A DNA stretch of 62,071 nt from Bryobacterales bacterium (GTDB lineage: Bacteria; Acidobacteriota; Terriglobia; Bryobacterales; Bryobacteraceae), in contig CANIIC010000002.1 of NCBI GenBank assembly GCA_947467395.1, forward strand, positions 1-62,071, in the 5' to 3' direction. A program made the translations under genes and the position numbers. Under the pieces are notes generated by a model. That model saw only the letters and a program-made list of their open reading frames with translations. It made no database searches and had not been told where the DNA came from. Position 1 is the first letter of the stretch; each line of letters starts with the position of its first letter. Below are positions 1 to 62,071 of the stretch, in pieces.

Positions 1-345
1 AAGGCTGGGGATCTGGTCGGGCGCGGAATAGTGGAGCTACTGGAGTCCGCAGTCACCGAGTACGACCTGGTGATCCTGGATGCGCCTCCTCTGCTGGGGT
101 TCGCGGAACCGCTGCAAATGGCGACCGCCGTGGATGGCGTGATCATTGTGGCCCGCGCGGGACAAACCAGTCGCAAATCAGTGGCGACAGTGCTCGCGAC
201 GCTGAACCGGCTACGGGCGAAGGTGGTCGGACTGGTGCTGAATGAGGTCCACAAGGAGCTGAGCGAGAGCTACTACTACTACGGCAACTATCGCGCGTAT
301 TACAACACGCCTAAGGAGCCGAAGGTAAAGGAGGCCGGCGCATGA
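1..345 (+). CDS. BY-kinase / CpsD-type tyrosine kinase, C-terminal part
   Basis: This is the C-terminal end of a polysaccharide co-polymerase-associated tyrosine autokinase; the gene starts upstream of the window and 114 residues are visible. The motif VILDAPP is the Walker B segment of BY-kinases. It is followed by the usual beta-strand region (DGVIIVARAG) and a C-terminal tail with seven tyrosines within about thirteen residues (YYYYGNYRAYY), the classic autophosphorylation cluster. Such kinases control chain length and export of exopolysaccharide at the inner membrane, which fits the locus that follows. The stop overlaps the next start (ATGA). Whether the membrane Wzz domain is fused to it cannot be seen. 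Confidence 0.88.
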   Translation, partial: KAGDLVGRGIVELLESAVTEYDLVILDAPPLLGFAEPLQMATAVDGVIIVARAGQTSRKSVATVLATLNRLRAKVVGLVLNEVHKELSESYYYYGNYRAYYNTPKEPKVKEAGA

Positions 346-2096
346 GTACGGCTCCCCGGATGCAAACATCGCCGAAGCAAGTCTTCCTCGGCGTGCATGA
401 CGGACATAATGCTTCCGTTGCCTTGGTAGCAAACGGCAAGCTGGAGTTTGCGATGCAAGAGGAACGGCTCTCACGCATCAAAAATCAAGGCGACGCACCG
501 TCGCGGACCCTGCGAATGGCACTCGAACGGGCTGGCTCTGCAGACACGGTTGAGGTTGCGCTCAACGGCCGCTACATGAACTACCGCCAGTGGGATCGCA
601 AAACGGTGATGCGGGATTACGAACAGTCGGCGAGCTGGCGTTCGCGACTGAAGCAGCCGCTGAAGAATACGTTCGTCGACCGGGCGTACCAGAATCACAA
701 GGCGGAGGCGCGTCGCGACGCCTTGATGCAAGCAGGGCTGGATGCCGGCTCGATGACTGAGGTGGAGCATCACACCGCGCACGCCGCTGCGGCGTACTAC
801 ACGGCACCTTGGCGCAAGAACGCTGGCAGTTTCCCGGAACAGACGTTAGTGCTGACGTGCGACGGCTCGGGCGACCGAGTCGCCGCGACGGTTAGCATCG
901 GCGAGGGATCCAAGCTAACGCGCATCGCCGAAGTAAGCGAACACGACTCTATCGGGCGCCTATACTCACTGGTCACGCGGCACCTCGGCATGGTCCCGTT
1001 GGAGCATGAGTACAAGGTGATGGGCCTGGCTCCGTATGCGAGTTCGGCTCGAGCATCACAGGACATCGCGCGCCAGTTCGAGGATATGTTCGAGTTCACG
1101 CAGCCGATGGCGTGGAGTCGTAAAGCTGGTGTTCCTTCGATGTATTCGGCTTACGGGTACTTGGCGAAGGGGTTGCAGGGGCAGCGGTTCGACTATGTTG
1201 CTGCCGGATCGCAGGCGTTTGTAGAGAGCATACTGACGCAATGGGTCCGGCGGGCGATCCGGGAGACCGGGATTCACAGAATCGCGTGCGGGGGCGGGGT
1301 CTTCATGAACGTGAAGGCGAATCTGGCACTGCTCGAACTGGATGAGGTGGAGGACATGTACGTCTTCCCGTCGTGTGGCGACGAGTCGAACAGCATCGGG
1401 GCCGCCTGCTGGCAGGCCGCACGTGCTGGCCAAGTTGTAGCTCCACTGCAAGGTCTGTATTTCGGGGACCCCATCACGGATGGAGAGGCCCAGAACGCTC
1501 TCGAAACAGCGGCCCGATCAGGAGCCAAGCTACGGTTCTCCTGGCGGACCGACATTGAGCGCACCACGGCGGAAGCGTTGGCCTCGGGTCAGATCGTCGC
1601 GCGGGCGAAAGGGCCAGCTGAGTTCGGTGCGCGTGCGCTCGGCAATCGATCCATCCTGGCGCCCGCCGGTCGCGCAGACGTCGTCCGGGTGATCAACGAA
1701 GCAATCAAGAGCCGGGACTTCTGGATGCCGTTTGCCCCGTCGGTCCTGGCCGAACGAGGCTCGCGTTATTACACGAAAGCCAAGAACGTCGCTTCGCCAT
1801 ACATGATGTATGCGTTTCGGGGCAAGGCGGAGCAAGCCGGAAAGTTCGTGGCTGCACTACATCCCTATGACTTCACGACGCGCGCGCAAGAGGTCACGGC
1901 GTCTCACAATCCGGCGTATCACCGCTTGCTCGAACAGTACGAGGATCTCACGGGCGAGGGCATCGTATTGAACACGAGCTTCAATCTGCACGGCGAACCA
2001 ATTGTGGACAGAGCTAACGACGCGATCGATGTCTTGCTCCGAAGCGGACTCGAGCGCCTAGCCCTAGGGAACTGGTGGGTGGAGAAGGTCGCATGA
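342..2096 (+). CDS. NodU/CmcH-family carbamoyltransferase
   Basis: A 584-residue protein of the O-carbamoyltransferase family, which moves the carbamoyl group of carbamoyl phosphate onto a hydroxyl, here probably of a sugar in the exopolysaccharide. The N-terminal ASKHA-like motif (GVHDGHNASVALV, residues 17-29) and the HHTAHAAAAYY motif (about residues 143-153) supply the metal/adenylate site. The C-terminal YrdC-like half carries EFGARALGNRS near residue 430. The length is typical. The start overlaps the kinase stop and the end overlaps the epimerase start by four bases, so translation is coupled. The exact acceptor cannot be deduced. Confidence 0.9.
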   Translation: MSTAPRMQTSPKQVFLGVHDGHNASVALVANGKLEFAMQEERLSRIKNQGDAPSRTLRMALERAGSADTVEVALNGRYMNYRQWDRKTVMRDYEQSASWRSRLKQPLKNTFVDRAYQNHKAEARRDALMQAGLDAGSMTEVEHHTAHAAAAYYTAPWRKNAGSFPEQTLVLTCDGSGDRVAATVSIGEGSKLTRIAEVSEHDSIGRLYSLVTRHLGMVPLEHEYKVMGLAPYASSARASQDIARQFEDMFEFTQPMAWSRKAGVPSMYSAYGYLAKGLQGQRFDYVAAGSQAFVESILTQWVRRAIRETGIHRIACGGGVFMNVKANLALLELDEVEDMYVFPSCGDESNSIGAACWQAARAGQVVAPLQGLYFGDPITDGEAQNALETAARSGAKLRFSWRTDIERTTAEALASGQIVARAKGPAEFGARALGNRSILAPAGRADVVRVINEAIKSRDFWMPFAPSVLAERGSRYYTKAKNVASPYMMYAFRGKAEQAGKFVAALHPYDFTTRAQEVTASHNPAYHRLLEQYEDLTGEGIVLNTSFNLHGEPIVDRANDAIDVLLRSGLERLALGNWWVEKVA

Positions 2097-3070
2097 CGAT
2101 TCTACTGACGGGAGCAGCCGGGTTCATCGGCTACCACGCCGCACAGCGGTTGTTGGGACAGGGACGCCGTGTCATCGGGATCGACAACCTCAACGCATAT
2201 TACGACCCGAGTTTGAAGCGGGCTCGTCTGGCTAGGCTGACGGCCCATCCGCGGTTTCAGTTCATCGAGGCAGACCTCGCAAGCACGGCCTCAACCAGTG
2301 CAATCTTCGCTCGTGAGCCAGTGGACCTCGTGTTACATCTGGCGGCCCAGGCGGGAGTGCGCTACTCGCTCGACAATCCGCACGCCTACATGTCGTCGAA
2401 CATCACTGGGTTCTTGAACGTGCTCGAAGGGTTGCGTCACCAGAAGATTCCCCGCTTGATTTATGCGTCTTCGAGCTCGGTGTACGGAGGGAACACGAAA
2501 ATGCCCTTCGCGGTCGGGGATCCGGTGGACTTGCCGGTATCGCTTTACGCAGCAACCAAGCGGGCCAACGAACTGATGGCGCAGTGTTACACGCATTTGT
2601 TTGGACTCGCTGCTACGGGGCTGCGTTTTTTCACCGTCTATGGACCCTGGGGACGTCCGGACATGGCTCCGTTCCGCTTCGCGGAAGCCATTGAACGCGG
2701 CGGCCAGATCGACATTTACAACTACGGTCGCATGTCGCGTGACTTCACCTATATCGACGACATCGTCGAAGGCGTCGTGCGCGTGGTGGACCGCCCGACG
2801 TCGGGACACCGCATCTATAACGTCGGAAACTGCCAGCCGGTGAACCTGATGGTGTTCGTGCGGTCGATGGAGCGGAGCCTGGGTAAGCGCGCCAGGCATC
2901 GGTACATGCCGATGCAACCCGGGGATGTGCCGGCGACGCATGCCCATGTCGATGACTTTTGGGACTACACGGGGTTCCGTCCAGCAACTCCGGTGGAAGA
3001 AGGCGTGGCTCGATTCGCGGACTGGTATCGGGGTTACTACGGACAGGCCGCCAGAGCGAGGGTCGCGTAA
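2093..3070 (+). CDS. NAD-dependent epimerase, UDP-glucuronate 4-epimerase-like
   Basis: A 325-residue extended SDR. The Rossmann motif TGAAGFIG lies at residues 5-12, and the Ser/Tyr/Lys active site is visible as SSSSVYGG with YAATK near residues 152-156. Overall it resembles the GAE/CapI group that interconverts UDP-glucuronate and UDP-galacturonate. The ATG at 2093 was chosen over an in-frame GTG 18 bases upstream because it begins directly at the first beta strand and forms the ATGA overlap seen across this operon. It probably supplies UDP-galacturonate to the glycosyltransferases. Specificity for another nucleotide sugar is possible. Confidence 0.85.
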   Translation: MTILLTGAAGFIGYHAAQRLLGQGRRVIGIDNLNAYYDPSLKRARLARLTAHPRFQFIEADLASTASTSAIFAREPVDLVLHLAAQAGVRYSLDNPHAYMSSNITGFLNVLEGLRHQKIPRLIYASSSSVYGGNTKMPFAVGDPVDLPVSLYAATKRANELMAQCYTHLFGLAATGLRFFTVYGPWGRPDMAPFRFAEAIERGGQIDIYNYGRMSRDFTYIDDIVEGVVRVVDRPTSGHRIYNVGNCQPVNLMVFVRSMERSLGKRARHRYMPMQPGDVPATHAHVDDFWDYTGFRPATPVEEGVARFADWYRGYYGQAARARVA

Positions 3071-4167
3071 TGAACCGGTTGTGGCAGGTTGCGGCGCTAG
3101 TCGTGCTGCTGGCGGTGGGGGTGGAGGCCGGGTCGGAGTGGGTCGAGTGGATGCGACCAGAAGTCGAAGACGTGAGCTTCGATTATGCACCGTATCGGAT
3201 GTTGCGCATGAAATCGGCTCCGTTCGAATTGAACCGCGAGGGATTCCGGGCGAAAGAGCTCGACTCCTATCGAGGGAAGTTCCTAATTGAATTCCTTGGT
3301 GGGTCGGTGTGCCTCGGCGTAGGAACGCACCCCGGGAAGCCGGTATCCGAGCAGTTGGAAGAAGCATTGCACCGAGTGGGCTTAGTGCAAACTGCGGTGG
3401 TGAATCTGTGTCAGGGCGGCACCGCGTCGGGGCAGGAACTAGCGATCTTCCTGCAATACGGGCTGCCGCTGCATCCGCAAGTGGTCCTGTCCTTTAATGG
3501 CGCTAATGACCTGCTACATCCCCGCCCCTTGGGTGACGATCCAGCGGCCAACCTGCCTCATCACAACCGGGAAATGCAGGCACTTTTTGAGGGACATCAT
3601 TCATGGTTCGAACACTTGGCGGTAAAGCGGGTTTCAGATCGGATCCACCGCAATTGGCTGGGGCCAACAGTAGAACAACGACCCGGAGAGACTAGACAAG
3701 TTGCGCCCCACTCCATCTTTGAATCGTACTTATACATGACAGAGGTCACACGCAGGTTGACGGAGGCGCAGGGCGGCACCTACGCGCTCTTGCTGCAGCC
3801 GTCGCTGCACTACGCGAAGTCGTGGAGCCCGGAGGAACGGGCGCAGTGGGAGGATAGACGTCCACATGACGCGCAGACAACGACCGAGTATGCTCACAGT
3901 CTCTACGCGCAGATGCGAACGACTACCGCGGTGTGGGCATCTCGCTCCGGCGGACGATTACTGGATCTCACCGAGACATTTGCCAAGACACCCGGCACCG
4001 TGTATTCGGATAGCGTCCACTTCACCGGGGAGACCGGGTTCCGATTATTGGAGGCGGAGTTGGAAAGGCAGGGGCTCCTCGGGTTGATCGAAGAGCGATA
4101 TCGGGAGTGGGAACGTTCCCCGAGTGAGGACGGCAAGGACAGCCGGAGCATGGCGTGGCTGCACTAG
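3070..4167 (+). CDS. SGNH/GDSL-like hydrolase, membrane-anchored
   Basis: A 365-residue protein with an N-terminal hydrophobic segment (about residues 4-20) acting as signal or anchor. SGNH blocks are present: FLGGSVCLG near residue 75 (the GGS variant common in bacterial periplasmic members), a Gly block in NLCQGGT, NGAND near residue 144, and the C-terminal Asp/His pair in DSVHF near residues 314-318. Such enzymes remove or transfer acyl groups on extracytoplasmic sugars, so it may tune acetylation of the polysaccharide. The ATG shares one base with the preceding TAA. The substrate is unknown; assignment to the superfamily is firmer than the role. Confidence 0.75.
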   Translation: MNRLWQVAALVVLLAVGVEAGSEWVEWMRPEVEDVSFDYAPYRMLRMKSAPFELNREGFRAKELDSYRGKFLIEFLGGSVCLGVGTHPGKPVSEQLEEALHRVGLVQTAVVNLCQGGTASGQELAIFLQYGLPLHPQVVLSFNGANDLLHPRPLGDDPAANLPHHNREMQALFEGHHSWFEHLAVKRVSDRIHRNWLGPTVEQRPGETRQVAPHSIFESYLYMTEVTRRLTEAQGGTYALLLQPSLHYAKSWSPEERAQWEDRRPHDAQTTTEYAHSLYAQMRTTTAVWASRSGGRLLDLTETFAKTPGTVYSDSVHFTGETGFRLLEAELERQGLLGLIEERYREWERSPSEDGKDSRSMAWLH

Positions 4168-5540
4168 CCGCTCGTATGCACGGGCTCCCGGTGCCGTGGA
4201 AGACGACACTCCGGGCGATGACGCTCACGGGCGGGTCGGCGTTCGCTAGCGGGTTACTGAGTCTGCTGTCTACCAAGATGATTGCGGTGATGTTGGGGCC
4301 AGCGCAAATGGCAGTGCTCGGATCGTTGCAGCAGTTACGACAGACCGCGACGGTGGCGACGAGTTTGAACGGGCAAACCGGGCTGGTGCAGGGTGCAAGC
4401 GCCCTCGATGGTGAGCATCGGCGAGAGTACGTTCGCACTACCTTCCTCTTGATGGCCACTGCGACGTTGTTGGTAACACTGGCACTCTGCGCCGCTCCCG
4501 AAGCGGTGTCGATCCAAGTGGGGCTGGGCAGCGGCGGCGGAGAATTAATCCGGGCCATGGTGCCAGCGATCTGGGTTGGCACCGCGTACGTCTTCCTGAC
4601 GGCTCTGCTCAACGCAACAGGAGCCATCCGCAACTTGGCGAAGCTGCAACTGGCAGCTCCGGCCAGCATGGCTCTGCTGGCGTACCCTTCCGCGCGAGCT
4701 GTGGCGGCGAGCGGCCCAGTCTGGTTCGCCATGTTGCTGGGTGTGGCGTCCACCCTGGCGGCTGCTGCGGCGTTAATTTCATTGAGAAGCTCTGCATCGC
4801 GTTTGGATTGGCTGACGGGCTCCGGACGATGGTGGTCCACGGGAGCGGCGCGAAGGTTTGGGGCGATCTCCGGATCGCTGCTGCTCAGTGGCACGGTCTC
4901 TTCATGGGTGATGATGACCGTCCGAGCGCAGATCTTGCGGACCGAGGGCATGAGCACTGGCGGGAGCTTCGATGCCGCCTGGGCGATCAGCATGAATCAG
5001 GCCGGACTGGTGCTGGCTTCCCTACAGGCTCACTATCTACCCGCACTCTCACGAACTACGCGGGAAGGTCGGTCCCCTGAAATTTGCCGAGTGCTCACGA
5101 TCTCGGCCATCGGTGGCGCCGCGTTGATCGCCGGGTTGACCGTCTGGAGACATGAGGTCGTGGCGCTGTTGTACTCGATCGAGTTTCGGCAGGCCAGCCG
5201 GTATCTCCGCTGGACGCTCGCCGGCGACTACCTGCGCATCACCAGCTGGATTCTTTCGATTCCGATGATCGCATCGGCAAACATGGGCGCGTTCCTGACA
5301 GCAGACCTCGTGGCCTATGGGGTCTTCGCCGCGGCAGCCTGGGTCTTCCGTTTCCGGAACCCGGCAGCGGATAGCGCCGCCATGGCGTTCATCGCGATGT
5401 ATGCGGCACATCTGCTGTTCTGCCTTGGTTGGCTGATAGCACGACGTGAGTTTCGGCCTGATCTCCGAACCATCGGAGCTTGGTTGGCCGGGTTAGCCGT
5501 TGTCGCGGGCACCACGGCACTGTATTGGGAGACGACATGA
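4155..5540 (+). CDS. Wzx-like polysaccharide flippase (MOP superfamily)
   Basis: A 461-residue very hydrophobic protein with about 12-14 predicted membrane segments along its whole length. Its N-terminal TLTGGSAFASGLLSLLSTK resembles the first helix of Wzx/RfbX-type O-antigen flippases. It would move lipid-linked repeat units across the inner membrane. A GTG at 4155 is used as start because GGAG lies seven bases upstream inside the previous gene; an ATG at 4176 is the alternative and lacks a ribosome site. It overlaps its upstream neighbour by 13 bases and its downstream neighbour by four. Confidence 0.85.
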   Translation: MAALAARMHGLPVPWKTTLRAMTLTGGSAFASGLLSLLSTKMIAVMLGPAQMAVLGSLQQLRQTATVATSLNGQTGLVQGASALDGEHRREYVRTTFLLMATATLLVTLALCAAPEAVSIQVGLGSGGGELIRAMVPAIWVGTAYVFLTALLNATGAIRNLAKLQLAAPASMALLAYPSARAVAASGPVWFAMLLGVASTLAAAAALISLRSSASRLDWLTGSGRWWSTGAARRFGAISGSLLLSGTVSSWVMMTVRAQILRTEGMSTGGSFDAAWAISMNQAGLVLASLQAHYLPALSRTTREGRSPEICRVLTISAIGGAALIAGLTVWRHEVVALLYSIEFRQASRYLRWTLAGDYLRITSWILSIPMIASANMGAFLTADLVAYGVFAAAAWVFRFRNPAADSAAMAFIAMYAAHLLFCLGWLIARREFRPDLRTIGAWLAGLAVVAGTTALYWETT

Positions 5541-6523
5541 GAAAGTCGACCGTATCGGTTGCCATCGCAACGTATAACCGGCGAACCATGGTCCGCGAAG
5601 CCATTGATGCAGCACTGGCGCAGACGCATGCACCACTCGAAGTGTGTGTCGCGGATGATGCATCGAGCGATGGCACTTGGGAAATGCTGACAGAGACGGC
5701 CGCGGACGCCTCCCGAGTCCGGGCTTTCCGCCACGAGATCAACACGGGAGGAGTGGGCAACTGGAATTTCGCAATTCAGCAGACGAGGGGCGAGTACATC
5801 GCCTGGTGCTCCGACGATGATCGGTTCCTTCCGGATCACCTGGAAACGGCAGTGAAGTATTTGGACGAGCACCCGGGGATCGGACTAGTGCATTCCGGGT
5901 TTATTGACTCTATCGAAACTTCTCAAGGATGCACGCGCACGGAGCGACCGCTACGCTTCGAGCGCACGATGGTGCTGGACAAAGACAGCCTGCTCACCTA
6001 CTTGGTGCGCTACTACGACTGGCCGTTCCATCCGTCGACCATCGTGATGCGGCGAGCGGTGTGGGAAAAGGTGGGTCCTTTCGACCCACGCTACTCGTTA
6101 GCCGATACCGACTGGTTCGTGCGCGCAGTGGAGCGTTTCCCGACGGCGATGCTGGCGCGACACGGGGTGGTGAACCGGAGACATCCTGGCAACTGGAGCA
6201 ACCGGCTAGGCAGTGCCAAGATGCAACGCGAAATTTGCGGGATCGTCGAAGGGGCAATCGGCCGGCTATTTCCCACCGAACCGATCGTTCGCTGGACCTG
6301 GACACGTTTGTGGCGAACGAATGTCCGGTTGAGGCTGCTGCTAACGGCGTGGGTCCGCATGCGGACCGGTCATGGAGATGCGGCATGCACCGCTTGGTCT
6401 GAAGCAGTGCGCGGAATCCTGCCGGCTCCGCTATGGCAACTGGGCAATGGATGGATTCGGCGCAGGTCGGCCCGCCGAGTTCCGCAATTTGAAAGTGCAC
6501 GCCAGAGCGTAAGCCCCCTTTAA
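5537..6523 (+). CDS. Family 2 glycosyltransferase
   Basis: A 328-residue GT-A fold transferase. VSVAIATYNRR opens the nucleotide-binding half, VADDASSDGTW (about residue 39) is the first acidic motif and WCSDDDRF (about residue 90) is the DxD-like metal site. A DTDWF segment near residue 190 is the usual catalytic region. It probably adds one sugar to the lipid-linked repeat unit at the cytoplasmic face. Start chosen at the ATGA overlap with the flippase. Donor and acceptor are not predictable. Confidence 0.88.
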   Translation: MRKSTVSVAIATYNRRTMVREAIDAALAQTHAPLEVCVADDASSDGTWEMLTETAADASRVRAFRHEINTGGVGNWNFAIQQTRGEYIAWCSDDDRFLPDHLETAVKYLDEHPGIGLVHSGFIDSIETSQGCTRTERPLRFERTMVLDKDSLLTYLVRYYDWPFHPSTIVMRRAVWEKVGPFDPRYSLADTDWFVRAVERFPTAMLARHGVVNRRHPGNWSNRLGSAKMQREICGIVEGAIGRLFPTEPIVRWTWTRLWRTNVRLRLLLTAWVRMRTGHGDAACTAWSEAVRGILPAPLWQLGNGWIRRRSARRVPQFESARQSVSPL

Positions 6524-6527
6524 AGCC

Positions 6528-8252
6528 ATGTGTGGAATCGCAGGAGTCGTCGGGCACGCGCAGGCGTTCGAATGGACCGAGCGCATCACCCGCGCACAGG
6601 AGCACCGTGGACCGGATAGCGGCGGGGTGTTGCGTTTGCGAGCGGATGTCGCCTTTGGACACCGTAGACTGGCGATTGTCGATTTGTCTGAACGAGGTCA
6701 CCAGCCCATGACATCGCGCGATGGACGCTGGACGATTACGTTGAACGGCGAGATCTTCAACTACTCCGAGTTGCGGGCAGAACTTCCGGGCATTGCGTGG
6801 CGTTCAGAGACCGACACCGAAGTCTTGCTGGAGGCGATCGCGGCGTGGGGCGTCGAACGGACGCTGGAGCGCACAGTGGGCATGTTTGCGCTTGGGCTGT
6901 GGGATCGATTGGAAGACACGCTGTTGCTGGCGCGCGACCGCGTTGGGGAAAAGCCGCTGGTCTACTTCTGGAACGGCACGACGCTCGCGTTTACGAGTGA
7001 GATGAAAGCGCTCGCGGGGCTTCATTATTCGACGATCGCGCCGGCAGCGCTGGACGTGTACCTGGGGCTCGGTTACGTACCCGCTCCTCTCGGAATTTTC
7101 CGCAATACGTACAAGCTGCAGCCGGGTCACTATGCGCGCCTGCGGCGAGGCGTGCTAGATGTTCGAAGGTGGTGGTTTCCGGAACGCAGGGAAGATCCGC
7201 GCACCGATGAGCCAGCGCGAGGCGAGCAGTTGCGACAGAAGTTCGGCGAAGCGGTGCGAATGCGACTGCGTGCCGACGTGCCCGTTGCGCTCGCGCTGAG
7301 CGGGGGCGTCGACTCATCGGCGATTGCAGTGGAGATGCAGAAGTCTGGTTCGGCTCCGCACACGTTTACGGTCGCCTTCGGAGCGGACCACGCTGATGTG
7401 GCGCACGCCCGCGAGGTCGCGCAGCACTTGGGACTGCGTCATGAGGTGATTCCGGCAAAGCCTCCGGGACCGGAGGATTTGATCCGGTTTGCCGAGAACT
7501 ACGACGAACCATTCGCAGATAGTTCGGCGCTGGGATGCATGGCGCTGGCGAGCGCGGTGAGCGGACGTTACAAAGTGATCCTGGATGGCGACGGAGGCGA
7601 CGAAGCCTTTGGCGGTTACCGGCACTACGAATACATCGCCCCCAAGCAATGGGTGAAGGCTGCTGCAGCGACGGTGGGGCTACGCGACGGCCAGAGCTCT
7701 TCGACCGTCTATATCCAGTCGAAGACAACGTTTCGTGCGGGGGAGCGGGCCAAGCTGCTGAACGGACATGGCGCGGCGGGCTTGGATCACTTCCTCACAT
7801 CGGACGCCTTCCTGCAACAACGCCGTGCCGGGAGTTTGAAACAGGCGCTGTGGAGTGACCGGCATCTACCGCTCGCCAACGGGCTCACCTACAAGATGGA
7901 TGTGGCGTTAGCCGCGTGGGGTGTGGAAGGCCGGGCTCCGTTTCTGGACCATCGGGTGCTCGAGTGGTCACAGACATTGGACGAACGAGATCTCGTGCGC
8001 GGCCGCGCCAAGAAGATTCTCCTTCGTGAAACGTACGCAAGTGAACTCCCGGCGTCGGTCCTCAATCGGGGCAAGCAGGGTTTCGGCGCCCCGATTGAAA
8101 CCTGGCTCGCAGGACCGCTGCGAGATGAACTCGCGCAGTTGCTACCCTGCCCTCTGCTCGGAGCGGAACTGCAACGTGGGCTGAGTGGACAGCGCTTGTG
8201 GACACTTTTCGCATTGGCCTGCTGGGCTCGCAAGTGGGAGGCGAGTTGGTGA
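6528..8252 (+). CDS. asnB: Asparagine synthase (glutamine-hydrolysing)-like amidotransferase
   Basis: A 574-residue two-domain protein. The N-terminal MCGIAG exposes the class II glutaminase nucleophile Cys2, and EHRGPDSGG follows. The synthetase domain has the PP-loop SGGVDSS near residues 258-264 and the downstream DGGDEAFGGY motif. Both active sites look intact. In exopolysaccharide loci AsnB paralogues often amidate uronic acids instead of making asparagine; the UDP-glucuronate epimerase in the same operon would supply a suitable uronate. It begins four bases after the preceding stop and its TGA overlaps the next GTG. Confidence 0.9.
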   Translation: MCGIAGVVGHAQAFEWTERITRAQEHRGPDSGGVLRLRADVAFGHRRLAIVDLSERGHQPMTSRDGRWTITLNGEIFNYSELRAELPGIAWRSETDTEVLLEAIAAWGVERTLERTVGMFALGLWDRLEDTLLLARDRVGEKPLVYFWNGTTLAFTSEMKALAGLHYSTIAPAALDVYLGLGYVPAPLGIFRNTYKLQPGHYARLRRGVLDVRRWWFPERREDPRTDEPARGEQLRQKFGEAVRMRLRADVPVALALSGGVDSSAIAVEMQKSGSAPHTFTVAFGADHADVAHAREVAQHLGLRHEVIPAKPPGPEDLIRFAENYDEPFADSSALGCMALASAVSGRYKVILDGDGGDEAFGGYRHYEYIAPKQWVKAAAATVGLRDGQSSSTVYIQSKTTFRAGERAKLLNGHGAAGLDHFLTSDAFLQQRRAGSLKQALWSDRHLPLANGLTYKMDVALAAWGVEGRAPFLDHRVLEWSQTLDERDLVRGRAKKILLRETYASELPASVLNRGKQGFGAPIETWLAGPLRDELAQLLPCPLLGAELQRGLSGQRLWTLFALACWARKWEASW

Positions 8253-9196
8253 AACGCGTTACGGTTCTGATGGGCGTCTACAATCCGCCGGCGGGCATGC
8301 TGACGGAAGCCGTCGAGTCTTTACTGAGGCAGACTCTTGCGGACTTCGAACTCTTGATCGTCGATGACGGCAGCAGCGAGGAAAGCCGGGAACTGTTGCA
8401 GCAGCACGGTGCGCGGGACACCCGCATCCGGATCCTATGGGAGCCTCACCGTGGCCTGACTGGTTCATTGAATCGAGGGCTGGCCGCGGCAGACAGTGAA
8501 TACATTGCTCGCCACGACGGCGACGATTGGAGCATCGCGGAACGCCTCAGTCTACAGGTGAGGTTTCTGGATGCTCGGCCGGAGCTGGCCGTATGCGGCA
8601 GTAATGCGTGGATACACCAGGAAAATGGGCGTCGATTATGGCGCACCCATTTACCGGAGAACGAGAGAGATGTTCTGGCGGCATTCCCACACGGGAATCC
8701 GATGATCCACGGATCGACGATGTTTCGCCGAGCAGCGGCGCTTGAGGCGGGCGGATATTGCGAGACGTTTCGGTGCTCACAGGATTACGACTTCTTTTGG
8801 AGACTGGCCGAGGCTGGTGGCGCAGCGAATCTAAATGAGCCGCTGTATCACTACCGCTACGTCGGCGGTTCGATTTCGGCTCGGAAGGCCACCGAGCAGT
8901 TGCGTGCACACCGGGCCATTCGGAAATTGGCAGCTGCTCGAGACAAGGCGCAGGTGTTGGATCCCGCAATGGCGCTGCAAATGGCCGACTCCGAACTGGC
9001 TTCGGACTCAGGCCTGTACCGGGCGTGTTTGAAGCAAGCCGATCATCAGATGCTCGCCGGGCAGTATGCCGAGGCCGCGGCGGCCTATGGCGCACTGTTG
9101 CGGGAGCATCCTCGGAATCCGCTGGCATGGGCCAAACTGGCGCGCCTCGGCGTATTCTGCGGGATCCCTGCCTTGCGAGAGGCTTGCTTCCGATGA
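8249..9196 (+). CDS. Family 2 glycosyltransferase
   Basis: A 315-residue GT2 protein. VTVLMGVYNPP starts the Rossmann-like half; VDDGSSEES (about residue 38) and RHDGDDWS (about residue 90) are the acidic substrate and metal motifs; CSQDYDFFWRLAEAGG near residue 175 is the typical catalytic block. The GTG at 8249 was chosen because GGGAGG lies seven bases upstream and the start forms a GTGA overlap with asnB. The C-terminal 80 residues are alpha-helical and TPR-like. It is likely to act on the same repeat unit as the neighbouring transferases. Confidence 0.87.
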   Translation: MKRVTVLMGVYNPPAGMLTEAVESLLRQTLADFELLIVDDGSSEESRELLQQHGARDTRIRILWEPHRGLTGSLNRGLAAADSEYIARHDGDDWSIAERLSLQVRFLDARPELAVCGSNAWIHQENGRRLWRTHLPENERDVLAAFPHGNPMIHGSTMFRRAAALEAGGYCETFRCSQDYDFFWRLAEAGGAANLNEPLYHYRYVGGSISARKATEQLRAHRAIRKLAAARDKAQVLDPAMALQMADSELASDSGLYRACLKQADHQMLAGQYAEAAAAYGALLREHPRNPLAWAKLARLGVFCGIPALREACFR

Positions 9197-10233
9197 GCGG
9201 GCTCGGGAACCCGAAAGTTCTGTTCGTGATTCCTGGAGAAAACCGAGGCAGTTCGATGGTTTTCGCTCGTCGGCAAGCGGAGACACTGCGTGAGCAGGAA
9301 GCGATGCCCGTGGAGTGTTTCTATCTGAGATCGCGTACATCTCCAGGAACGCTGTGGCAGGAAGCGCGACGGTTTCGCCAGACATTGCAGCGCCTCCGGC
9401 CAGACGTTGTGCATGCACATTTCGGGACGGTGACGGCGATGTTTTCGGTGCTCCTGTCCGGACACGTGCCTGTGATGATTACGTTTCGAGGCAGCGATCT
9501 GAACGTGGTGCCGCGCAGCAATGGACTCCGAGCACGCATGGGCAGGGTGTTGTCGCAAATGGCTGCACTGCGAGCCGAGAGGATCGTTTGCGTGAGTCAC
9601 GGCCTGCGTGATCGCCTATGGTGGCGTCGCCGCCGCGTCACCATACTGCCGAGTGGAGTCGACACAGAGATCTTTGCACCGATCGACCGCAGGGAGGCCC
9701 GGCAAACGCTCGGGTGGCCGGAAGAGTCCAAAGTGGTCCTGTTCAACGCAGGACATGATCCATTGAACAAGCGTCTGGACTTGGCGCGGACAGCCGTGGA
9801 GGCGCTAGGCCAGCAGGCGGGTGCGGTACACCTCGAAATTCTGACTGGCAGCTTGGAGCCCGCCCGCGTGCCGTTGCTCATGAACGCAGCCGACTGCCTA
9901 TTGGTCACCAGCGATGCGGAGGGCTCCCCGACGGTGGTACAGGAGGCTCTGGCAACAAACTTGCCGGTCGTGAGCGTCGCAGTGGGTGACGTAGCCGAGC
10001 GGCTTCGCGACATCTGGCCCTCTGCGGTGACGAAGAGGGACCCGCGATATCTGGCAAGTGCGCTGACGACGGTTTTGAACGCCGGCCAGCGGTCTAACGG
10101 ACGCAGCCGCGCGGGCGAGTTTTGCGCGGGCAGAATCGCGGCGGAGCTGGCCCGCCTGTATCAGGAGATCGCCCGTGGAACCGGGCATCGAACGAGGCAT
10201 TCATGGAATATTACGCGCTTCTCACTACGATAA
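9193..10233 (+). CDS. Family 4 glycosyltransferase
   Basis: A 346-residue GT-B fold transferase. The N-terminal half has the VLFVIPGENRGSSM strand-loop and VHAHFGTV, typical of GT4 acceptor domains. The C-terminal half has the nucleotide-sugar motif EGSPTVVQEAL near residues 243-253, with the conserved Glu pair. The ATG at 9193 overlaps the preceding stop. The last 31 bases overlap the polymerase gene, so the C-terminal Arg-rich tail is dispensable-looking. It would build the repeat unit with a retaining linkage. Confidence 0.87.
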   Translation: MSGLGNPKVLFVIPGENRGSSMVFARRQAETLREQEAMPVECFYLRSRTSPGTLWQEARRFRQTLQRLRPDVVHAHFGTVTAMFSVLLSGHVPVMITFRGSDLNVVPRSNGLRARMGRVLSQMAALRAERIVCVSHGLRDRLWWRRRRVTILPSGVDTEIFAPIDRREARQTLGWPEESKVVLFNAGHDPLNKRLDLARTAVEALGQQAGAVHLEILTGSLEPARVPLLMNAADCLLVTSDAEGSPTVVQEALATNLPVVSVAVGDVAERLRDIWPSAVTKRDPRYLASALTTVLNAGQRSNGRSRAGEFCAGRIAAELARLYQEIARGTGHRTRHSWNITRFSLR

Positions 10234-11612
10234 CGGCGCTTATCGGCGTGTTGGCGTTTTCGGTCTATCGCCGAACCCGGGACCTGGGGACGGTGATCGG
10301 GACTGCCGCTTTATATTACTGGTCGCTGTACGGCGCCTGGTCCATCATCGTGGACAAATCTGGTGGGGCAAGCGGGAAGTTCTACCAGTATCTGGAATCG
10401 AAGATGTTCCCGATCTTCCTGGACTCGGACTACATGCTGGCCCTGATTTTGTACGGGACGTTTATTGTGGCCGTGCAGTTAACGATTCTGCTGGCCATTC
10501 CCCGGAAGCGAGTGCAGCCACTGCCACGACTTCTGTTCCGGCACGAACCGATCTTAGTACTGACGTTCGTGGCTGGCGTGTGTAGCGTACTGTTGATCCG
10601 TGATGAGCTGAGTACGGCCTGGACACTCCACACCTCGGCCTACTGGTACACCAGACGCAATCCGAGCGAATGGTTTACGCTGCACCAAGTCTTAAATCGA
10701 GCCGCATTGCTGCCTGCGGCCATAGGATTGGCCACGCTGCTCACAGGACCCAGGAATACGTATTTCGTCAATGTTCGGCGCAGCTACACACTGTGGGGGT
10801 ACTTGGTGGTGTTGGGAGGGATGTGCGTATTCACCTTCCTGTTGGGGAATAAGAACGAAGTGCTGGCCGCGTTGATCTCTGGCGTGCTGGCCTACGTTGG
10901 TTCGCAGCGGCGGCCCAACTGGGTGAAAGTCGGACTCGCATTCGGGCTCGGAATCTGGTTCCTGTTCAGCATCGATTACTTCCGTTCGTTTGCGCTCTCC
11001 GACCTGACCTCAGCGGTGACAACCGAGGAACGAGCGGGCGATGTAACCGAAGTCGCGCGGTTTGTAACGTCCAGCAACGAGGCCTACGCGGCGCATTTTT
11101 CGATGTACGGCGTACTGGCGAAAGACGTAGAGCCGCAGTTCGGCTACAGCATCTATTCTCTGTTTCTATCCGCGGTTCCTCGTATTCTGTGGCCAGACCG
11201 GCCACGGGATATCTACCTTTACTACAGCGAGAGCGTCGGGACAGTACAGAATCAGGGCTACTCGCTGCACCATGCAACAGGCTGGTATCTGAATTTTGGC
11301 TACGCGGGCATTGTCTTGGGAGCCGTTGTGATGGGACTGGTATGGAGCTACAGCATGAACGCCAAGCGGCGGATTCGAGCACGAACCAGCATGCCGTTCC
11401 GCTTGTTCGCCGTCGTCGCGCCGTGGCTGTTCGCAGCGTGCCTGCCGCCCATGTTACGGGCCGGCCCTGAGGGCTACAAGGGCTTGGTGATTGAAGGAGC
11501 AATGATCCCGGTCGGGATGTTGATTCTGGCCTGCCGTCCGAAGCGCGGCAGGGGGAAGAAGACACATCTAGGCTGGAATTCGAACGCAGGCTGGAACTGG
11601 AGGACCGTGTAG
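10203..11612 (+). CDS. O-antigen polymerase-like membrane protein (Wzy type)
   Basis: A 469-residue polytopic protein with about ten to twelve membrane helices and a large extracytoplasmic loop in the middle-to-C-terminal part (about residues 270-370, with SAVPRILWPDRP). That topology and the loop sequence resemble the O-antigen polymerase/oligosaccharide repeat-unit polymerase families. It would join flipped repeat units in the periplasm. The start ATG at 10203 begins immediately before the first helix and lies inside the previous gene. Function rests on topology, loop pattern and locus, since Wzy proteins diverge strongly. Confidence 0.78.
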   Translation: MEYYALLTTITALIGVLAFSVYRRTRDLGTVIGTAALYYWSLYGAWSIIVDKSGGASGKFYQYLESKMFPIFLDSDYMLALILYGTFIVAVQLTILLAIPRKRVQPLPRLLFRHEPILVLTFVAGVCSVLLIRDELSTAWTLHTSAYWYTRRNPSEWFTLHQVLNRAALLPAAIGLATLLTGPRNTYFVNVRRSYTLWGYLVVLGGMCVFTFLLGNKNEVLAALISGVLAYVGSQRRPNWVKVGLAFGLGIWFLFSIDYFRSFALSDLTSAVTTEERAGDVTEVARFVTSSNEAYAAHFSMYGVLAKDVEPQFGYSIYSLFLSAVPRILWPDRPRDIYLYYSESVGTVQNQGYSLHHATGWYLNFGYAGIVLGAVVMGLVWSYSMNAKRRIRARTSMPFRLFAVVAPWLFAACLPPMLRAGPEGYKGLVIEGAMIPVGMLILACRPKRGRGKKTHLGWNSNAGWNWRTV

Positions 11613-11613
11613 C

Positions 11614-12672
11614 ATGCAACCATTTGTGTCCGTCATCATTCCGTGCCGCAATGAAGCGGTCTCGATTCGACGGTGTCTGGAATCGGTCCTCGCCTCAAAC
11701 TATCCTCCGGACCGGATGGAACTTCTGGTGGCCGACGGCTGCAGCCAGGACGAGACTCGCACGCGACTGAGCGAGTCGGCAGCACAAGACTCACGGATCC
11801 GGGTGCTGGAGAATTCGGCCCAGATCACACCAATCGGCTTGAACCTGGCGATCGAAGAAGCTCGGGGCGAGTTCATTTTGCGCATCGATGCGCACTCCAT
11901 CATCTCTCCCGACTATATTCCAATTTTGATGAGCTTCCTCGAAACACATCCCGAGGCCTGGGGCGCGGGCGGCAGGATGCACACGGAACCCGAGACGCCC
12001 GGGCTGTTTTCGCTCGCGATCCCCGTGGTGCTCAGCCATCGCTTTGGCGTAGGGAACTCGCAATTCCGTACGGCCGGCAACGGAGCACCAACCGCTGTCG
12101 ACACCGTCTTCAATTGCTGTTGGCGGCGCGATGTTTTCCGGCGGATCGGATTGTTCCACGAGAAACTGGCGCGCAGCCAGGACATGGAAATGAGCACGCG
12201 GATCGCGGCTGCGGGAGGCATGCTGTGGCGGGTTCCTTCGGCAGAAACCACGTATTTCGCACGGGTCGGATTTGGCGCCTATCTCCGTCACAACTGGATG
12301 AACGGCGTATGGTCCTTGGTGCCAGCCCTCTATGCGGGCCGGATTCCGGTGCGTTGGCGGCATCTGGTGCCGCTCGCGTTCGTATTCTCCATTCTCTGCG
12401 GGCTTCTTCTCGCGACCACCGTGCCGAAATTATGGTGGGCACCTTTGCTGCCCTTGGCTCCCTACGCAGCCGTGAATCTGGCCGCATCAATTACGGCGGC
12501 ATGGACTCGAGGCAACTGGCGGCTCGCAGTCCTACTCCCGGCAACCTTTGCAGGCCTGCACTTCAGCTACGGCGCAGGCAGTTTATGGGGCGCAATGCGC
12601 GTCCTGTCCCATCGTCTACTGGCCACTGAAGCCAGCCGCACCACCGAACCGGCACCCTCGACAACTCTATGA
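11614..12672 (+). CDS. Family 2 glycosyltransferase, ExoA-like
   Basis: A 352-residue GT2 enzyme with C-terminal membrane helices. VSVIIPCRNEAVSI and VADGCSQDET (about residue 40) are nucleotide-binding motifs, RIDAHS (about residue 90) is the DxD-type site, and RSQDMEMSTR near residue 188 is the catalytic block. The last 110 residues contain hydrophobic stretches that would anchor it at the inner membrane, as in succinoglycan glucosyltransferase ExoA. It starts one base after the polymerase stop and its stop overlaps the DegT start. Confidence 0.86.
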   Translation: MQPFVSVIIPCRNEAVSIRRCLESVLASNYPPDRMELLVADGCSQDETRTRLSESAAQDSRIRVLENSAQITPIGLNLAIEEARGEFILRIDAHSIISPDYIPILMSFLETHPEAWGAGGRMHTEPETPGLFSLAIPVVLSHRFGVGNSQFRTAGNGAPTAVDTVFNCCWRRDVFRRIGLFHEKLARSQDMEMSTRIAAAGGMLWRVPSAETTYFARVGFGAYLRHNWMNGVWSLVPALYAGRIPVRWRHLVPLAFVFSILCGLLLATTVPKLWWAPLLPLAPYAAVNLAASITAAWTRGNWRLAVLLPATFAGLHFSYGAGSLWGAMRVLSHRLLATEASRTTEPAPSTTL

Positions 12673-13799
12673 CCCCTGTACAAACTCTCGCTCCGTCTAC
12701 GACGATTCCCTTTTTCAACTACCGGCACCTATTCACGTCGGAAGAAGAAGAACTGGTTGCGATTTTCCGTGACGTCGGTCGCCGAGGCGCCTTCATCCTG
12801 CAACAGGATCTTGAGCGCCTCGAGAGAAACCTGGCATCGTACCTGGACGCCCGGCATGTGCTGGGCGTGGCCAACGCCACTGACGGGTTAATCATCGCCC
12901 TGCGAGCGGCGGGCATTGATTCCGGAGAAGTGATCTTCAGCTCTCACACGATGGTCGCGACGGCCTCGGCGATTCACTTCGCCGGGGCAACACCGGTACC
13001 CGTCGAATGTGGCCCGGATCACTTGATCGACCCGGCGGCGGTCGAAGCAACAATCAACCCGCGGACTCGCGCAATCCTGCCGACGCAGTTGAACGGGCGC
13101 GCCGCAGACATGGAGGCGCTCGGCAAGATCGCGGCGAAGCACGGGCTGGCGATCATCGAGGACGCGGCGCAGGCATTGGGGTCGCGCTTCGATGGGCGCT
13201 GCGCAGGCACGTTCGGAGCCGCCGCAGCGATCAGCTTCTTTCCAGCGAAGCTCCTGGGCTGCCTGGGCGACGGCGGCTGCGTGGTCACTCAAGATGACGA
13301 CATCTACGATCGCCTGCTGCAACTGCACGATCATGGGCGGCGCGCCGACGGGGAGATCATCAGCTGGGGCTTGAACTCGCGGCTCGACAACTTACAAGCG
13401 GCGATTCTCGATTACCGGCTCGACGCCTACCCGGCGGCCATTCAGCGACGGCGTGATCTGGCTTCGCTTTACGAATCCCGACTGGGTGAGTTGGAGGAAC
13501 TGAAGCTGCCGCCGGCTCCGGACGCCGACGCTCGTCACTATGACGTGTATCAGAACTACGAGATCGAGGCACAGCGCCGGGACGCTCTTCGAGAGCATTT
13601 GAAGGCGAACGGGATCGGCACGCTGATCCCGTGGGGAGGCAAGGCAGTGCACCAGTGGCCGGCGCTCGGGTTCCGCCAGGAACTGCCGTTTACAGACGCT
13701 TTATTTGAACGGTTGCTGCTGTTACCCATGAACCTCACGCTCAGCGATTCGGAAGCACATCAGGTGTGCGATGTCATTGAATACTTCTACCGCGGTTAG
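12669..13799 (+). CDS. DegT/DnrJ/EryC1/StrS-family sugar aminotransferase
   Basis: A 376-residue PLP-dependent sugar aminotransferase. The NATDGL region binds the cofactor phosphate, EDAAQALGSRF (about residue 164) contacts the pyridine ring and FFPAKLLG (Lys near residue 194) is the Schiff-base lysine followed by GDGG. It would aminate a keto sugar nucleotide; the CapD-like 4,6-dehydratase downstream is a natural source of the 4-keto substrate. It overlaps the E1 alpha gene by 29 bases, and the two together with E1 beta form an unusual group inside a polysaccharide operon. Confidence 0.9.
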   Translation: MTPVQTLAPSTTIPFFNYRHLFTSEEEELVAIFRDVGRRGAFILQQDLERLERNLASYLDARHVLGVANATDGLIIALRAAGIDSGEVIFSSHTMVATASAIHFAGATPVPVECGPDHLIDPAAVEATINPRTRAILPTQLNGRAADMEALGKIAAKHGLAIIEDAAQALGSRFDGRCAGTFGAAAAISFFPAKLLGCLGDGGCVVTQDDDIYDRLLQLHDHGRRADGEIISWGLNSRLDNLQAAILDYRLDAYPAAIQRRRDLASLYESRLGELEELKLPPAPDADARHYDVYQNYEIEAQRRDALREHLKANGIGTLIPWGGKAVHQWPALGFRQELPFTDALFERLLLLPMNLTLSDSEAHQVCDVIEYFYRG

Positions 13800-14775
13800 T
13801 CTGGCTGCGGCCAGCGATCAGACCTGGCTACTGGCGCGTTGGCGGGAAATGCAGCGCATCCGGCGAGCCGAAGAAAGCATCGGCGATATGGTCGAGACGG
13901 GCGAGGTCCATTGTCCTTGCCATCTCTATATCGGCCAGGAAGCCGTCGCCTCGGGAGTCTGCGCGGCGCTGACCCGTCACGATACGGTGTGGGGCGGACA
14001 TCGCTCGCACGGGCACTATCTGGCCAAGGGCGGCTCGCTCGAAGGTTTGTTTGCCGAAGTACTCGGCAAGGTCACTGGCTGTTCGGAAGGACGCGGCGGC
14101 TCAATGCATCTACTGGCCGAGGACGTGGGGATTCTAGGCACGGTACCGATCGTCGCAGGGACAGTGCCCCTCGCCGCAGGAGCCGCGCTTGCATCTAAGT
14201 TGCGTGGTGATGGGGCCGTGGCTGTCGCGTTCTTCGGCGATGGTTCCCTAGAGGAAGGCCACATCCACGAGACGCTGAATCTGGCGGCACTCTACCGGCT
14301 GCCGGTGCTGTTCGTATGCGAGAACAATCTCTACTCCAGCCATCTGCATTTGCACGAGCGCCGCGTGAAGGACAATTTATCGCAGGCTGGCGAGTTCCAC
14401 GGCGTCCCGGGTGCGTGCGTCGACGGCAACGATGTGGAAGCCGTCTTTAGCGCGGCGCTTGAGGCGACCGATCGTGCCCGCCGTGGCCTGGGGCCAACGT
14501 TGCTCGAATGCCGGACGTTCCGCTGGCGCGGGCACGTGGGAGCCAGCAGCGATGTCGACGTGGGTGTTCATCGGCGGGGCGAACTGGCCGAATGGTTAGA
14601 GCGCGATCCGATCGCCCGGCTGGAACAACGTCTGAATGGCCTGGATCTGACGCCCGAGCTGCAGGCCATCGAAGATGAGATTCGGCAGGCACTCGACGCC
14701 GCGCGGCATGCGGCACTGCCCGCCCCCCGGCGACTGATGTCCCACGTTTGGGAGGAGACCACATGCGCCAACTAA
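13771..14775 (+). CDS. Thiamine-dependent dehydrogenase E1 component, alpha subunit
   Basis: A 334-residue alpha subunit of the pyruvate/acetoin/branched-chain 2-oxoacid dehydrogenase E1 family. The thiamine diphosphate motif is complete: GDGSLEEG at about residues 156-163 and ENN at about 184-186. GGHRSHGHYLAKGG and GRGGSMHL are the usual active-site loops. No lipoyl E2 or E3 gene is nearby; the partner beta subunit follows with a 13-base overlap. In this setting it may decarboxylate a 2-oxo acid and transfer the carbonyl unit to a sugar or aldehyde. That role is inference. Confidence 0.88.
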   Translation: MSLNTSTAVSLAAASDQTWLLARWREMQRIRRAEESIGDMVETGEVHCPCHLYIGQEAVASGVCAALTRHDTVWGGHRSHGHYLAKGGSLEGLFAEVLGKVTGCSEGRGGSMHLLAEDVGILGTVPIVAGTVPLAAGAALASKLRGDGAVAVAFFGDGSLEEGHIHETLNLAALYRLPVLFVCENNLYSSHLHLHERRVKDNLSQAGEFHGVPGACVDGNDVEAVFSAALEATDRARRGLGPTLLECRTFRWRGHVGASSDVDVGVHRRGELAEWLERDPIARLEQRLNGLDLTPELQAIEDEIRQALDAARHAALPAPRRLMSHVWEETTCAN

Positions 14776-15785
14776 GCTACGCCCAAGCCATCCGCGAGGC
14801 ACACGCGCAACTACTGGCCTCGGACCCGCGCGTCTTCATCGCCGGGCAGGGCCTGTGGAGCCCCTGGTACGCAGGTGGCAGTCTGGACAACCTCGATCAG
14901 GAGTTCGGCCGCGAGCGGGTGCTGGATTCTCCAGTATCGGAAAACGCAGTGACGGGAATGTGCGTCGGAGCGGCTCTGGCCGGCATGCGGCCCATCGTGT
15001 TTCACCCACGCATGGACTTTATGCTGCTGGCCTGTGACCCAATCATCAACCAGGCCGCGAACTGGTCGTATCTATTCTCTGGCCGGGTCACTGTCCCCAT
15101 GGTGATCCGCGCGGTGATCAATCGCGGCGGCGAGCAGGGCGCGCAACATTCGCAGGCCTTGCACGCTATGTTCATGCACATTCCGGGCCTGAAGATCGTC
15201 ATGCCCTCGACGCCCTCCGATGCCAAAGGCCTGCTGGTGGCGGCGGTACAGGATCCGAACCCAGTCCTTTATATCGATGACCGATGGCTGTATTCCGCGA
15301 CAGGCAACGTGGCACCCGAACTGTACGCAACACCGCTCGGCAAGGCCGCTGTACGCCGCGCCTCACGATTCGCGGAGTGCGGCAATGCGGTCACGCTGAT
15401 CGGGATCTCCACCATGGCCCAGCATGCCATCGAAGCGGCCGAACTGCTGACCGAGCAAGGCGTCGACGCCGAAGTGATCGATTTGCGTTCGCTGAAGCCG
15501 TGGGATCGCGACTGTGTATTGAGCAGCATACGCAAGACTGGTCGCGCTGTGGTCTGTGATCCAGGTTGGCGCACAGCCGGTGCGGCGGCCGAAATCGCGG
15601 CGAGCATCATGGAAGACGGCTTCCACGACCTAGTGTCACCCGTCGAACGCGTCACGCTGCCCGACGCTCCGGCCCCTGTCGCGAGCACCGAAGAACGGGC
15701 GTACTATGCCGACGCCAGGGCCATTGTGGATGCGGCGCTACGCGCCGTGCGCCCGCAGGCTGGACGCAAAGGAGTAGCCGCATGA
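14763..15785 (+). CDS. Thiamine-dependent dehydrogenase E1 component, beta subunit
   Basis: A 340-residue beta subunit (transketolase central plus C-terminal domains). The activating glutamate sits in SPVSENAVTG at residue 60, equivalent to the invariant Glu of E1 beta subunits. The C-terminal domain has VDAEVIDLRSLKPWD, typical of this family. The ATG at 14763 was chosen over an in-frame alternative start 15 bases upstream because a strong GGGAGGAG ribosome site lies just before it. It pairs with the alpha subunit to form the heterotetramer active site. The stop overlaps the next ATG. Confidence 0.88.
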   Translation: MRQLSYAQAIREAHAQLLASDPRVFIAGQGLWSPWYAGGSLDNLDQEFGRERVLDSPVSENAVTGMCVGAALAGMRPIVFHPRMDFMLLACDPIINQAANWSYLFSGRVTVPMVIRAVINRGGEQGAQHSQALHAMFMHIPGLKIVMPSTPSDAKGLLVAAVQDPNPVLYIDDRWLYSATGNVAPELYATPLGKAAVRRASRFAECGNAVTLIGISTMAQHAIEAAELLTEQGVDAEVIDLRSLKPWDRDCVLSSIRKTGRAVVCDPGWRTAGAAAEIAASIMEDGFHDLVSPVERVTLPDAPAPVASTEERAYYADARAIVDAALRAVRPQAGRKGVAA

Positions 15786-16537
15786 AGCGAGCTTTCGACA
15801 TCCTCTCCTCGGCCGTTGGCTTGGCGTTGCTAGGCCCGATACTGGCCCTCATCGCGGTTGCGATTTGGATCGAAGACCTGCACAATCCGTTCTTCTTCGG
15901 CCGGCGTTGCGCCCGAGGCGGCGGGTTCTTCCACATGGTGAAGTTTCGCAGCATGGTGCCGGATGCGTGGAGAAACGGTGTCTCGTCGACCGCAGCCGGC
16001 GATCGCCGGATCACGCAGGTGGGGCGGTGGATCCGCAAGGCCAAGCTCGATGAACTCCCGCAGTTGTGGAACGTATTGGTGGGCGATATGAGCTTCGTGG
16101 GCCCGCGACCGCAAGTGGAAACGGATGCGCGGCTCTATACGCAGCAGGAACAGAGGTTGTTGAGCGTGCGGCCAGGAATCACCGATGCGGCCTCGATCGT
16201 CTTCGCCGATGAGGCTGACATTCTGGCAGGGTCTGAAGATCCAGACCTGCTCTACAACCAGATCATCCGTCCGTGGAAGAGTCGGCTGGGCCTGCTCTAT
16301 GTGGACCATCATACGGTCGCAACCGATCTAAAATTGATCGCGCTGACACTGCTATCTCCCCTGTCGCGCGAAGCCGCCTTGGGCGGGGTGGATCGGTTGC
16401 TCGATTCCTGGGGGGCCGACCGGATGATCCGGCGCATGGCACGCCGCCGGGAGACATTGCGCCCTTGGGCTCCGCCGGGTGCCGAATCCATCGTCGAGAG
16501 GTATCCTCGCGCCAACGCGCACGCCCAGCAGGCCTGA
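15782..16537 (+). CDS. Priming sugar transferase (WcaJ/ExoY-like phosphoglycosyl transferase)
   Basis: A 251-residue monotopic phosphoglycosyl transferase. An N-terminal re-entrant helix (KRAFDILSSAVGLALLGP) is followed by FGRRC, MVKFRSM, the catalytic region KAKLDELPQLWNVLVGD (about residues 86-102) and FVGPRPQ, the signature of the bacterial sugar transferase family. It loads the first sugar-1-phosphate onto undecaprenyl phosphate and so starts repeat-unit synthesis. It is shorter than WcaJ, lacking the N-terminal membrane domain, like ExoY. Overlaps E1 beta by four bases. Confidence 0.92.
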   Translation: MKRAFDILSSAVGLALLGPILALIAVAIWIEDLHNPFFFGRRCARGGGFFHMVKFRSMVPDAWRNGVSSTAAGDRRITQVGRWIRKAKLDELPQLWNVLVGDMSFVGPRPQVETDARLYTQQEQRLLSVRPGITDAASIVFADEADILAGSEDPDLLYNQIIRPWKSRLGLLYVDHHTVATDLKLIALTLLSPLSREAALGGVDRLLDSWGADRMIRRMARRRETLRPWAPPGAESIVERYPRANAHAQQA

Positions 16538-16539
16538 CT

Positions 16540-18453
16540 ATGCCCGTCTCGTTGCTCGACCATCTGATCCGGCGACGCCGGCTGATCACCGAAGGAGTGG
16601 GGGCCACGATCGCCTCCGCGGCGCTGGCGTCTGGCTTTCTGCTGCGCTTCGAGTTTGCGGTGCCCCCGGCCTACATCCCACTGTTGGGCAACGCGCTGCC
16701 GGCGGCGATCCTACTCAAGCTGGCGGTATTCCGAGCCTTCGGGCTCCGGCATCTGGCGTGGAGACATATCGGCTTTGCCGACCTGTTCCGCATCGTCGCC
16801 GCACACACCGCGGGATCCGCGCTCCTGGCATGGACGCTGTGGGTAACGCTGGGTCCAGGCTTCCCGCGTTCGATCTACATTCTAGATTTCGTGCTGTGTC
16901 TGACGCTCGACGTCGCGACACGGGGCGTGGTGCGGACGCTCTATGAAACACGGCTGCATCCAGCCTCGTCCGGAGTACGACGTGTATTGATCTTCGGCGC
17001 AGGCAAAGCCGGAGTGATGCTCTTGAATGAACTGCGTACGCATCCGGCCGTGCAATATCAAGTGGCGGGATTTCTGGATGACGATCCAGCCAAGCGCGAC
17101 ATGCGCCTACACGGAATCCGGATCTTTGGCGGACGGGCCGACCTGCCACAACTGGCCGCCAAGCTGGCCATCGACGAAGTATTGGTGGCCTTGCCCAGGG
17201 CGAGTGGCAGCGACATCACGGCGATTCTGGAACAATGCCACACGGCGCAAGTGGTGGCCAAGCGCGTGCCGGCGTTGTCAGAAATCATCGAAAACAAGAT
17301 CTTGCTCGATCAGATTCGGGAGGTTCGCATTGAGGATCTCCTGGGACGTCCTCCGACGAGACTCGACGAGGCGAAACTGGCAGGTAGCTTGTGTGGACAA
17401 ACCGTGCTGGTCACCGGTGCGGGCGGCTCCATTGGAAGCGAACTGTGCCGGCAGATTGCGCGGCACAGCCCTGCCGCGCTCATCGCTTTTGATCATGCCG
17501 AAACCGCGCTATATGAGATTGAGCAGGAACTGCGAACGGAGCGTGCCGGGCTGTGCTTCCACCCAGAGGTCGGCAGCGTGCAGAATCGGGCGCGGCTTGA
17601 GGAAGTCTTCGCCCGCCACCGGCCCGCGATCGTCTTCCACGCCGCAGCCTACAAGCACGTTCCGATGATGGAATCGCATGCTTTCGAGGCCGTCAAGAAT
17701 AACGTCTTCGGTACACGAAATGTGGCGCGCTCGGCAGCGAATTGGGGCGCTCAGTCCTTTGTCATGATCAGCACCGACAAGGCCGTACGCCCCACCAACA
17801 TCATGGGGGCCACCAAACGCATGGCCGAACTGATCTGCATCGCCGAGGGGCTTCGTTCCTCGAAACGCCTCTCGCAACCCATGAAGACCGTCGCGGTGCG
17901 CTTCGGCAACGTGCTCGGATCGAACGGCAGTGTAATTCCCAAGTTCCGCAAGCAGATTGCGAAGGGAGGCCCGGTGACAGTCACCCACCCCGACATGCGG
18001 CGCTTCTTCATGACTATCCCGGAAGCCGCCCAACTCGTCTTGCAGGCGAGTGCGATGGGTCTGGGCGGAGAAATCTTCGTCCTCGAAATGGGCGAGCCAG
18101 TGAAGATTCTGGATCTGGCCCGGAAGCTCATCGTGCTGAGTGGCCTGCGACCGGACGAAGATATTTCGATCGAATTTTCAGGGCTACGACCGGGTGAGAA
18201 GATGTTTGAAGAGCTGAGTGCGTACGAGGAGAATACGGTGGCCACTCCGCATCCTCAGATTCGCGTCTTCTCCGGGCCGGCGCCACAACGGGCTATGGTC
18301 GACGAGGCACTGGAGCGCCTTCGGGATGCGGTCCGGGCGAGGGACACAGCGGGCGTGGTCATGGTTCTCAAAGAAGTTGTCCCGGACTACAACCCCTCGA
18401 CGTCGGTGCTACGCACGGCGCTGCAGTCCAGAGCACGCAGCGTAGTAGCGTAG
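16540..18453 (+). CDS. CapD/FlaA1-like nucleotide-sugar 4,6-dehydratase, membrane bound
   Basis: A 637-residue long-form member of the WbpM/PglF/CapD group. The first 140 residues hold four membrane helices. A CoA-binding-like Rossmann domain follows (GAGKAGVML near residue 154) and then the SDR domain with TGAGGSIGSEL at about residues 292-302 and STDKAVRPTN near residue 411. The family removes water from UDP-N-acetyl-hexosamine to give a 4-keto-6-deoxy sugar. That product would feed the DegT aminotransferase. It starts two bases after the previous stop and is the last gene of the coupled operon. Confidence 0.9.
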   Translation: MPVSLLDHLIRRRRLITEGVGATIASAALASGFLLRFEFAVPPAYIPLLGNALPAAILLKLAVFRAFGLRHLAWRHIGFADLFRIVAAHTAGSALLAWTLWVTLGPGFPRSIYILDFVLCLTLDVATRGVVRTLYETRLHPASSGVRRVLIFGAGKAGVMLLNELRTHPAVQYQVAGFLDDDPAKRDMRLHGIRIFGGRADLPQLAAKLAIDEVLVALPRASGSDITAILEQCHTAQVVAKRVPALSEIIENKILLDQIREVRIEDLLGRPPTRLDEAKLAGSLCGQTVLVTGAGGSIGSELCRQIARHSPAALIAFDHAETALYEIEQELRTERAGLCFHPEVGSVQNRARLEEVFARHRPAIVFHAAAYKHVPMMESHAFEAVKNNVFGTRNVARSAANWGAQSFVMISTDKAVRPTNIMGATKRMAELICIAEGLRSSKRLSQPMKTVAVRFGNVLGSNGSVIPKFRKQIAKGGPVTVTHPDMRRFFMTIPEAAQLVLQASAMGLGGEIFVLEMGEPVKILDLARKLIVLSGLRPDEDISIEFSGLRPGEKMFEELSAYEENTVATPHPQIRVFSGPAPQRAMVDEALERLRDAVRARDTAGVVMVLKEVVPDYNPSTSVLRTALQSRARSVVA

Positions 18454-18454
18454 C

Positions 18455-18904
18455 TCACCGAATGCGGTAGTTGTGCGCCGCGAACGAGCCCGTCAAAACC
18501 GCGCTACCCCAGTTCAACTTCGAGAAAACCCGGCCGGTATTGGGCCACTTCCGGACAATCAGATACTCGAGGCCGACTACGGCCGCAGCCGCCCCGATTT
18601 TGATCGTCGTGGCCTTGGCGCCAAACCGCCCATCCGGGCCGGCGAGTAGAGGATTGAGTTCGCGCATGCCGTAGGAACTGGCGATATCGAGCGACTGAGA
18701 GACGACCACCGGAACCAAGCTCCGCTTCCAGGCCCGAATCGCGGCAGCCTCGGACGAGGATTTCTCCAGAGAACCGGTCGCTCGCGACCTTGCTCCAGAC
18801 GCTTGTCCCAACACTGGGCTAGGTGTAAATGCGTTTTCGGCATCGGCTAAGGGCGCAATGGCCAAGCTGCCTAAGAAGATCACCGTGGAGAGTAGATGTT
18901 TCAT
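18455..18904 (-). CDS. Hypothetical secreted protein
   Basis: A 149-residue protein I do not recognise. It has a clear signal peptide (MKHLLSTVIFLGSLAIAPLADA), a basic middle segment, then one or two weakly hydrophobic helices near residues 97-115 and 130-142. It is the only minus-strand gene within the polysaccharide locus and ends one base after the dehydratase stop. Its start overlaps the start of the divergent O-antigen ligase-like gene by nine bases, so the two cannot be translated from long untranslated leaders without antisense overlap. Coding is supported by the signal peptide and the clean open frame. Confidence 0.65.
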   Translation of the reverse strand: MKHLLSTVIFLGSLAIAPLADAENAFTPSPVLGQASGARSRATGSLEKSSSEAAAIRAWKRSLVPVVVSQSLDIASSYGMRELNPLLAGPDGRFGAKATTIKIGAAAAVVGLEYLIVRKWPNTGRVFSKLNWGSAVLTGSFAAHNYRIR

Positions 18905-20140
18905 AGGATGAGCTTAAGTCGAGGACTTAGACCATTCAACGGGAATGGTCCTGGGACTTCTCTGAACTTCAGTACTGCAGCGGAGTCCTCCAGAAAATTC
19001 CTACCAGAGTGTCGAGCGCTGTTGCTCTTAGGTTCGATGGCCACGCTCACGATATGGAGCGTAGATCCCCTTTGGGCTCGTATCTACGAATGTGGCGCAC
19101 TGACATTGGCGGGCTGGCTCTTGTTGCAAGAACCGGCGGCGATACGCTGGGGGTTTGCGGCGCCTCTGCTGCTGCTCTCAAGCTGGGGGTTCGTGCAGTT
19201 GGGCACCAACACCACGGTCTATCGCTACGCGACGCTGGAGGAATCGTTGCGCTATGCCGCGCTGGCGGCAACTGCGGTGGCAGCGCACAAGCTGGCCAGC
19301 AAGAATATCATCGGCGAGCGGATACTTTCGTGGATGGCCTGGTTCGGGTGCGCTGTGGCGGTGCTCGCACTGCTCACCTACTCCAGCTCTCCGGGCAAGA
19401 TCTTCTGGCAGATCCCCTCGCCGTATCCGGATGTGTGGGGACCGTTCCTAAGCCGGAACAATTTTGCACAGTTTTTAGAGCTCTGCCTACCGCCCGCCTT
19501 GTGGTTGGCGCTCGACCGCCGCGACCCCTGGATTTATGGATGGATGGCGGCCGGCATGTTGGCCGCAGGACTTGCATCAGCGTCTCGCATGGGGGCTGCG
19601 CTGTTGAGTCTGGAGGCGATCGCCATCCTGGTTCTGAAGCGGCGCCAGCATCCCCGCTTCGCGTGGGGTTTCCTGGGCGCGGCTCTATTGCTTACCCTCA
19701 GCGCCGGCATCCAACATCTCACGGGCCGGTTGACGGAGCCAAATCCGTTGGCCGAGCGACCAGAACTGTGGCGTTCTACCTGGGAGATGATCTACCAGCA
19801 TCCTTGGACGGGCTACGGCTTGGGAACGTTCGTCTCGGTTTATCCCGAGTTTGCACACTTCGATTCCGGCTTCACAATCGAGCATGCGCACAACGATTGG
19901 CTGGAGTGGATCGCCGAAGGAGGATGGGGCTTCGGCGCGGTCTGGGCATGGATGATCCTCCGCGCCGTCGGCAAGATTCGCGAGCCCTGGGCCCTCGGCG
20001 TAGCGGCCGTCTTTCTGCATGCTTGCGTCGACTTTCCCATGGCTCGTCCGGGAGTCGTAGCTTGGGCATTTCTAGTTTTGGGCGCGATTGAGGGATCGAC
20101 TCCCCGCCCGTCCACGATCATTCAAAGGAGAATCACATGA
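18896..20140 (+). CDS. O-antigen ligase/polymerase-family membrane protein
   Basis: A 414-residue protein with about ten membrane helices and a periplasmic loop after GYGLGTFVSVYPEF (about residue 310), including the H-N-D-W-L-E-W segment typical of the Wzy_C/WaaL family. It could ligate finished polysaccharide to an acceptor or be a second polymerase. The ATG at 18896 has GGAG five bases upstream; an ATG at 18908 is an alternative. Its promoter would lie inside the oppositely oriented hypothetical gene. The stop overlaps the next start. Confidence 0.8.
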   Translation: MFHRMSLSRGLRPFNGNGPGTSLNFSTAAESSRKFLPECRALLLLGSMATLTIWSVDPLWARIYECGALTLAGWLLLQEPAAIRWGFAAPLLLLSSWGFVQLGTNTTVYRYATLEESLRYAALAATAVAAHKLASKNIIGERILSWMAWFGCAVAVLALLTYSSSPGKIFWQIPSPYPDVWGPFLSRNNFAQFLELCLPPALWLALDRRDPWIYGWMAAGMLAAGLASASRMGAALLSLEAIAILVLKRRQHPRFAWGFLGAALLLTLSAGIQHLTGRLTEPNPLAERPELWRSTWEMIYQHPWTGYGLGTFVSVYPEFAHFDSGFTIEHAHNDWLEWIAEGGWGFGAVWAWMILRAVGKIREPWALGVAAVFLHACVDFPMARPGVVAWAFLVLGAIEGSTPRPSTIIQRRIT

Positions 20141-21027
20141 AATTTTCGTCAGTGCAGTCCGTATTGGCATTCGCCGTGAGCCTGAATCTGGCATTGGGTT
20201 ATGCGGCGTCCCCTGGCATCGGGACTGTAACCTCCCCCGGCGCCTTCCGCTTGGACCGGGCAACCGTGATCAGCAATGGAACACTTTTCGAGGGTTCTCT
20301 CATCGAAACCGGAACCGCGTCCTCGTCCGTGCAAGTGAGCAACGGCGCCCGTCTTTCTCTGACCGCAGACTCGCGCGGGCGAATCTTCGGAGATCGACTG
20401 GTTCTGGAAAAAGGATCGGGGACTCTGGAAAATTCGATCGGATTCAAACTCGTCGCCTTGGGGCTCACCATTCAACCGGAGCGGGCCAACTCAACCGGAA
20501 ATATCGTCATTGAGAATAGGAACCGAATTCAGGTCCGGAGCAGCAGCGGCGCACTCCGCGTGCTGAATGCGAACGGCCAGTTGGTGGCGAACCTCAGCGC
20601 AGGCTCCGCGCTTGCATTCGAGCCGCAGGGTGGCCCCAGCAACGCCACACGAGTACTGGGCTGTCTGGAGCAGAAGGCTGAACACTACCTGGTTACCGAC
20701 GAGGTCACCAACGTAACCGTTGAAGTTGCCGGGTCGGGAGTGGCGAACGAAGCAGGCAATCGCGTCGAGATCACCGGAACCCTGGATCCGGCGGCGACCC
20801 CCTCCGGGAAAGCCACGCAATTGGTTCGGGTTCGAGAAGTCCGGCGTGTCACTAAAGGCTGCGGGAGCAGCGCTGCGGCCGCTGGGGGAGCCAAGGGCCC
20901 CGGGATTTCCGGAGCCGCTACGGGAACCATTGCCATCATTGGAGGAGTGGCTGCGGCAGCGGTGCTCGGCGGCTTGGCAGCGGCCGACGCACTGCCGGGC
21001 CAAGCCACGAATGCCTCCAGTCGATAA
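20137..21027 (+). CDS. FecR-like secreted protein with C-terminal hydrophobic tail
   Basis: A 296-residue protein with a signal peptide (about residues 1-24). The body is beta-rich with repeated strand patterns (GTLFEGSLIETG, VQVSNGARLSL, LRVLNANGQLV), which look like a FecR/DUF4880-type beta-domain. A Gly/Ala-rich hydrophobic stretch near residues 265-290 could be a membrane anchor. Similar proteins occur next to polysaccharide export genes in Acidobacteriota, but no function is established. It overlaps the ligase-like gene by four bases and the next gene by 17. Confidence 0.65.
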   Translation: MKFSSVQSVLAFAVSLNLALGYAASPGIGTVTSPGAFRLDRATVISNGTLFEGSLIETGTASSSVQVSNGARLSLTADSRGRIFGDRLVLEKGSGTLENSIGFKLVALGLTIQPERANSTGNIVIENRNRIQVRSSSGALRVLNANGQLVANLSAGSALAFEPQGGPSNATRVLGCLEQKAEHYLVTDEVTNVTVEVAGSGVANEAGNRVEITGTLDPAATPSGKATQLVRVREVRRVTKGCGSSAAAAGGAKGPGISGAATGTIAIIGGVAAAAVLGGLAAADALPGQATNASSR

Positions 21028-21637
21028 ACCGGGCATCGCCCGTCAGGGAATCGCTGCCACGTGCTTCATCCTAGCGACCCTGGCGGCGCTTCCTGGCTTA
21101 GCTCCGTATTTGAGCGCCTTCGATGCAGGCTCTCTCGGCTCCGACCTCAACAGCCTGCGGCGGGCCCATCAGATTCACCCACGCAGCGCCCAGATTAGCG
21201 TCGAGCTAGCCCTGTTGCTGGATAGCCAGGACCAACCAGGTGAAGCAGCAGAGATCCTGCTGCAACTAGCCGAGCACAACCACCAATATCTTCCGGCTTG
21301 GACTTTGGCAAACTATTACTATCGCCACCAAATCCCGGAACAGTTCTGGCGCTGGGCGAGGCCGGCAGCTGAACGATGCTACGATGACTTCCGGCCGCTC
21401 CTGCGCATCGCCCTCAACCTAGAAGCGGATCCCGCGCTCGTGGCGGAGAGACTCGGGCGGCAGCCACCGCTCTTGCGCGCTTTGATCGACGTTCTCATCG
21501 GAGATCAACGTCTAGAGGAAGCATCCGACATTGGACAGATGCTCGCCCTCCTGGGAGATCCCGCGGATCGCCTTCGTTTGGCGAATCTGGATCATCGCCT
21601 CGGAGCTCGACCCCAACAAAGTCCACCGCACCACTAG
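21011..21637 (+). CDS. Small membrane protein with TPR-like repeats
   Basis: A 208-residue protein. One hydrophobic segment near residues 12-34 would anchor it, and the rest is helical with TPR-like periodicity (LDSQDQPGEAAEILLQLAEH; tryptophan/alanine pairs). The ATG at 21011 was chosen because upstream in-frame sequence overlaps the previous gene in another frame and reads as non-protein-like. No family is recognised. Its place between the FecR-like and TonB genes suggests an envelope scaffolding role. Confidence 0.55.
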   Translation: MPPVDKPGIARQGIAATCFILATLAALPGLAPYLSAFDAGSLGSDLNSLRRAHQIHPRSAQISVELALLLDSQDQPGEAAEILLQLAEHNHQYLPAWTLANYYYRHQIPEQFWRWARPAAERCYDDFRPLLRIALNLEADPALVAERLGRQPPLLRALIDVLIGDQRLEEASDIGQMLALLGDPADRLRLANLDHRLGARPQQSPPHH

Positions 21638-21639
21638 GT

Positions 21640-21659
21640 AGCTCAGGATCATCCTAGCT
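21640..21659. other. Near-perfect palindrome upstream of TonB-family gene
   Basis: The sequence AGCTcAGGATcATCCTAGCT is an interrupted palindrome just after the stop of the small membrane protein and 44 bases before the TonB gene. There is no T-tract, so it is not an obvious intrinsic terminator. It could be a dimeric operator or a weak hairpin. Confidence 0.3.
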
Positions 21660-21702
21660 GTCGGTTCTGTTCGACCTGGACGAATAGGAGCTAGAGGTCT
21701 TC

Positions 21703-22593
21703 GTGTTCGACGCTTTTCTACTCGTCCGGCGGTCAGTTCCGTCCAAGAAATTGGTCGCGAGTCTGGCAATCCACAGTGTCCTGTTCGGCTTGATTCTAGG
21801 GATCACGGAGCGGACGCCCGGATATCGCCCGGTCATGCGAGTGACCAAGATGGCGGTCTTGGCTCCGCAGCTTTCCACCCGGAAGTATAAGGAGGCACCT
21901 CCGCCGGCCGTCATCCCGCCACCGCGGACCTTCCATGCCCCACCACAGGCGTCTCCAATTCCAACACCCACAATCCGAGCCGAACTCGCCGTGACGGATG
22001 CACCAATCGAATCTCCACCGACGAGTCCAGCACACCCGCCGCCGGCGATCTTGCCACCTCCCGTGATCGCAGGTGGCTTTACAACCGTCGCGTCAGCCAA
22101 GACGCAAGCCCCTCCAGCCTCATTGCACACGGGGATCTTCGGCACAGGAGAACGGGTAGAGCAAGCCCCCGGGTCGCCAAGAATTGTGAGGACCGGCGGA
22201 CTCGAAGGGCTTCCAGCAACGGGACCATCTCAAAAACGTCAGGAAGAGGTAGCCGAAAGTGGGCTCGGCACCGCCGTATTTGCCTCCCCTCAGAAAACTG
22301 GGAGTACGTCACCAACCGCACCCAAGAGCGCGATCACCATCGATTACAAGCCCAAGCCTGAGTACACCGACGAAGCCCGTCGACAAAGAATCGAAGGGGA
22401 AGTCATCGTCAGAGTCCGATTCAAGGCTTCAGGGGAGGCCGAAGCTTTGGATGTATTCAAAAAGCTTGGATATGGGCTCGACGAATCGGCCCTCGCTGCG
22501 GTCAAGGAAATTCGGTTTCATGCAGGCATTCAGGACGGAGTTCCGGCAGACGAGATCGCCGCCGTGCACTTTATCTTCAGACTGGCTTACTGA
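21703..22593 (+). CDS. TonB-family energy-transducing protein
   Basis: A 296-residue TonB-like protein: cytoplasmic N-terminus, one membrane helix (about residues 20-38), a Pro-rich periplasmic spacer (about 65-130), and a C-terminal TonB domain (about 210-296) with EYTDEARRQRIEGEV and DESALAAVKEIRF. The GTG start at 21703 has AGAGG five bases upstream. No ExbB/ExbD gene is in the window, so it may use distant partners or act as a structural periplasm-spanning link. It ends two bases before the M48-like gene. Confidence 0.85.
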   Translation: MFDAFLLVRRSVPSKKLVASLAIHSVLFGLILGITERTPGYRPVMRVTKMAVLAPQLSTRKYKEAPPPAVIPPPRTFHAPPQASPIPTPTIRAELAVTDAPIESPPTSPAHPPPAILPPPVIAGGFTTVASAKTQAPPASLHTGIFGTGERVEQAPGSPRIVRTGGLEGLPATGPSQKRQEEVAESGLGTAVFASPQKTGSTSPTAPKSAITIDYKPKPEYTDEARRQRIEGEVIVRVRFKASGEAEALDVFKKLGYGLDESALAAVKEIRFHAGIQDGVPADEIAAVHFIFRLAY

Positions 22594-22595
22594 CT

Positions 22596-24196
22596 ATGCT
22601 TCTTCGATTCCTTCTACTATTCAGCTGCGGTCTTTCGGTCTTGGCGCAGGATGTTCGCCAGGATCAGTTGTTCGAGCGCATTTTCCAACAGGAACAGCGT
22701 TTCATTCAGTTCCTGAACACCCAGGCACCCTTGGTGGAGACCTACATCCAGGAGATTCAGCCCTCCACATCTCAAGATGTTTGGCGCCCCTCGGGCGATC
22801 ACTACTATCTTGGCCGAGCGAAGTTCGTAAGCACAGTCGATTACATGCCGCTAGTGGAGGATAAAGCAACGTCAGATACGCCTCGATCCGCGCGTCGAAA
22901 GAATAAACCGCTCACGTTTCTACCTCGCGGCTTCGTGCAAATGGCTGTGTTGGATCTTCGCGAATTTAACTCCAAGCACTATCACCTGGAGTATGTCCGG
23001 AGAGAGTTCTTGGGCGATCTACGCACCCTAGTCTTCGAAACTACACCACTGCAGCGGGAGTCTGGCCGCTTCACCGGAAGAATCTGGGTCGAGGAAGCCA
23101 GTGCGGCGATCGTTCGATTTAACGGGACGTATCTCCCAACGGAGCCACGCAAGCGATCGACCCAACTGTATTTTCACTTCGACAGCTGGCGCAGCAGCCC
23201 CACCCCAGGGGTTTGGGTGCCCACGCGAGTCTACATAGAAGAGCAGACTGAACAGACCTCAATCGGGACTCGCTTCAAGGCGCAAACACGATTTTGGAAT
23301 TACGCCTCAGCTCAAGCCTCTATGATCGACGAGTTAACGCAGGTTTTGGTCGAACAAACATCTCAGGTGACGGATCACTCGGCAGCGCAGGATTTCACTC
23401 CGTTCGAAAGCCAACGCGCATGGGAGCGGCAGGCCGAAGAGAATGTCCTCGCGCGACTGGAAAAAAGTGGGCTCCTCGCGCCGCCAGGCCCAGTGGATAA
23501 GATCCTCGACACAGTGGTGAACAACCTGATCATTTCCGGGAACCTCAACGTGGATGCCCACTGCCGAGTGTTGCTAACGACTCCGCTCGAAACCTTCAGC
23601 ATTGGCCACACGATCGTCATCAGTCGCGGGCTGATCGATGTACTCCCGGATGAAGCGAGTCTGGCACTGGCGCTGGCAGACGAACTGGCGCACATCGCAC
23701 TTGGCCACCGGACGCCTACGCAGTTTTCGTTCACCAACCAGACCATGCTGAACGACGCCGAACTCTTGAGCCATTTACGCTTGGAGCGTTCACGCCAAGA
23801 AATGAATGAAGCCGGGGCAAAAACCATCGAGATCATGCGAGCATCACCGTATCAAAAATCCGTGAGTGCCGGCCTATTCTTGAAAGCGCTGGTGAGTCGA
23901 GCGGCAATACTTCCGCGGCTACTTAGGGCCAATGTCGGCAATCAGGTGGCGAATACCACGAGCCTGCATCGCTTGGCGGAATTCATGGACGCCGCACCCG
24001 AGCTCGAAGAGAACAAGCTGGAGCAAATTGCGGCGCTCCCCCTGGGCTCACGGATCAAACTGAATCCGTGGAACGACCAGATCAGCTTGCTCCCGACGAA
24101 GCCGGTTTCGCTCATCTCGACTCGCGAGAAGATCCCGTTCGAGATCGCCCCGATCTTTGAGTATTTGACGCTAGCCCCCGCGGCGGAAGCCCCGCA

Positions 24197-24200
<4 letters not shown>
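22596..24200 (+). CDS. M48-like protein with altered zinc motif, secreted
   Basis: A 534-residue protein with a signal peptide (about residues 1-17). The N-terminal half (to about residue 260) is beta-rich and resembles outer-membrane lipoprotein-sorting type domains (GRIWVEEASAAIVRFNGTY). The C-terminal half resembles M48 peptidases: VISRGLIDVLPDEASLALALA leads into D362-E-L-A-H366. The usual first zinc His is Asp, while the catalytic Glu363, His366 and a downstream Glu-rich helix remain. It may be a weak or inactive protease or a chaperone-like relative of BepA. It converges on the fumarase gene with a four-base overlap. Confidence 0.72.
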
Positions 24201-25714
<1,514 letters not shown>

Positions 25715-25723
25715 GGGGAATCC

Positions 25724-26545
25724 TTAGTTCTGTTGTTCCGGGTTCTTGCGCAACTCCCGAGCAGAAGTTGCTGCCTTTTCAAATACGCGTTCCATCTCCG
25801 GGCTGCGCAACTGCACGCGCAGAGCTTCGAGCTTCGCAATAAACGTGCCGAGCGCCGCGTCGATGGAAACCGCGTTGGTCGCAAAGATGTCGCGCCAGAT
25901 GTCGTACGGGCTGAGCGCCAAACGTGTCAGATCGGATGCGGCAGGACCAGCGACTCTAGCCGCTCCAGGCTGCTCGCCGATGCAGCCGGCCAGCGCGGTC
26001 GATAGCAACTGCGGCAAGTGAGAGACTAGTGCAACCAAGCGGTCATGCTCCACCGGATCCAGAATTACGAGCCGGGCACCGATCGCCTCCACCCATTTTT
26101 CGAGCTCCGGTTCACGCGCGGTCAGCACATACGGGCGGCCTCGAAATAAGTTGGCGTCCGCAACTTCCACACCGCGCGATTCTTTGCCCGCCATCGGATG
26201 GCCACCGACAAAGCGGCCCTTCTGGATGGCATCGGCGGCGCGCTCACAGATCATCGTCTTGGTACTGCCGGCATCGGTGATTACCGTACCTGGGCGAATG
26301 TATCCATCCAAGGGGCCAAGCGTTTCCAGAATAATCTGAATCGGCTGCGCGAGATACACAAGATCTGCTTGCGCTGCGGCTTCAGCCAGCGGCAACGCCT
26401 CGTCGATGACCCGCAGGGACAACGCTTTGGAGACGGTTGCCGGGGAGCTCACGCCCACGATGCGCCCCTCGAACCCTGCCGTGCGCAAGGCCAGTGCGAA
26501 CGAGCCGCCAATTAGGCCGACTCCCGCAATTGCGATCGTGTTCAC
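25724..26545 (-). CDS. tyrA: Prephenate dehydrogenase
   Basis: A 273-residue NAD(P)-dependent enzyme converting prephenate to 4-hydroxyphenylpyruvate for tyrosine synthesis. The dinucleotide motif GVGLIGGS lies at residues 7-14, and HPMAGKESRGVEVA near residue 115 is the conserved substrate region. The length matches the single-domain form without ACT or chorismate mutase domain; the mutase is encoded separately just upstream with a four-base overlap, so the two probably act in sequence. Arogenate specificity cannot be excluded. Confidence 0.9.
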   Translation of the reverse strand: MNTIAIAGVGLIGGSFALALRTAGFEGRIVGVSSPATVSKALSLRVIDEALPLAEAAAQADLVYLAQPIQIILETLGPLDGYIRPGTVITDAGSTKTMICERAADAIQKGRFVGGHPMAGKESRGVEVADANLFRGRPYVLTAREPELEKWVEAIGARLVILDPVEHDRLVALVSHLPQLLSTALAGCIGEQPGAARVAGPAASDLTRLALSPYDIWRDIFATNAVSIDAALGTFIAKLEALRVQLRSPEMERVFEKAATSARELRKNPEQQN

Positions 26546-26850
26546 GGCTGTTCCGATTCACGCCGCATGTTCTGCAGCGCGCGCATTTCCAAGATGATGC
26601 ATTCGTAGATCCGCTTCAGCGCTTCGTCCGGCATGGGGCCCTTGTTGTGCAAAGTCACATTCCGAAATACGTTCTCTTCCCGGCTTGGTTCCACTACGGG
26701 CGAGGCCAATACAGACTTCGCGCGGCCGATTTCAACGGCCATCTTGGTGCGCTCATTCAATAGGTCGACGATCTTACGGTCCAAGGAATCAATCTTGGCG
26801 CGGTTCTCCGCCAGCAGCCGCTGGGCGTCCTCCGGATTCGCGGGTGTCAT
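26542..26850 (-). CDS. Chorismate mutase, AroQ class
   Basis: A 102-residue all-helical AroQ mutase converting chorismate to prephenate. The first helix carries ENRAKIDSLDRKIVDLLNER with the catalytic Arg, the second has KMAVEIGRAKS with Arg/Lys contacts, and the third ends in YECIILEMRALQ. It overlaps trpA by four bases and tyrA by four, placing the branch enzyme to Phe/Tyr directly between the Trp and Tyr genes. Confidence 0.9.
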   Translation of the reverse strand: MTPANPEDAQRLLAENRAKIDSLDRKIVDLLNERTKMAVEIGRAKSVLASPVVEPSREENVFRNVTLHNKGPMPDEALKRIYECIILEMRALQNMRRESEQP

Positions 26851-27632
26851 CTCTTCATTCCTTCAGCCAGCGCCCGGACCATCGGTTCCAGGCCGTTCAA
26901 GTCCTGCTCAATTTGACGGACAATCGCGCTTCCCACCACTACGCCGTCCGCCATTTTTGCGACTGCGGCGGCCTGTTCAGGCGTCGAAATTCCGAAGCCT
27001 GCGGCCAGGGGCAACGTCGTCACCGCGCGCACCTTTGCGATCAACTCTCCCAGCGTCTCCGACAGCGCCACTCGCTCGCCCGTCACGCCGGTTCTGGAAA
27101 CAAGATACACGAATCCAGTGGAGTATTCCGAGACCAGCTTCAGGCGGCGCTCGGTCGAAGTCGGGGCGGCCAGGAACACGGTATCGAGGCCTACGTTGCG
27201 CAACGGCTGCATGAAGGCAGCCGCCTCTTCCACACTTAGATCCGTCAACAACACGCCATCGATGCCGGCCGCTTTCGCGTCGGCCGCCAGTTTCTCCAAG
27301 CCGTAATGCAGCGCCGGGTTCAGATACGTGAACAGCAGCAGCGGCACTTCCGAATGGGAGCGGATCTGCTTGGCGATCTCGAGCACCTTCGGTAAGTTTG
27401 TGCCCGCGTCGATCGCCCGCGCCGAGGCGCGCTGAATCACCGGGCCATCGGCCACCGGATCAGAGAAGGGCACGCCGAGTTCGATCAGGTCCACGCCTGC
27501 GCGAATCAACGTCGCTGCGATCTCCGGAGTCTTCTCCGGAGTCGGGTCGCCCGCAGTCAGGTACGCGATCAACGCCGCGCGGCCGTCCTTCTGCGTGCGC
27601 TCAAAAAGTTGTTGGATTCGAGTCTGCGGCAT
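26847..27632 (-). CDS. trpA: Tryptophan synthase alpha chain
   Basis: A 261-residue TIM barrel cleaving indole-3-glycerol phosphate. [20 protein letters not shown] carries the catalytic Glu, [11 protein letters not shown] the catalytic Asp, and GFGISTPEQ the phosphate loop. The ATG at 27632 ([11 protein letters not shown]) is the natural start; in-frame sequence further upstream is only the overlapping end of trpB. The 32-base overlap with trpB supports tight co-translation of the alpha and beta subunits. Confidence 0.93.
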
Positions 27633-28824
27633 CCAGTTCAGGTAAGTTCTCTCTATAAATGTCGGTGTCTTTATCACCGCGTCCGGACAAGTTCACAATG
27701 TACACTTTGCCGGGTTCCGAAGGAGCCCGCGCGATCGCTTCTGATACCGCGTGCGCCGATTCCAGCGCAGGAATGATGCCTTCGGTGCGCGCCAGCGTCT
27801 GCGCTGCCGTCAACGCATCGGCATCGTTACAAGACGTGTATTCGGCGCGCCCCTGATCATGCAGCATCGCATGTTCCGGCCCAATCAAGACATAGTCCAA
27901 ACCGGCGGAAACCGAATGCGTCACCGCCGCCTGTCCATCCGGAGTTTGCAGCATATATGTGTACGCCCCATGCAGCACCCCCGGAGTTCCGCCCTCAAAG
28001 CGAGCCGCGTGTTCGCCCAACTGAAGGCTGCGACCGCCCGCCTCCACGCCCACCAGCTTCACGCCTTCATCTGGGATGAACGCGTGGAAAATCCCGATCG
28101 CATTTGATCCGCCGCCCACGCACGCGATCACCGTATCCGGCAAGCGACCTTCCATCTGCAAAATGTCGGCACGAGCTTCAATGCCCATGCACTTATGAAA
28201 ATCCCGCACCATCATCGGATACGGATGTGCACCCAGAGCCGAGCCCAGCAAGTAGTGCGTCGTGTGAACGTTCGTCACCCAGTCCCGCATCGCTTCGCTG
28301 ATCGCGTCCTTCAACGTACGAGTGCCGTTCTTCACGCCGACCACCGTCGCGCCCAACAGGCGCATGCGGAACACGTTCAGCCGCTGCCGACGCATGTCCT
28401 CTTCGCCCATGTAGATGATGCATTCCAAGCCGAACAGCGCACACACCGTCGCGGTTGCGACCCCATGTTGCCCCGCCCCTGTCTCTGCGATGATGCGCTT
28501 CTTGCCCATCCGCTTGGCGAGCAACGCCTGGCCGATCGCGTTATTGATCTTGTGCGCGCCCGTGTGCAGTAGGTCTTCGCGCTTCAAATAAATCTTCGCT
28601 CCGCCCAACGTTTCCGTCAGCCGTTTGCAGTAATACAGCGGCGTGGGACGGCCGGCATAGTGATGCAATAGGTTCGCGAGTTCAGCCTGAAACTCAGGGT
28701 CCGCACTCGCCTCGCGATACGCCAACTCAAGCTCTTCGAGCGGGGCCATCAACACTTCGGGAACGAAGCGGCCGCCGTAGGGTCCAAAATGGCCGGTTGA
28801 ATCCGGCTGGGACGCCGTCATCAT
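27601..28824 (-). CDS. trpB: Tryptophan synthase beta chain
   Basis: A 407-residue PLP enzyme condensing indole with serine. [11 protein letters not shown] holds the Schiff-base Lys92, [13 protein letters not shown] the catalytic Glu region and GGGSNAIG the phosphate-binding loop. It is TrpB1-like and so expected to complex with the alpha chain encoded next. Two adjacent ATGs (28824 and 28821) follow an AGGAGG ribosome site. It overlaps trpF by four bases. Confidence 0.95.
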
Positions 28825-29384
28825 TGCGCTGCCTCCTGGGCGGCTTGAATGAACCGCCGAATCTTGTCGTGATCTTTAATTCCGGGAGAAATTTCAATCC
28901 CGGAGCTGACGTCGACACCCCAAGGGCGCGCGACGCGTACAGCCTCTGCAACATTAGATGGGTCCAACCCACCTGCAACGATCACTTTTTCTGCAACCCC
29001 GCGCGCCTGGGTCCAATCGAAGCCAAGACCGTTCGATGGTCCATCCAGCAGCACGGCTTCGGCGCCCACTGCTTGCGCGGGGTCAATTCCGTTCTTCACG
29101 CGAAACGCTCGCCACACGCGCGGGCCCTGGGGAGTCTCCCCGCCATATAGTTGCACGACGTCGAGCTTCGCAGCCCGAGCAACCTCTTCCACCGCCTTCG
29201 CCGGCTGATCTTCAAAGATCCCGACCTTCCAGGCGTTGAGGCCTTCGCCCAATTCGGCGGCTTTTTCCGGGGTGATGTACCGAGGGCTGCGCGGCACGAA
29301 GATGAAACCGATGGCAGTTGCTCCCGCGTTTACGGCTACCTCGGCATCTTCGCGGCGCGTCAGCCCGCAGATCTTGATCATCAT
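28821..29384 (-). CDS. trpF: Phosphoribosylanthranilate isomerase
   Basis: A 187-residue small TIM barrel catalysing the Amadori rearrangement in tryptophan synthesis. [11 protein letters not shown] near the start carries the catalytic Cys; [14 protein letters not shown]-like and AGGLDPSNV strands follow, and [15 protein letters not shown] holds the phosphate site. Slightly shorter than typical (about 200-210). Starts at either of two adjacent ATGs at 29384/29381 overlapping the trpC stop. Confidence 0.93.
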
Positions 29385-30163
29385 GACCGCAGAGCCCTCA
29401 GCGCAGCCGCCGGGTCGGGCGACTTCATGAGATGCTCGCCCACCAGAAACGCGTCGAAACCAGCGGCTCGCAGACGAGCCACGTCGTCATGCGAGTGAAT
29501 GCCGCTTTCGGCGACTTTGACCGCGCCCGCCGGAATCCGCTTGGCGAGTTCGATCGACGTATCCAGGTCCACTTCAAACGTATGTAGGTTGCGATTGTTC
29601 ACGCCAATGATGTCGGCGCCCGATGCGATCGCAGCATCCAATTCGCGGCCATCGTGGACTTCCACCAGTGCGGCCATGCTGAAGCTGTTGGCCAGTTCGC
29701 GGAACCGACGCATCTCTGCTTCGGTGAGAATGGCCGCGATCAGCAGGATCGCGTCGGCACCGTGCGCCGCCGCTTCAATAATGTGCAACTCGTCGACCGT
29801 GAAGTCCTTGCGCAGTACAGGGAGCGAAACCGCGGCACGGGCAGCTTCCAGATCGGCAAAGCTACCCTGGAAGTAGTCCTGATCGGTAAGTACGCTCAGG
29901 CACGCAGCGCCACCCGATGCGTACATCCGCGCAATGGCAGGTGGGTCAAAATTCGGCGAGAGCACGCCCTTGCTGGGCGAAGCCTTCTTAATCTCCGAAA
30001 TCACGGCCGGCGGATTCGCCAGCAAAGCGGCCCGGAAGTCGCGGGCAGGGGGACGATCGGCAGCCCGGCGTTCCAATTCAGGCCGGTGGCCTGCGAGCCG
30101 CGCCAACTCCGCGCGTTTCGTGTCCACAATTCGAGCCAGAATGTCGGGAACAGCGTGCACCAT
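29381..30163 (-). CDS. trpC: Indole-3-glycerol phosphate synthase
   Basis: A 260-residue TIM barrel making indoleglycerol phosphate. EIKKASPSKGVL carries the catalytic lysine and phosphate contacts, VLRKDFTVDE the second lysine, VEVHDGREL the glutamate and GVNNRNLHTFEVD the Asn site. It is the first gene of the minus-strand operon. No good ribosome site is visible before the ATG at 30163, and the 5' leader toward the divergent his promoter is short. trpE, trpG and trpD are not in the window. Confidence 0.94.
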   Translation of the reverse strand: MVHAVPDILARIVDTKRAELARLAGHRPELERRAADRPPARDFRAALLANPPAVISEIKKASPSKGVLSPNFDPPAIARMYASGGAACLSVLTDQDYFQGSFADLEAARAAVSLPVLRKDFTVDELHIIEAAAHGADAILLIAAILTEAEMRRFRELANSFSMAALVEVHDGRELDAAIASGADIIGVNNRNLHTFEVDLDTSIELAKRIPAGAVKVAESGIHSHDDVARLRAAGFDAFLVGEHLMKSPDPAAALRALRS

Positions 30164-30208
30164 GAAGGGGAAATTTCATGGTAGCACTCGCGCCCACGCG
30201 AAGAAATC

Positions 30209-30217
30209 TGTTATACT
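30209..30217 (+). promoter_or_regulatory. Extended -10 promoter of the his leader/operon
   Basis: TGT-TATACT is a near-consensus extended -10 element (TGn plus TATAAT-like hexamer). No convincing -35 box is visible 17 bases upstream, as expected when TGn substitutes for it. Transcription should begin about 7-9 bases downstream, at or next to the A of the leader ATG at 30226. On the other strand the same segment reads TATAAC and could serve trpC. Confidence 0.65.
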
Positions 30218-30225
30218 GCGATTTC

Positions 30226-30300
30226 ATGTTCGTCGCGCGCCATCATCATCTGCATCACGGCCATATTGGCCATGATTTGCCGCGACGGGCTCACTCGTAG
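30226..30300 (+). CDS. hisL: Histidine operon leader peptide
   Basis: A 24-codon reading frame, ATG to TAG, with eight histidine codons: three in a row, then two, then three more spaced singly (residues 6-8, 10, 11, 13, 16, 23). It lies directly upstream of hisI and of an intrinsic terminator. No Shine-Dalgarno sequence precedes it, and the extended -10 ends eight bases before the ATG, so it is probably read from a leaderless transcript. By analogy with gamma-proteobacterial his attenuation, ribosome stalling on the His codons would expose the antiterminator. Coding function is inferred from codon content and RNA folding. Confidence 0.85.
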   Translation: MFVARHHHLHHGHIGHDLPRRAHS

Positions 30301-30362
30301 TCATCTGACGCCAGTGAAGATTTCCAAGAGCCCGCCGGATCCCGGTGGGCTCTTTGTTTTTT
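30231..30362 (+). promoter_or_regulatory. Histidine attenuator with exclusive RNA pairings
   Basis: Three mutually exclusive pairings can be read. 1:2 is CGTCGCG (30231-30237) with CGCGACG (30281-30287), enclosing the His codons. 2:3, the antiterminator, is CGGGCTC (30286-30292) with GAGCCCG (30328-30334), helped by TCACT (30291-30295) with AGTGA (30313-30317), which shares two bases with it. 3:4 is the terminator at 30326-30362. A ribosome stalled on the first His codons (30241-30249) would cover segment 1, free segment 2 and favour readthrough; with charged tRNA-His the terminator forms. Confidence 0.82.
30326..30362 (+). terminator. Intrinsic terminator of the his attenuator
   Basis: A 13-bp stem, AAGAGCCCGCCGG against CCGGTGGGCTCTT with a single G-U pair and a three-base loop, is followed by a T-rich run (TGTTTTTT). 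It ends 14 bases before the hisI ATG, so it must be disrupted for operon expression. Confidence 0.9.
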
Positions 30363-30376
30363 GGGTATCTCAACAC

Positions 30377-30751
30377 ATGCAACTCGACTTTAAGAAACTC
30401 GACGGCCTCGTCGCCGCAGTAATCCAGGATTGGAAGACCGGTGAGGTCCTCATGGTGGGCTTCATGAACGAGGAAGCCTGGCAGAAGACGATCGAAACCG
30501 GCTTTGCCGTGTTCTACAGCCGCACGCGCAACAAGTTGTGGCTGAAGGGCGAAACATCCGGCCACAAGCTGGTGGTGAAAGAGATCACCACCGATTGCGA
30601 CCTCGATACGGTCCTTCTGAAGGTCGAGGCCTTGGGCCCGGGTGTGTGCCATGAGGGTTACCAGAGTTGCTTCTTCCGCACGCTCGAAAACGGCGAATGG
30701 AAAGTGAACGCCGAACGCAAGTACGATCCGAACGCAGTCTACGGGAACTAA
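30377..30751 (+). CDS. hisI: Phosphoribosyl-AMP cyclohydrolase
   Basis: A 124-residue enzyme opening the adenine ring of PR-AMP in histidine synthesis. The metal motif DCDLD (Asp73, Asp75, Asp77) and the zinc cysteines Cys74, Cys91 and Cys98 are all present. It lacks the HisE pyrophosphohydrolase domain that is often fused, and no hisE is seen in the window. The ATG at 30377 follows the attenuator T-tract closely and has no evident Shine-Dalgarno sequence. First structural gene of the his operon. Confidence 0.93.
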
Positions 30752-30756
30752 ATACG

Positions 30757-31626
30757 ATGAAACTGAAACTTGGCATCCCCAAAGGCAGTCTTGAAAATGC
30801 GACCGTCGACCTGTTCCGGCGCGCGGGCTTCCAGATCACGGTCAGCAGCCGCTCCTACTTCCCGGCGATCGACGATCCGGAAATCGAGTGCATGCTGATC
30901 CGCGCCCAGGAAATGGCGCGCTACGTGGAAGATGGCGTTCTGGACGCCGGCCTCACGGGCCGCGACTGGGTGGAAGAGAACAATGCGGACGTGGAAGCCG
31001 TCGCCGATCTGGTCTACTCCAAGCAAAGCTTCGGCAAAGTGCGCTGGGTGCTGGCCGTGCCCGAAGATTCTCCGGTGCAATCGGTGAAGGATCTGGAAGG
31101 CAAGATCATCGCGACCGAGCTGGTGGAAGCCACGAAACGCTACCTCAAGGCGAACGGCGTAACCGCGAAGGTTGAGTTCAGCTGGGGCGCCACCGAAGTG
31201 AAGCCACCGGTGCTGGCCGATGCCATCGTCGAAGTGACCGAGACGGGCTCCTCTCTGCGCGCCAACAAGCTCCGCATTGTCGAGACGCTGATGGAATCGA
31301 ACACGCAGCTGATCGCCAACAAGGCTTCGTGGGCTGATGACTGGAAGCGCCGCAAGCTGGAAGACATGAAGATGTTGCTCAACGGCGCGATCGCCGCACT
31401 GGGCAAGGTCGGCTTGATGTTGAATGTGGAGAAGCAAAATCTGGCGGCCGTACTCGCAGTCCTTCCAGCGTTGAAGAATCCCACCATCTCCAACCTCAGC
31501 CAAGGCGATTGGCTAGCGCTGAACACCATCCTCGATGAATCCACCGTGCGCACGATTATTCCTCGCCTGAAAGACGCCGGAGCGCAGGGCATCGTCGAAT
31601 ATCCGCTGAATAAGATCGTAATGTAA
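30757..31626 (+). CDS. hisG: ATP phosphoribosyltransferase, long form
   Basis: A 289-residue enzyme catalysing the first, feedback-controlled step of histidine synthesis. [22 protein letters not shown] begins the catalytic fold (the motif spans residues 5 onward), and [11 protein letters not shown] near residue 123 is the PRPP loop. The extra C-terminal domain of about 75 residues is the ACT-like regulatory part that binds histidine, so HisZ is not required. The ATG at 30757 is five bases after the hisI stop. Confidence 0.94.
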
Positions 31627-32852
31627 TGATTCGCATCCTGGACTACAAAGACGCGCGGAGCCTGGTGACGCGCAAAGCGCAAACGCTCGGTGATGCCGAG
31701 CGCGTGGTTGCGCCGATTCTCGAAGCCGTGCGCACACGCGGCGATGACGCGCTGCTGGAGTACGCGCGCAAGTTCGACAAGTACGAAGGCTCCAGCGTGC
31801 GCATCCCGATCGAAGGGAAGCTGACGCCGGAGTTCCAGAAAGCCGTCGAAACAGCAGCCACCAACATTCGCGAATACGCGCGGCTGCAACTGCCCGTGGA
31901 AAAGATGGTCGAATATCCGGACGGGCGCAGGCTCGGCCAGATTGTGCGACCGCTGGATTCGATGGGCGCCTATACGCCCGCTGGTCGCTATCCCCTGCCC
32001 TCCACGCTGTTGATGAATGTGATTCCGGCACAAGAAGCCGGAGTGAAGACCACCTGCGTGGCTTGCCCGAATCCCAGCGCGGAGATCCTGGGCATCGCCG
32101 CGTGGCTGGGAGTGACGCACTTCTTCCGCATGGGTGGCGCGCAAGCCATCGCGGCACTCGCCTACGGTACGGAGACCGTTCCGCGCGTCGACCGCATCGT
32201 CGGACCGGGTAACATCTACGTCGCCGCCGCGAAAAAACTGATCGCGGGCGAAACCGGCATCGACTTCGTTGCCGGACCGACGGAAATCGTGATCATCGCC
32301 GCCGAAGGCAACCCTCGCTGGATCGCGGCGGACATGCTAGCACAGGCCGAACATGATCTCGACGCCTCCGCGATTCTGCTCACGACCTCGCGCAAACTCG
32401 CCGAAGAAGTTTCAGCGGAGCTAGAGAAACAACTCGCGGTGCTTCCGACCGCGAATGTCGCGCGCCCTTCGATCGACAACAACGGCGCCATTGTGATTCT
32501 CGATTCCATGGCACAGGCTGTAGAGTTCTCGAATGCGCTGGCCCCCGAGCATCTGGCCCTGCACGACGACGCGCTGCTGCCGCAGATCCAAAATGCGGGT
32601 TCCGTGTTTCTCGGTCCGGCGAGCCCTGAAGCGGCGGGCGACTATGCCTCCGGCCCCAACCACGTGCTGCCGACCTCCGGCCAAGCTCGCCTGCGCGGTG
32701 GCCTGTCGGCTGCGGATTTCGTAAAGGTGGTCTCGGTGCAACAAATGACGCGCGATGCGCTAGCAAACCTGACGCCTGCGATCACCATGCTGGCGCGCGC
32801 GGAAGGTTTGGAAGCACACGCCCGATCGGTGGAGGCTCGTCAACATGACTGA
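31626..32852 (+). CDS. hisD: Histidinol dehydrogenase
   Basis: A 408-residue zinc enzyme oxidising histidinol to histidine in two steps. DRIVGPGNIYVAAAKK, GIDFVAGPTEI and LLAQAEHDLDASAIL-type strands are present, with the catalytic Glu/His pair in the APEHL segment (about residue 308). The start codon shares one base with the hisG stop, and the end overlaps hisC by eight bases. Confidence 0.95.
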   Translation: MIRILDYKDARSLVTRKAQTLGDAERVVAPILEAVRTRGDDALLEYARKFDKYEGSSVRIPIEGKLTPEFQKAVETAATNIREYARLQLPVEKMVEYPDGRRLGQIVRPLDSMGAYTPAGRYPLPSTLLMNVIPAQEAGVKTTCVACPNPSAEILGIAAWLGVTHFFRMGGAQAIAALAYGTETVPRVDRIVGPGNIYVAAAKKLIAGETGIDFVAGPTEIVIIAAEGNPRWIAADMLAQAEHDLDASAILLTTSRKLAEEVSAELEKQLAVLPTANVARPSIDNNGAIVILDSMAQAVEFSNALAPEHLALHDDALLPQIQNAGSVFLGPASPEAAGDYASGPNHVLPTSGQARLRGGLSAADFVKVVSVQQMTRDALANLTPAITMLARAEGLEAHARSVEARQHD

Positions 32853-33906
32853 AGGCCCGCAACCTCGCGAAGCAGTTCGTCAGATGGCCCCGTATCATCC
32901 GCCCACCGGCGGGCGAGCCGGGAAACTGCGCCTGGACTTTAACGAGAACACGGTCGGCTGCTCGCCGAAGGTGATTGAGGCGATCACGCAGTATCTGACC
33001 GCCGATCACCTCACCGTCTACCCCGAATACGTCGACGCGATGAATGAACTGGCCGCGTTCTTCAAGGTAAAGCCCGAAGAATTCGCCATGACCAACGGCA
33101 CCGACGAAGCCATTCAGGTGCTGGTGAACACATACATCGACGACGGCGACGACGTGCTGATCATGCGCCCGTCCTACGCGATGTACCGTTTCTATTCGGA
33201 AGTTGCCGGCGGCGTGGTTCGCGAGATGGAGTATCGTAAGGACGATCTCTCGTTCCCCATCGATAAGTTCCTGGACGCACTGCGCCCCGAAACCAAGCTG
33301 GTCATGTTGGCGAATCCGAACAACCCAACAGGCACCGGCATTAAGTTCGAAGACATTCGGTTGATTCTCGAGACTGCGCCCGACGCGGCGGTGCTCATCG
33401 ACGAAGCCTACTTCGAATTCTGCGGCGTCACCGCACTGCCGTGGATCAACAAGTATCCGAACCTATTCGTCAGCCGGACGTTCTCGAAGGTCTACGGCAT
33501 GGCCGCCATGCGCTGTGGCTGCATCTTCTCAAACAAAGACAACGTCGCCTGGATGCGCAAGGCACAGTCACCGTATAGCGTGAACATGCTGGCTGCGGTG
33601 GCCGCACGCGCCGCCGTTCGCGATTCCGACTACGTGGCACGCTACGTCGGCGAAGTGCTCGCCGCTCGCGAACTGGCGTACTTCGGCCTCGACAAGCTGA
33701 ACATCCCGTACTTCAAGAGCCAGGCGAACTTCATCCTCTTCCAGGCGGGCGACCGCGCCATCCCGATCCGCGACGCCCTGCGCGATCGTGGCGTCCTGAT
33801 TCGCGACCGCAGCTACGAAATACCCGGCTGTGTGCGTGTCACCATCGGCACCCGCGACCAAGTGCAGCGATTCCTCACCGAACTGGAGAGTCTGTGGAAC
33901 AAATAG
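32845..33906 (+). CDS. hisC: Histidinol-phosphate aminotransferase
   Basis: A 353-residue class II PLP aminotransferase. ANPNNPTGT and IDEAYFEFCG are cofactor-contact motifs and SRTFSKVYGMAAMR holds the Schiff-base lysine near residue 215. GTRDQVQRF near the C-terminus gives the substrate Arg. It converts imidazole-acetol phosphate to histidinol phosphate; the next gene encodes a phosphatase that could use that product. Overlaps that gene by 13 bases. Confidence 0.95.
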   Translation: MTEGPQPREAVRQMAPYHPPTGGRAGKLRLDFNENTVGCSPKVIEAITQYLTADHLTVYPEYVDAMNELAAFFKVKPEEFAMTNGTDEAIQVLVNTYIDDGDDVLIMRPSYAMYRFYSEVAGGVVREMEYRKDDLSFPIDKFLDALRPETKLVMLANPNNPTGTGIKFEDIRLILETAPDAAVLIDEAYFEFCGVTALPWINKYPNLFVSRTFSKVYGMAAMRCGCIFSNKDNVAWMRKAQSPYSVNMLAAVAARAAVRDSDYVARYVGEVLAARELAYFGLDKLNIPYFKSQANFILFQAGDRAIPIRDALRDRGVLIRDRSYEIPGCVRVTIGTRDQVQRFLTELESLWNK

Positions 33907-34568
33907 TCGTTTTCGACATGGACGGCGTGCTCGCCGAGGTGACCGAATCGTATCGCCAAGCGATCGTCGAAACCGTCGCGCATTTCACGCAACATCGCAT
34001 CGAGCGCGACTTGATTCAGGACTACAAGAATCAGGGCGGTTGGAACAATGACTGGGCGCTGTCGCAGAAGATCTGCCTGGACATGGGCGTCGAACTCCCT
34101 TACGAAACTGTCGTCGAGTACTTCAACGAAATCTTCATCGGTCCGAATCACGGCGACGGACTTATCTCGCGTGAGAGCTGGTTTCCGAAAGAGGGCTTTC
34201 TCGAACGGCTCGGCCAGCGTTACGGCCTGTCGCTGTTCACCGGACGCCTCAAGTACGAAGCGGACATCACATTGAAACGCTTCGCGCCGAACGTCTTGTT
34301 CGATCCGATGCTGTGCGCCGAGCACGTCGAAAAGGCGAAGCCTGCTCCAGATGGACTGATCGAGATTCAACGCCGTAAGCCAGGCGCGAAGCTCTGGTAC
34401 GTGGGCGACACCGTGGATGATGCTCGCTCGGCGCGCGCCGCCGGCGTGCCCTTCATCGGGATTGTCGCCAAGAATCACTCCACACGCGCCGACATCCTCC
34501 GTCTGTTCGACGAAGAGAAGGCGATCGCCGTCGTGGAAAACGTCAACGAAATCGAGGAATTGCTGTGA
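33894..34568 (+). CDS. HAD-family phosphatase within his operon (candidate histidinol-phosphatase)
   Basis: A 224-residue HAD subfamily I phosphatase with a helical cap. All four motifs are present: DMDGV (Asp8/Asp10), the Thr in FTGR, Lys in KAKPAPDG, and [10 protein letters not shown] near residue 172. It is translationally coupled on both sides (13-base overlap with hisC, four with hisB). No HisB-N, PHP-type or IMPase-type histidinol phosphatase is visible in the operon, and this is the step expected here. The enzyme family is clear; the histidinol-phosphate specificity is inference from position. GTG start. Confidence 0.75.
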
Positions 34569-35152
34569 GAACGGCCACCATCAAGCGAGACACCAAAGAG
34601 ACCCAGATCCAGGCGACACTGAAGATCGAAGGCAAGGGCAAGTACGACATCTCCACTGGCATTCGCTTCTTCGACCACATGCTGGAGCTGTTCACCAAAC
34701 ACGGCGGATTCGACCTGACGCTGAAGGCGAACGGTGATCTGGATGTGGATCAGCACCACACGGTCGAAGACGTCGGGATCGTTCTGGGGCAATTGTTCGC
34801 GAAGGCACTTGGCGACCGCAAGGGCATCAATCGCGCAGGTTACTTCGTGCTGCCGATGGATGAGACGCTGTGCGTCGTGGCTGTCGACATGGGCGGGCGT
34901 CCGGCGCTGGTGTACAAGGATCTGGTGCGGACCCGGCTCGTCGGCGATCTGCAGACGGAGTTGGTGCACGATTTCTTCGACGGCTTCGTGACGCACGCCG
35001 GTGCCAACGTCCATTGCAAGATTCTCTACGGGCGCTCAAACCATCACAAAATTGAAGCGATTTTCAAGTGCTTCGCGCGCGCGATGCGCTACGCTACATC
35101 GACCGACGCGCGCATGAAGGAACAACTCCCATCCACGAAGGGGCTCTTGTGA
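34565..35152 (+). CDS. hisB: Imidazoleglycerol-phosphate dehydratase
   Basis: A 195-residue monofunctional dehydratase. The two manganese-binding His clusters are visible: FFDHMLE plus [10 protein letters not shown] in the first half and [16 protein letters not shown] and SNHHKIEA in the second, as expected from the internal duplication of this family. There is no N-terminal phosphatase domain, consistent with a separate phosphatase upstream. GTG start in a GTGA overlap. Confidence 0.95.
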
Positions 35153-35748
35153 TTTCGGTATTCGATTACGGCGCCGGCAACCTTCAGTCGGTGCAGAACA
35201 CCTTGGGCGCGATCGGCGCACAGTACGAATTGATTCGCGATGCGGAAGCAGTGGAGCGCTCTCATAAGTTGATCCTGCCGGGCGTCGGCCATTTCGGCCA
35301 GATGCTGCGTGCGCTCGACACGCTGGGCGTACGTGACGCTATAGTCAATCGCATTCGAGTGGGTGTACCGTTCCTCGGGATCTGCCTGGGCTTGCAAGCG
35401 TTGTTTGAATCGAGCGAAGAGGCTCCGGGCGAACGCGGGCTCGGCATCTACCCGGGTGTCGTCAAGCGCTTCAAGGGCGATGTGCGCATCCCGCACATGG
35501 GCTGGAATCAGCTGAATAAAGTCGGCGAGAGCCGCATGATGCAGGGCGTGGGCGAACATCCCTATGTCTACTTCGCGAACAGCTACTACTGCCCGCTGAT
35601 CACCGAAACGTCGGCCACATGCGATTACACGCGCAGCTTCACTGCCGCTGTCGAAAAATACAACGTGTGCGGCGTGCAGTTCCACCCCGAAAAATCGGGA
35701 GCCGTGGGCCTGCAGATCGTGCGTAACTTTATCGAGAAGGTCTGCTGA
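35149..35748 (+). CDS. hisH: Imidazole glycerol phosphate synthase, glutaminase subunit
   Basis: A 199-residue class I glutamine amidotransferase that feeds ammonia to HisF. The nucleophile Cys79 sits in LGICLGLQ, and VQFHPEKSG provides the His/Glu of the triad. DYGAGNL at the N-terminus is family-typical. The GTG at 35149 overlaps the hisB stop and starts directly at the first strand. The stop shares one base with the hisF ATG. Confidence 0.95.
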
Positions 35749-36515
35749 TGCTAGCCAAGCGCATTATTCCGTGCCTGGACGTGACCGCAGGTCGCGTAGT
35801 CAAGGGCGTCAACTTCGTAAACCTGCGCGACGCAGGCGATCCCGTAGAGCTTGCTGCTCGTTATAACGAGCAGGGCGCGGACGAACTCGTATTCCTCGAC
35901 ATCACCGCTTCAAGCGACGATCGCGACACCATGGTCGACGTCGTGCGGCGCACCGCGGCCGAAGTATTCATCCCACTCACGGTGGGCGGCGGCATTCGGA
36001 GCATCGATGATGCTCGGCGCATTCTGCACGCGGGTGCGGACAAGGTTAGTGTCAACACGGCTGCAGTTCGCCGGCCGGAACTGATCACGGAACTCAGCGA
36101 AGAGTTCGGCGCACAGGCCGTCGTATTAGCGATCGACGCACGTCGACGGGCCGATGGCTCGGGCTGGAACGTGTACACGCGCGGTGGCCGCCACGACGAA
36201 GGCATCGATGCCGTCGAATGGGCTCGGCGCGGTGATGAATTGGGCGCCGGCGAAATTCTGCTGACTTCCATGGACACCGATGGTGTGCAAACCGGCTTTG
36301 ACTGCGCGCTCACCTCCGCGGTTCGCAAGGCCACACATATTCCCGTGATCGCTTCCGGCGGCGCGGGCAAGCTCGAAGATTTCTTTGAAGTGCTGGATGA
36401 CTCCGGAGCGGGTGCCGATGCGGCGCTGGCGGCCTCGGTCTTCCACTACGGCACGTATACCGTCGCAGATCTCAAGAAGTTCCTGGCGGAGAAAAAGGTT
36501 CCGGTTCGCGTATGA
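35748..36515 (+). CDS. hisF: Imidazole glycerol phosphate synthase, cyclase subunit
   Basis: A 255-residue TIM barrel. [15 protein letters not shown] carries catalytic Asp11, VLAIDARR the second Asp (about residue 130) and TVGGGIRS the phosphate loop. Forms the synthase with HisH, encoded just upstream. Overlaps hisA by four bases. Confidence 0.95.
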
Positions 36516-37189
36516 TCATCCCGTGTATTGACCTCATGGACGGCAAGGTAGTCCAACTTGTGCAGGGTCGCGACAAAGCGCTCGAGGGCGACGCGCCGCT
36601 CGAGATGTTGCGCAAGTTCGCCGCGTTCCCGGAGATCCAAGTCATCGACCTCGACGCCGCAATGGGCAAGGGCGAGAACAGCGATCTGGTGGAGATGCTC
36701 GCAACCAAGGCGCGCTGCCGCGTGGGCGGTGGCGTACGCACTCCGGAGCGGGCCAAGCGTCTCGTCGAACTGGGTGCGCATCGCGTGATCGTCGGCACGG
36801 CAGCATTCACTCCGGTGATCAAGGACATCGCCGCAGCCGTTGGTCCGGAGAAGATCCTGATTGCGCTCGACTCGAAGCACGGCAAGATCGTAGTGAAGGG
36901 CTGGCAGGAAGCCACGAACTTCACGGCGGAGGAGATCATCAACAGCCTGGAGCCGTATTGCGGTGGCTTCCTGTGCACTTACGTGGACAAGGAGGGCATG
37001 ATGCAGGGAACCGATCTCGATTGGTTCCGGCGCTTGCGTGCCGCCACCAAACACGAGATCACTGCGGCAGGTGGTATCACGACGATTGACGATGTCCAGG
37101 CACTGACACGCATCGATGTGCACGCGGCGTTGGGCATGGCCATCTACACCGGTCGCCTGGATCTGGCCGAACTAGCGAAGCTGCAGTAA
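36512..37189 (+). CDS. hisA: ProFAR isomerase
   Basis: A 225-residue half-repeat TIM barrel isomerising ProFAR to [18 protein letters not shown] has catalytic Asp7, VGGGVRT the phosphate loop and [13 protein letters not shown] the second Asp region. It is 10-20 residues shorter than many homologues but has both active-site halves. As last his gene it runs convergently into the phosphoglycolate phosphatase gene with an 18-base overlap, and no terminator is visible between them. Confidence 0.92.
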
Positions 37190-37807
37190 CTGCGAGGGCT
37201 CGTCGATCCAGTAGTCGGGATCCCAGCGAGCCATCGCTTCAAGATCCCCGTAGCCCCACCGCACGGCGCACGTACGCACTCCAGCGCGCTTGCCGGCTTC
37301 CATGTCCGCAGCCGAATCGCCTATTAGCAGACAGTCCTCCGGTCGGGCTCCGACGCCTTGGATGGATGCGTGAATCACGTCCGGCTCCGGCTTGGCGGGG
37401 AAGCCGTCAGTCCCCTGGATGTGATCGAAGTGGTGCAACAAGCCGAACTGCTCCAGCACCGCACGCGTTGTAGGAGTCCCTTTGGTCGTCGCGGTCGATT
37501 TGCGACCCTCCAACCCCACCAGCATGTCGGCAACGCCTGGATACACGCGCGTCTCGCTATGGCCACGACTCAGGTAGATAGAGCGGTAGTGCTGCACCAT
37601 TGCATCGTGCCGTTCTTCGGGGAAGCCCAGGTGCGCGAACAGGTCGATGAGATGCTGCCCAATAAAACGCCGCAGGGCTTCGTCGGAGAGATCTCCAACG
37701 AATCCTGCGGCCTGTAATACTTCCCGCTGGGCGGCGCAAATGTCCGCGGCGGAATCCATGATCGTGCCGTCTATGTCGAACAGGTAGACGGGAAACTTCG
37801 GGATCAC
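37172..37807 (-). CDS. HAD-family phosphoglycolate phosphatase-like
   Basis: A 211-residue HAD phosphatase. DIDGTIMDS (Asp10/Asp12), TTKGTPTT with the motif II Thr, the Lys in FPAKPEPD and GDSAADMEAG are all intact. The cap resembles Gph/PgmB-type enzymes that clear 2-phosphoglycolate. The GTG at 37807 was chosen because it lies four bases after the ftsH stop and directly before the first strand; the in-frame upstream sequence is Arg-rich antisense-like and overlaps ftsH. Substrate specificity is uncertain. Confidence 0.82.
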   Translation of the reverse strand: MIPKFPVYLFDIDGTIMDSAADICAAQREVLQAAGFVGDLSDEALRRFIGQHLIDLFAHLGFPEERHDAMVQHYRSIYLSRGHSETRVYPGVADMLVGLEGRKSTATTKGTPTTRAVLEQFGLLHHFDHIQGTDGFPAKPEPDVIHASIQGVGARPEDCLLIGDSAADMEAGKRAGVRTCAVRWGYGDLEAMARWDPDYWIDEPSQLLQLR

Positions 37808-37811
37808 GTTG

Positions 37812-39722
37812 TTATGCCGGTTGCGGCCCGCCCTCAGGGAACATCGGAGGAATGCGCGGACTGGCTTCCGGCTTGATCGTCTGCGAGCCATCACTCGGCG
37901 GACGCGGAGCCGGAGGATTGAAGGCCGCCAAAGGTTCGCCCGCAATCAACTGCTTCACTTCCGCGGCATCCAGAACCTCACGTTCCAGAAGCGCAACGGC
38001 GATGCGGTGCATTCCGTCCATGTTTTCTTCGATGATCTTGCGAGCACGATCGTAGCCGGTCGAAACCAGCTTCTTCACCTGCTCATCGATACGAATCGCG
38101 GTGGTTTCGCTGTAGTCGCGATGCTGAGCGATTTCGCGGCCCAGGAAGATCTGCTCTTCACGCTTGCCGAAGCTCAGCGGACCGAGTTCGCTCATGCCCC
38201 ATTCGCACACCATCTTGCGAGCCATGTCTGTGGCGCGTTCGATGTCGTTGCCAGCACCGGTGGTGATCTGGTGCATGAAGATCTCTTCCGCGATACGGCC
38301 ACCCATCAGGATGGCGAGCTGCGCTTCGAGATAGTCCTTGTTGTAGCTGTGCTTGTCGTCCAGCGGCAACTGCATGGTCAGGCCCAGCGCCATACCGCGC
38401 GGGATGATCGTGACCTTGTGCAGTGGATCGGCGTTCGGAGTCAGCACGGCGACAATTGCGTGTCCCGCCTCGTGATACGCGGTGTTCTTCTTTTCTTCCT
38501 CGCTGATGATCATCGACTTGCGCTCGACGCCCATCATGACCTTGTCCTTGGCGAGTTCAAAATCGTACTGTGTGACCACCTTGCGATTCTGGCGAGCCGC
38601 GATCAACGCAGCTTCATTCACCAGGTTGGCAAGATCGGCGCCAGCAAAGCCCGGTGTACCGCGCGCTACCACCATCAGGTCGACGTCGTCGGCCAGCGGG
38701 GTCTTCTTCGTGTGAACCTTCAGGATCTGTTCGCGACCCTTCACGTCCGGACGGCCCACCACCACGCGGCGATCGAAACGACCGGGGCGCAGCAGGGCAG
38801 GATCCAGAACGTCAGGGCGGTTGGTCGCCGCCACGAGGATGACGCCTTCGTTGGATTCGAAGCCGTCCATCTCGACCAGCAACTGATTCAGAGTTTGTTC
38901 GCGTTCATCGTGTCCGCCGCCCAGGCCTGCACCACGATGGCGGCCCACGGCGTCGATTTCGTCGATAAAGATAATGCAAGGCGCGTTCTTCTTGCCCTGT
39001 TCGAACAAGTCACGCACGCGGCTGGCGCCGACGCCGACAAACATCTCGACGAAGTCCGAACCAGAGATGGAGAAGAACGGCACATTCGCTTCGCCCGCGA
39101 TCGCGCGAGCCAGCAGCGTCTTACCGGTACCCGGCGAGCCGACCAGCAGCACGCCCTTCGGAATACGGCCGCCCAGCTTTTGGAACTTTTGCGGTTCGCG
39201 CAGGAACTCGATGATTTCCTGCAGTTCTTCCTTGGCTTCTTCCACACCGGCAACGTCCTTAAACGTCACCTTCTTCTGCTGTGAGGAATGCAGGCGAGCG
39301 CGGCTCTTGCCGAAGCTCAGCGCTTTGTTGCCGCCGCTCTGCATCTGGCGGATCATGAAGAACCAGAAACCCACCACCAGGGCGATCGGAATCAGCCCGC
39401 TGAGGAAGTTGGCCCAGATGTTGCCGGTATCTTTTTCAAACTTCACGGCCACGCCGTGCTCGATCATCAGATCGGTGAACTTGTCGTAGCTGGGCGGGAT
39501 CACCGAGGTGAACGCATCGCCATTCTTATATTTACCCGCGATATCGCCGGTGCCCTGCGTGACAGTGGCGGTTTCCACCTGGTCAGCGACCACCTTGCGG
39601 TACAAGTCGGAGAACTGCGGCGATTCGGCCTGAGCAGCGGGCTTGTGGAATACGATCCAGCCCAGCACGAACAGGCAAACAACAATCAGCCACATGACGG
39701 CGGTTCGAACGTTTGAATTCAT
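37812..39722 (-). CDS. ftsH: ATP-dependent zinc metalloprotease FtsH
   Basis: A 636-residue inner-membrane AAA+ protease that degrades misfolded membrane proteins and regulators. Two membrane helices (about residues 8-26 and 108-128) flank a periplasmic domain. The ATPase has GSPGTGKT near residue 195, [11 protein letters not shown], and the second region of homology with [17 protein letters not shown]. The zinc site HEAGH is near residue 417. A GAGAGG ribosome site precedes the ATG. It lies 37 bases after tilS, the common tilS-ftsH order. Confidence 0.97.
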
Positions 39723-39759
39723 GACCTCTCTCGATACCCCTAAACTTCAACCTGCACTA

Positions 39760-41124
39760 CTAAAGACGTTCCTTTGCGGTGGAAAGATTCACCCCGATTT
39801 CAGGAACTTCACGAATTGTCAGCCAATCCGCGCCTTGAGCCATGCCGAACTGCTTGACCCACAAGATCTTGTCGTTATTCGTAAGAATCGGCCAGGAAGC
39901 CCGCCTCCAAGAGGGCACACGCGCTTTCTGGAACAAATCTTTCACGGACCACGCCCGCGCGAACCCCTCTGGCCGGTACTGGTCCCCGGGGCGCCACGCG
40001 CGAAGTTCCAACCCTTTGGCCGGGAACTCCACCCTCAGCGTATCACAGGCATCCTGGGGGCGGCGGACGGAAGATAACTCTAGTTCCATCATAAACTTAC
40101 CAGGAGGCCATGAATACACCCCCGGGCCGCTCACCTGGACCGGCTCCATCTGGACCCTGGCCACCGGCACCGCCAGCCGGACCCAGCCAAACGAACGTGT
40201 GCCGACCAGGCCTGGGATACTAACCCGCCCGGAGCCGGAACGCGTCGCCAAGTGCAGCAGTTCCTCCACGTGCTCGAAGCCGATGCGTGACAGGTTTCCC
40301 TTGGCCAAGCGGATCCCGTGCCGGATCATCCGCCGTTGGGTGGCTCGGGGCCGACCGGCAAGGCAGGCGACCGGAATCTCCACCGCACCGGCGTCTACCA
40401 CGAACTCCCCGGCGATCTCCGCGACCTCTCCCGCCCAGCGCAGTTCCTCCTCATAGGCGACATCTGCCAGATGCGCCAACGCCGCGGCCAGCTTCGGGTT
40501 CCAGTCCCGCTCCAACTGCGGCAACAGCGTCTGGCGGATGCGATTGCGGGCAAAGCGCGCAGACTGGTTCGACGAGTCGTCGCGCCAGCGAAGTCGGTGT
40601 TGACCGAGGTAGTCGCGAACGTGCAAACGCGGGATCTCCAGCAACGGCCGGATCAGCCCCTCGGCCGTCACCGGCAGGACACCCGCGAGCCCGGTCGTCC
40701 CGGCCCCCCGCAAGATACGGAACAGGACCGTTTCCGCCTGATCGTCGCGAGTATGCCCCAGCGCGATCCGGTCGGCGGCACCGCAGGCGATCAGTTCCTT
40801 GAAGAACCCGCGTCGCGCCCGGCGAGCGTTCTGTTCCAGATTCCCCGGGTCGCCCGCGCACGCTGCCGAAGCCACATGCACCGGCAGCCCGAAGCTCGCC
40901 GCCAGTTCCCGCACGAAGCGCTCATCCGCTTCCGACTCCTCGCCGCGCAGCTTGTGATTGAAGTGTGCAACGCCTGCCACGACGAAGCCCGCCTCAGCAG
41001 CGGCCTCGCGCAGCACGTGCAGCAGACACACCGAATCAGGGCCGCCCGAGACCGCCACGATCACGCGCGAGCCCGTGGGCAACATCCGATGCCGCTCGAG
41101 GGTGGCCAGCACTTCGTTCCGCAC
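39760..41124 (-). CDS. tilS: tRNA(Ile)-lysidine synthetase
   Basis: A 454-residue N-type ATP pyrophosphatase that makes lysidine at C34 of tRNA-Ile2. The PP-loop SGGPDS (residues 26-31) and GHTRDDQAET are present, followed by the TilS substrate and C-terminal domains (WRPGDQYRPEG). The start is GTG at 41124. A TAGAAT -10-like hexamer ends five bases before it, suggesting a leaderless or nearly leaderless transcript. Confidence 0.93.
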   Translation of the reverse strand: MRNEVLATLERHRMLPTGSRVIVAVSGGPDSVCLLHVLREAAAEAGFVVAGVAHFNHKLRGEESEADERFVRELAASFGLPVHVASAACAGDPGNLEQNARRARRGFFKELIACGAADRIALGHTRDDQAETVLFRILRGAGTTGLAGVLPVTAEGLIRPLLEIPRLHVRDYLGQHRLRWRDDSSNQSARFARNRIRQTLLPQLERDWNPKLAAALAHLADVAYEEELRWAGEVAEIAGEFVVDAGAVEIPVACLAGRPRATQRRMIRHGIRLAKGNLSRIGFEHVEELLHLATRSGSGRVSIPGLVGTRSFGWVRLAVPVARVQMEPVQVSGPGVYSWPPGKFMMELELSSVRRPQDACDTLRVEFPAKGLELRAWRPGDQYRPEGFARAWSVKDLFQKARVPSWRRASWPILTNNDKILWVKQFGMAQGADWLTIREVPEIGVNLSTAKERL

Positions 41125-41129
41125 ACCTG

Positions 41130-41135
41130 ATTCTA
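41130..41135 (-). promoter_or_regulatory. -10 element for tilS
   Basis: TAGAAT on the minus strand, five bases before the GTG start of tilS. The spacing leaves no room for a Shine-Dalgarno leader. Confidence 0.45.
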
Positions 41136-41154
41136 GGCATGCCCAGGCGTTTCC

Positions 41155-41163
41155 TGCTATAAC
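41155..41163 (+). promoter_or_regulatory. Extended -10 promoter for FGGY kinase operon
   Basis: TGC-TATAAC, an extended -10 element, 18 bases before the kinase ATG. Predicted transcription start near 41170 would leave an 11-12 base leader. Back to back with the tilS promoter in a 57-base gap. Confidence 0.5.
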
Positions 41164-41181
41164 GGGGATTCACGCGATCCC

Positions 41182-42636
41182 ATGTTCGGACCCTACACCG
41201 TCGCCATCGACGTCGGCAGTTCTTCCGTCCGCGCGCTCCTGTTCGACGGCGAGGCCCGGCAAATGGAGGGCTTCGGCGCGCAACTGACCTATCGCCTGCG
41301 CACCACGCCCGACGGCGGCGCGGAGATCGACGCCAATGACCTGCTCGACCTGACGCTCGATTGCCTGGACGAAGTGCATCGCCAGGTGCAGGCCAACGGC
41401 ATCGAAGTCGAGGCAGTCGGCGGCAGCGCCTTCTGGCACAGCTTCCTCGGCATCGACGCGACCGGCAAGCCCACGTTTCCGATTCTGCACCTGCTCGACA
41501 CGCGCGCCGAGCCCTATGTGGATCAGCTGCCAGATGCGCACGCCCGCACCGGATGCATGCCGCACGCTAGCTACTGGCCTGCGAAACTGCTGTGGCTGGC
41601 GGAACATCGCAAAGCGGAGTTGGCTGCAACCGCGCACCTGCTGAGCTTCCCCGAGTATCTGTTCCTGCAGCTCTTCGGTCGCGCTCGCGCGTCCTTGTCG
41701 ATGGTCTCCGCCACAGGACTGTGGAACCAGAACACCGGCGACTACGACACACAGATGCTGGCCGCGCTGCCGATCCGTCGAGATCAACTTCCCGATCCGG
41801 CGACGTTCGATCAACCTGAATCTCAACTGCGCCCCCAATTCTTGCGCGACTGGCCGTGTTTTGAAAAAGCGAAGTGGTTCCCCGCCTTGGGCGATGGAGC
41901 ATGCAACAACCTGGGCAGCGGCTGCTTCTCGCGTGAGCAGGCCTCGCTGATGGTGGGCACCACGGGAGCGATGCGTGTGGTGATCGAAGCTCCGTCCATC
42001 GAGATCCCGCGAGGGCTGTGGTGTTATCGCGTCGACCGCAAGCGCTTCGTCCTAGGCGGCGCGCTCTCGAATGGCGGCGAAGTTTTCGCTTGGGCCAAGC
42101 GCGCATTGCAGTTGCCCAAGGATCAGGAAGCGCGGCTCGAAGCAGCCGTGCCCGGGAGTCATCAGTTGACCGTGCTCCCGTTCTTTTCGGGCGAACGTAC
42201 GCCGTACTGGCGCGGAGATCTGCGCGCGGCCATCACTGGACTTAGTTTCTCTACCGAGCCGTTCCATATATTGCAGGCGCTACTCGAAGGTGTGTCGCTC
42301 GGCTTCGGAGAGATTTATCGACTACTCGCATCGCAACCCGGGACCGCGCAGGAAGTGATCGCCTCCGGCGGCGCGCTATTGAAGAGCCCCGGATGGACAC
42401 AGATGATGGCAGACGCCTTGGGCCGCCCCGTGATCGCCTGCACCGAAGCGGAAACATCTTGCCGGGGAGCAGCGTTATGGGCGATGGAACAAGCCGGCAT
42501 CATCGCCAACATCTCCGATCTGCCCGCTTCTACAGGCGGCGTCTTCCAACCGCGCCCCGAAGCTCGCGAGCAGTTCCGGCGCCTGCGCGACGCGCAATCC
42601 GCGCTGTATGAGAAACTGTTCGGACCCAGGCAATAG
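41182..42636 (+). CDS. FGGY-family carbohydrate kinase
   Basis: A 484-residue sugar kinase. The phosphate-1 motif AIDVGSSSVRALLFDG is at residues 6-21, GTTGAMRVV near residue 255 is phosphate-2, and ASGGALLKSPGWTQMMADALG near residue 394 covers the adenosine site. The family includes gluconokinase, xylulokinase and related enzymes; the substrate cannot be fixed from sequence alone. It heads a four-gene operon with a KdsC-like phosphatase, an ACT protein and a PLP decarboxylase. Confidence 0.87.
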   Translation: MFGPYTVAIDVGSSSVRALLFDGEARQMEGFGAQLTYRLRTTPDGGAEIDANDLLDLTLDCLDEVHRQVQANGIEVEAVGGSAFWHSFLGIDATGKPTFPILHLLDTRAEPYVDQLPDAHARTGCMPHASYWPAKLLWLAEHRKAELAATAHLLSFPEYLFLQLFGRARASLSMVSATGLWNQNTGDYDTQMLAALPIRRDQLPDPATFDQPESQLRPQFLRDWPCFEKAKWFPALGDGACNNLGSGCFSREQASLMVGTTGAMRVVIEAPSIEIPRGLWCYRVDRKRFVLGGALSNGGEVFAWAKRALQLPKDQEARLEAAVPGSHQLTVLPFFSGERTPYWRGDLRAAITGLSFSTEPFHILQALLEGVSLGFGEIYRLLASQPGTAQEVIASGGALLKSPGWTQMMADALGRPVIACTEAETSCRGAALWAMEQAGIIANISDLPASTGGVFQPRPEAREQFRRLRDAQSALYEKLFGPRQ

Positions 42637-42640
42637 AGAC

Positions 42641-43183
42641 ATGACTGAAGACTTACAGACTCGATTGGCGCGCATTCGCCTCCTATTAATGGACGTGGAC
42701 GGCGTGCTGACGAACGGAAAGCTGTACCAGGTGCCTGCTCCAGACGGAACCATGGTCGAAACCAAAGGCTTTGATTCCACCGATGGCATCGCGCTGCAGT
42801 GGCTGTCCTGGTACGGGATCCAAGCCGGCGTAATCAGTGGCCGCGTTTCTCCCGCAACGGTGGAGCGCGCCAAGCAGGTGAAGCTGGCCTACGTGTATCA
42901 AGGCCACATCGAGAAGATCCCGATCCTGGATGAGATCACCGAAAAAAGCGGCATCCCACGTGCGCAGATGGCGTTTGTGGGCGACGACTTCACCGACATC
43001 GTCGTGATGCGCCGCGTGGGCCTGGGCGTCGCGGTGGCGAACGCACGACCCGAAGTGAAGCGCGCCGCGCACTACGTAACGGAAGCCGAAGGTGGCGCAG
43101 GCGCAATTCGCGAGATCGCGGAAAAAATCCTGCAGGCGCAAGGCCACTGGCCCGCTATCCTAGAAAAATACGAGGTAGAGTAA
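42641..43183 (+). CDS. KdsC-like HAD phosphatase (Kdo-8-phosphate phosphatase)
   Basis: A 180-residue capless HAD protein of the C0/KdsC type. DVDGVLTNG (Asp18/Asp20), ISGRVS, the Lys in HIEKIP and GDDFTDIVVM form the active site; YVYQGHIEK is KdsC-like. KdsC releases Kdo for LPS. It lacks other Kdo genes nearby, so a different sugar phosphate is possible, such as one linked to the upstream kinase. Start at 42641, five bases after the kinase stop. Confidence 0.82.
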   Translation: MTEDLQTRLARIRLLLMDVDGVLTNGKLYQVPAPDGTMVETKGFDSTDGIALQWLSWYGIQAGVISGRVSPATVERAKQVKLAYVYQGHIEKIPILDEITEKSGIPRAQMAFVGDDFTDIVVMRRVGLGVAVANARPEVKRAAHYVTEAEGGAGAIREIAEKILQAQGHWPAILEKYEVE

Positions 43184-43840
43184 GTGGCACAAAAGATCGG
43201 CCTGCAGGTGCATTCATCCACCGGGCCCGGCATCTTGCATCAACTGTCCGGCGCGATTGCCGCCCACCAGGGCAACATCGTCAGCGTGATGATCGTAGGC
43301 GAAAAAGAGAACACCGAACGCGTGTATTTCGAAGTGGAAGCTCCGGGCGACCCGGCGTTGATCCTCGCGGACCTCAAAAAGCTGCCGCCGGTGCTGGATG
43401 CGACGATCGTCGAAACACTCGAAAAAGTCTACGGCAAGCGCATCATCATCATGGGTGGTGGTGCACAAGTCGGACAGGTAGCGCTTGGTGCGATCGGTGA
43501 AGCCGATCGCCACAACATTCGCGGTGAACACATCTCGGTGGACACAATCCCTGTGGTCGGCGAAGACAGTCTGGCTGCTGCGGTTCGCGCAGCGGCGAGG
43601 TTGCCTCGCGTGAGTGCGATCGTGCTCGCCGGTTCGCTGATGGGTGGCGATATCACGGAAGCAGTGAAGGAAGTCCGCGCGATGGGGCTCCTGGTGGTCA
43701 GCCTGAACATGGCGGGCAGTGTTCCCGACGCCGCCGACCTGGTCGTCACCGACCCTGTGCAAGCCGGCGTGATGACAGTGATGGCCGTCGCCCAAACTGC
43801 CAAGTTCGACGTGAAGAAACTGAAGTCGCGCACCTTCTAA
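43184..43840 (+). CDS. ACT-domain protein with DUF5612-like C-terminus
   Basis: A 218-residue protein. Residues 1-75 form an ACT domain (GLQVHSSTGPGILHQLSGAI), a small-molecule and often amino-acid sensor. Residues 80-218 form an alpha/beta domain (IIIMGGGAQVGQVALGAI; VVGEDSLAAAVRAAARLP; SLNMAGSVPDAADLVVTDP) that resembles DUF5612, a family best known from archaea. It abuts the phosphatase gene without a gap and precedes the decarboxylase by one base. Function is unknown; a regulatory or ligand-binding role is inferred. Confidence 0.72.
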   Translation: MAQKIGLQVHSSTGPGILHQLSGAIAAHQGNIVSVMIVGEKENTERVYFEVEAPGDPALILADLKKLPPVLDATIVETLEKVYGKRIIIMGGGAQVGQVALGAIGEADRHNIRGEHISVDTIPVVGEDSLAAAVRAAARLPRVSAIVLAGSLMGGDITEAVKEVRAMGLLVVSLNMAGSVPDAADLVVTDPVQAGVMTVMAVAQTAKFDVKKLKSRTF

Positions 43841-43841
43841 C

Positions 43842-45227
43842 ATGACGCCCGAAGAGTTCCGCAAAGCCGGCCACGAAGTCGTCGACTGGATCGCGGACTA
43901 CTTGCGCGATGTGCGCTCATACCCGGTCACCACCAGCGTGCAGCCGGGTGCTTTGATCGATCAGCTGCCGTCACGCGCACCCGAACAGGGCGAGCCGATG
44001 GACGCGATCCTCAAGGATTTCCGCGAGCTGATCGTGCCCGGCCTCACGCACTGGAATCACCCGCGATTCCTGGCGTACTTCTCGATCTCCGCATCGGGCC
44101 CCGGCATCCTGGGCGAGATGCTCGCCGCCGGGCTGAACGTGAATCAACTATTGTGGAAGACCGCGCCGGCAGCCACCGAGTTGGAACAAGTCACGCTCTC
44201 GTGGCTGCGGCAATGGCTGGAACTTCCAGAAGAGTTCTTCGGCCTGATTCATGACACTGCCTCCACGGGCACCATGCACGCGATCCTCGCCGCACGCGAA
44301 GCCGCGGCTCCGGAAGCACGTAAGTCGGGCGAATTCCCGCAGCTGGTGCTGTACGCCTCCGAACACGCGCACTCGTCCGTCGACAAAGGAGCACTCGTCG
44401 TTGGCGCCGGACTGGACCACATCCGCCACGTCCCCTCCGATGAACGGTTCCGCATGCGCCCCGACGCGCTGGAGCAGATGATCCAAGAGGACCTAGCCGC
44501 GGGCCGCAAGCCGTTCTGCATTGTCGCGACCGCGGGTACTACTTCCGCCGCCAGCATCGACCCCATTCCCGAAATTGCCGCCGTCGCGCAACGCCATGGC
44601 TTGTGGCTGCACGTCGACGCCGCCTACGCCGGCACCGCAGCAATCCTACCCGAATACCGCCACATCTTGAACGGCGTCGAACTCGCCGATTCGCTGGTCG
44701 TGAATCCGCACAAGTGGCTGTTCACGCCGGTTGATATCAGCGTGCTCTATACGCGTCGTCCGAACGTGATGCGCCAGGCCGTCTCGCTCGTCGACGTGCC
44801 ACCGTACCTGACCGCCGATGCATCCGACCGCGCCGTGAATCTATCAGAGTACGCGCTCGCTTTGGGGCGCCGCTTCCGCTCGCTCAAGCTATGGTTCGTG
44901 CTGCGTTCCTTCGGCAGGCAAGGCATCGCCGAAGTATTGCGTGGCCACATGGCCGCCGCCGCGCAGATCACCGCAGAGATCCAGCAGGACCCGCGTTTCG
45001 AAATCATGGCACCCACGTTGTTCTCGTTGGTCTGCTTCCGCTATCGCGGCACCGACGATCAGAATCGTGACTTGCTGAACGGGATCAACACCAGTGGGGA
45101 AGCACTGCTTTCGTCCACGATGCTGCAAGGACGCATGGTGCTGCGTATGGCGATCGGGAATATCGGGACGTCGCTCGAGGATGTGCGCACCGTGTGGGCG
45201 CTGATCCAGAAGCTCGCGCCGCGCTAG
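43842..45227 (+). CDS. Group II PLP-dependent amino acid decarboxylase (aromatic-type)
   Basis: A 461-residue decarboxylase of the aromatic-L-amino-acid/tyrosine decarboxylase family. HWNHPRFLAYF, HVDAAYAGTAAILPE and the Schiff-base motif VNPHKWLF (Lys near residue 294) are visible, and the N-terminal EEFRKAGHEVVDWIADYL is typical of AADC. It would produce an aromatic amine such as tyramine or tryptamine. The ACT protein directly upstream may sense the amino acid. Converges on the histidine kinase gene with six bases between stops. Confidence 0.88.
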   Translation: MTPEEFRKAGHEVVDWIADYLRDVRSYPVTTSVQPGALIDQLPSRAPEQGEPMDAILKDFRELIVPGLTHWNHPRFLAYFSISASGPGILGEMLAAGLNVNQLLWKTAPAATELEQVTLSWLRQWLELPEEFFGLIHDTASTGTMHAILAAREAAAPEARKSGEFPQLVLYASEHAHSSVDKGALVVGAGLDHIRHVPSDERFRMRPDALEQMIQEDLAAGRKPFCIVATAGTTSAASIDPIPEIAAVAQRHGLWLHVDAAYAGTAAILPEYRHILNGVELADSLVVNPHKWLFTPVDISVLYTRRPNVMRQAVSLVDVPPYLTADASDRAVNLSEYALALGRRFRSLKLWFVLRSFGRQGIAEVLRGHMAAAAQITAEIQQDPRFEIMAPTLFSLVCFRYRGTDDQNRDLLNGINTSGEALLSSTMLQGRMVLRMAIGNIGTSLEDVRTVWALIQKLAPR

Positions 45228-45233
45228 GCAGCC

Positions 45234-47153
45234 CTAGGCCGAGACCGCTGCCAGCGCATCGAACTCGCGTCCCAGCGATTTCAGTTCCGTCAGCACGGCA
45301 TCAAAGTCCTGGCGCGCAGCCGCTGCTTCGATACGGCGGGCGCCTTCGCCCAACGCCCCCGAGCCCAGTTGTTTCGCCACCACCTGAATCGCCTTCGCTT
45401 CGGCCAGCAACGTAGAAGCGTCGCTGACTTCGGCCGCGTATTGCAGCTTCTTCATCCGGTCCGGAGCCAGTTGCACGAACAACTGCAACATACTGCGCAT
45501 CAGTGCCTGATCTTCCGGCATGAACGAATCCTGACGTTCGCCAGGATTAAGAGGTTCGGCAACGCGCTTGGGTGAGGCCGAATCCAGATACTGCTCAATC
45601 GTGGCGATCAGCGTCACGGCCTGCAGGGGCTTGGACAAGTACGCGTCCATACCCGCCTTCAAGCAGCGCTCCTTGTCTCCGGTCATCGCGTGCGCCGTCA
45701 TCGCGACAATCGGCAGCGCGGCCCAGCGTCCGTCTCGGCGAATCGCGCGCGTCGTTTCAAGGCCATCCAGGATCGGCATCTGCACGTCCATCAGGATCAG
45801 GTCGTAGGGCTTGGGGCAATGCTCCAGGATCTCCAGAGCCTCCTGCCCATTGTTGGCCACATCGATGCTGTAGCCCTTCTTGCGCAGCATCGCCAGCACC
45901 ACGCGCTGGTTCACCTGGTTGTCTTCCACCAGCAACAGATGCGCTTTACCCGTCTGGGGAGCCGCCGCTTGTGTCGCCATCGGAGCCTCCGTCTTCGCCG
46001 GAGCCTCCGATTGAACCACGTCGAACGGAACCTCGACAATGAATTTACTGCCCTTGCCGACTTCGCTTTCTACGCGAATCGTTCCGCCATGCAACTCGGC
46101 AAGCTTGCGCGTGATCGCCAAGCCCAGTCCGGTGCCACCATACTTGCGCGTGATACTCGAATCGGCCTGCGTGAATTTATCGAAGATCAGAGCCAGTTTG
46201 TCGCTGGGAATCCCAGCACCCGTGTCGGCAACCTCAATCGATACCAGGGCCTTACCGTCCGGCAGCGGCGTCGCAGTTTGCGTCACCCGAACCCAACCTG
46301 TTTCGGTGAACTTGATCGCGTTTGAAACCAGGTTGGTGATGATCTGCCGCGTGCGCAGCGGATCGCCGGCCACCGTCAGCGAAGCTCCGGAACTACCAGC
46401 AAAGTGCAGAGCCACGCCCTTCTGCTGCGCCTTGGCCGATTGCGGACGCAGACACTCTTCGATCACCCTGCGTAACTGGAACGGCACGCGCTCCAACTGC
46501 ATGCGTCCGGCTTCGATCTTGGACAGATCCAGAATGTCGTTCAACAGCCCCAGCAGCGAATATGCGCAACGCTGGGCGATCTCGATGTTCTCGCGATCTT
46601 CGCCGTTCACCGGACCGTCCAGCACCAGATCCAGCATGCCCAGCAACCCGTTCATGGGGGTGCGCAGTTCGTGGGACATGTTCGCCAGAAACTCACTTTT
46701 GGTCTGGCTGGCCACCAGCGCCCCTTGCATCGCCTTTTCCAGTTCGGCCGTGCGCGCCTGGATGCGGTCTTCCAACTGCTCCTGATGCTGCCGGATTTGT
46801 TCCTGCGAGGCGGCCAGAGCCCGGATCATCCGGTTGAAACTCTCGCCCAGCGACTCGATTTCGTCGCCCGTCCGGCTGACCTGGATCGGCTCCAGTTTAC
46901 CCTCACCGACTTTGGTGATGCCCTTCTCCAATAATTCGAGTGGACGACTCAGCACTCGAATCGAGAATCGGGAAATGACAAACGCTACCCCGCCGACGGC
47001 ACCCACCAGCACCACGAACTTGCGCCAATCCAGAGTGTGCTGACGGAAATCCCACCCAAGCGAGATCGCCACCACCCAAAACAGGACGATGGTCGTGAAG
47101 AGGGAAAAGCGGGACGACAATGTGCGCAGGTGCTTTGGACGAGACTGGTCCAC
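45234..47153 (-). CDS. Hybrid sensor histidine kinase with REC and degenerate Hpt-like tail
   Basis: A 639-residue membrane sensor: two helices (about residues 20-35 and 45-62) with almost no periplasmic loop, HAMP (about 63-115), coiled coil, HisKA with SHELRTPMNG (His161), HATPase with NLVSNAIKF and GGTGLGLAI, and a REC domain with YDLILMDVQMP. The last 95 residues are helical like Hpt, but the expected His motif reads AEAKAIQVVAKQL with no histidine. The short input region suggests sensing of membrane or cytoplasmic cues. GTG start. Confidence 0.88.
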   Translation of the reverse strand: MDQSRPKHLRTLSSRFSLFTTIVLFWVVAISLGWDFRQHTLDWRKFVVLVGAVGGVAFVISRFSIRVLSRPLELLEKGITKVGEGKLEPIQVSRTGDEIESLGESFNRMIRALAASQEQIRQHQEQLEDRIQARTAELEKAMQGALVASQTKSEFLANMSHELRTPMNGLLGMLDLVLDGPVNGEDRENIEIAQRCAYSLLGLLNDILDLSKIEAGRMQLERVPFQLRRVIEECLRPQSAKAQQKGVALHFAGSSGASLTVAGDPLRTRQIITNLVSNAIKFTETGWVRVTQTATPLPDGKALVSIEVADTGAGIPSDKLALIFDKFTQADSSITRKYGGTGLGLAITRKLAELHGGTIRVESEVGKGSKFIVEVPFDVVQSEAPAKTEAPMATQAAAPQTGKAHLLLVEDNQVNQRVVLAMLRKKGYSIDVANNGQEALEILEHCPKPYDLILMDVQMPILDGLETTRAIRRDGRWAALPIVAMTAHAMTGDKERCLKAGMDAYLSKPLQAVTLIATIEQYLDSASPKRVAEPLNPGERQDSFMPEDQALMRSMLQLFVQLAPDRMKKLQYAAEVSDASTLLAEAKAIQVVAKQLGSGALGEGARRIEAAAARQDFDAVLTELKSLGREFDALAAVSA

Positions 47154-47251
47154 GCTTTATCTTGAGGCGATACCCTAGGCCCCAGCCATCGGCGGGACAC
47201 CTTAAGCGCTCCTAGAATTCGATACTAGGGTCGCCTCCCGCAGGGCCAGAC

Positions 47252-47260
47252 TGGTATCCT
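47252..47260 (+). promoter_or_regulatory. Extended -10 promoter of pyrD
   Basis: TGG-TATCCT ends eight bases before the pyrD ATG at 47269. That is the spacing seen at the his leader, so transcription probably starts at or next to the start codon. Confidence 0.5.
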
Positions 47261-47268
47261 GAGGGCGA

Positions 47269-48183
47269 ATGTCCTCCCGCTTGGCCACCTCGCTTTGCGG
47301 CATCCCCCTGAAAAACCCGGTACTCGCTGCCTCCGGGACCTACGCCTATGGCGTTGAGTTCGCCGATCTGGTGGACTTATCGGCACTCGGCGGCATTGTC
47401 GTGAAGGGGCTCTCTAAAGAGCCCATCGCCGGCAATCCCCCGCCCCGCGTATGGGAAACCGAAGCCGGGATGATCAACTCTATCGGCCTCCAAAACATCG
47501 GGGTCCGGGCCTTCGTCGCGGAAAAACTTCCGGCCCTGCGCGCCTGCGGCACCCCGATCTTCGCCAACGTCTTCGGCTACAAGCAGCAGGATTACTTAGA
47601 AGTCGCCCGTGTGCTGGAAGACGCCGAAGGCATCGCCGCCTACGAACTGAACGTCTCCTGCCCGAACACCGACCACGGCGGCATGTTCTTCTCTGCCGAA
47701 CCCGGTCTGCTGGCGGATCTGGTGTCCGATGTCCGCAAGGTGGCCAAACGGCCTCTGATCGTCAAGCTGTCCCCGAACGTCGCGCAGATCCAGCCCATCG
47801 CCAAGGCGGCCGAAGACGCCGGCGCCGACGCCATCTCGCTGGTGAACACCTTCATCGCCCTCGCCATCGATATCCACACACGCAAGGCGCAACTCGGCAA
47901 GGGCTTCGGCGGACTCTCCGGGCCCGGCATCAAGCCAATCGCCCTCCGCATGGTCTACGAAGCTGCGCAATCGGTCAAGATTCCTGTGGTCGGCCTCGGC
48001 GGTATCGCCAGCGGCACCGATGCGGCGGAGTTCATGATTGCCGGCGCCACCGCAGTAGAAGTCGGCACGGCCAACTTCTGGGACCCTGCCTCGCCGATAC
48101 GTATCGCCAAGGAGCTCGACGCCATTCTGGCCAAGGAAAACGTCGCCCGAGCTTCGGACCTGGTAGGAACCCTCAAGCTATGA
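47269..48183 (+). CDS. pyrD: Dihydroorotate dehydrogenase, class 1B-like
   Basis: A 304-residue FMN TIM barrel oxidising dihydroorotate in pyrimidine synthesis. The catalytic cysteine is in [10 protein letters not shown] (Cys131), which marks class 1 enzymes; [14 protein letters not shown] and [15 protein letters not shown] bind FMN and phosphate. Class 1B enzymes use a PyrK electron-transfer subunit, which is not in this window. The stop overlaps the ridA start. Confidence 0.92.
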
Positions 48184-48563
48184 AACAAGTCATCGCCACC
48201 AGCGGCGCTCCGGCCGCCATCGGACCTTATTCGCAAGCCATCGCGTCGAGCGGACTCGTGTTCTTGAGCGGCCAAATCCCGCTGGATCCCACAACCGGTG
48301 CGTTGATCGAAGGCGGCATCGCCGAGCAGACGGAGCGCGTGCTGCAGAGCATGAAGGCCGTGCTGGAAGCGTCCGGATCGTCGCTCGGGAGCGTGGTGAA
48401 AACCACTGTCTATCTCAAGGACATGGGCGAGTTCGCCGCGATGAATGAAGTCTACGCCCGGCACTTCCACGAAAACCCGCCGGCGCGAGCCACTGTGGAA
48501 GTGGCTCGGCTACCCAAAGACGTGCGGGTCGAAATCGACTGCATCGCCACCGTCGCGAAGTAG
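48180..48563 (+). CDS. ridA: RidA/YjgF-family enamine/imine deaminase
   Basis: A 127-residue RidA protein that hydrolyses reactive enamines and imines from PLP enzymes. The family signature [21 protein letters not shown] contains the conserved Arg near residue 105, and GPYSQA and FLSGQIP are the N-terminal motifs. The ATG at 48180 overlaps the pyrD stop by four bases. Confidence 0.92.
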
Positions 48564-48564
48564 G

Positions 48565-48972
48565 CTACTTCTCTTTCGCCTCTTTGGAGCGCGGGTCATT
48601 CGTCCCGTGCACCGAATACTGCGACTGCGGCGGCAGCAGCGTCACTTCCACCAACTTTTCGTCTTCCTCAATGGTCAACGTATCTCCCCAGCTTTGACGG
48701 AACTTCGCCGTCACCTGGATCATGATGTCGCCCTTGGGGATCTCCGGGATGGTCGCGGTCCCTTCCTGCGTAGTCTTCAACTCCCAGGAGCGGCGGATTT
48801 TCTTGCCCGTCAGCTTCCGGCGCCCTTGCTTGAACACGATGCGCACATTCGCCCGGTCCACGGGCTTGCCGCGCTCATCCACCACCTTGATAGAGATCTT
48901 CGTCCGGTCGCTATCGGCAAAAGAGGGCAGGCACGCAGCCAGCAACAGGAGCAGGACCACCAATTTCCGCAT
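48565..48972 (-). CDS. Small secreted protein with carboxypeptidase-regulatory-like fold
   Basis: A 135-residue protein with a signal peptide (RKLVVLLLLLAACLPSFA). The mature part looks like a single Ig-like/carboxypeptidase regulatory domain (IKVVDERGKPVDRANVRIVF, then TTQEGTATIPEIPKGD), a common secreted module in this phylum. The ATG at 48972 was preferred over an in-frame TTG two codons upstream. An extended -10 (TGC-GATAAT) ends six bases before it. Function unknown. Confidence 0.7.
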   Translation of the reverse strand: MRKLVVLLLLLAACLPSFADSDRTKISIKVVDERGKPVDRANVRIVFKQGRRKLTGKKIRRSWELKTTQEGTATIPEIPKGDIMIQVTAKFRQSWGDTLTIEEDEKLVEVTLLPPQSQYSVHGTNDPRSKEAKEK

Positions 48973-48978
48973 GCCCAA

Positions 48979-48987
48979 ATTATCGCA
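48979..48987 (-). promoter_or_regulatory. Extended -10 promoter of small secreted protein
   Basis: TGC-GATAAT on the minus strand, ending six bases before the ATG at 48972. The spacing implies a leaderless transcript. Confidence 0.5.
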
Positions 48988-49028
48988 CTAGAAAGGCCGG
49001 GATTGTGCGATTCTGTCACCAGGAACCC

Positions 49029-50054
49029 ATGAAACTCGCCTTTGTCTTCCTGGCCCTTTCCCTGACCGCCGCCGCACAGGACTACACTGCGGAGCGCACC
49101 TCCGACCACGGCATCCCCGTCGTCCGCTTGGCCGACACCGTCCGTAAAGTGGAAGTCGCCGTGGTGCCGTCGGTCGGCAACACCGCATACGAAATGAAGG
49201 CGAATGGCAAGAACATCCTGTACTTCCCTTACGCCGACGTATCCGAGTTCCAGAAGGAGCCTCGCCTCGCCGGCATCCCCTTGCTGGCCCCCTGGGCGAA
49301 CAGGCTAGATCAGCAGGCCTTCTTCGCCAATGGCAAGAAGTACAACTTCGACATGGAACTGGGCAACGTGCGCGGGGAGATTCCGATCCACGGCCTGCTG
49401 TCCGGCTCATCCTATTGGGAAGTCTCGACGGTATCGGCCGACAAGACTTCGGCCCGTTACACCGCCCGCCTGCGCTTCTGGAAACATCCCGAGCTGATGG
49501 CGCAGTGGCCCTTCGCGCACGAATATGAGATGACCTACTCGCTGCACGACGGCGAGCTGGAAGTGCGCCTGACGATCACGAACCTCAGCACGGAGCCCAT
49601 GCCCGTCGCCGTCGGATTCCATCCCTACTATCAGATCCCCGGCGTCGCCCGCGATCAGTACGTCGCTCACATTCCGGCGCGCAATCGTGTGGTCGCCGAC
49701 AGCCGTTTGATCCCCACCGGCGAATATCGCGCAATGGACCTCGCCGACGAATTCCCGTTGCGCGGGCTCACGCTGGATGATGGCTTCATTGATCTGGCCC
49801 GTGGCACAGACAACCGCGCACACTTCTACATCAAGTCCGGCAATCAGATGGTGGAAACCAGCTTCGGCCCGAAGTACCCCGCAGCAGTGGTGTGGTTGCC
49901 GAACCAGAACGGAACGCCGCAGCCCTTCATCTGTTTTGAACCGATGACCGCCATCACCAACGCCGCCAACATGAAGGGCAAGTATCCCCTGCAGTCCATC
50001 GCCCCGAACGCGCGTTGGACCGAGAGCTTCTGGGTCAAGGCGTCTGGCTTCTAG
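49029..50054 (+). CDS. Secreted aldose 1-epimerase-like protein
   Basis: A 341-residue galactose mutarotase-fold protein with a signal peptide (KLAFVFLALSLTAAAQ), so it acts in the periplasm or outside. IPIHGLLSG, the His in VGFHPYYQIPG and the late Glu in FICFEPMT match the catalytic positions of aldose 1-epimerases. It would interconvert anomers of an imported or released sugar. An AGGA sequence lies close upstream of the ATG at 49029. The stop directly abuts the stop of the MFS gene. Confidence 0.85.
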   Translation: MKLAFVFLALSLTAAAQDYTAERTSDHGIPVVRLADTVRKVEVAVVPSVGNTAYEMKANGKNILYFPYADVSEFQKEPRLAGIPLLAPWANRLDQQAFFANGKKYNFDMELGNVRGEIPIHGLLSGSSYWEVSTVSADKTSARYTARLRFWKHPELMAQWPFAHEYEMTYSLHDGELEVRLTITNLSTEPMPVAVGFHPYYQIPGVARDQYVAHIPARNRVVADSRLIPTGEYRAMDLADEFPLRGLTLDDGFIDLARGTDNRAHFYIKSGNQMVETSFGPKYPAAVVWLPNQNGTPQPFICFEPMTAITNAANMKGKYPLQSIAPNARWTESFWVKASGF

Positions 50055-51338
50055 TTACTCGGTCCCCTCCATCGGAGTGACGGAGTTCAGCGCCCACCAA
50101 CACGGCACCGCCGCGGCGTACACCGCAGCCGAGATGTAGAACGTCAGGTTCCAGTTGTTGCCCGACGCCGCCAGAACGTACCCGATGACCGTCGGTGCCA
50201 CCGCTCCGCCCAAGTTACCCCAACTGTTCATCGCCCCCGAAAGCGTCCCCGCATACTTGCCGCCGACGTCCATGGCCGCAGCCCACGAAGGCGGCATCGC
50301 CAAGTCATTGCAGAAACTCGACAGCGCGATGCAGCCGACCGCCAACGCCGGGTCCTGCACGTAGGTGGTCGCGAACAGGAAGATAGCGGCTCCTGCAAAC
50401 CCGGACGAAGCCACCACACGCCGCGAAACATCCACATTCCCCGTCAGTTTTGAAATACGTTCGGAAAGAAACACGCTCACCGGATTCCCCAGCCCGCCCA
50501 TGAACAACGGCAGCACGCCGAATAGCGCCGCCTGCGCCACATTCATCCCCCGCGCCTCTCGCAAATACGTTGGCAACCACGTGATGTTGAAATACCAGCC
50601 GTAGTTCAGGAAGAAGTATTGCCAGCACAGCAGCCACACACTGCCCGATCGCACGAACTTGCCCCATGGAGCCTTGCCATGCCCGGACACGCGCGTCGCG
50701 CCATCGCGCAGCAGGGCTTTCTCGGCATCATTCATGCCCGGATGCTCCAGCGGATTCTCGCGATACCACAGGTAGAAGCCCGCCGCCCATACCACGCCCA
50801 GCACGCCAAAGATCTCGAATGCGTGCCGCCACCCGACGGCCGTAATGATCGGAGCAGCCAGCAGCGGCGTGAACGCCCCGCCCCATCGCGCGCTCAGCCA
50901 CAGCAGCCCTTGCGCCCGCACGCGCTCACGATCCGGCAGCCAGATCGTGAACACTTTCGTCAGATTCGGAAAACACCCGGCCTCGCCCGCCCCAAACAGG
51001 AACCGAGCGCTCACCAGACTAGTGAAGTTCCACGCCCATCCCGTCGCCGCCGTGAAAAAAGACCACCACATCACGATACGCAGGATCACCCGCCGCGGCC
51101 CCATCCAGTCGCCCAGGTAGCCTCCCGGAATCTCGAACGCCGCATACGCCAGTGCGAACGCCGTAAACACCCAGCCGAGCTGAATCTCACTCAACCCCAG
51201 GTCCTGGCGAATGTACGGCCCCGCAAACGAGATCGCGACGCGATCGATATAGGTGACCACAGCGAGCGTCACGGTAAAGAACAGCACCCAGTAACGAACA
51301 CGCGTGGCAGGAGCCACATTCACGGCAGGATCAGCCAT
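50055..51338 (-). CDS. MFS transporter, anion:cation symporter-like
   Basis: A 427-residue transporter with twelve predicted helices. YIDRVAISFAGPYIRQDLGLS and GYLGDWMGPRRV (the loop 2-3 signature) resemble the GudP/ExuT/ACS group that imports sugar acids and organic anions. The ATG at 51338 (MADPAVNVAPATRVRYW) is taken as start; in-frame sequence upstream is Arg-rich and would overlap the divergent MBL gene. Next to a secreted sugar epimerase, a sugar-acid substrate is plausible. Confidence 0.87.
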   Translation of the reverse strand: MADPAVNVAPATRVRYWVLFFTVTLAVVTYIDRVAISFAGPYIRQDLGLSEIQLGWVFTAFALAYAAFEIPGGYLGDWMGPRRVILRIVMWWSFFTAATGWAWNFTSLVSARFLFGAGEAGCFPNLTKVFTIWLPDRERVRAQGLLWLSARWGGAFTPLLAAPIITAVGWRHAFEIFGVLGVVWAAGFYLWYRENPLEHPGMNDAEKALLRDGATRVSGHGKAPWGKFVRSGSVWLLCWQYFFLNYGWYFNITWLPTYLREARGMNVAQAALFGVLPLFMGGLGNPVSVFLSERISKLTGNVDVSRRVVASSGFAGAAIFLFATTYVQDPALAVGCIALSSFCNDLAMPPSWAAAMDVGGKYAGTLSGAMNSWGNLGGAVAPTVIGYVLAASGNNWNLTFYISAAVYAAAVPCWWALNSVTPMEGTE

Positions 51339-51385
51339 AGCATCCGATACTACACGATCCGGCCCCGCCCTCGTTCGGACCGGCG

Positions 51386-51394
51386 TGATACATT
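51386..51394 (+). promoter_or_regulatory. Extended -10 promoter of MBL-fold gene
   Basis: TGA-TACATT ends six bases before the ATG at 51401, consistent with a leaderless transcript. It sits in the 62-base gap between the divergent MFS and MBL genes. Confidence 0.4.
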
Positions 51395-51400
51395 CGGTGA

Positions 51401-52435
51401 ATGCTGCGGAACCTGGTTGTCTTCCTGATGCTGGCGAGCCTTGCCTTCGGCCAACAGCGCCGTCCCCAGCGCCCCCGAACGCTCGACATCTACTGGATCG
51501 ACGTAGAGGGTGGCGCCGCAACGCTGATCATCAGCCCCACGGGAGAATCGATGCTGGTCGATACCGGCTTCCCCGGCCAGGAAGATCGTGACGCCAAACG
51601 CATCGCGCAGGCGGCCGTCACTGCCGGACTCAGCCGTATCGATCACCTCTTGATCACCCACTATCACGCCGACCACGTCGGCGGCGTCCCGGCGATCGCG
51701 AAATTGGTCCCCATCCGCAACTTCTACGATCACGGCCCGAATATCGAAACCGATCCGCGCACGGCCAAGTTCTTTGACGACTATGTCGCGCTGGCGAAGA
51801 ACAAACGCAACTCGCTCATCCCCGGCGACAAGCTGTCGCTGGGCAACATCGAACTCACCATCGTCTCTTCCGCCGGCAAAGTGATTCCGAATCGTCTGGA
51901 GCGCGGCTTCTTCACCACGCGCTGCGACAATCCACAGCAGAAGCCTGCCGACACCACAGAGAACTCCCAAAGCGTCGGCTTCCTGCTTACTTACAACAAG
52001 TTTTCGTTTCTGGATCTGGGGGATTTAACTTGGGACCGCGAAATGGAACTGGCCTGCCCGGTGAACAAGATCGGGGAAGTGACGTTGTTGCAAGCGACGC
52101 ATCACGGTTTCTCGAACGGTCAGTCGGGGAATCCCGCGCTGATCAACTCCCTACGTCCGCAAGTCGTAGTCGTGAACAACGGAGCGCGTAAGGGTTTCTC
52201 GAACGGCGGGTATGAAGCGATCCAGCAGATCCCGGACCTACAGGACATCTGGCAGGGCCACGTCGGCGAATCGAACGACGCGGCGCACAACACGGCACAG
52301 GACAAGATTGCGAATCTGTCCGGAGCCGCGACCGAAGACAAGGGCTACTGGATCAAGGCTTCGATCGCGGCCGACGGATCCTTTACGATCACCAACGCGC
52401 GCAACAACTACAGCCAAACGTACAACGTACGCTAG
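51401..52435 (+). CDS. Secreted MBL-fold metallohydrolase (ComEC C-terminal-like)
   Basis: A 344-residue metallo-beta-lactamase-fold protein with a signal peptide (LRNLVVFLMLASLAFGQ). The metal motif THYHADH is near residues 85-91, with the Asp in LDLGDLTWD and the late His in ATHHGFSNGQ. The layout resembles the hydrolase half of ComEC-type proteins. Metal-site residues are complete, so it is likely active in the periplasm; substrate unknown. Converges on the DinB-like gene. Confidence 0.83.
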   Translation: MLRNLVVFLMLASLAFGQQRRPQRPRTLDIYWIDVEGGAATLIISPTGESMLVDTGFPGQEDRDAKRIAQAAVTAGLSRIDHLLITHYHADHVGGVPAIAKLVPIRNFYDHGPNIETDPRTAKFFDDYVALAKNKRNSLIPGDKLSLGNIELTIVSSAGKVIPNRLERGFFTTRCDNPQQKPADTTENSQSVGFLLTYNKFSFLDLGDLTWDREMELACPVNKIGEVTLLQATHHGFSNGQSGNPALINSLRPQVVVVNNGARKGFSNGGYEAIQQIPDLQDIWQGHVGESNDAAHNTAQDKIANLSGAATEDKGYWIKASIAADGSFTITNARNNYSQTYNVR

Positions 52436-52438
52436 CCG

Positions 52439-52939
52439 TTATTGCATCTGGCCGTCGATGCCCTGCCACAGGTTGAAGGTGTTCAGCTCATCCCGGCCAC
52501 ACGCCTTCAGGTAGCAGAACAACTGCGTGCGATACGCCGCGTGCCCGGCCAACACCAGGTTCACGAACCAGAAGCCGCGGCTGCCCTTGTTGCCGAACAT
52601 CTCGATCTCACCCGCCAGATCGGCCTCCGACATCGCGCCCACTTCGGTCGCGTACATGTCGGCCTGCTTGGCGATGTCCGCCAGAATCGCGTCAAAGTCC
52701 TTGGCATCGGCCGCCGCCACAGAAGCGCCCCACGCGGCGCCGTCAAAGGTGCCGGTCTTGATCGCCGGAACCAGATTGGGCCCCATGATGCTTAAGTAGC
52801 GGAGCAGTTCGATCGTGCTGCGCTGCTTGGCCGTCGGGCGATAATCCAGCTGCGCCCGGTCGATCTTCGTCGTCAGATGCATCAAAATCCGAATTTCGTT
52901 CTGCAATGATCCGATTAATTCTTGTTTGGTGAGTGCCAT
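52439..52939 (-). CDS. DinB-superfamily-like protein
   Basis: A 166-residue helical-bundle protein. SLQNEIRILMHLTTKID and a late helix FWFVNLVLAGHAAYRTQLFCYLK resemble the DinB/YfiT four-helix fold; a His in LAGHAAYR could be a metal ligand, but the full three-His set is not obvious. The ATG at 52939 is preceded by GGAG. It follows the membrane glycosyltransferase by 28 bases and may be co-transcribed. Function unknown; some relatives are thiol transferases. Confidence 0.65.
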   Translation of the reverse strand: MALTKQELIGSLQNEIRILMHLTTKIDRAQLDYRPTAKQRSTIELLRYLSIMGPNLVPAIKTGTFDGAAWGASVAAADAKDFDAILADIAKQADMYATEVGAMSEADLAGEIEMFGNKGSRGFWFVNLVLAGHAAYRTQLFCYLKACGRDELNTFNLWQGIDGQMQ

Positions 52940-52967
52940 ATCTCCACGCAAGGTAACACACTCGCCT

Positions 52968-55265
52968 TTATTCAACGTGAATGGCGTCCAGATCCACGAA
53001 CGCGCCAACCGAACGGCGGTCCTTGCGACCACTCACTCGTACTTCGAACGTGTGCATCCCCGCTGGCGCGGTGAATACTTCCGAAGCCTGCCACTTGGTC
53101 TGGTCCGCGAATTCCCCCACGCGACGCACCAGTGCTCCGTCGATCCACACTTCAGCAATGCCTCGATTCACAGCTCGCGTGAACATGTAGGTGACCCGCT
53201 GACCTTCAAACTGGAATCGCAACACAGCCCCGGCGGCATCGGCGTAGCTCAACGTCCCATTCCTCGGCTCGGCGAACTGGTTGTCGTGAAACCACGCGCC
53301 CGTATATTCGATGCGCGGCTCTCGATCGTCATAGTCACCCGGCCCCAACGGCCGCGTGTCCTTCGGCACCGGACGCTCGGTCTCGCGTATCTTGTAGAGC
53401 GTCAGCTTGCCCACGGCACCTTGCGGCTCCGGATCCAGCCAGAGTTCCATGAACCGCTGCACCACGTCGAACAACGCACGGCGATCCGTAGGCCCCACCA
53501 CATAACGGATGCCACGCTGTTTCAGATCCGACGCGATCTCCGCAGCTGAGGCCGCCTCGCGAATGCGCTTCCAGTAAAACTCGTTGTGCCACGAATCCGT
53601 GTACGCACGCCCCTTCAACCCCGCGACCGCGCCGTCGGAGAAGAAGGCCACCGGCTCGCCTGGAGCTTCGCGATTCAACCGCTCCACCAGCGGCACCGAC
53701 GGTCCGTGCTCCACCATATATGCAGGCACGTCACTCTTCCGGAACAGCGCGAACTCTTGATCATAGAATCCAGCAGCAGGCAGGAACCAGAGATTCAAGG
53801 CCAGTGCGCCACCTAACACCGCCGTCCACGGCACCCACGCGATCGCCAGCGACGCCAGGGGCATCGCTCCATACAGATAGCGCAGGTTCGGCGCGCCCAC
53901 CAGCACGACCACCCCGCCCACCACCGCCACCCCGACGATCATCCACTGTTCCCGCCGACGCGCCAGCAGCGCAGCCGGCAACAGCAACAGCAGATACTGC
54001 AACCCCGCTGCCCCACCACGCCCTTCGATGTAGTGCGAGGATTCAAACGTCAGCTCATACGGCGTGGTCAGCCCGGGGCGCAGATCCGCATAGCGCCCGT
54101 CGGTGAAATTGGTGTCGGTGTAGTAGTCGTCCGACTTGAAAATCGTATTCGCGAACGGGAACACTGGATTGCCGGACTTCGCATACGCGAACACATACGG
54201 AGACGCGGCGAACACCATCGCCAGCACCGCTGCGCGCCAGCGTCGCGCGCCCGCCAGCAACATCCCTACGCCGACGATCGGCCCGGCGAACGCCGCCGCG
54301 ATCAACTTCACCGCCACCGCCGAGCCCGCCAACACCCCACTCACGCCGAATTCGCCTTCCAATACGGCGAACACCGAGGCCAACAGAAACGCCGCCCACA
54401 CGTTTTCGACAAACAGCGATCCCGTCACCAGCAACACGAGCGGAGTCGATACAAACAGCGCCGCTCCCCAGTAGGCACGCGCCCCCGACGTCCACCGCCG
54501 CCCGGACTTCACCAGCATGGCCGCGGTCAAACACAGAAACGCGAAATTGAGCAGCTTTGCCGCCGCCTCGCCACCCAGCAGGAACACGCCCGTGTAGAGA
54601 GCATCCGCGCCTGCGGGCATCAGCGCCCAGATCTCTTGCCGGTGATCGAAGTGCCACAATCCGTGATTCGCCACCCACGCAGGCAACGCCAGATGCATCG
54701 CCAACCCGTCGGAGCTGATCTCCGGCTTCAGCGCCGCCAGCAACTGCGCGCCCAACAGCGCGAGGAGCACCGCCGCCCCGATGGCCTCCGCGCGTCCCTG
54801 TGCCTTCGGCAGTACGACCACAGGCCGCACAAACGCGAAGGGCACGGCAAACGCGACCACATACACCCACCAGAAGTTCACCGGGAAATGCAGCGACACC
54901 CACAAGACCGTCATCCACGCCGCTGCGCCCAGCAACGTCGCCGTCAAACCATCCGCGGACTTCGTCAGGCACCGGCCTAGTGCCCAGCATGATCCGACAA
55001 AGAACAGCACCACCACCGGAGCCACTGGCCCCGCCCACCAGATCGTCCACCCCAGCGCGAGCCCGCCCCCCACGCGTAGCACCTGCGCCGGCCAGCGCCA
55101 CACCACCACGCCCAGCACCAGCGCGCACGCGGCCAGATAAACCTCAAAGCGCAGCGCGCCCGCAGCAGACCAGTATGTTTTGGAAAAGATTTGTTCGTGG
55201 AACAGCCCGAACAGGGAAAGTGCGCCCAACAGGACCAGCAACCCGCGCGCCAGTGTCAATCGCAC
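52968..55265 (-). CDS. Large membrane glycosyltransferase-like protein (GT-C) with C-terminal beta domain
   Basis: A 765-residue protein with about 12-14 membrane helices in the first 480 residues, an acidic first periplasmic loop (KPEISSDGLAMHLALPAW) and a soluble C-terminal part, as in GT-C/PMT-like transferases that use lipid-linked sugars. The last 110 residues (from about NQFAEPRNGTLSYADAAG) form a beta-rich module like a carbohydrate-binding domain. The start is uncertain: GTG at 55265 is preferred because it avoids overlap with the upstream gene, but a TTG at 55301 is also possible. Confidence 0.68.
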   Translation of the reverse strand: MRLTLARGLLVLLGALSLFGLFHEQIFSKTYWSAAGALRFEVYLAACALVLGVVVWRWPAQVLRVGGGLALGWTIWWAGPVAPVVVLFFVGSCWALGRCLTKSADGLTATLLGAAAWMTVLWVSLHFPVNFWWVYVVAFAVPFAFVRPVVVLPKAQGRAEAIGAAVLLALLGAQLLAALKPEISSDGLAMHLALPAWVANHGLWHFDHRQEIWALMPAGADALYTGVFLLGGEAAAKLLNFAFLCLTAAMLVKSGRRWTSGARAYWGAALFVSTPLVLLVTGSLFVENVWAAFLLASVFAVLEGEFGVSGVLAGSAVAVKLIAAAFAGPIVGVGMLLAGARRWRAAVLAMVFAASPYVFAYAKSGNPVFPFANTIFKSDDYYTDTNFTDGRYADLRPGLTTPYELTFESSHYIEGRGGAAGLQYLLLLLPAALLARRREQWMIVGVAVVGGVVVLVGAPNLRYLYGAMPLASLAIAWVPWTAVLGGALALNLWFLPAAGFYDQEFALFRKSDVPAYMVEHGPSVPLVERLNREAPGEPVAFFSDGAVAGLKGRAYTDSWHNEFYWKRIREAASAAEIASDLKQRGIRYVVGPTDRRALFDVVQRFMELWLDPEPQGAVGKLTLYKIRETERPVPKDTRPLGPGDYDDREPRIEYTGAWFHDNQFAEPRNGTLSYADAAGAVLRFQFEGQRVTYMFTRAVNRGIAEVWIDGALVRRVGEFADQTKWQASEVFTAPAGMHTFEVRVSGRKDRRSVGAFVDLDAIHVE

Positions 55266-55281
55266 CTTACTAGAGTCGCAC

Positions 55282-56091
55282 TCAGTACAGGACTTCGACA
55301 AACTCGGCGATCACACGGAAGCGGTCTTCTTCCGGATTCAATTCCCAGGACTCGAACTCCGGATTCAGCGGCTCCAGGCGTATCACGCCATGAACCCACT
55401 TCCCATCTTCCGTCCCGTCCGATTGCTGCCGTTTGTCGCTGAAGTAACGCTTCACCGTGTAGCGATCATTGGTTCCGCCGCCCATGTACTCCACCAGCAC
55501 CAGCCGACCCTGCCGCGAGCCCGTCACGCCGCTGCGGAAGACGCACAGGCTGCCATCCGGAATGCGCGGCTCCATCGACCGCCCCACAATCCGCGCCACG
55601 AACATCCCCGGAGCCAGACGCATCCCCACTGGGGCCTCTTCCCAGCCTTCTTCGGTGATCTCTTCGTTGTCCAGGAACTTGCCCGCCGCCACGGCTAGCG
55701 TGTAGCGAGGAAGGTGAGTGACATAGGGACGAGCTGCGGCTTCGATGTGCTGCCGGTACAATCGGGCCGTCGCCCGGTCGAAGTTCTCGACGATCACCTG
55801 CCTGGGTTCGGAGATACGCAGCGCATTCGACAAGCTGTCTTCCAGCGAAGCAATCAGTTTCGCCGCGCCCAGTTCCGCGCCCTTGGTCTCCAGATCGTCC
55901 TGCAGGGCTTCCAGGACTTCCGCCTCTTCCGGCGCCACCGCATCCCAGTCGCGCCGCAACCGCACATGCAGGCCGTTCATCACCGGATCCACCAGCAAGA
56001 CACCGGCAGGCACACTTGCGCCCGCGGCATCCAGCGTCAGCACATAGAACTGCGCGGTGTGTGTGTCCTGTACCGGCATAGCAACGACCAT
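55282..56091 (-). CDS. LexA/S24-type autoprotease without HTH domain
   Basis: A 269-residue protein. The C-terminal half is a LexA/UmuD-like peptidase: cleavage site AVAAG (Ala136-Gly137), nucleophile Ser172 in GRSMEP and catalytic Lys214 in YTVKRYF. The spacings (36 and 42 residues) match those of LexA (35 and 37). The N-terminal 120 residues contain no helix-turn-helix; they start with VLTLDAAGASVPAGVLLVDP and end in a helical region, possibly DUF3037-like. It may be a stress-responsive self-cleaving protein that is not a DNA-binding repressor. ATG at 56091; an ATG at 56079 is an alternative. Confidence 0.75.
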   Translation of the reverse strand: MVVAMPVQDTHTAQFYVLTLDAAGASVPAGVLLVDPVMNGLHVRLRRDWDAVAPEEAEVLEALQDDLETKGAELGAAKLIASLEDSLSNALRISEPRQVIVENFDRATARLYRQHIEAAARPYVTHLPRYTLAVAAGKFLDNEEITEEGWEEAPVGMRLAPGMFVARIVGRSMEPRIPDGSLCVFRSGVTGSRQGRLVLVEYMGGGTNDRYTVKRYFSDKRQQSDGTEDGKWVHGVIRLEPLNPEFESWELNPEEDRFRVIAEFVEVLY

Positions 56092-56131
56092 CGTCTATTC
56101 GTATCGACCCAACGGCCGCCTCCCGAGAGAC

Positions 56132-57151
56132 CTATTGCGGGGGGAAGTACGTCGTGCGCGCCCGAACCTTCACGTTCGGCAGGTTCACCCGCACGTCGAT
56201 GCGATGGACCTTGCTCTCGTCGCCCGGTGTGCTCGGTTGATAACGCAGGATGTACTGGGTCGTGATTTCACCGGCGATCGCCGTGATCGATTTAAACAGC
56301 GAACTCAGAATCCTCGCCTGGAAGCCGCCCGTGCCATTCGCAAACTCGCGATTGTCGTTGGCCGGACGCGACAGGAAGCCCTGCGTGTTGTCGTAGGTGT
56401 CTTCGAGCGGGGTTTCCACGCGACCGCCCGTTTCTTCGGCCAACCGGATCAGATTCTTTTTGTAGGCTGAAGTTAAACCGTAAGCATCGGTCGAAATTGC
56501 GTACACCGTGAGCTGACTTTTCTGCGCCATCTCGATCACTTCGTCGAGGGTGTGCTTGCTCGCGTTGTCGTGCCCATCGCCCACCACCACAATCACGCGA
56601 CGCGGTTCCAGCGGCTCGCCCTTGACCAGCTTGCGGCTGGTGCAGGCCATCCACACGGCGTCATACAGAGCCGCTCCGCCGGCCGGCGTGATCTTGTTCA
56701 GCTTCTCCACGATCTTGCTCGAATCGGAAGTCGTGTTCACCAGCACTTCGGCTTCTGTGCCGTAGCCCACCAGGTAGCCTTGAAACTTCGGATCGCCCGG
56801 CATCAGAGCCAGCACCATCTCCGTCATCGTTTCCTGGTAGTTCTTCCAACGGATCTTCATCCCGTTGCTCAGGTCGATCAAGAACCCGGTCACCACCGGC
56901 TGATTGTGCTCAGCAGTAAAGAACCGGACCGTCTGCCGGATGTTTTGATCGTAGACTTCGAAGTCGCCCTTCTTGAGGTTGCTGACGAAGCGGTCGTTTT
57001 CATCGGTCACGGTGACCGGCACGATCACTTCGGTCACTCCAGCGGTGAACGTCGGCCGCTCGATTTCCGCATCCTGGGCCCACAGGGCCACGGACACACT
57101 TCCGGCAATGAGCACAGCCAGCAGCGGACTCCAGCGCAGCAATCGAGACAT
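56132..57151 (-). CDS. VWFA-related secreted protein
   Basis: A 339-residue protein with a signal peptide (LLRWSPLLAVLIAGSVSVALWAQ). The middle is a von Willebrand A domain (about 85-270) of the VWFA-related type common in Acidobacteriota: FLIDLSNGMKI gives a partial MIDAS with the last Ser of DxSxS replaced by Gly, and VVVGDGHDNAS follows. An N-terminal beta domain (VTVTDENDRFVSNL) precedes it. It probably takes part in envelope protein contacts; a partner is unknown. Confidence 0.82.
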   Translation of the reverse strand: MSRLLRWSPLLAVLIAGSVSVALWAQDAEIERPTFTAGVTEVIVPVTVTDENDRFVSNLKKGDFEVYDQNIRQTVRFFTAEHNQPVVTGFLIDLSNGMKIRWKNYQETMTEMVLALMPGDPKFQGYLVGYGTEAEVLVNTTSDSSKIVEKLNKITPAGGAALYDAVWMACTSRKLVKGEPLEPRRVIVVVGDGHDNASKHTLDEVIEMAQKSQLTVYAISTDAYGLTSAYKKNLIRLAEETGGRVETPLEDTYDNTQGFLSRPANDNREFANGTGGFQARILSSLFKSITAIAGEITTQYILRYQPSTPGDESKVHRIDVRVNLPNVKVRARTTYFPPQ

Positions 57152-57171
57152 AGGGAGTAATCCTTGTGTCG

Positions 57172-57177
57172 ATTATA
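57172..57177 (-). promoter_or_regulatory. Consensus -10 for VWFA gene
   Basis: Perfect TATAAT on the minus strand, 20 bases before the ATG of the VWFA gene. AAGGA lies between them as a ribosome site. No clear -35 box. Confidence 0.55.
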
Positions 57178-57192
57178 CCCGACCCCGCAGGG

Positions 57193-57294
57193 CAAGGAGC
57201 CGGTCATGTAGCGGATTCAGAGGGATTTTGCTGGGTGGGGCAGGAACGGAGGGTTCAAAAGCAGGGATTGGCGGGGTGGTGACCGGGCTCCTTG
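57193..57294. repeat. Inverted repeat spanning intergenic gap
   Basis: CAAGGAGCCGGTCA (57193-57206) and TGACCGGGCTCCTTG (57280-57294) are complementary over 14 bases with one extra G. They enclose about 73 bases of G-rich non-coding DNA, and the whole lies in the 284-base gap between the VWFA and TolC genes. It could be a structured RNA, a decayed mobile fragment or chance. No supported gene is seen in the gap. Confidence 0.5.
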
Positions 57295-57360
57295 GGACTG
57301 AGTGCCATACACCCTCTCCCAAGCAATCTCCGGGCCGCGCGCTAAATGGTTCGAACAAAA

Positions 57361-57400
57361 GAAAAACACCCGCTGGAACGAATCCAGCGGGTGCAATTTT
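57361..57400 (-). terminator. Intrinsic terminator after TolC-like gene
   Basis: A perfect 11-bp stem, CACCCGCTGGA with TCCAGCGGGTG and a five-base loop, with a T run (TTTTTC) on its minus-strand side. It lies 36 bases downstream of the TolC stop and closes the export operon. A shorter AATTTT-type tail on the other side may give weak bidirectional function. Confidence 0.85.
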
Positions 57401-57435
57401 GGGAACAGCTTCGGGAAAGAACTTCCGATTCGGGC

Positions 57436-59235
57436 CTAGCGAGCAGCCTGCGGCTGGTTCACCACGTCCTGGATCGGATCCGGACGGCGATTGACGTTGC
57501 CATCCCGTGCTTCGTCAAACACGATGTTGTACTTCTCCATCAAGTTGCCGGTCGCCACATCTAGAGCCAGCTTCGCATTCGCGTACGCCACCTGCGCAGT
57601 AACCAGGTTCTGACGAGTGGTCGCCAGCGTGTTCTGCTGCTGAATCACCACGAACAGGGTCGAAGCGCCCAACTGGAACTTGCGCTGTTCGGCGTCCACG
57701 ACCGCTTCCTGCGCCGCCAGAGCCTTTTCTGCCGCCGCGAACTGCGCGCGCGCCCGGGCAATGGTGATCTGCGCCGTCTGCACATCGGCGCGGATCTGGT
57801 TCATCTGCTGCTGCAACTGCAGTTCCTGCGTCCGCTGGTTCAACTGCGCCTGCGCCACGGCGGCCTGCGCCGAGCGATTGCGGAGGTTGATATTTAGAGT
57901 GAAGCCCAACTGGTAGTTCACCGTCTGCTGAAAGAACAACTGATTCAGCGTATTACCGAAGCCACCCACCCGATCCGCATTCACGTTGCGAGGTACGTTG
58001 ACACCCGCAACGATGTTCGGAGCAGGATTGAGAACACCGCCGGCAGCCGGGTTAGACACCTGGCCGGTGAGGTTCAACTGCGGCAGGAGACCGTTCTTGG
58101 TGGTCTTCAGGTTCAGTTCCGTATTTTCCAGGTTGATCCGCGTTTGTGCTAGCTCCGGACGATTCTTCAGGGCCGCATCGAGAAGATCCTGAACCGGTTG
58201 CACCGGCTCCACTGCGGGAACTTCCACGCGATTGGTCGGAATGATGCGCACGGCCGCGAGGCCCGCGCTCCCCAAGCCGTTCCGGCTGATCAAGTTCTTC
58301 AGCGTCACTTCCTGTGTCTGGACCGCCGCTTCCGCCGCGATCAGCGTCTGCTCACCGTTAGCCACCTGCACTTCGGTCTGCTTGATATCGATCGGCGCCA
58401 TCGTGCCGATTTCGACCTGTTTCTTATTCTGATCCAGCAAGCGCTGTGAAAGGTCCAGCGACTGGCGTGCTACGCCGACGTTCAGCGACGCGCTCACTAG
58501 GTTCCAGTAGGCCTGCACCACCTGATTCACCAGCGTGTTGATCTGCGTCCGGAAGCCGTAATCAGCCGCGCGCTGGTTGTTTTTCGCCACGTTGATGCTG
58601 ATCGTATTCAGGCCGACACCGAAACCGCGCAGCAACGGCTGCGTGATGTTCAAGCTCAGGTTGCCGTTCAGGTTGGGAATGAAGTTGGTGTTCGTATTGT
58701 TGGTGGTGGAACGCGAAGTATTGAAGCCAAACGTCGCGTTGGCACCCGTCTTGAAAGTCTGCGTCAGACCGAAGTTCCGCGTGAACGTATCCGTAATCGT
58801 GGTGGGCGCCGTACCGGCACCGACCTGGTTGGTAACAGGCGACTGTGTCTTGTTGTAGTTGAACTGATTGACGGTGAATGCGGGGTCAAACGCGCCATTG
58901 GCTCCCGCCAGTGAGCCCCGATACGCGTAGTCCGTGATATCAAACTGATACCGCTGGATCTGTAATCCGATGTTGTTTTCCAGCGCCAGAGCGATCGCGT
59001 CGTTCAACGACAGGTACATGTTGCCCGCCCGGATCAACTGATCGATGCGGCCCGAGTTGGACATGTCGATCGGCGCAACATAGTGCGTCTTATACTTGTC
59101 CGTAAGGTTGTTCACGAACCCGCCTTGGCCCGTCAACTGGACTCCGCGGTTGTTGTTGCGGCTCTGGCCGTATCCGGCCGGCGTCATGACCAGCAGGACA
59201 CCCAATAGCGCAGTCGTACTCTTCACAGAATTCAT
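57436..59235 (-). CDS. TolC-family outer-membrane efflux protein
   Basis: A 599-residue outer-membrane factor with a signal peptide. It contains two long helical repeats rich in Gln/Ala/Asn (VAQAQLNQRTQELQLQQQ and ARARAQFAAAEKALAAQEAV), typical of TolC coiled-coil barrels, with beta strands in VNYQLGFTLNINLRN. It is longer than E. coli TolC because of an Asn/Thr-rich N-terminal half. Downstream of MacA/MacB-like genes, it would complete a tripartite exporter. A GAGG sequence precedes the ATG. Confidence 0.9.
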   Translation of the reverse strand: MNSVKSTTALLGVLLVMTPAGYGQSRNNNRGVQLTGQGGFVNNLTDKYKTHYVAPIDMSNSGRIDQLIRAGNMYLSLNDAIALALENNIGLQIQRYQFDITDYAYRGSLAGANGAFDPAFTVNQFNYNKTQSPVTNQVGAGTAPTTITDTFTRNFGLTQTFKTGANATFGFNTSRSTTNNTNTNFIPNLNGNLSLNITQPLLRGFGVGLNTISINVAKNNQRAADYGFRTQINTLVNQVVQAYWNLVSASLNVGVARQSLDLSQRLLDQNKKQVEIGTMAPIDIKQTEVQVANGEQTLIAAEAAVQTQEVTLKNLISRNGLGSAGLAAVRIIPTNRVEVPAVEPVQPVQDLLDAALKNRPELAQTRINLENTELNLKTTKNGLLPQLNLTGQVSNPAAGGVLNPAPNIVAGVNVPRNVNADRVGGFGNTLNQLFFQQTVNYQLGFTLNINLRNRSAQAAVAQAQLNQRTQELQLQQQMNQIRADVQTAQITIARARAQFAAAEKALAAQEAVVDAEQRKFQLGASTLFVVIQQQNTLATTRQNLVTAQVAYANAKLALDVATGNLMEKYNIVFDEARDGNVNRRPDPIQDVVNQPQAAR

Positions 59236-59322
59236 GACGTCGTAGTTACCTCAATCCAATAACGTTGCCGGATGGCGTTTTGTTTCCAGAAAATTGCGCA
59301 GGCTCACGCATGAGCCCGACTG

Positions 59323-60555
59323 TTATTCGTAGCGTAATGCTTCAATCGGGTCCAGCAGCGCTGCCTTGCGCGCCGGGTAATACCCAAAGAAGATCCCAAC
59401 CAGCGCCGAGAAGACCACCGCCGCGACAATGGACGGAACGCTGACCAGCGTCGTCCAGCCCGCGAACGTCGAAATGGCGAGGCTCGACAGGACCCCCAGG
59501 ATAATGCCGATCACACCGCCCAACAGCGACAACGTGACCGCCTCCACCAGGAACTGGCCCAGGATGTCGGCCGTTTTCGCGCCCACTGCCTGACGCAACC
59601 CGATCTCTTTTGTGCGCTCGGTCACAGACACCAGCATGATGTTCATGATGCCGATACCGCCGACCACCAGCGAAACGGACGCGATCGCGGCCAGCAGGAA
59701 GCCGGTCGTGTTCGCCGAAGCTTCCGCCGCTGCGGCCACTTCTTCCAAACTGCGCGCCTGGAAATCGTCGTTGTCGTTCTGGTTCAAACGATGCCGCTGG
59801 CGCAACAAGCCAGCGATTTCCTGCAAGGCGACCTGCGTGCGGCCTTCGCGCGCCTGGACCATGATCTGGCCCACCGTGCCCGCGTTGTTCTGGCGGCCAC
59901 CGATGACCTTCTTTTTCGCGGTGGAAATCGGCATTACGATCAGGTCGTCTTGATCCTGTCCCTGCGACGACTGGCCCTTCGGGCTCAGCGTGCCGATCAC
60001 AGTGAAGGGGATCTTGCGGATGCGGATCGTCTGCCCAATCGGATCTTCTCCGTTGAACAGATTGTCGACCACCGTCTTTCCGAGCAGACAAACCTTGGCC
60101 GCGGATCGAACCTGATCCATCGTGAAAGTTTCACCGCTCTGAACCTTGATATCGCGAATTGCCAGGAAGTCCGGAAACACACCGTTGATCTGCGTCTGCC
60201 AATTCGCGTTCTGGTAAACAACCTGCTGGCGGCCGTTCTGCGTCGGAGACGCATACAGCACAGAGGCCAACTCTTCCTGAATCGCCACGGCGTCGTCTTC
60301 CGTCAGCGTCTGCTGGTTACCGTTGCCGGTTTTGACATTGCCCTGATTCTGGCTACCGCCCTGGATGATGATGACATTGCTGCCGATCGAAGCGATCTGC
60401 TGCTTAATGCGATCCGCGGCACCGCTGCCAATCGACACCATCGCGATGACCGCGCCCACCCCAATGATGATGCCCAGCATGGTCAGCATGGACCGAAGCT
60501 TGTTGACCCGCAACGCGCGAAACGCGATGCGCATGCTTTGGAAGACCTTGTTCAT
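59323..60555 (-). CDS. MacB-like ABC transporter permease
   Basis: A 410-residue permease with one N-terminal helix (KLRSMLTMLGIIIGVGAVIAM), a large periplasmic MacB_PCD domain (about residues 45-270) and three C-terminal helices of the FtsX type. MacB normally has the ATPase fused; here it is separate and upstream with a one-base overlap. Such permeases work mechanically with TolC to extrude substrates from the periplasm. It is 87 bases from the TolC gene. Confidence 0.92.
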   Translation of the reverse strand: MNKVFQSMRIAFRALRVNKLRSMLTMLGIIIGVGAVIAMVSIGSGAADRIKQQIASIGSNVIIIQGGSQNQGNVKTGNGNQQTLTEDDAVAIQEELASVLYASPTQNGRQQVVYQNANWQTQINGVFPDFLAIRDIKVQSGETFTMDQVRSAAKVCLLGKTVVDNLFNGEDPIGQTIRIRKIPFTVIGTLSPKGQSSQGQDQDDLIVMPISTAKKKVIGGRQNNAGTVGQIMVQAREGRTQVALQEIAGLLRQRHRLNQNDNDDFQARSLEEVAAAAEASANTTGFLLAAIASVSLVVGGIGIMNIMLVSVTERTKEIGLRQAVGAKTADILGQFLVEAVTLSLLGGVIGIILGVLSSLAISTFAGWTTLVSVPSIVAAVVFSALVGIFFGYYPARKAALLDPIEALRYE

Positions 60556-61349
60556 TACGCCACCGGCTCCTGTTCCTCAAACTGCGTTTCCTGCCAGTTT
60601 TCCAACTCGTGCGCCGCGTTGCGGCGCTGCGTCACCCGTTCGTCAGTCAGCACATGGCCGTCCTTGAACACAATGATGCGGTCCGCATAATGCGCGATAT
60701 CCGGCTCGTGCGTGACCACGACGATGCTCATGCCCTTTTCCTGATTAAGCTTTTGGAAAATCGCCATGATTTCAACGCTGGTCTTGGAATCGAGAGCACC
60801 GGTCGGTTCATCCGCCAGAATCAACTGCGGGTTACAGATCAGGGATCGCGCGATCGCGACACGCTGCTGCTGGCCGCCTGAAAGCTGGCTGGGATGATTG
60901 TCGATGCGATGCCCCAAGCCCACGGACTCCAGCGCCGCCATCGCCCGTTCCCGGAATTTCGATTTATCGTCCGTCGTGTAGAGCAGCGGCAGTTCCACGT
61001 TTTCCAAAGCCGAGGTGCGTGCCAGCAGGTTGAACTGCTGGAATACGAACCCGATCTTCTTATTCCGAATCTCCGCCAACTGATCCCGATTCAGGCCGCT
61101 GATATCCACCCCATCCAGGAAGTACTTCCCGGCGGTCGGCTTATCCAGACACCCGATGATGTTCATGAACGTCGACTTGCCCGAACCCGACGGACCCATG
61201 ATCGCGACAAAGCTGCCGCGATCGATCGTGTTCGAAACCCCACGCAAGGCGTGGACCTTCTGGTCCCCCATAACGTAGGTCTTCTGCAGATGTTCCGTCC
61301 GTATCAGGACCGAGTCCTGTTGCGCCATGTTGGAGCTCTCCATCGACAT
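60555..61349 (-). CDS. MacB/LolD-type ABC transporter ATP-binding protein
   Basis: A 264-residue ATPase. Walker [10 protein letters not shown], the signature [15 protein letters not shown], Walker [13 protein letters not shown] and the switch His in VVVTHEPD are complete. An X-loop-like [19 protein letters not shown] segment matches the MacB/LolD/FtsE class. The ATG at 61349 has AAGGGG about six bases upstream; later ATGs at 61343 and 61328 are possible. Eight bases follow the adaptor stop. Confidence 0.93.
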
Positions 61350-61357
61350 AGCGCCCC

Positions 61358-62071
61358 TTAGAATCCGCGGCCGCCGCCACCGGGGAAGCCACCACCGCCG
61401 CCCTGCTTGAACTGGTTGTTGTTGCCGCCCGGGAAGCCAGGAGCGTTGCCGCCCTTGGTCGATACCGGCAGACCTTCCACCGCAGTGATCAGCTCGTCGC
61501 CTTCCTTCAGGTTGTTGCCCAGCAACTGAACCCAGTTGCCGTCCGACAGACCCGTGCGGACGCGAACCGCTTCTACTTCGTTCTTGGCATTCAGGCGATA
61601 CACGGTCTGCTGTTGCTGTCCGCCACGGCCACCACGGCCGCCGCGTCCACCGCCACCACCGAATCCACCGGCGGGGAACCCACCGCCGCCTTGGAACGCC
61701 GTAACCGCGCCGCCCTTGGCGTTGTTTCCACCCTGAGCATTCACGTTTCCGCCGCGAGCGTTGCCGCCCTTGCCGTTGCCACCATCTTTGTTCCGAGCAC
61801 CGCCATTACCGCGTCCCTGGAACCCTCCACCGTTGCCGCCGCCCTTGGCCTGGAAGGCCGCGCGCAGCTTTTCGCGATCAATCTGGCCGTCCGGACCGCG
61901 GAACTGTTCCGGATCAATGCCGCCCGGGAATCCACCCTTGCCGCGACCCTGGAACTGTCCGTCGCCACCGTTGCCATCGCCACCACGACGTCCACGGCCG
62001 CCGCCCTGCGCGACCTCCGCCGGCGGCGCAGTCTGCTTCAGAGGCTCCGGACGGGCATCCGCCGGAGTCGC
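61358..62071 (-). CDS. MacA-like periplasmic adaptor, C-terminal part with Gly/Asn-rich segments
   Basis: A partial gene; it continues past the right edge of the window and 237 residues are visible. The segment TVYRLNAKNEVEAVRVRTG, then GDELITAVEGLPV, is the conserved C-terminal membrane-proximal domain of MacA/HlyD-type adaptors. Before and after it are long Gly/Asn/Arg/Gln-rich stretches with RGG repeats (GGRGGRGGRGG), plus a short DPEQFRG...IDREKLRAAF helix-like block. It should link the split MacB to the TolC-like channel. The low-complexity segments are unusual for adaptors. Confidence 0.82.
   Translation of the reverse strand, partial: ATPADARPEPLKQTAPPAEVAQGGGRGRRGGDGNGGDGQFQGRGKGGFPGGIDPEQFRGPDGQIDREKLRAAFQAKGGGNGGGFQGRGNGGARNKDGGNGKGGNARGGNVNAQGGNNAKGGAVTAFQGGGGFPAGGFGGGGGRGGRGGRGGQQQQTVYRLNAKNEVEAVRVRTGLSDGNWVQLLGNNLKEGDELITAVEGLPVSTKGGNAPGFPGGNNNQFKQGGGGGFPGGGGRGF

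Follow-up and report, generated by a model that had tools for sequence, protein, structure and literature searches.

A predicted ribosome-mediated attenuator of the histidine operon in Acidobacteriota

Introduction

Attenuation of the histidine (his) operon is a textbook mechanism. Reports cover Proteobacteria and a few Firmicutes lineages, according to PMC9413887, and a 2010 survey (PMC2965389) states that, until the Firmicutes case it presents, leader peptide systems had been shown only in Proteobacteria and Actinobacteria. It describes predicted acidobacterial attenuators as almost without assigned functions. In a study of Actinobacteria, no RNA structure was seen to be conserved upstream of histidine operons (PMC1262725).

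The DNA analysed here is a stretch of 62,071 nucleotides, hereafter the window, from an assembly of 4.07 Mb in 278 contigs. The region upstream of its hisI gene had been predicted to carry the full architecture of his attenuation in an apparent acidobacterial genome. The taxonomic part of this prediction agrees with the nearest named hisI relatives, which are mostly Bryobacterales MAGs of the Acidobacteriota. The best named hisI relative (L002, CALQCC020000041.1) is titled Bordetella parapertussis; it appears to be an acidobacterial MAG and coincides with a genome listed in the window's genus (G187). We asked if the region upstream of hisI encodes a his attenuator, and how far any such element extends within the phylum.

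Results

A His-rich leader, alternative pairings and an intrinsic terminator precede hisI

The putative his operon begins with hisI and continues through hisA (Table 1), with the best families for hisA and the HAD hydrolase scoring below curated cut-offs. The 24-codon leader with eight His codons was located exactly where it had been proposed ahead of the operon. Its His codons are spaced 3+2+1+1+1, with six His in the densest stretch of eight codons; the His run occupies codons 6-13, and the stop codon lies at 30298-30300. The gene for TrpC is divergent from the leader, and the trp and his promoters probably share positions 30164-30225, since the trpC start codon is only 62 nt from the leader ATG.

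Table 1 Features of the his leader region and downstream genes in the window
Feature	Position	Strand	Description
Extended -10 element	30209-30217	+	TGT-TATACT; pattern match; predicted transcription start ~30224-30226
Leader peptide ORF	30226-30300	+	24 codons, 8 His; translation MFVARHHHLHHGHIGHDLPRRAHS, then stop
Segment 1	30231-30237	+	CGTCGCG; pairs with segment 2
Segment 2	30281-30292	+	30281-30287 pairs with segment 1, 30286-30292 with segment 3; overlaps last leader codons
Segment 3	30326-30338	+	5' terminator arm; 30328-30334 pairs with segment 2
Segment 4	30342-30354	+	3' terminator arm
U-tract of intrinsic terminator	30355-30362	+	TGTTTTTT; ends at 30362
hisI	30377-30751	+	NCBIfam NF000768 above cut-off; first gene 3' of terminator
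hisG, hisD, hisC, HAD hydrolase, hisB, hisH, hisF, hisA	30754-37189	+	NCBIfam; remainder of putative operon

For the nearer relatives, a His leader was defined as a short ORF in which some stretch of eight codons holds four His or more. Among 4000 shuffled upstream regions, 14 reached this density, as did 86 of 4000 stretches drawn at random from these loci, some of which may contain the leader. Judged by these counts, the His-rich leader is not due to chance. Across the entire window, at the set thresholds, no other short ORF rich in a single amino acid was accompanied by a comparable terminator (next best hairpin, -10.5 kcal/mol), and no other amino-acid leader in the window was convincing.

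The three pairings that had been proposed for the leader RNA were each found in place. Segment 1 and CGCGACG in segment 2 are exact reverse complements (pairing 1:2), as are CGGGCTC in segment 2 and GAGCCCG in segment 3 (pairing 2:3). Segments 3 and 4 form a terminator hairpin of 13 bp with a loop of 3 (-24.5 kcal/mol), followed by the U-tract (pairing 3:4), and only 25 nt separate the leader stop from the terminator. The fold of the entire leader was better than those of 200/200 shuffles (z -4.9). The idea that the terminator is a common genome-wide repeat was rejected: the pattern tried, to which the terminator in the window does not conform, was found once in the genome of the window, between two convergent ORFs.

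The leader and terminator are conserved before hisI within the order

One of the 80 named hisI loci, L073, was dropped because it lacked upstream DNA; the other 79 and the window gave 80 upstream regions. A His-rich leader was present in 74 of these (the window and 73 of the 79 relatives). Five of the six regions that lack it are labelled Chthoniobacterales (L064) or Thermodesulfobacterium, Thermodesulfobacteriota or Desulfofervidaceae (L076, L078, L079 and L080), and the sixth, a Bryobacterales locus (L069), has a nine-codon ORF with only two His. Of the 74 leaders, 72 are separated from hisI by a terminator; the script reported a hairpin for all 74, and those of L068 and L070 were discounted by inspection for their unclear U-tracts. 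In these two loci control may be translational, or the switch may have decayed.

A covariance model, R1, was built from 44 of the 74 leaders. At an E-value of 0.001 it matched 174/200 genomes of the order, covering 74/75 genera, and at 1e-6 or better it matched 164/200; part of this recovery holds by construction, because R1 was trained on loci of the very order that was searched. R1 matches were not taken at face value. The top match lay before hisI in each of 13 genomes that were reopened, and 15 secondary matches in the same genomes (E 1.7e-6 or weaker) had no adjoining his gene; such weak matches, which can be plain terminators, are the only ones in 10 of the 174 genomes. The loss of His-codon enrichment or of the terminator in related genomes was to count against the original prediction. 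The upstream regions of these relatives instead retained both, and the full architecture that had been described, with leader, terminator and alternative pairings, is in place and conserved among relatives.

Conservation of the RNA rather than the peptide bears on whether the His-rich ORF could encode a small functional protein, for example one that binds metals or acts in trans, with the terminator merely ending its transcript. His runs are able to bind metals, which fits such a role. The peptide of a leaderless leader, peTrpL of S. meliloti, is described as acting in trans (PMC7298713). Among the leaders, however, peptide length and the other residues are highly variable, while the His run, the RNA segments and the location ahead of his genes are kept. 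Segment 2 is complementary to segment 1 as well as to the terminator arm, a double match that a role of the peptide alone would not need, and the leader peptide had no Pfam match. A small functional protein is therefore a highly improbable explanation.

The codons themselves bear on a different sensor. T-boxes govern his operons in other bacteria, as PMC9413887 describes, and the terminator could be controlled by a T-box or riboswitch that senses tRNA-His or histidine directly, leaving the ORF incidental. We consider this extremely improbable: no T-box, riboswitch or other Rfam family reached its gathering score in the window, and the matches listed for the region at E of 10 or less were far below the cut-offs. 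The short interval between leader stop and terminator also speaks against such a sensor, as does the conservation of the His codons as codons, CAT and CAC alike (256 and 185, respectively, in the 74 leaders). The reading that we prefer is that a ribosome translating the leader governs the terminator.

Segment 2 matches its own partners better than those of other genomes

The pairings were tested in 72 leaders, with L068 and L070 left out, and in an alignment, A1, of the same 44 leaders used for R1, which were hand-picked as alignable, a choice that favours conservation. On A1, 83.3% of cells were paired in 2:3, compared to 77.9% (sd 0.9) in shuffles, and the covariation score was 0.119 compared to 0.068, a score that kinship among the A1 sequences can inflate; 0/500 shuffles were as high for either measure. 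By both measures, pairing 2:3 exceeded every slid register. The number of pairs with changes in both partners was not raised (3, compared to 2.5 in shuffles, with 251/500 as high), and two slid registers have more such pairs than 2:3 itself. For the terminator, 3:4, no covariation was detected (the score was reached by 125/500 shuffles), because its core, GCCCGCC, is nearly invariant; terminator covariation was dropped as evidence.

In an own-versus-cross duplex test of 62 of the 72 leaders, retained after thinning (5000 permutations), 1:2 complementarity was far better within than between genomes (z -6.8, 0/5000). The preference was moderate for 2:3 (z -2.0, 116/5000) and absent for 1:3, a pairing outside the model that served as control (z +0.6). 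In the fixed alignment columns first proposed for 1:2, no covariation was found (271/500 shuffles as high). What stands of the proposed 1:2 is thus the complementarity of segments 1 and 2 kept within each genome, but its exact register is not conserved column by column. Taken singly, 30 of the 72 genomes reached p 0.05 against shuffles for 2:3 and 16 for 1:2, where about four are expected, so most single-genome cases are not significant alone. The protector pairing 1:2 is recognized by the own-versus-cross test, and the antiterminator 2:3 is mutually exclusive with the terminator, as in a classical his attenuator.

Measured back from the last base of the stop codon, segment 2 starts at a distance of 19-22 nt in 36/72 leaders and of 14-27 nt in 67/72, which places it within reach of a terminating ribosome. 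When Bryobacterales and 11 other families were compared as 12 groups, each group's own segment 2 and terminator arm matched better than exchanged ones, with 1.35% of permutations as good; family-specific 2:3 matching was not seen in f25, f45 or f47 taken alone.

The leader is probably transcribed from its own start codon

The original prediction overlooked what is probably a distinctive feature of this attenuator, a leaderless start. An extended -10 element lies upstream of the leader ATG (Table 1), at the usual distance for a transcript that would start at or just before this codon. With a TATACT consensus and spacing that were chosen after inspecting the sequences, at least five of six positions matched before the leader start in 64/74 leaders, compared to 114/1480 shuffles, and the box lay 7-9 nt before the start in 58 of those 64. 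TG was found one base before a hexamer of at least four matches in 64/74 leaders. The pattern TGNTATACT, followed by 7-9 nt and ATG, occurs twice in the window's own genome, once at the his leader.

Phylum-wide, TANNNT was located 6-10 nt before the start of 33/56 leader ORFs, compared to 90/2081 ATGs of the same stretches. TTGACA, at five or six matches and 15-19 nt further upstream, accompanied 23 of these 33; at four matches it was found for 27/33 leaders and 46/90 controls, a looser count that says little. The box at 6-10 nt was not found in f18 or in most f22 leaders. These comparisons suggest that the his leader is probably leaderless, that is, without a 5' UTR. Leaderless genes were predicted in 3/3 Acidobacteria genomes, at a mean of 13.3% of genes, in the data given by PMC3160421.

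His leaders with terminators occur in 12 families of Acidobacteriota

Across the phylum, R1 matched 76/396 genomes at an E-value of 0.001. All 25 of the matches that were opened adjoin his genes; 76/396 is probably an over-count, because weak R1 matches can be plain terminators and only these 25 were opened. As an independent route, HisG was found in 118/189 genomes, of which 10 were not fetched and two had less than 600 nt upstream, leaving 106. This route required, no more than 80 nt beyond a His leader, a hairpin of -10 kcal/mol or lower with a T-rich tail; leader and terminator so defined were present upstream of hisG in 41/106 genomes, compared to 0/106 reverse strands and 0/530 shuffles.

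The 41 genomes represent 12 families: f1 (2/2), f2 (18/18), f18 (4/4), f25 (4/4), f47 (3/3), f22 (4/10), and f6, f27, f34, f45, f57 and f59 (1/1 each). Leader and terminator were absent before hisG in f24 (0/14), f29 (0/6), f48 (0/5) and 21 further families of one to three genomes; for families such as f24, f29, f33, f35, f48 and f5 this is not proof of absence, because the stretch covered upstream of hisG was no longer than about 1.6 kb and another gene may come first in these families. In the two f16 genomes, a His leader was present but lacked a terminator that fits this definition. In f22 (L165, L167, L171, L173 and L176-L179) the architecture differs: leaders such as MQLSSLNIHLHHHHHVHHTRVL are located about 150-170 nt upstream of hisG, and their hairpins are weaker. 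In three genomes (G330 of f29, G309 of f16 and G156 of f54), HisG is much nearer to that of the window than is the HisG of their family mates, suggestive of contamination or operon transfer; the leader is present in G330 and G309.

Two arrangements of the element were informative. In G479 (L224, L225) the his genes are split, and hisI-hisG and hisD-hisC each have their own His leader and terminator. All four f18 loci (L156, L157, L161 and L215) contain two serial His-rich leaders before hisG, each with its own intrinsic terminator, with leader starts about 220-410 nt before the gene. Viewed as natural experiments, the split operon and the double leaders support the proposed attenuator role.

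This distribution also bears on whether the element arose in Acidobacteriota or was acquired from Proteobacteria by horizontal transfer. Both the type of mechanism and the genes regulated are shared with the proteobacterial leader, as a transfer would predict. The Rfam His_leader model (RF00514), with which a scan had been recommended at the outset, nevertheless did not reach its gathering cut-off in the window or in any of 199 Acidobacteriota genomes, where one weak match fell below it; as a positive control, E. coli and C. glutamicum matched among 14 control genomes, one of them over the cut-off. The presence of the element in 74/75 genera of the order, hisI as first gene, and the 12 families with leader and terminator likewise argue against transfer, which we regard as improbable.

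Discussion

The combined evidence indicates that the element is very probably a ribosome-mediated transcription attenuator of the his operon. The support is comparative throughout, and the start site, stalling, readthrough and response to histidine are what the sequences predict. RNA polymerase would start at the leader ATG or 1-2 nt before it, and a ribosome would load at the 5' end of the leader RNA. With ample charged tRNA-His, the ribosome would reach the stop codon and cover segment 2, the 3:4 terminator would form, and transcription would end before hisI. Ribosome coverage is described as extending up to 12 nt beyond the stop codon (PMC4833913), so a ribosome at 30298-30300 would be expected to hide segment 2. 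When charged tRNA-His is short, the ribosome would stall in the His run, covering or having passed segment 1, and segment 2 would be left free to form 2:3, which would block the terminator and allow the his genes to be transcribed. If no ribosome loads, 1:2 would form, 3:4 would be free to terminate, and the start region would also be closed.

A broader reading joins these observations, and we hold it as possible, a little short of probable. It takes his attenuation to be an old, phylum-level trait of Acidobacteriota, independent of the proteobacterial one and mostly leaderless. Segment 1 would be the ribosome landing site, 1:2 would both lock initiation and permit termination, and f18 would have two serial His attenuators before hisG that answer the same signal.

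The candidate attenuator is ordinary in mechanism, and its phylum is new as far as the literature was searched: no prior report of his attenuation in Acidobacteriota was found in the open-access literature searched, and an earlier prediction may exist. The well over a hundred natural variants provide material for defining the essential features of an attenuator, and the acidobacterial element lends itself to a test of whether its origin is old or convergent. If leaderless, it would also offer a simple setting in which to ask how translation begun at the very 5' end of an RNA stays in step with RNA polymerase.

The element shares with the E. coli and Salmonella his leader (RF00514) a run of His codons, the exclusive pairings 1:2, 2:3 and 3:4, an intrinsic terminator and a downstream his operon. 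The E. coli leader has one run of seven His codons, and the first gene of its operon is hisG. In contrast, the window falls below the Rfam threshold, its first gene is hisI, its His codons are spaced as 3+2+1+1+1, and it probably has no 5' UTR. The His-leaders of Firmicutes (Bacillus cereus group, Peptostreptococcaceae and Erysipelotrichales), as described in PMC9413887, similarly combine a His-rich peptide with a terminator and antiterminator before his genes and are missed by RF00514, but they occur in small lineages with 3-5 His codons in a row, whereas the acidobacterial element is order-wide. A probable leaderless start is shared with trpL (rnTrpL) of S. meliloti, whose transcript is described as beginning with the leader ATG (PMC7298713), and with the ilvBNC leader of C. 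glutamicum, which is treated as leaderless in PMC11857589; those leaders respond to Trp or branched-chain amino acids, whereas that of the window would respond to histidine and its start is predicted from the -10 box only. For f18, and not for the window, a parallel is the mgtCBR leader of Salmonella, which according to PMC3641672 contains two attenuators in one leader; two different signals are sensed there, whereas both leaders of f18 are His-rich.
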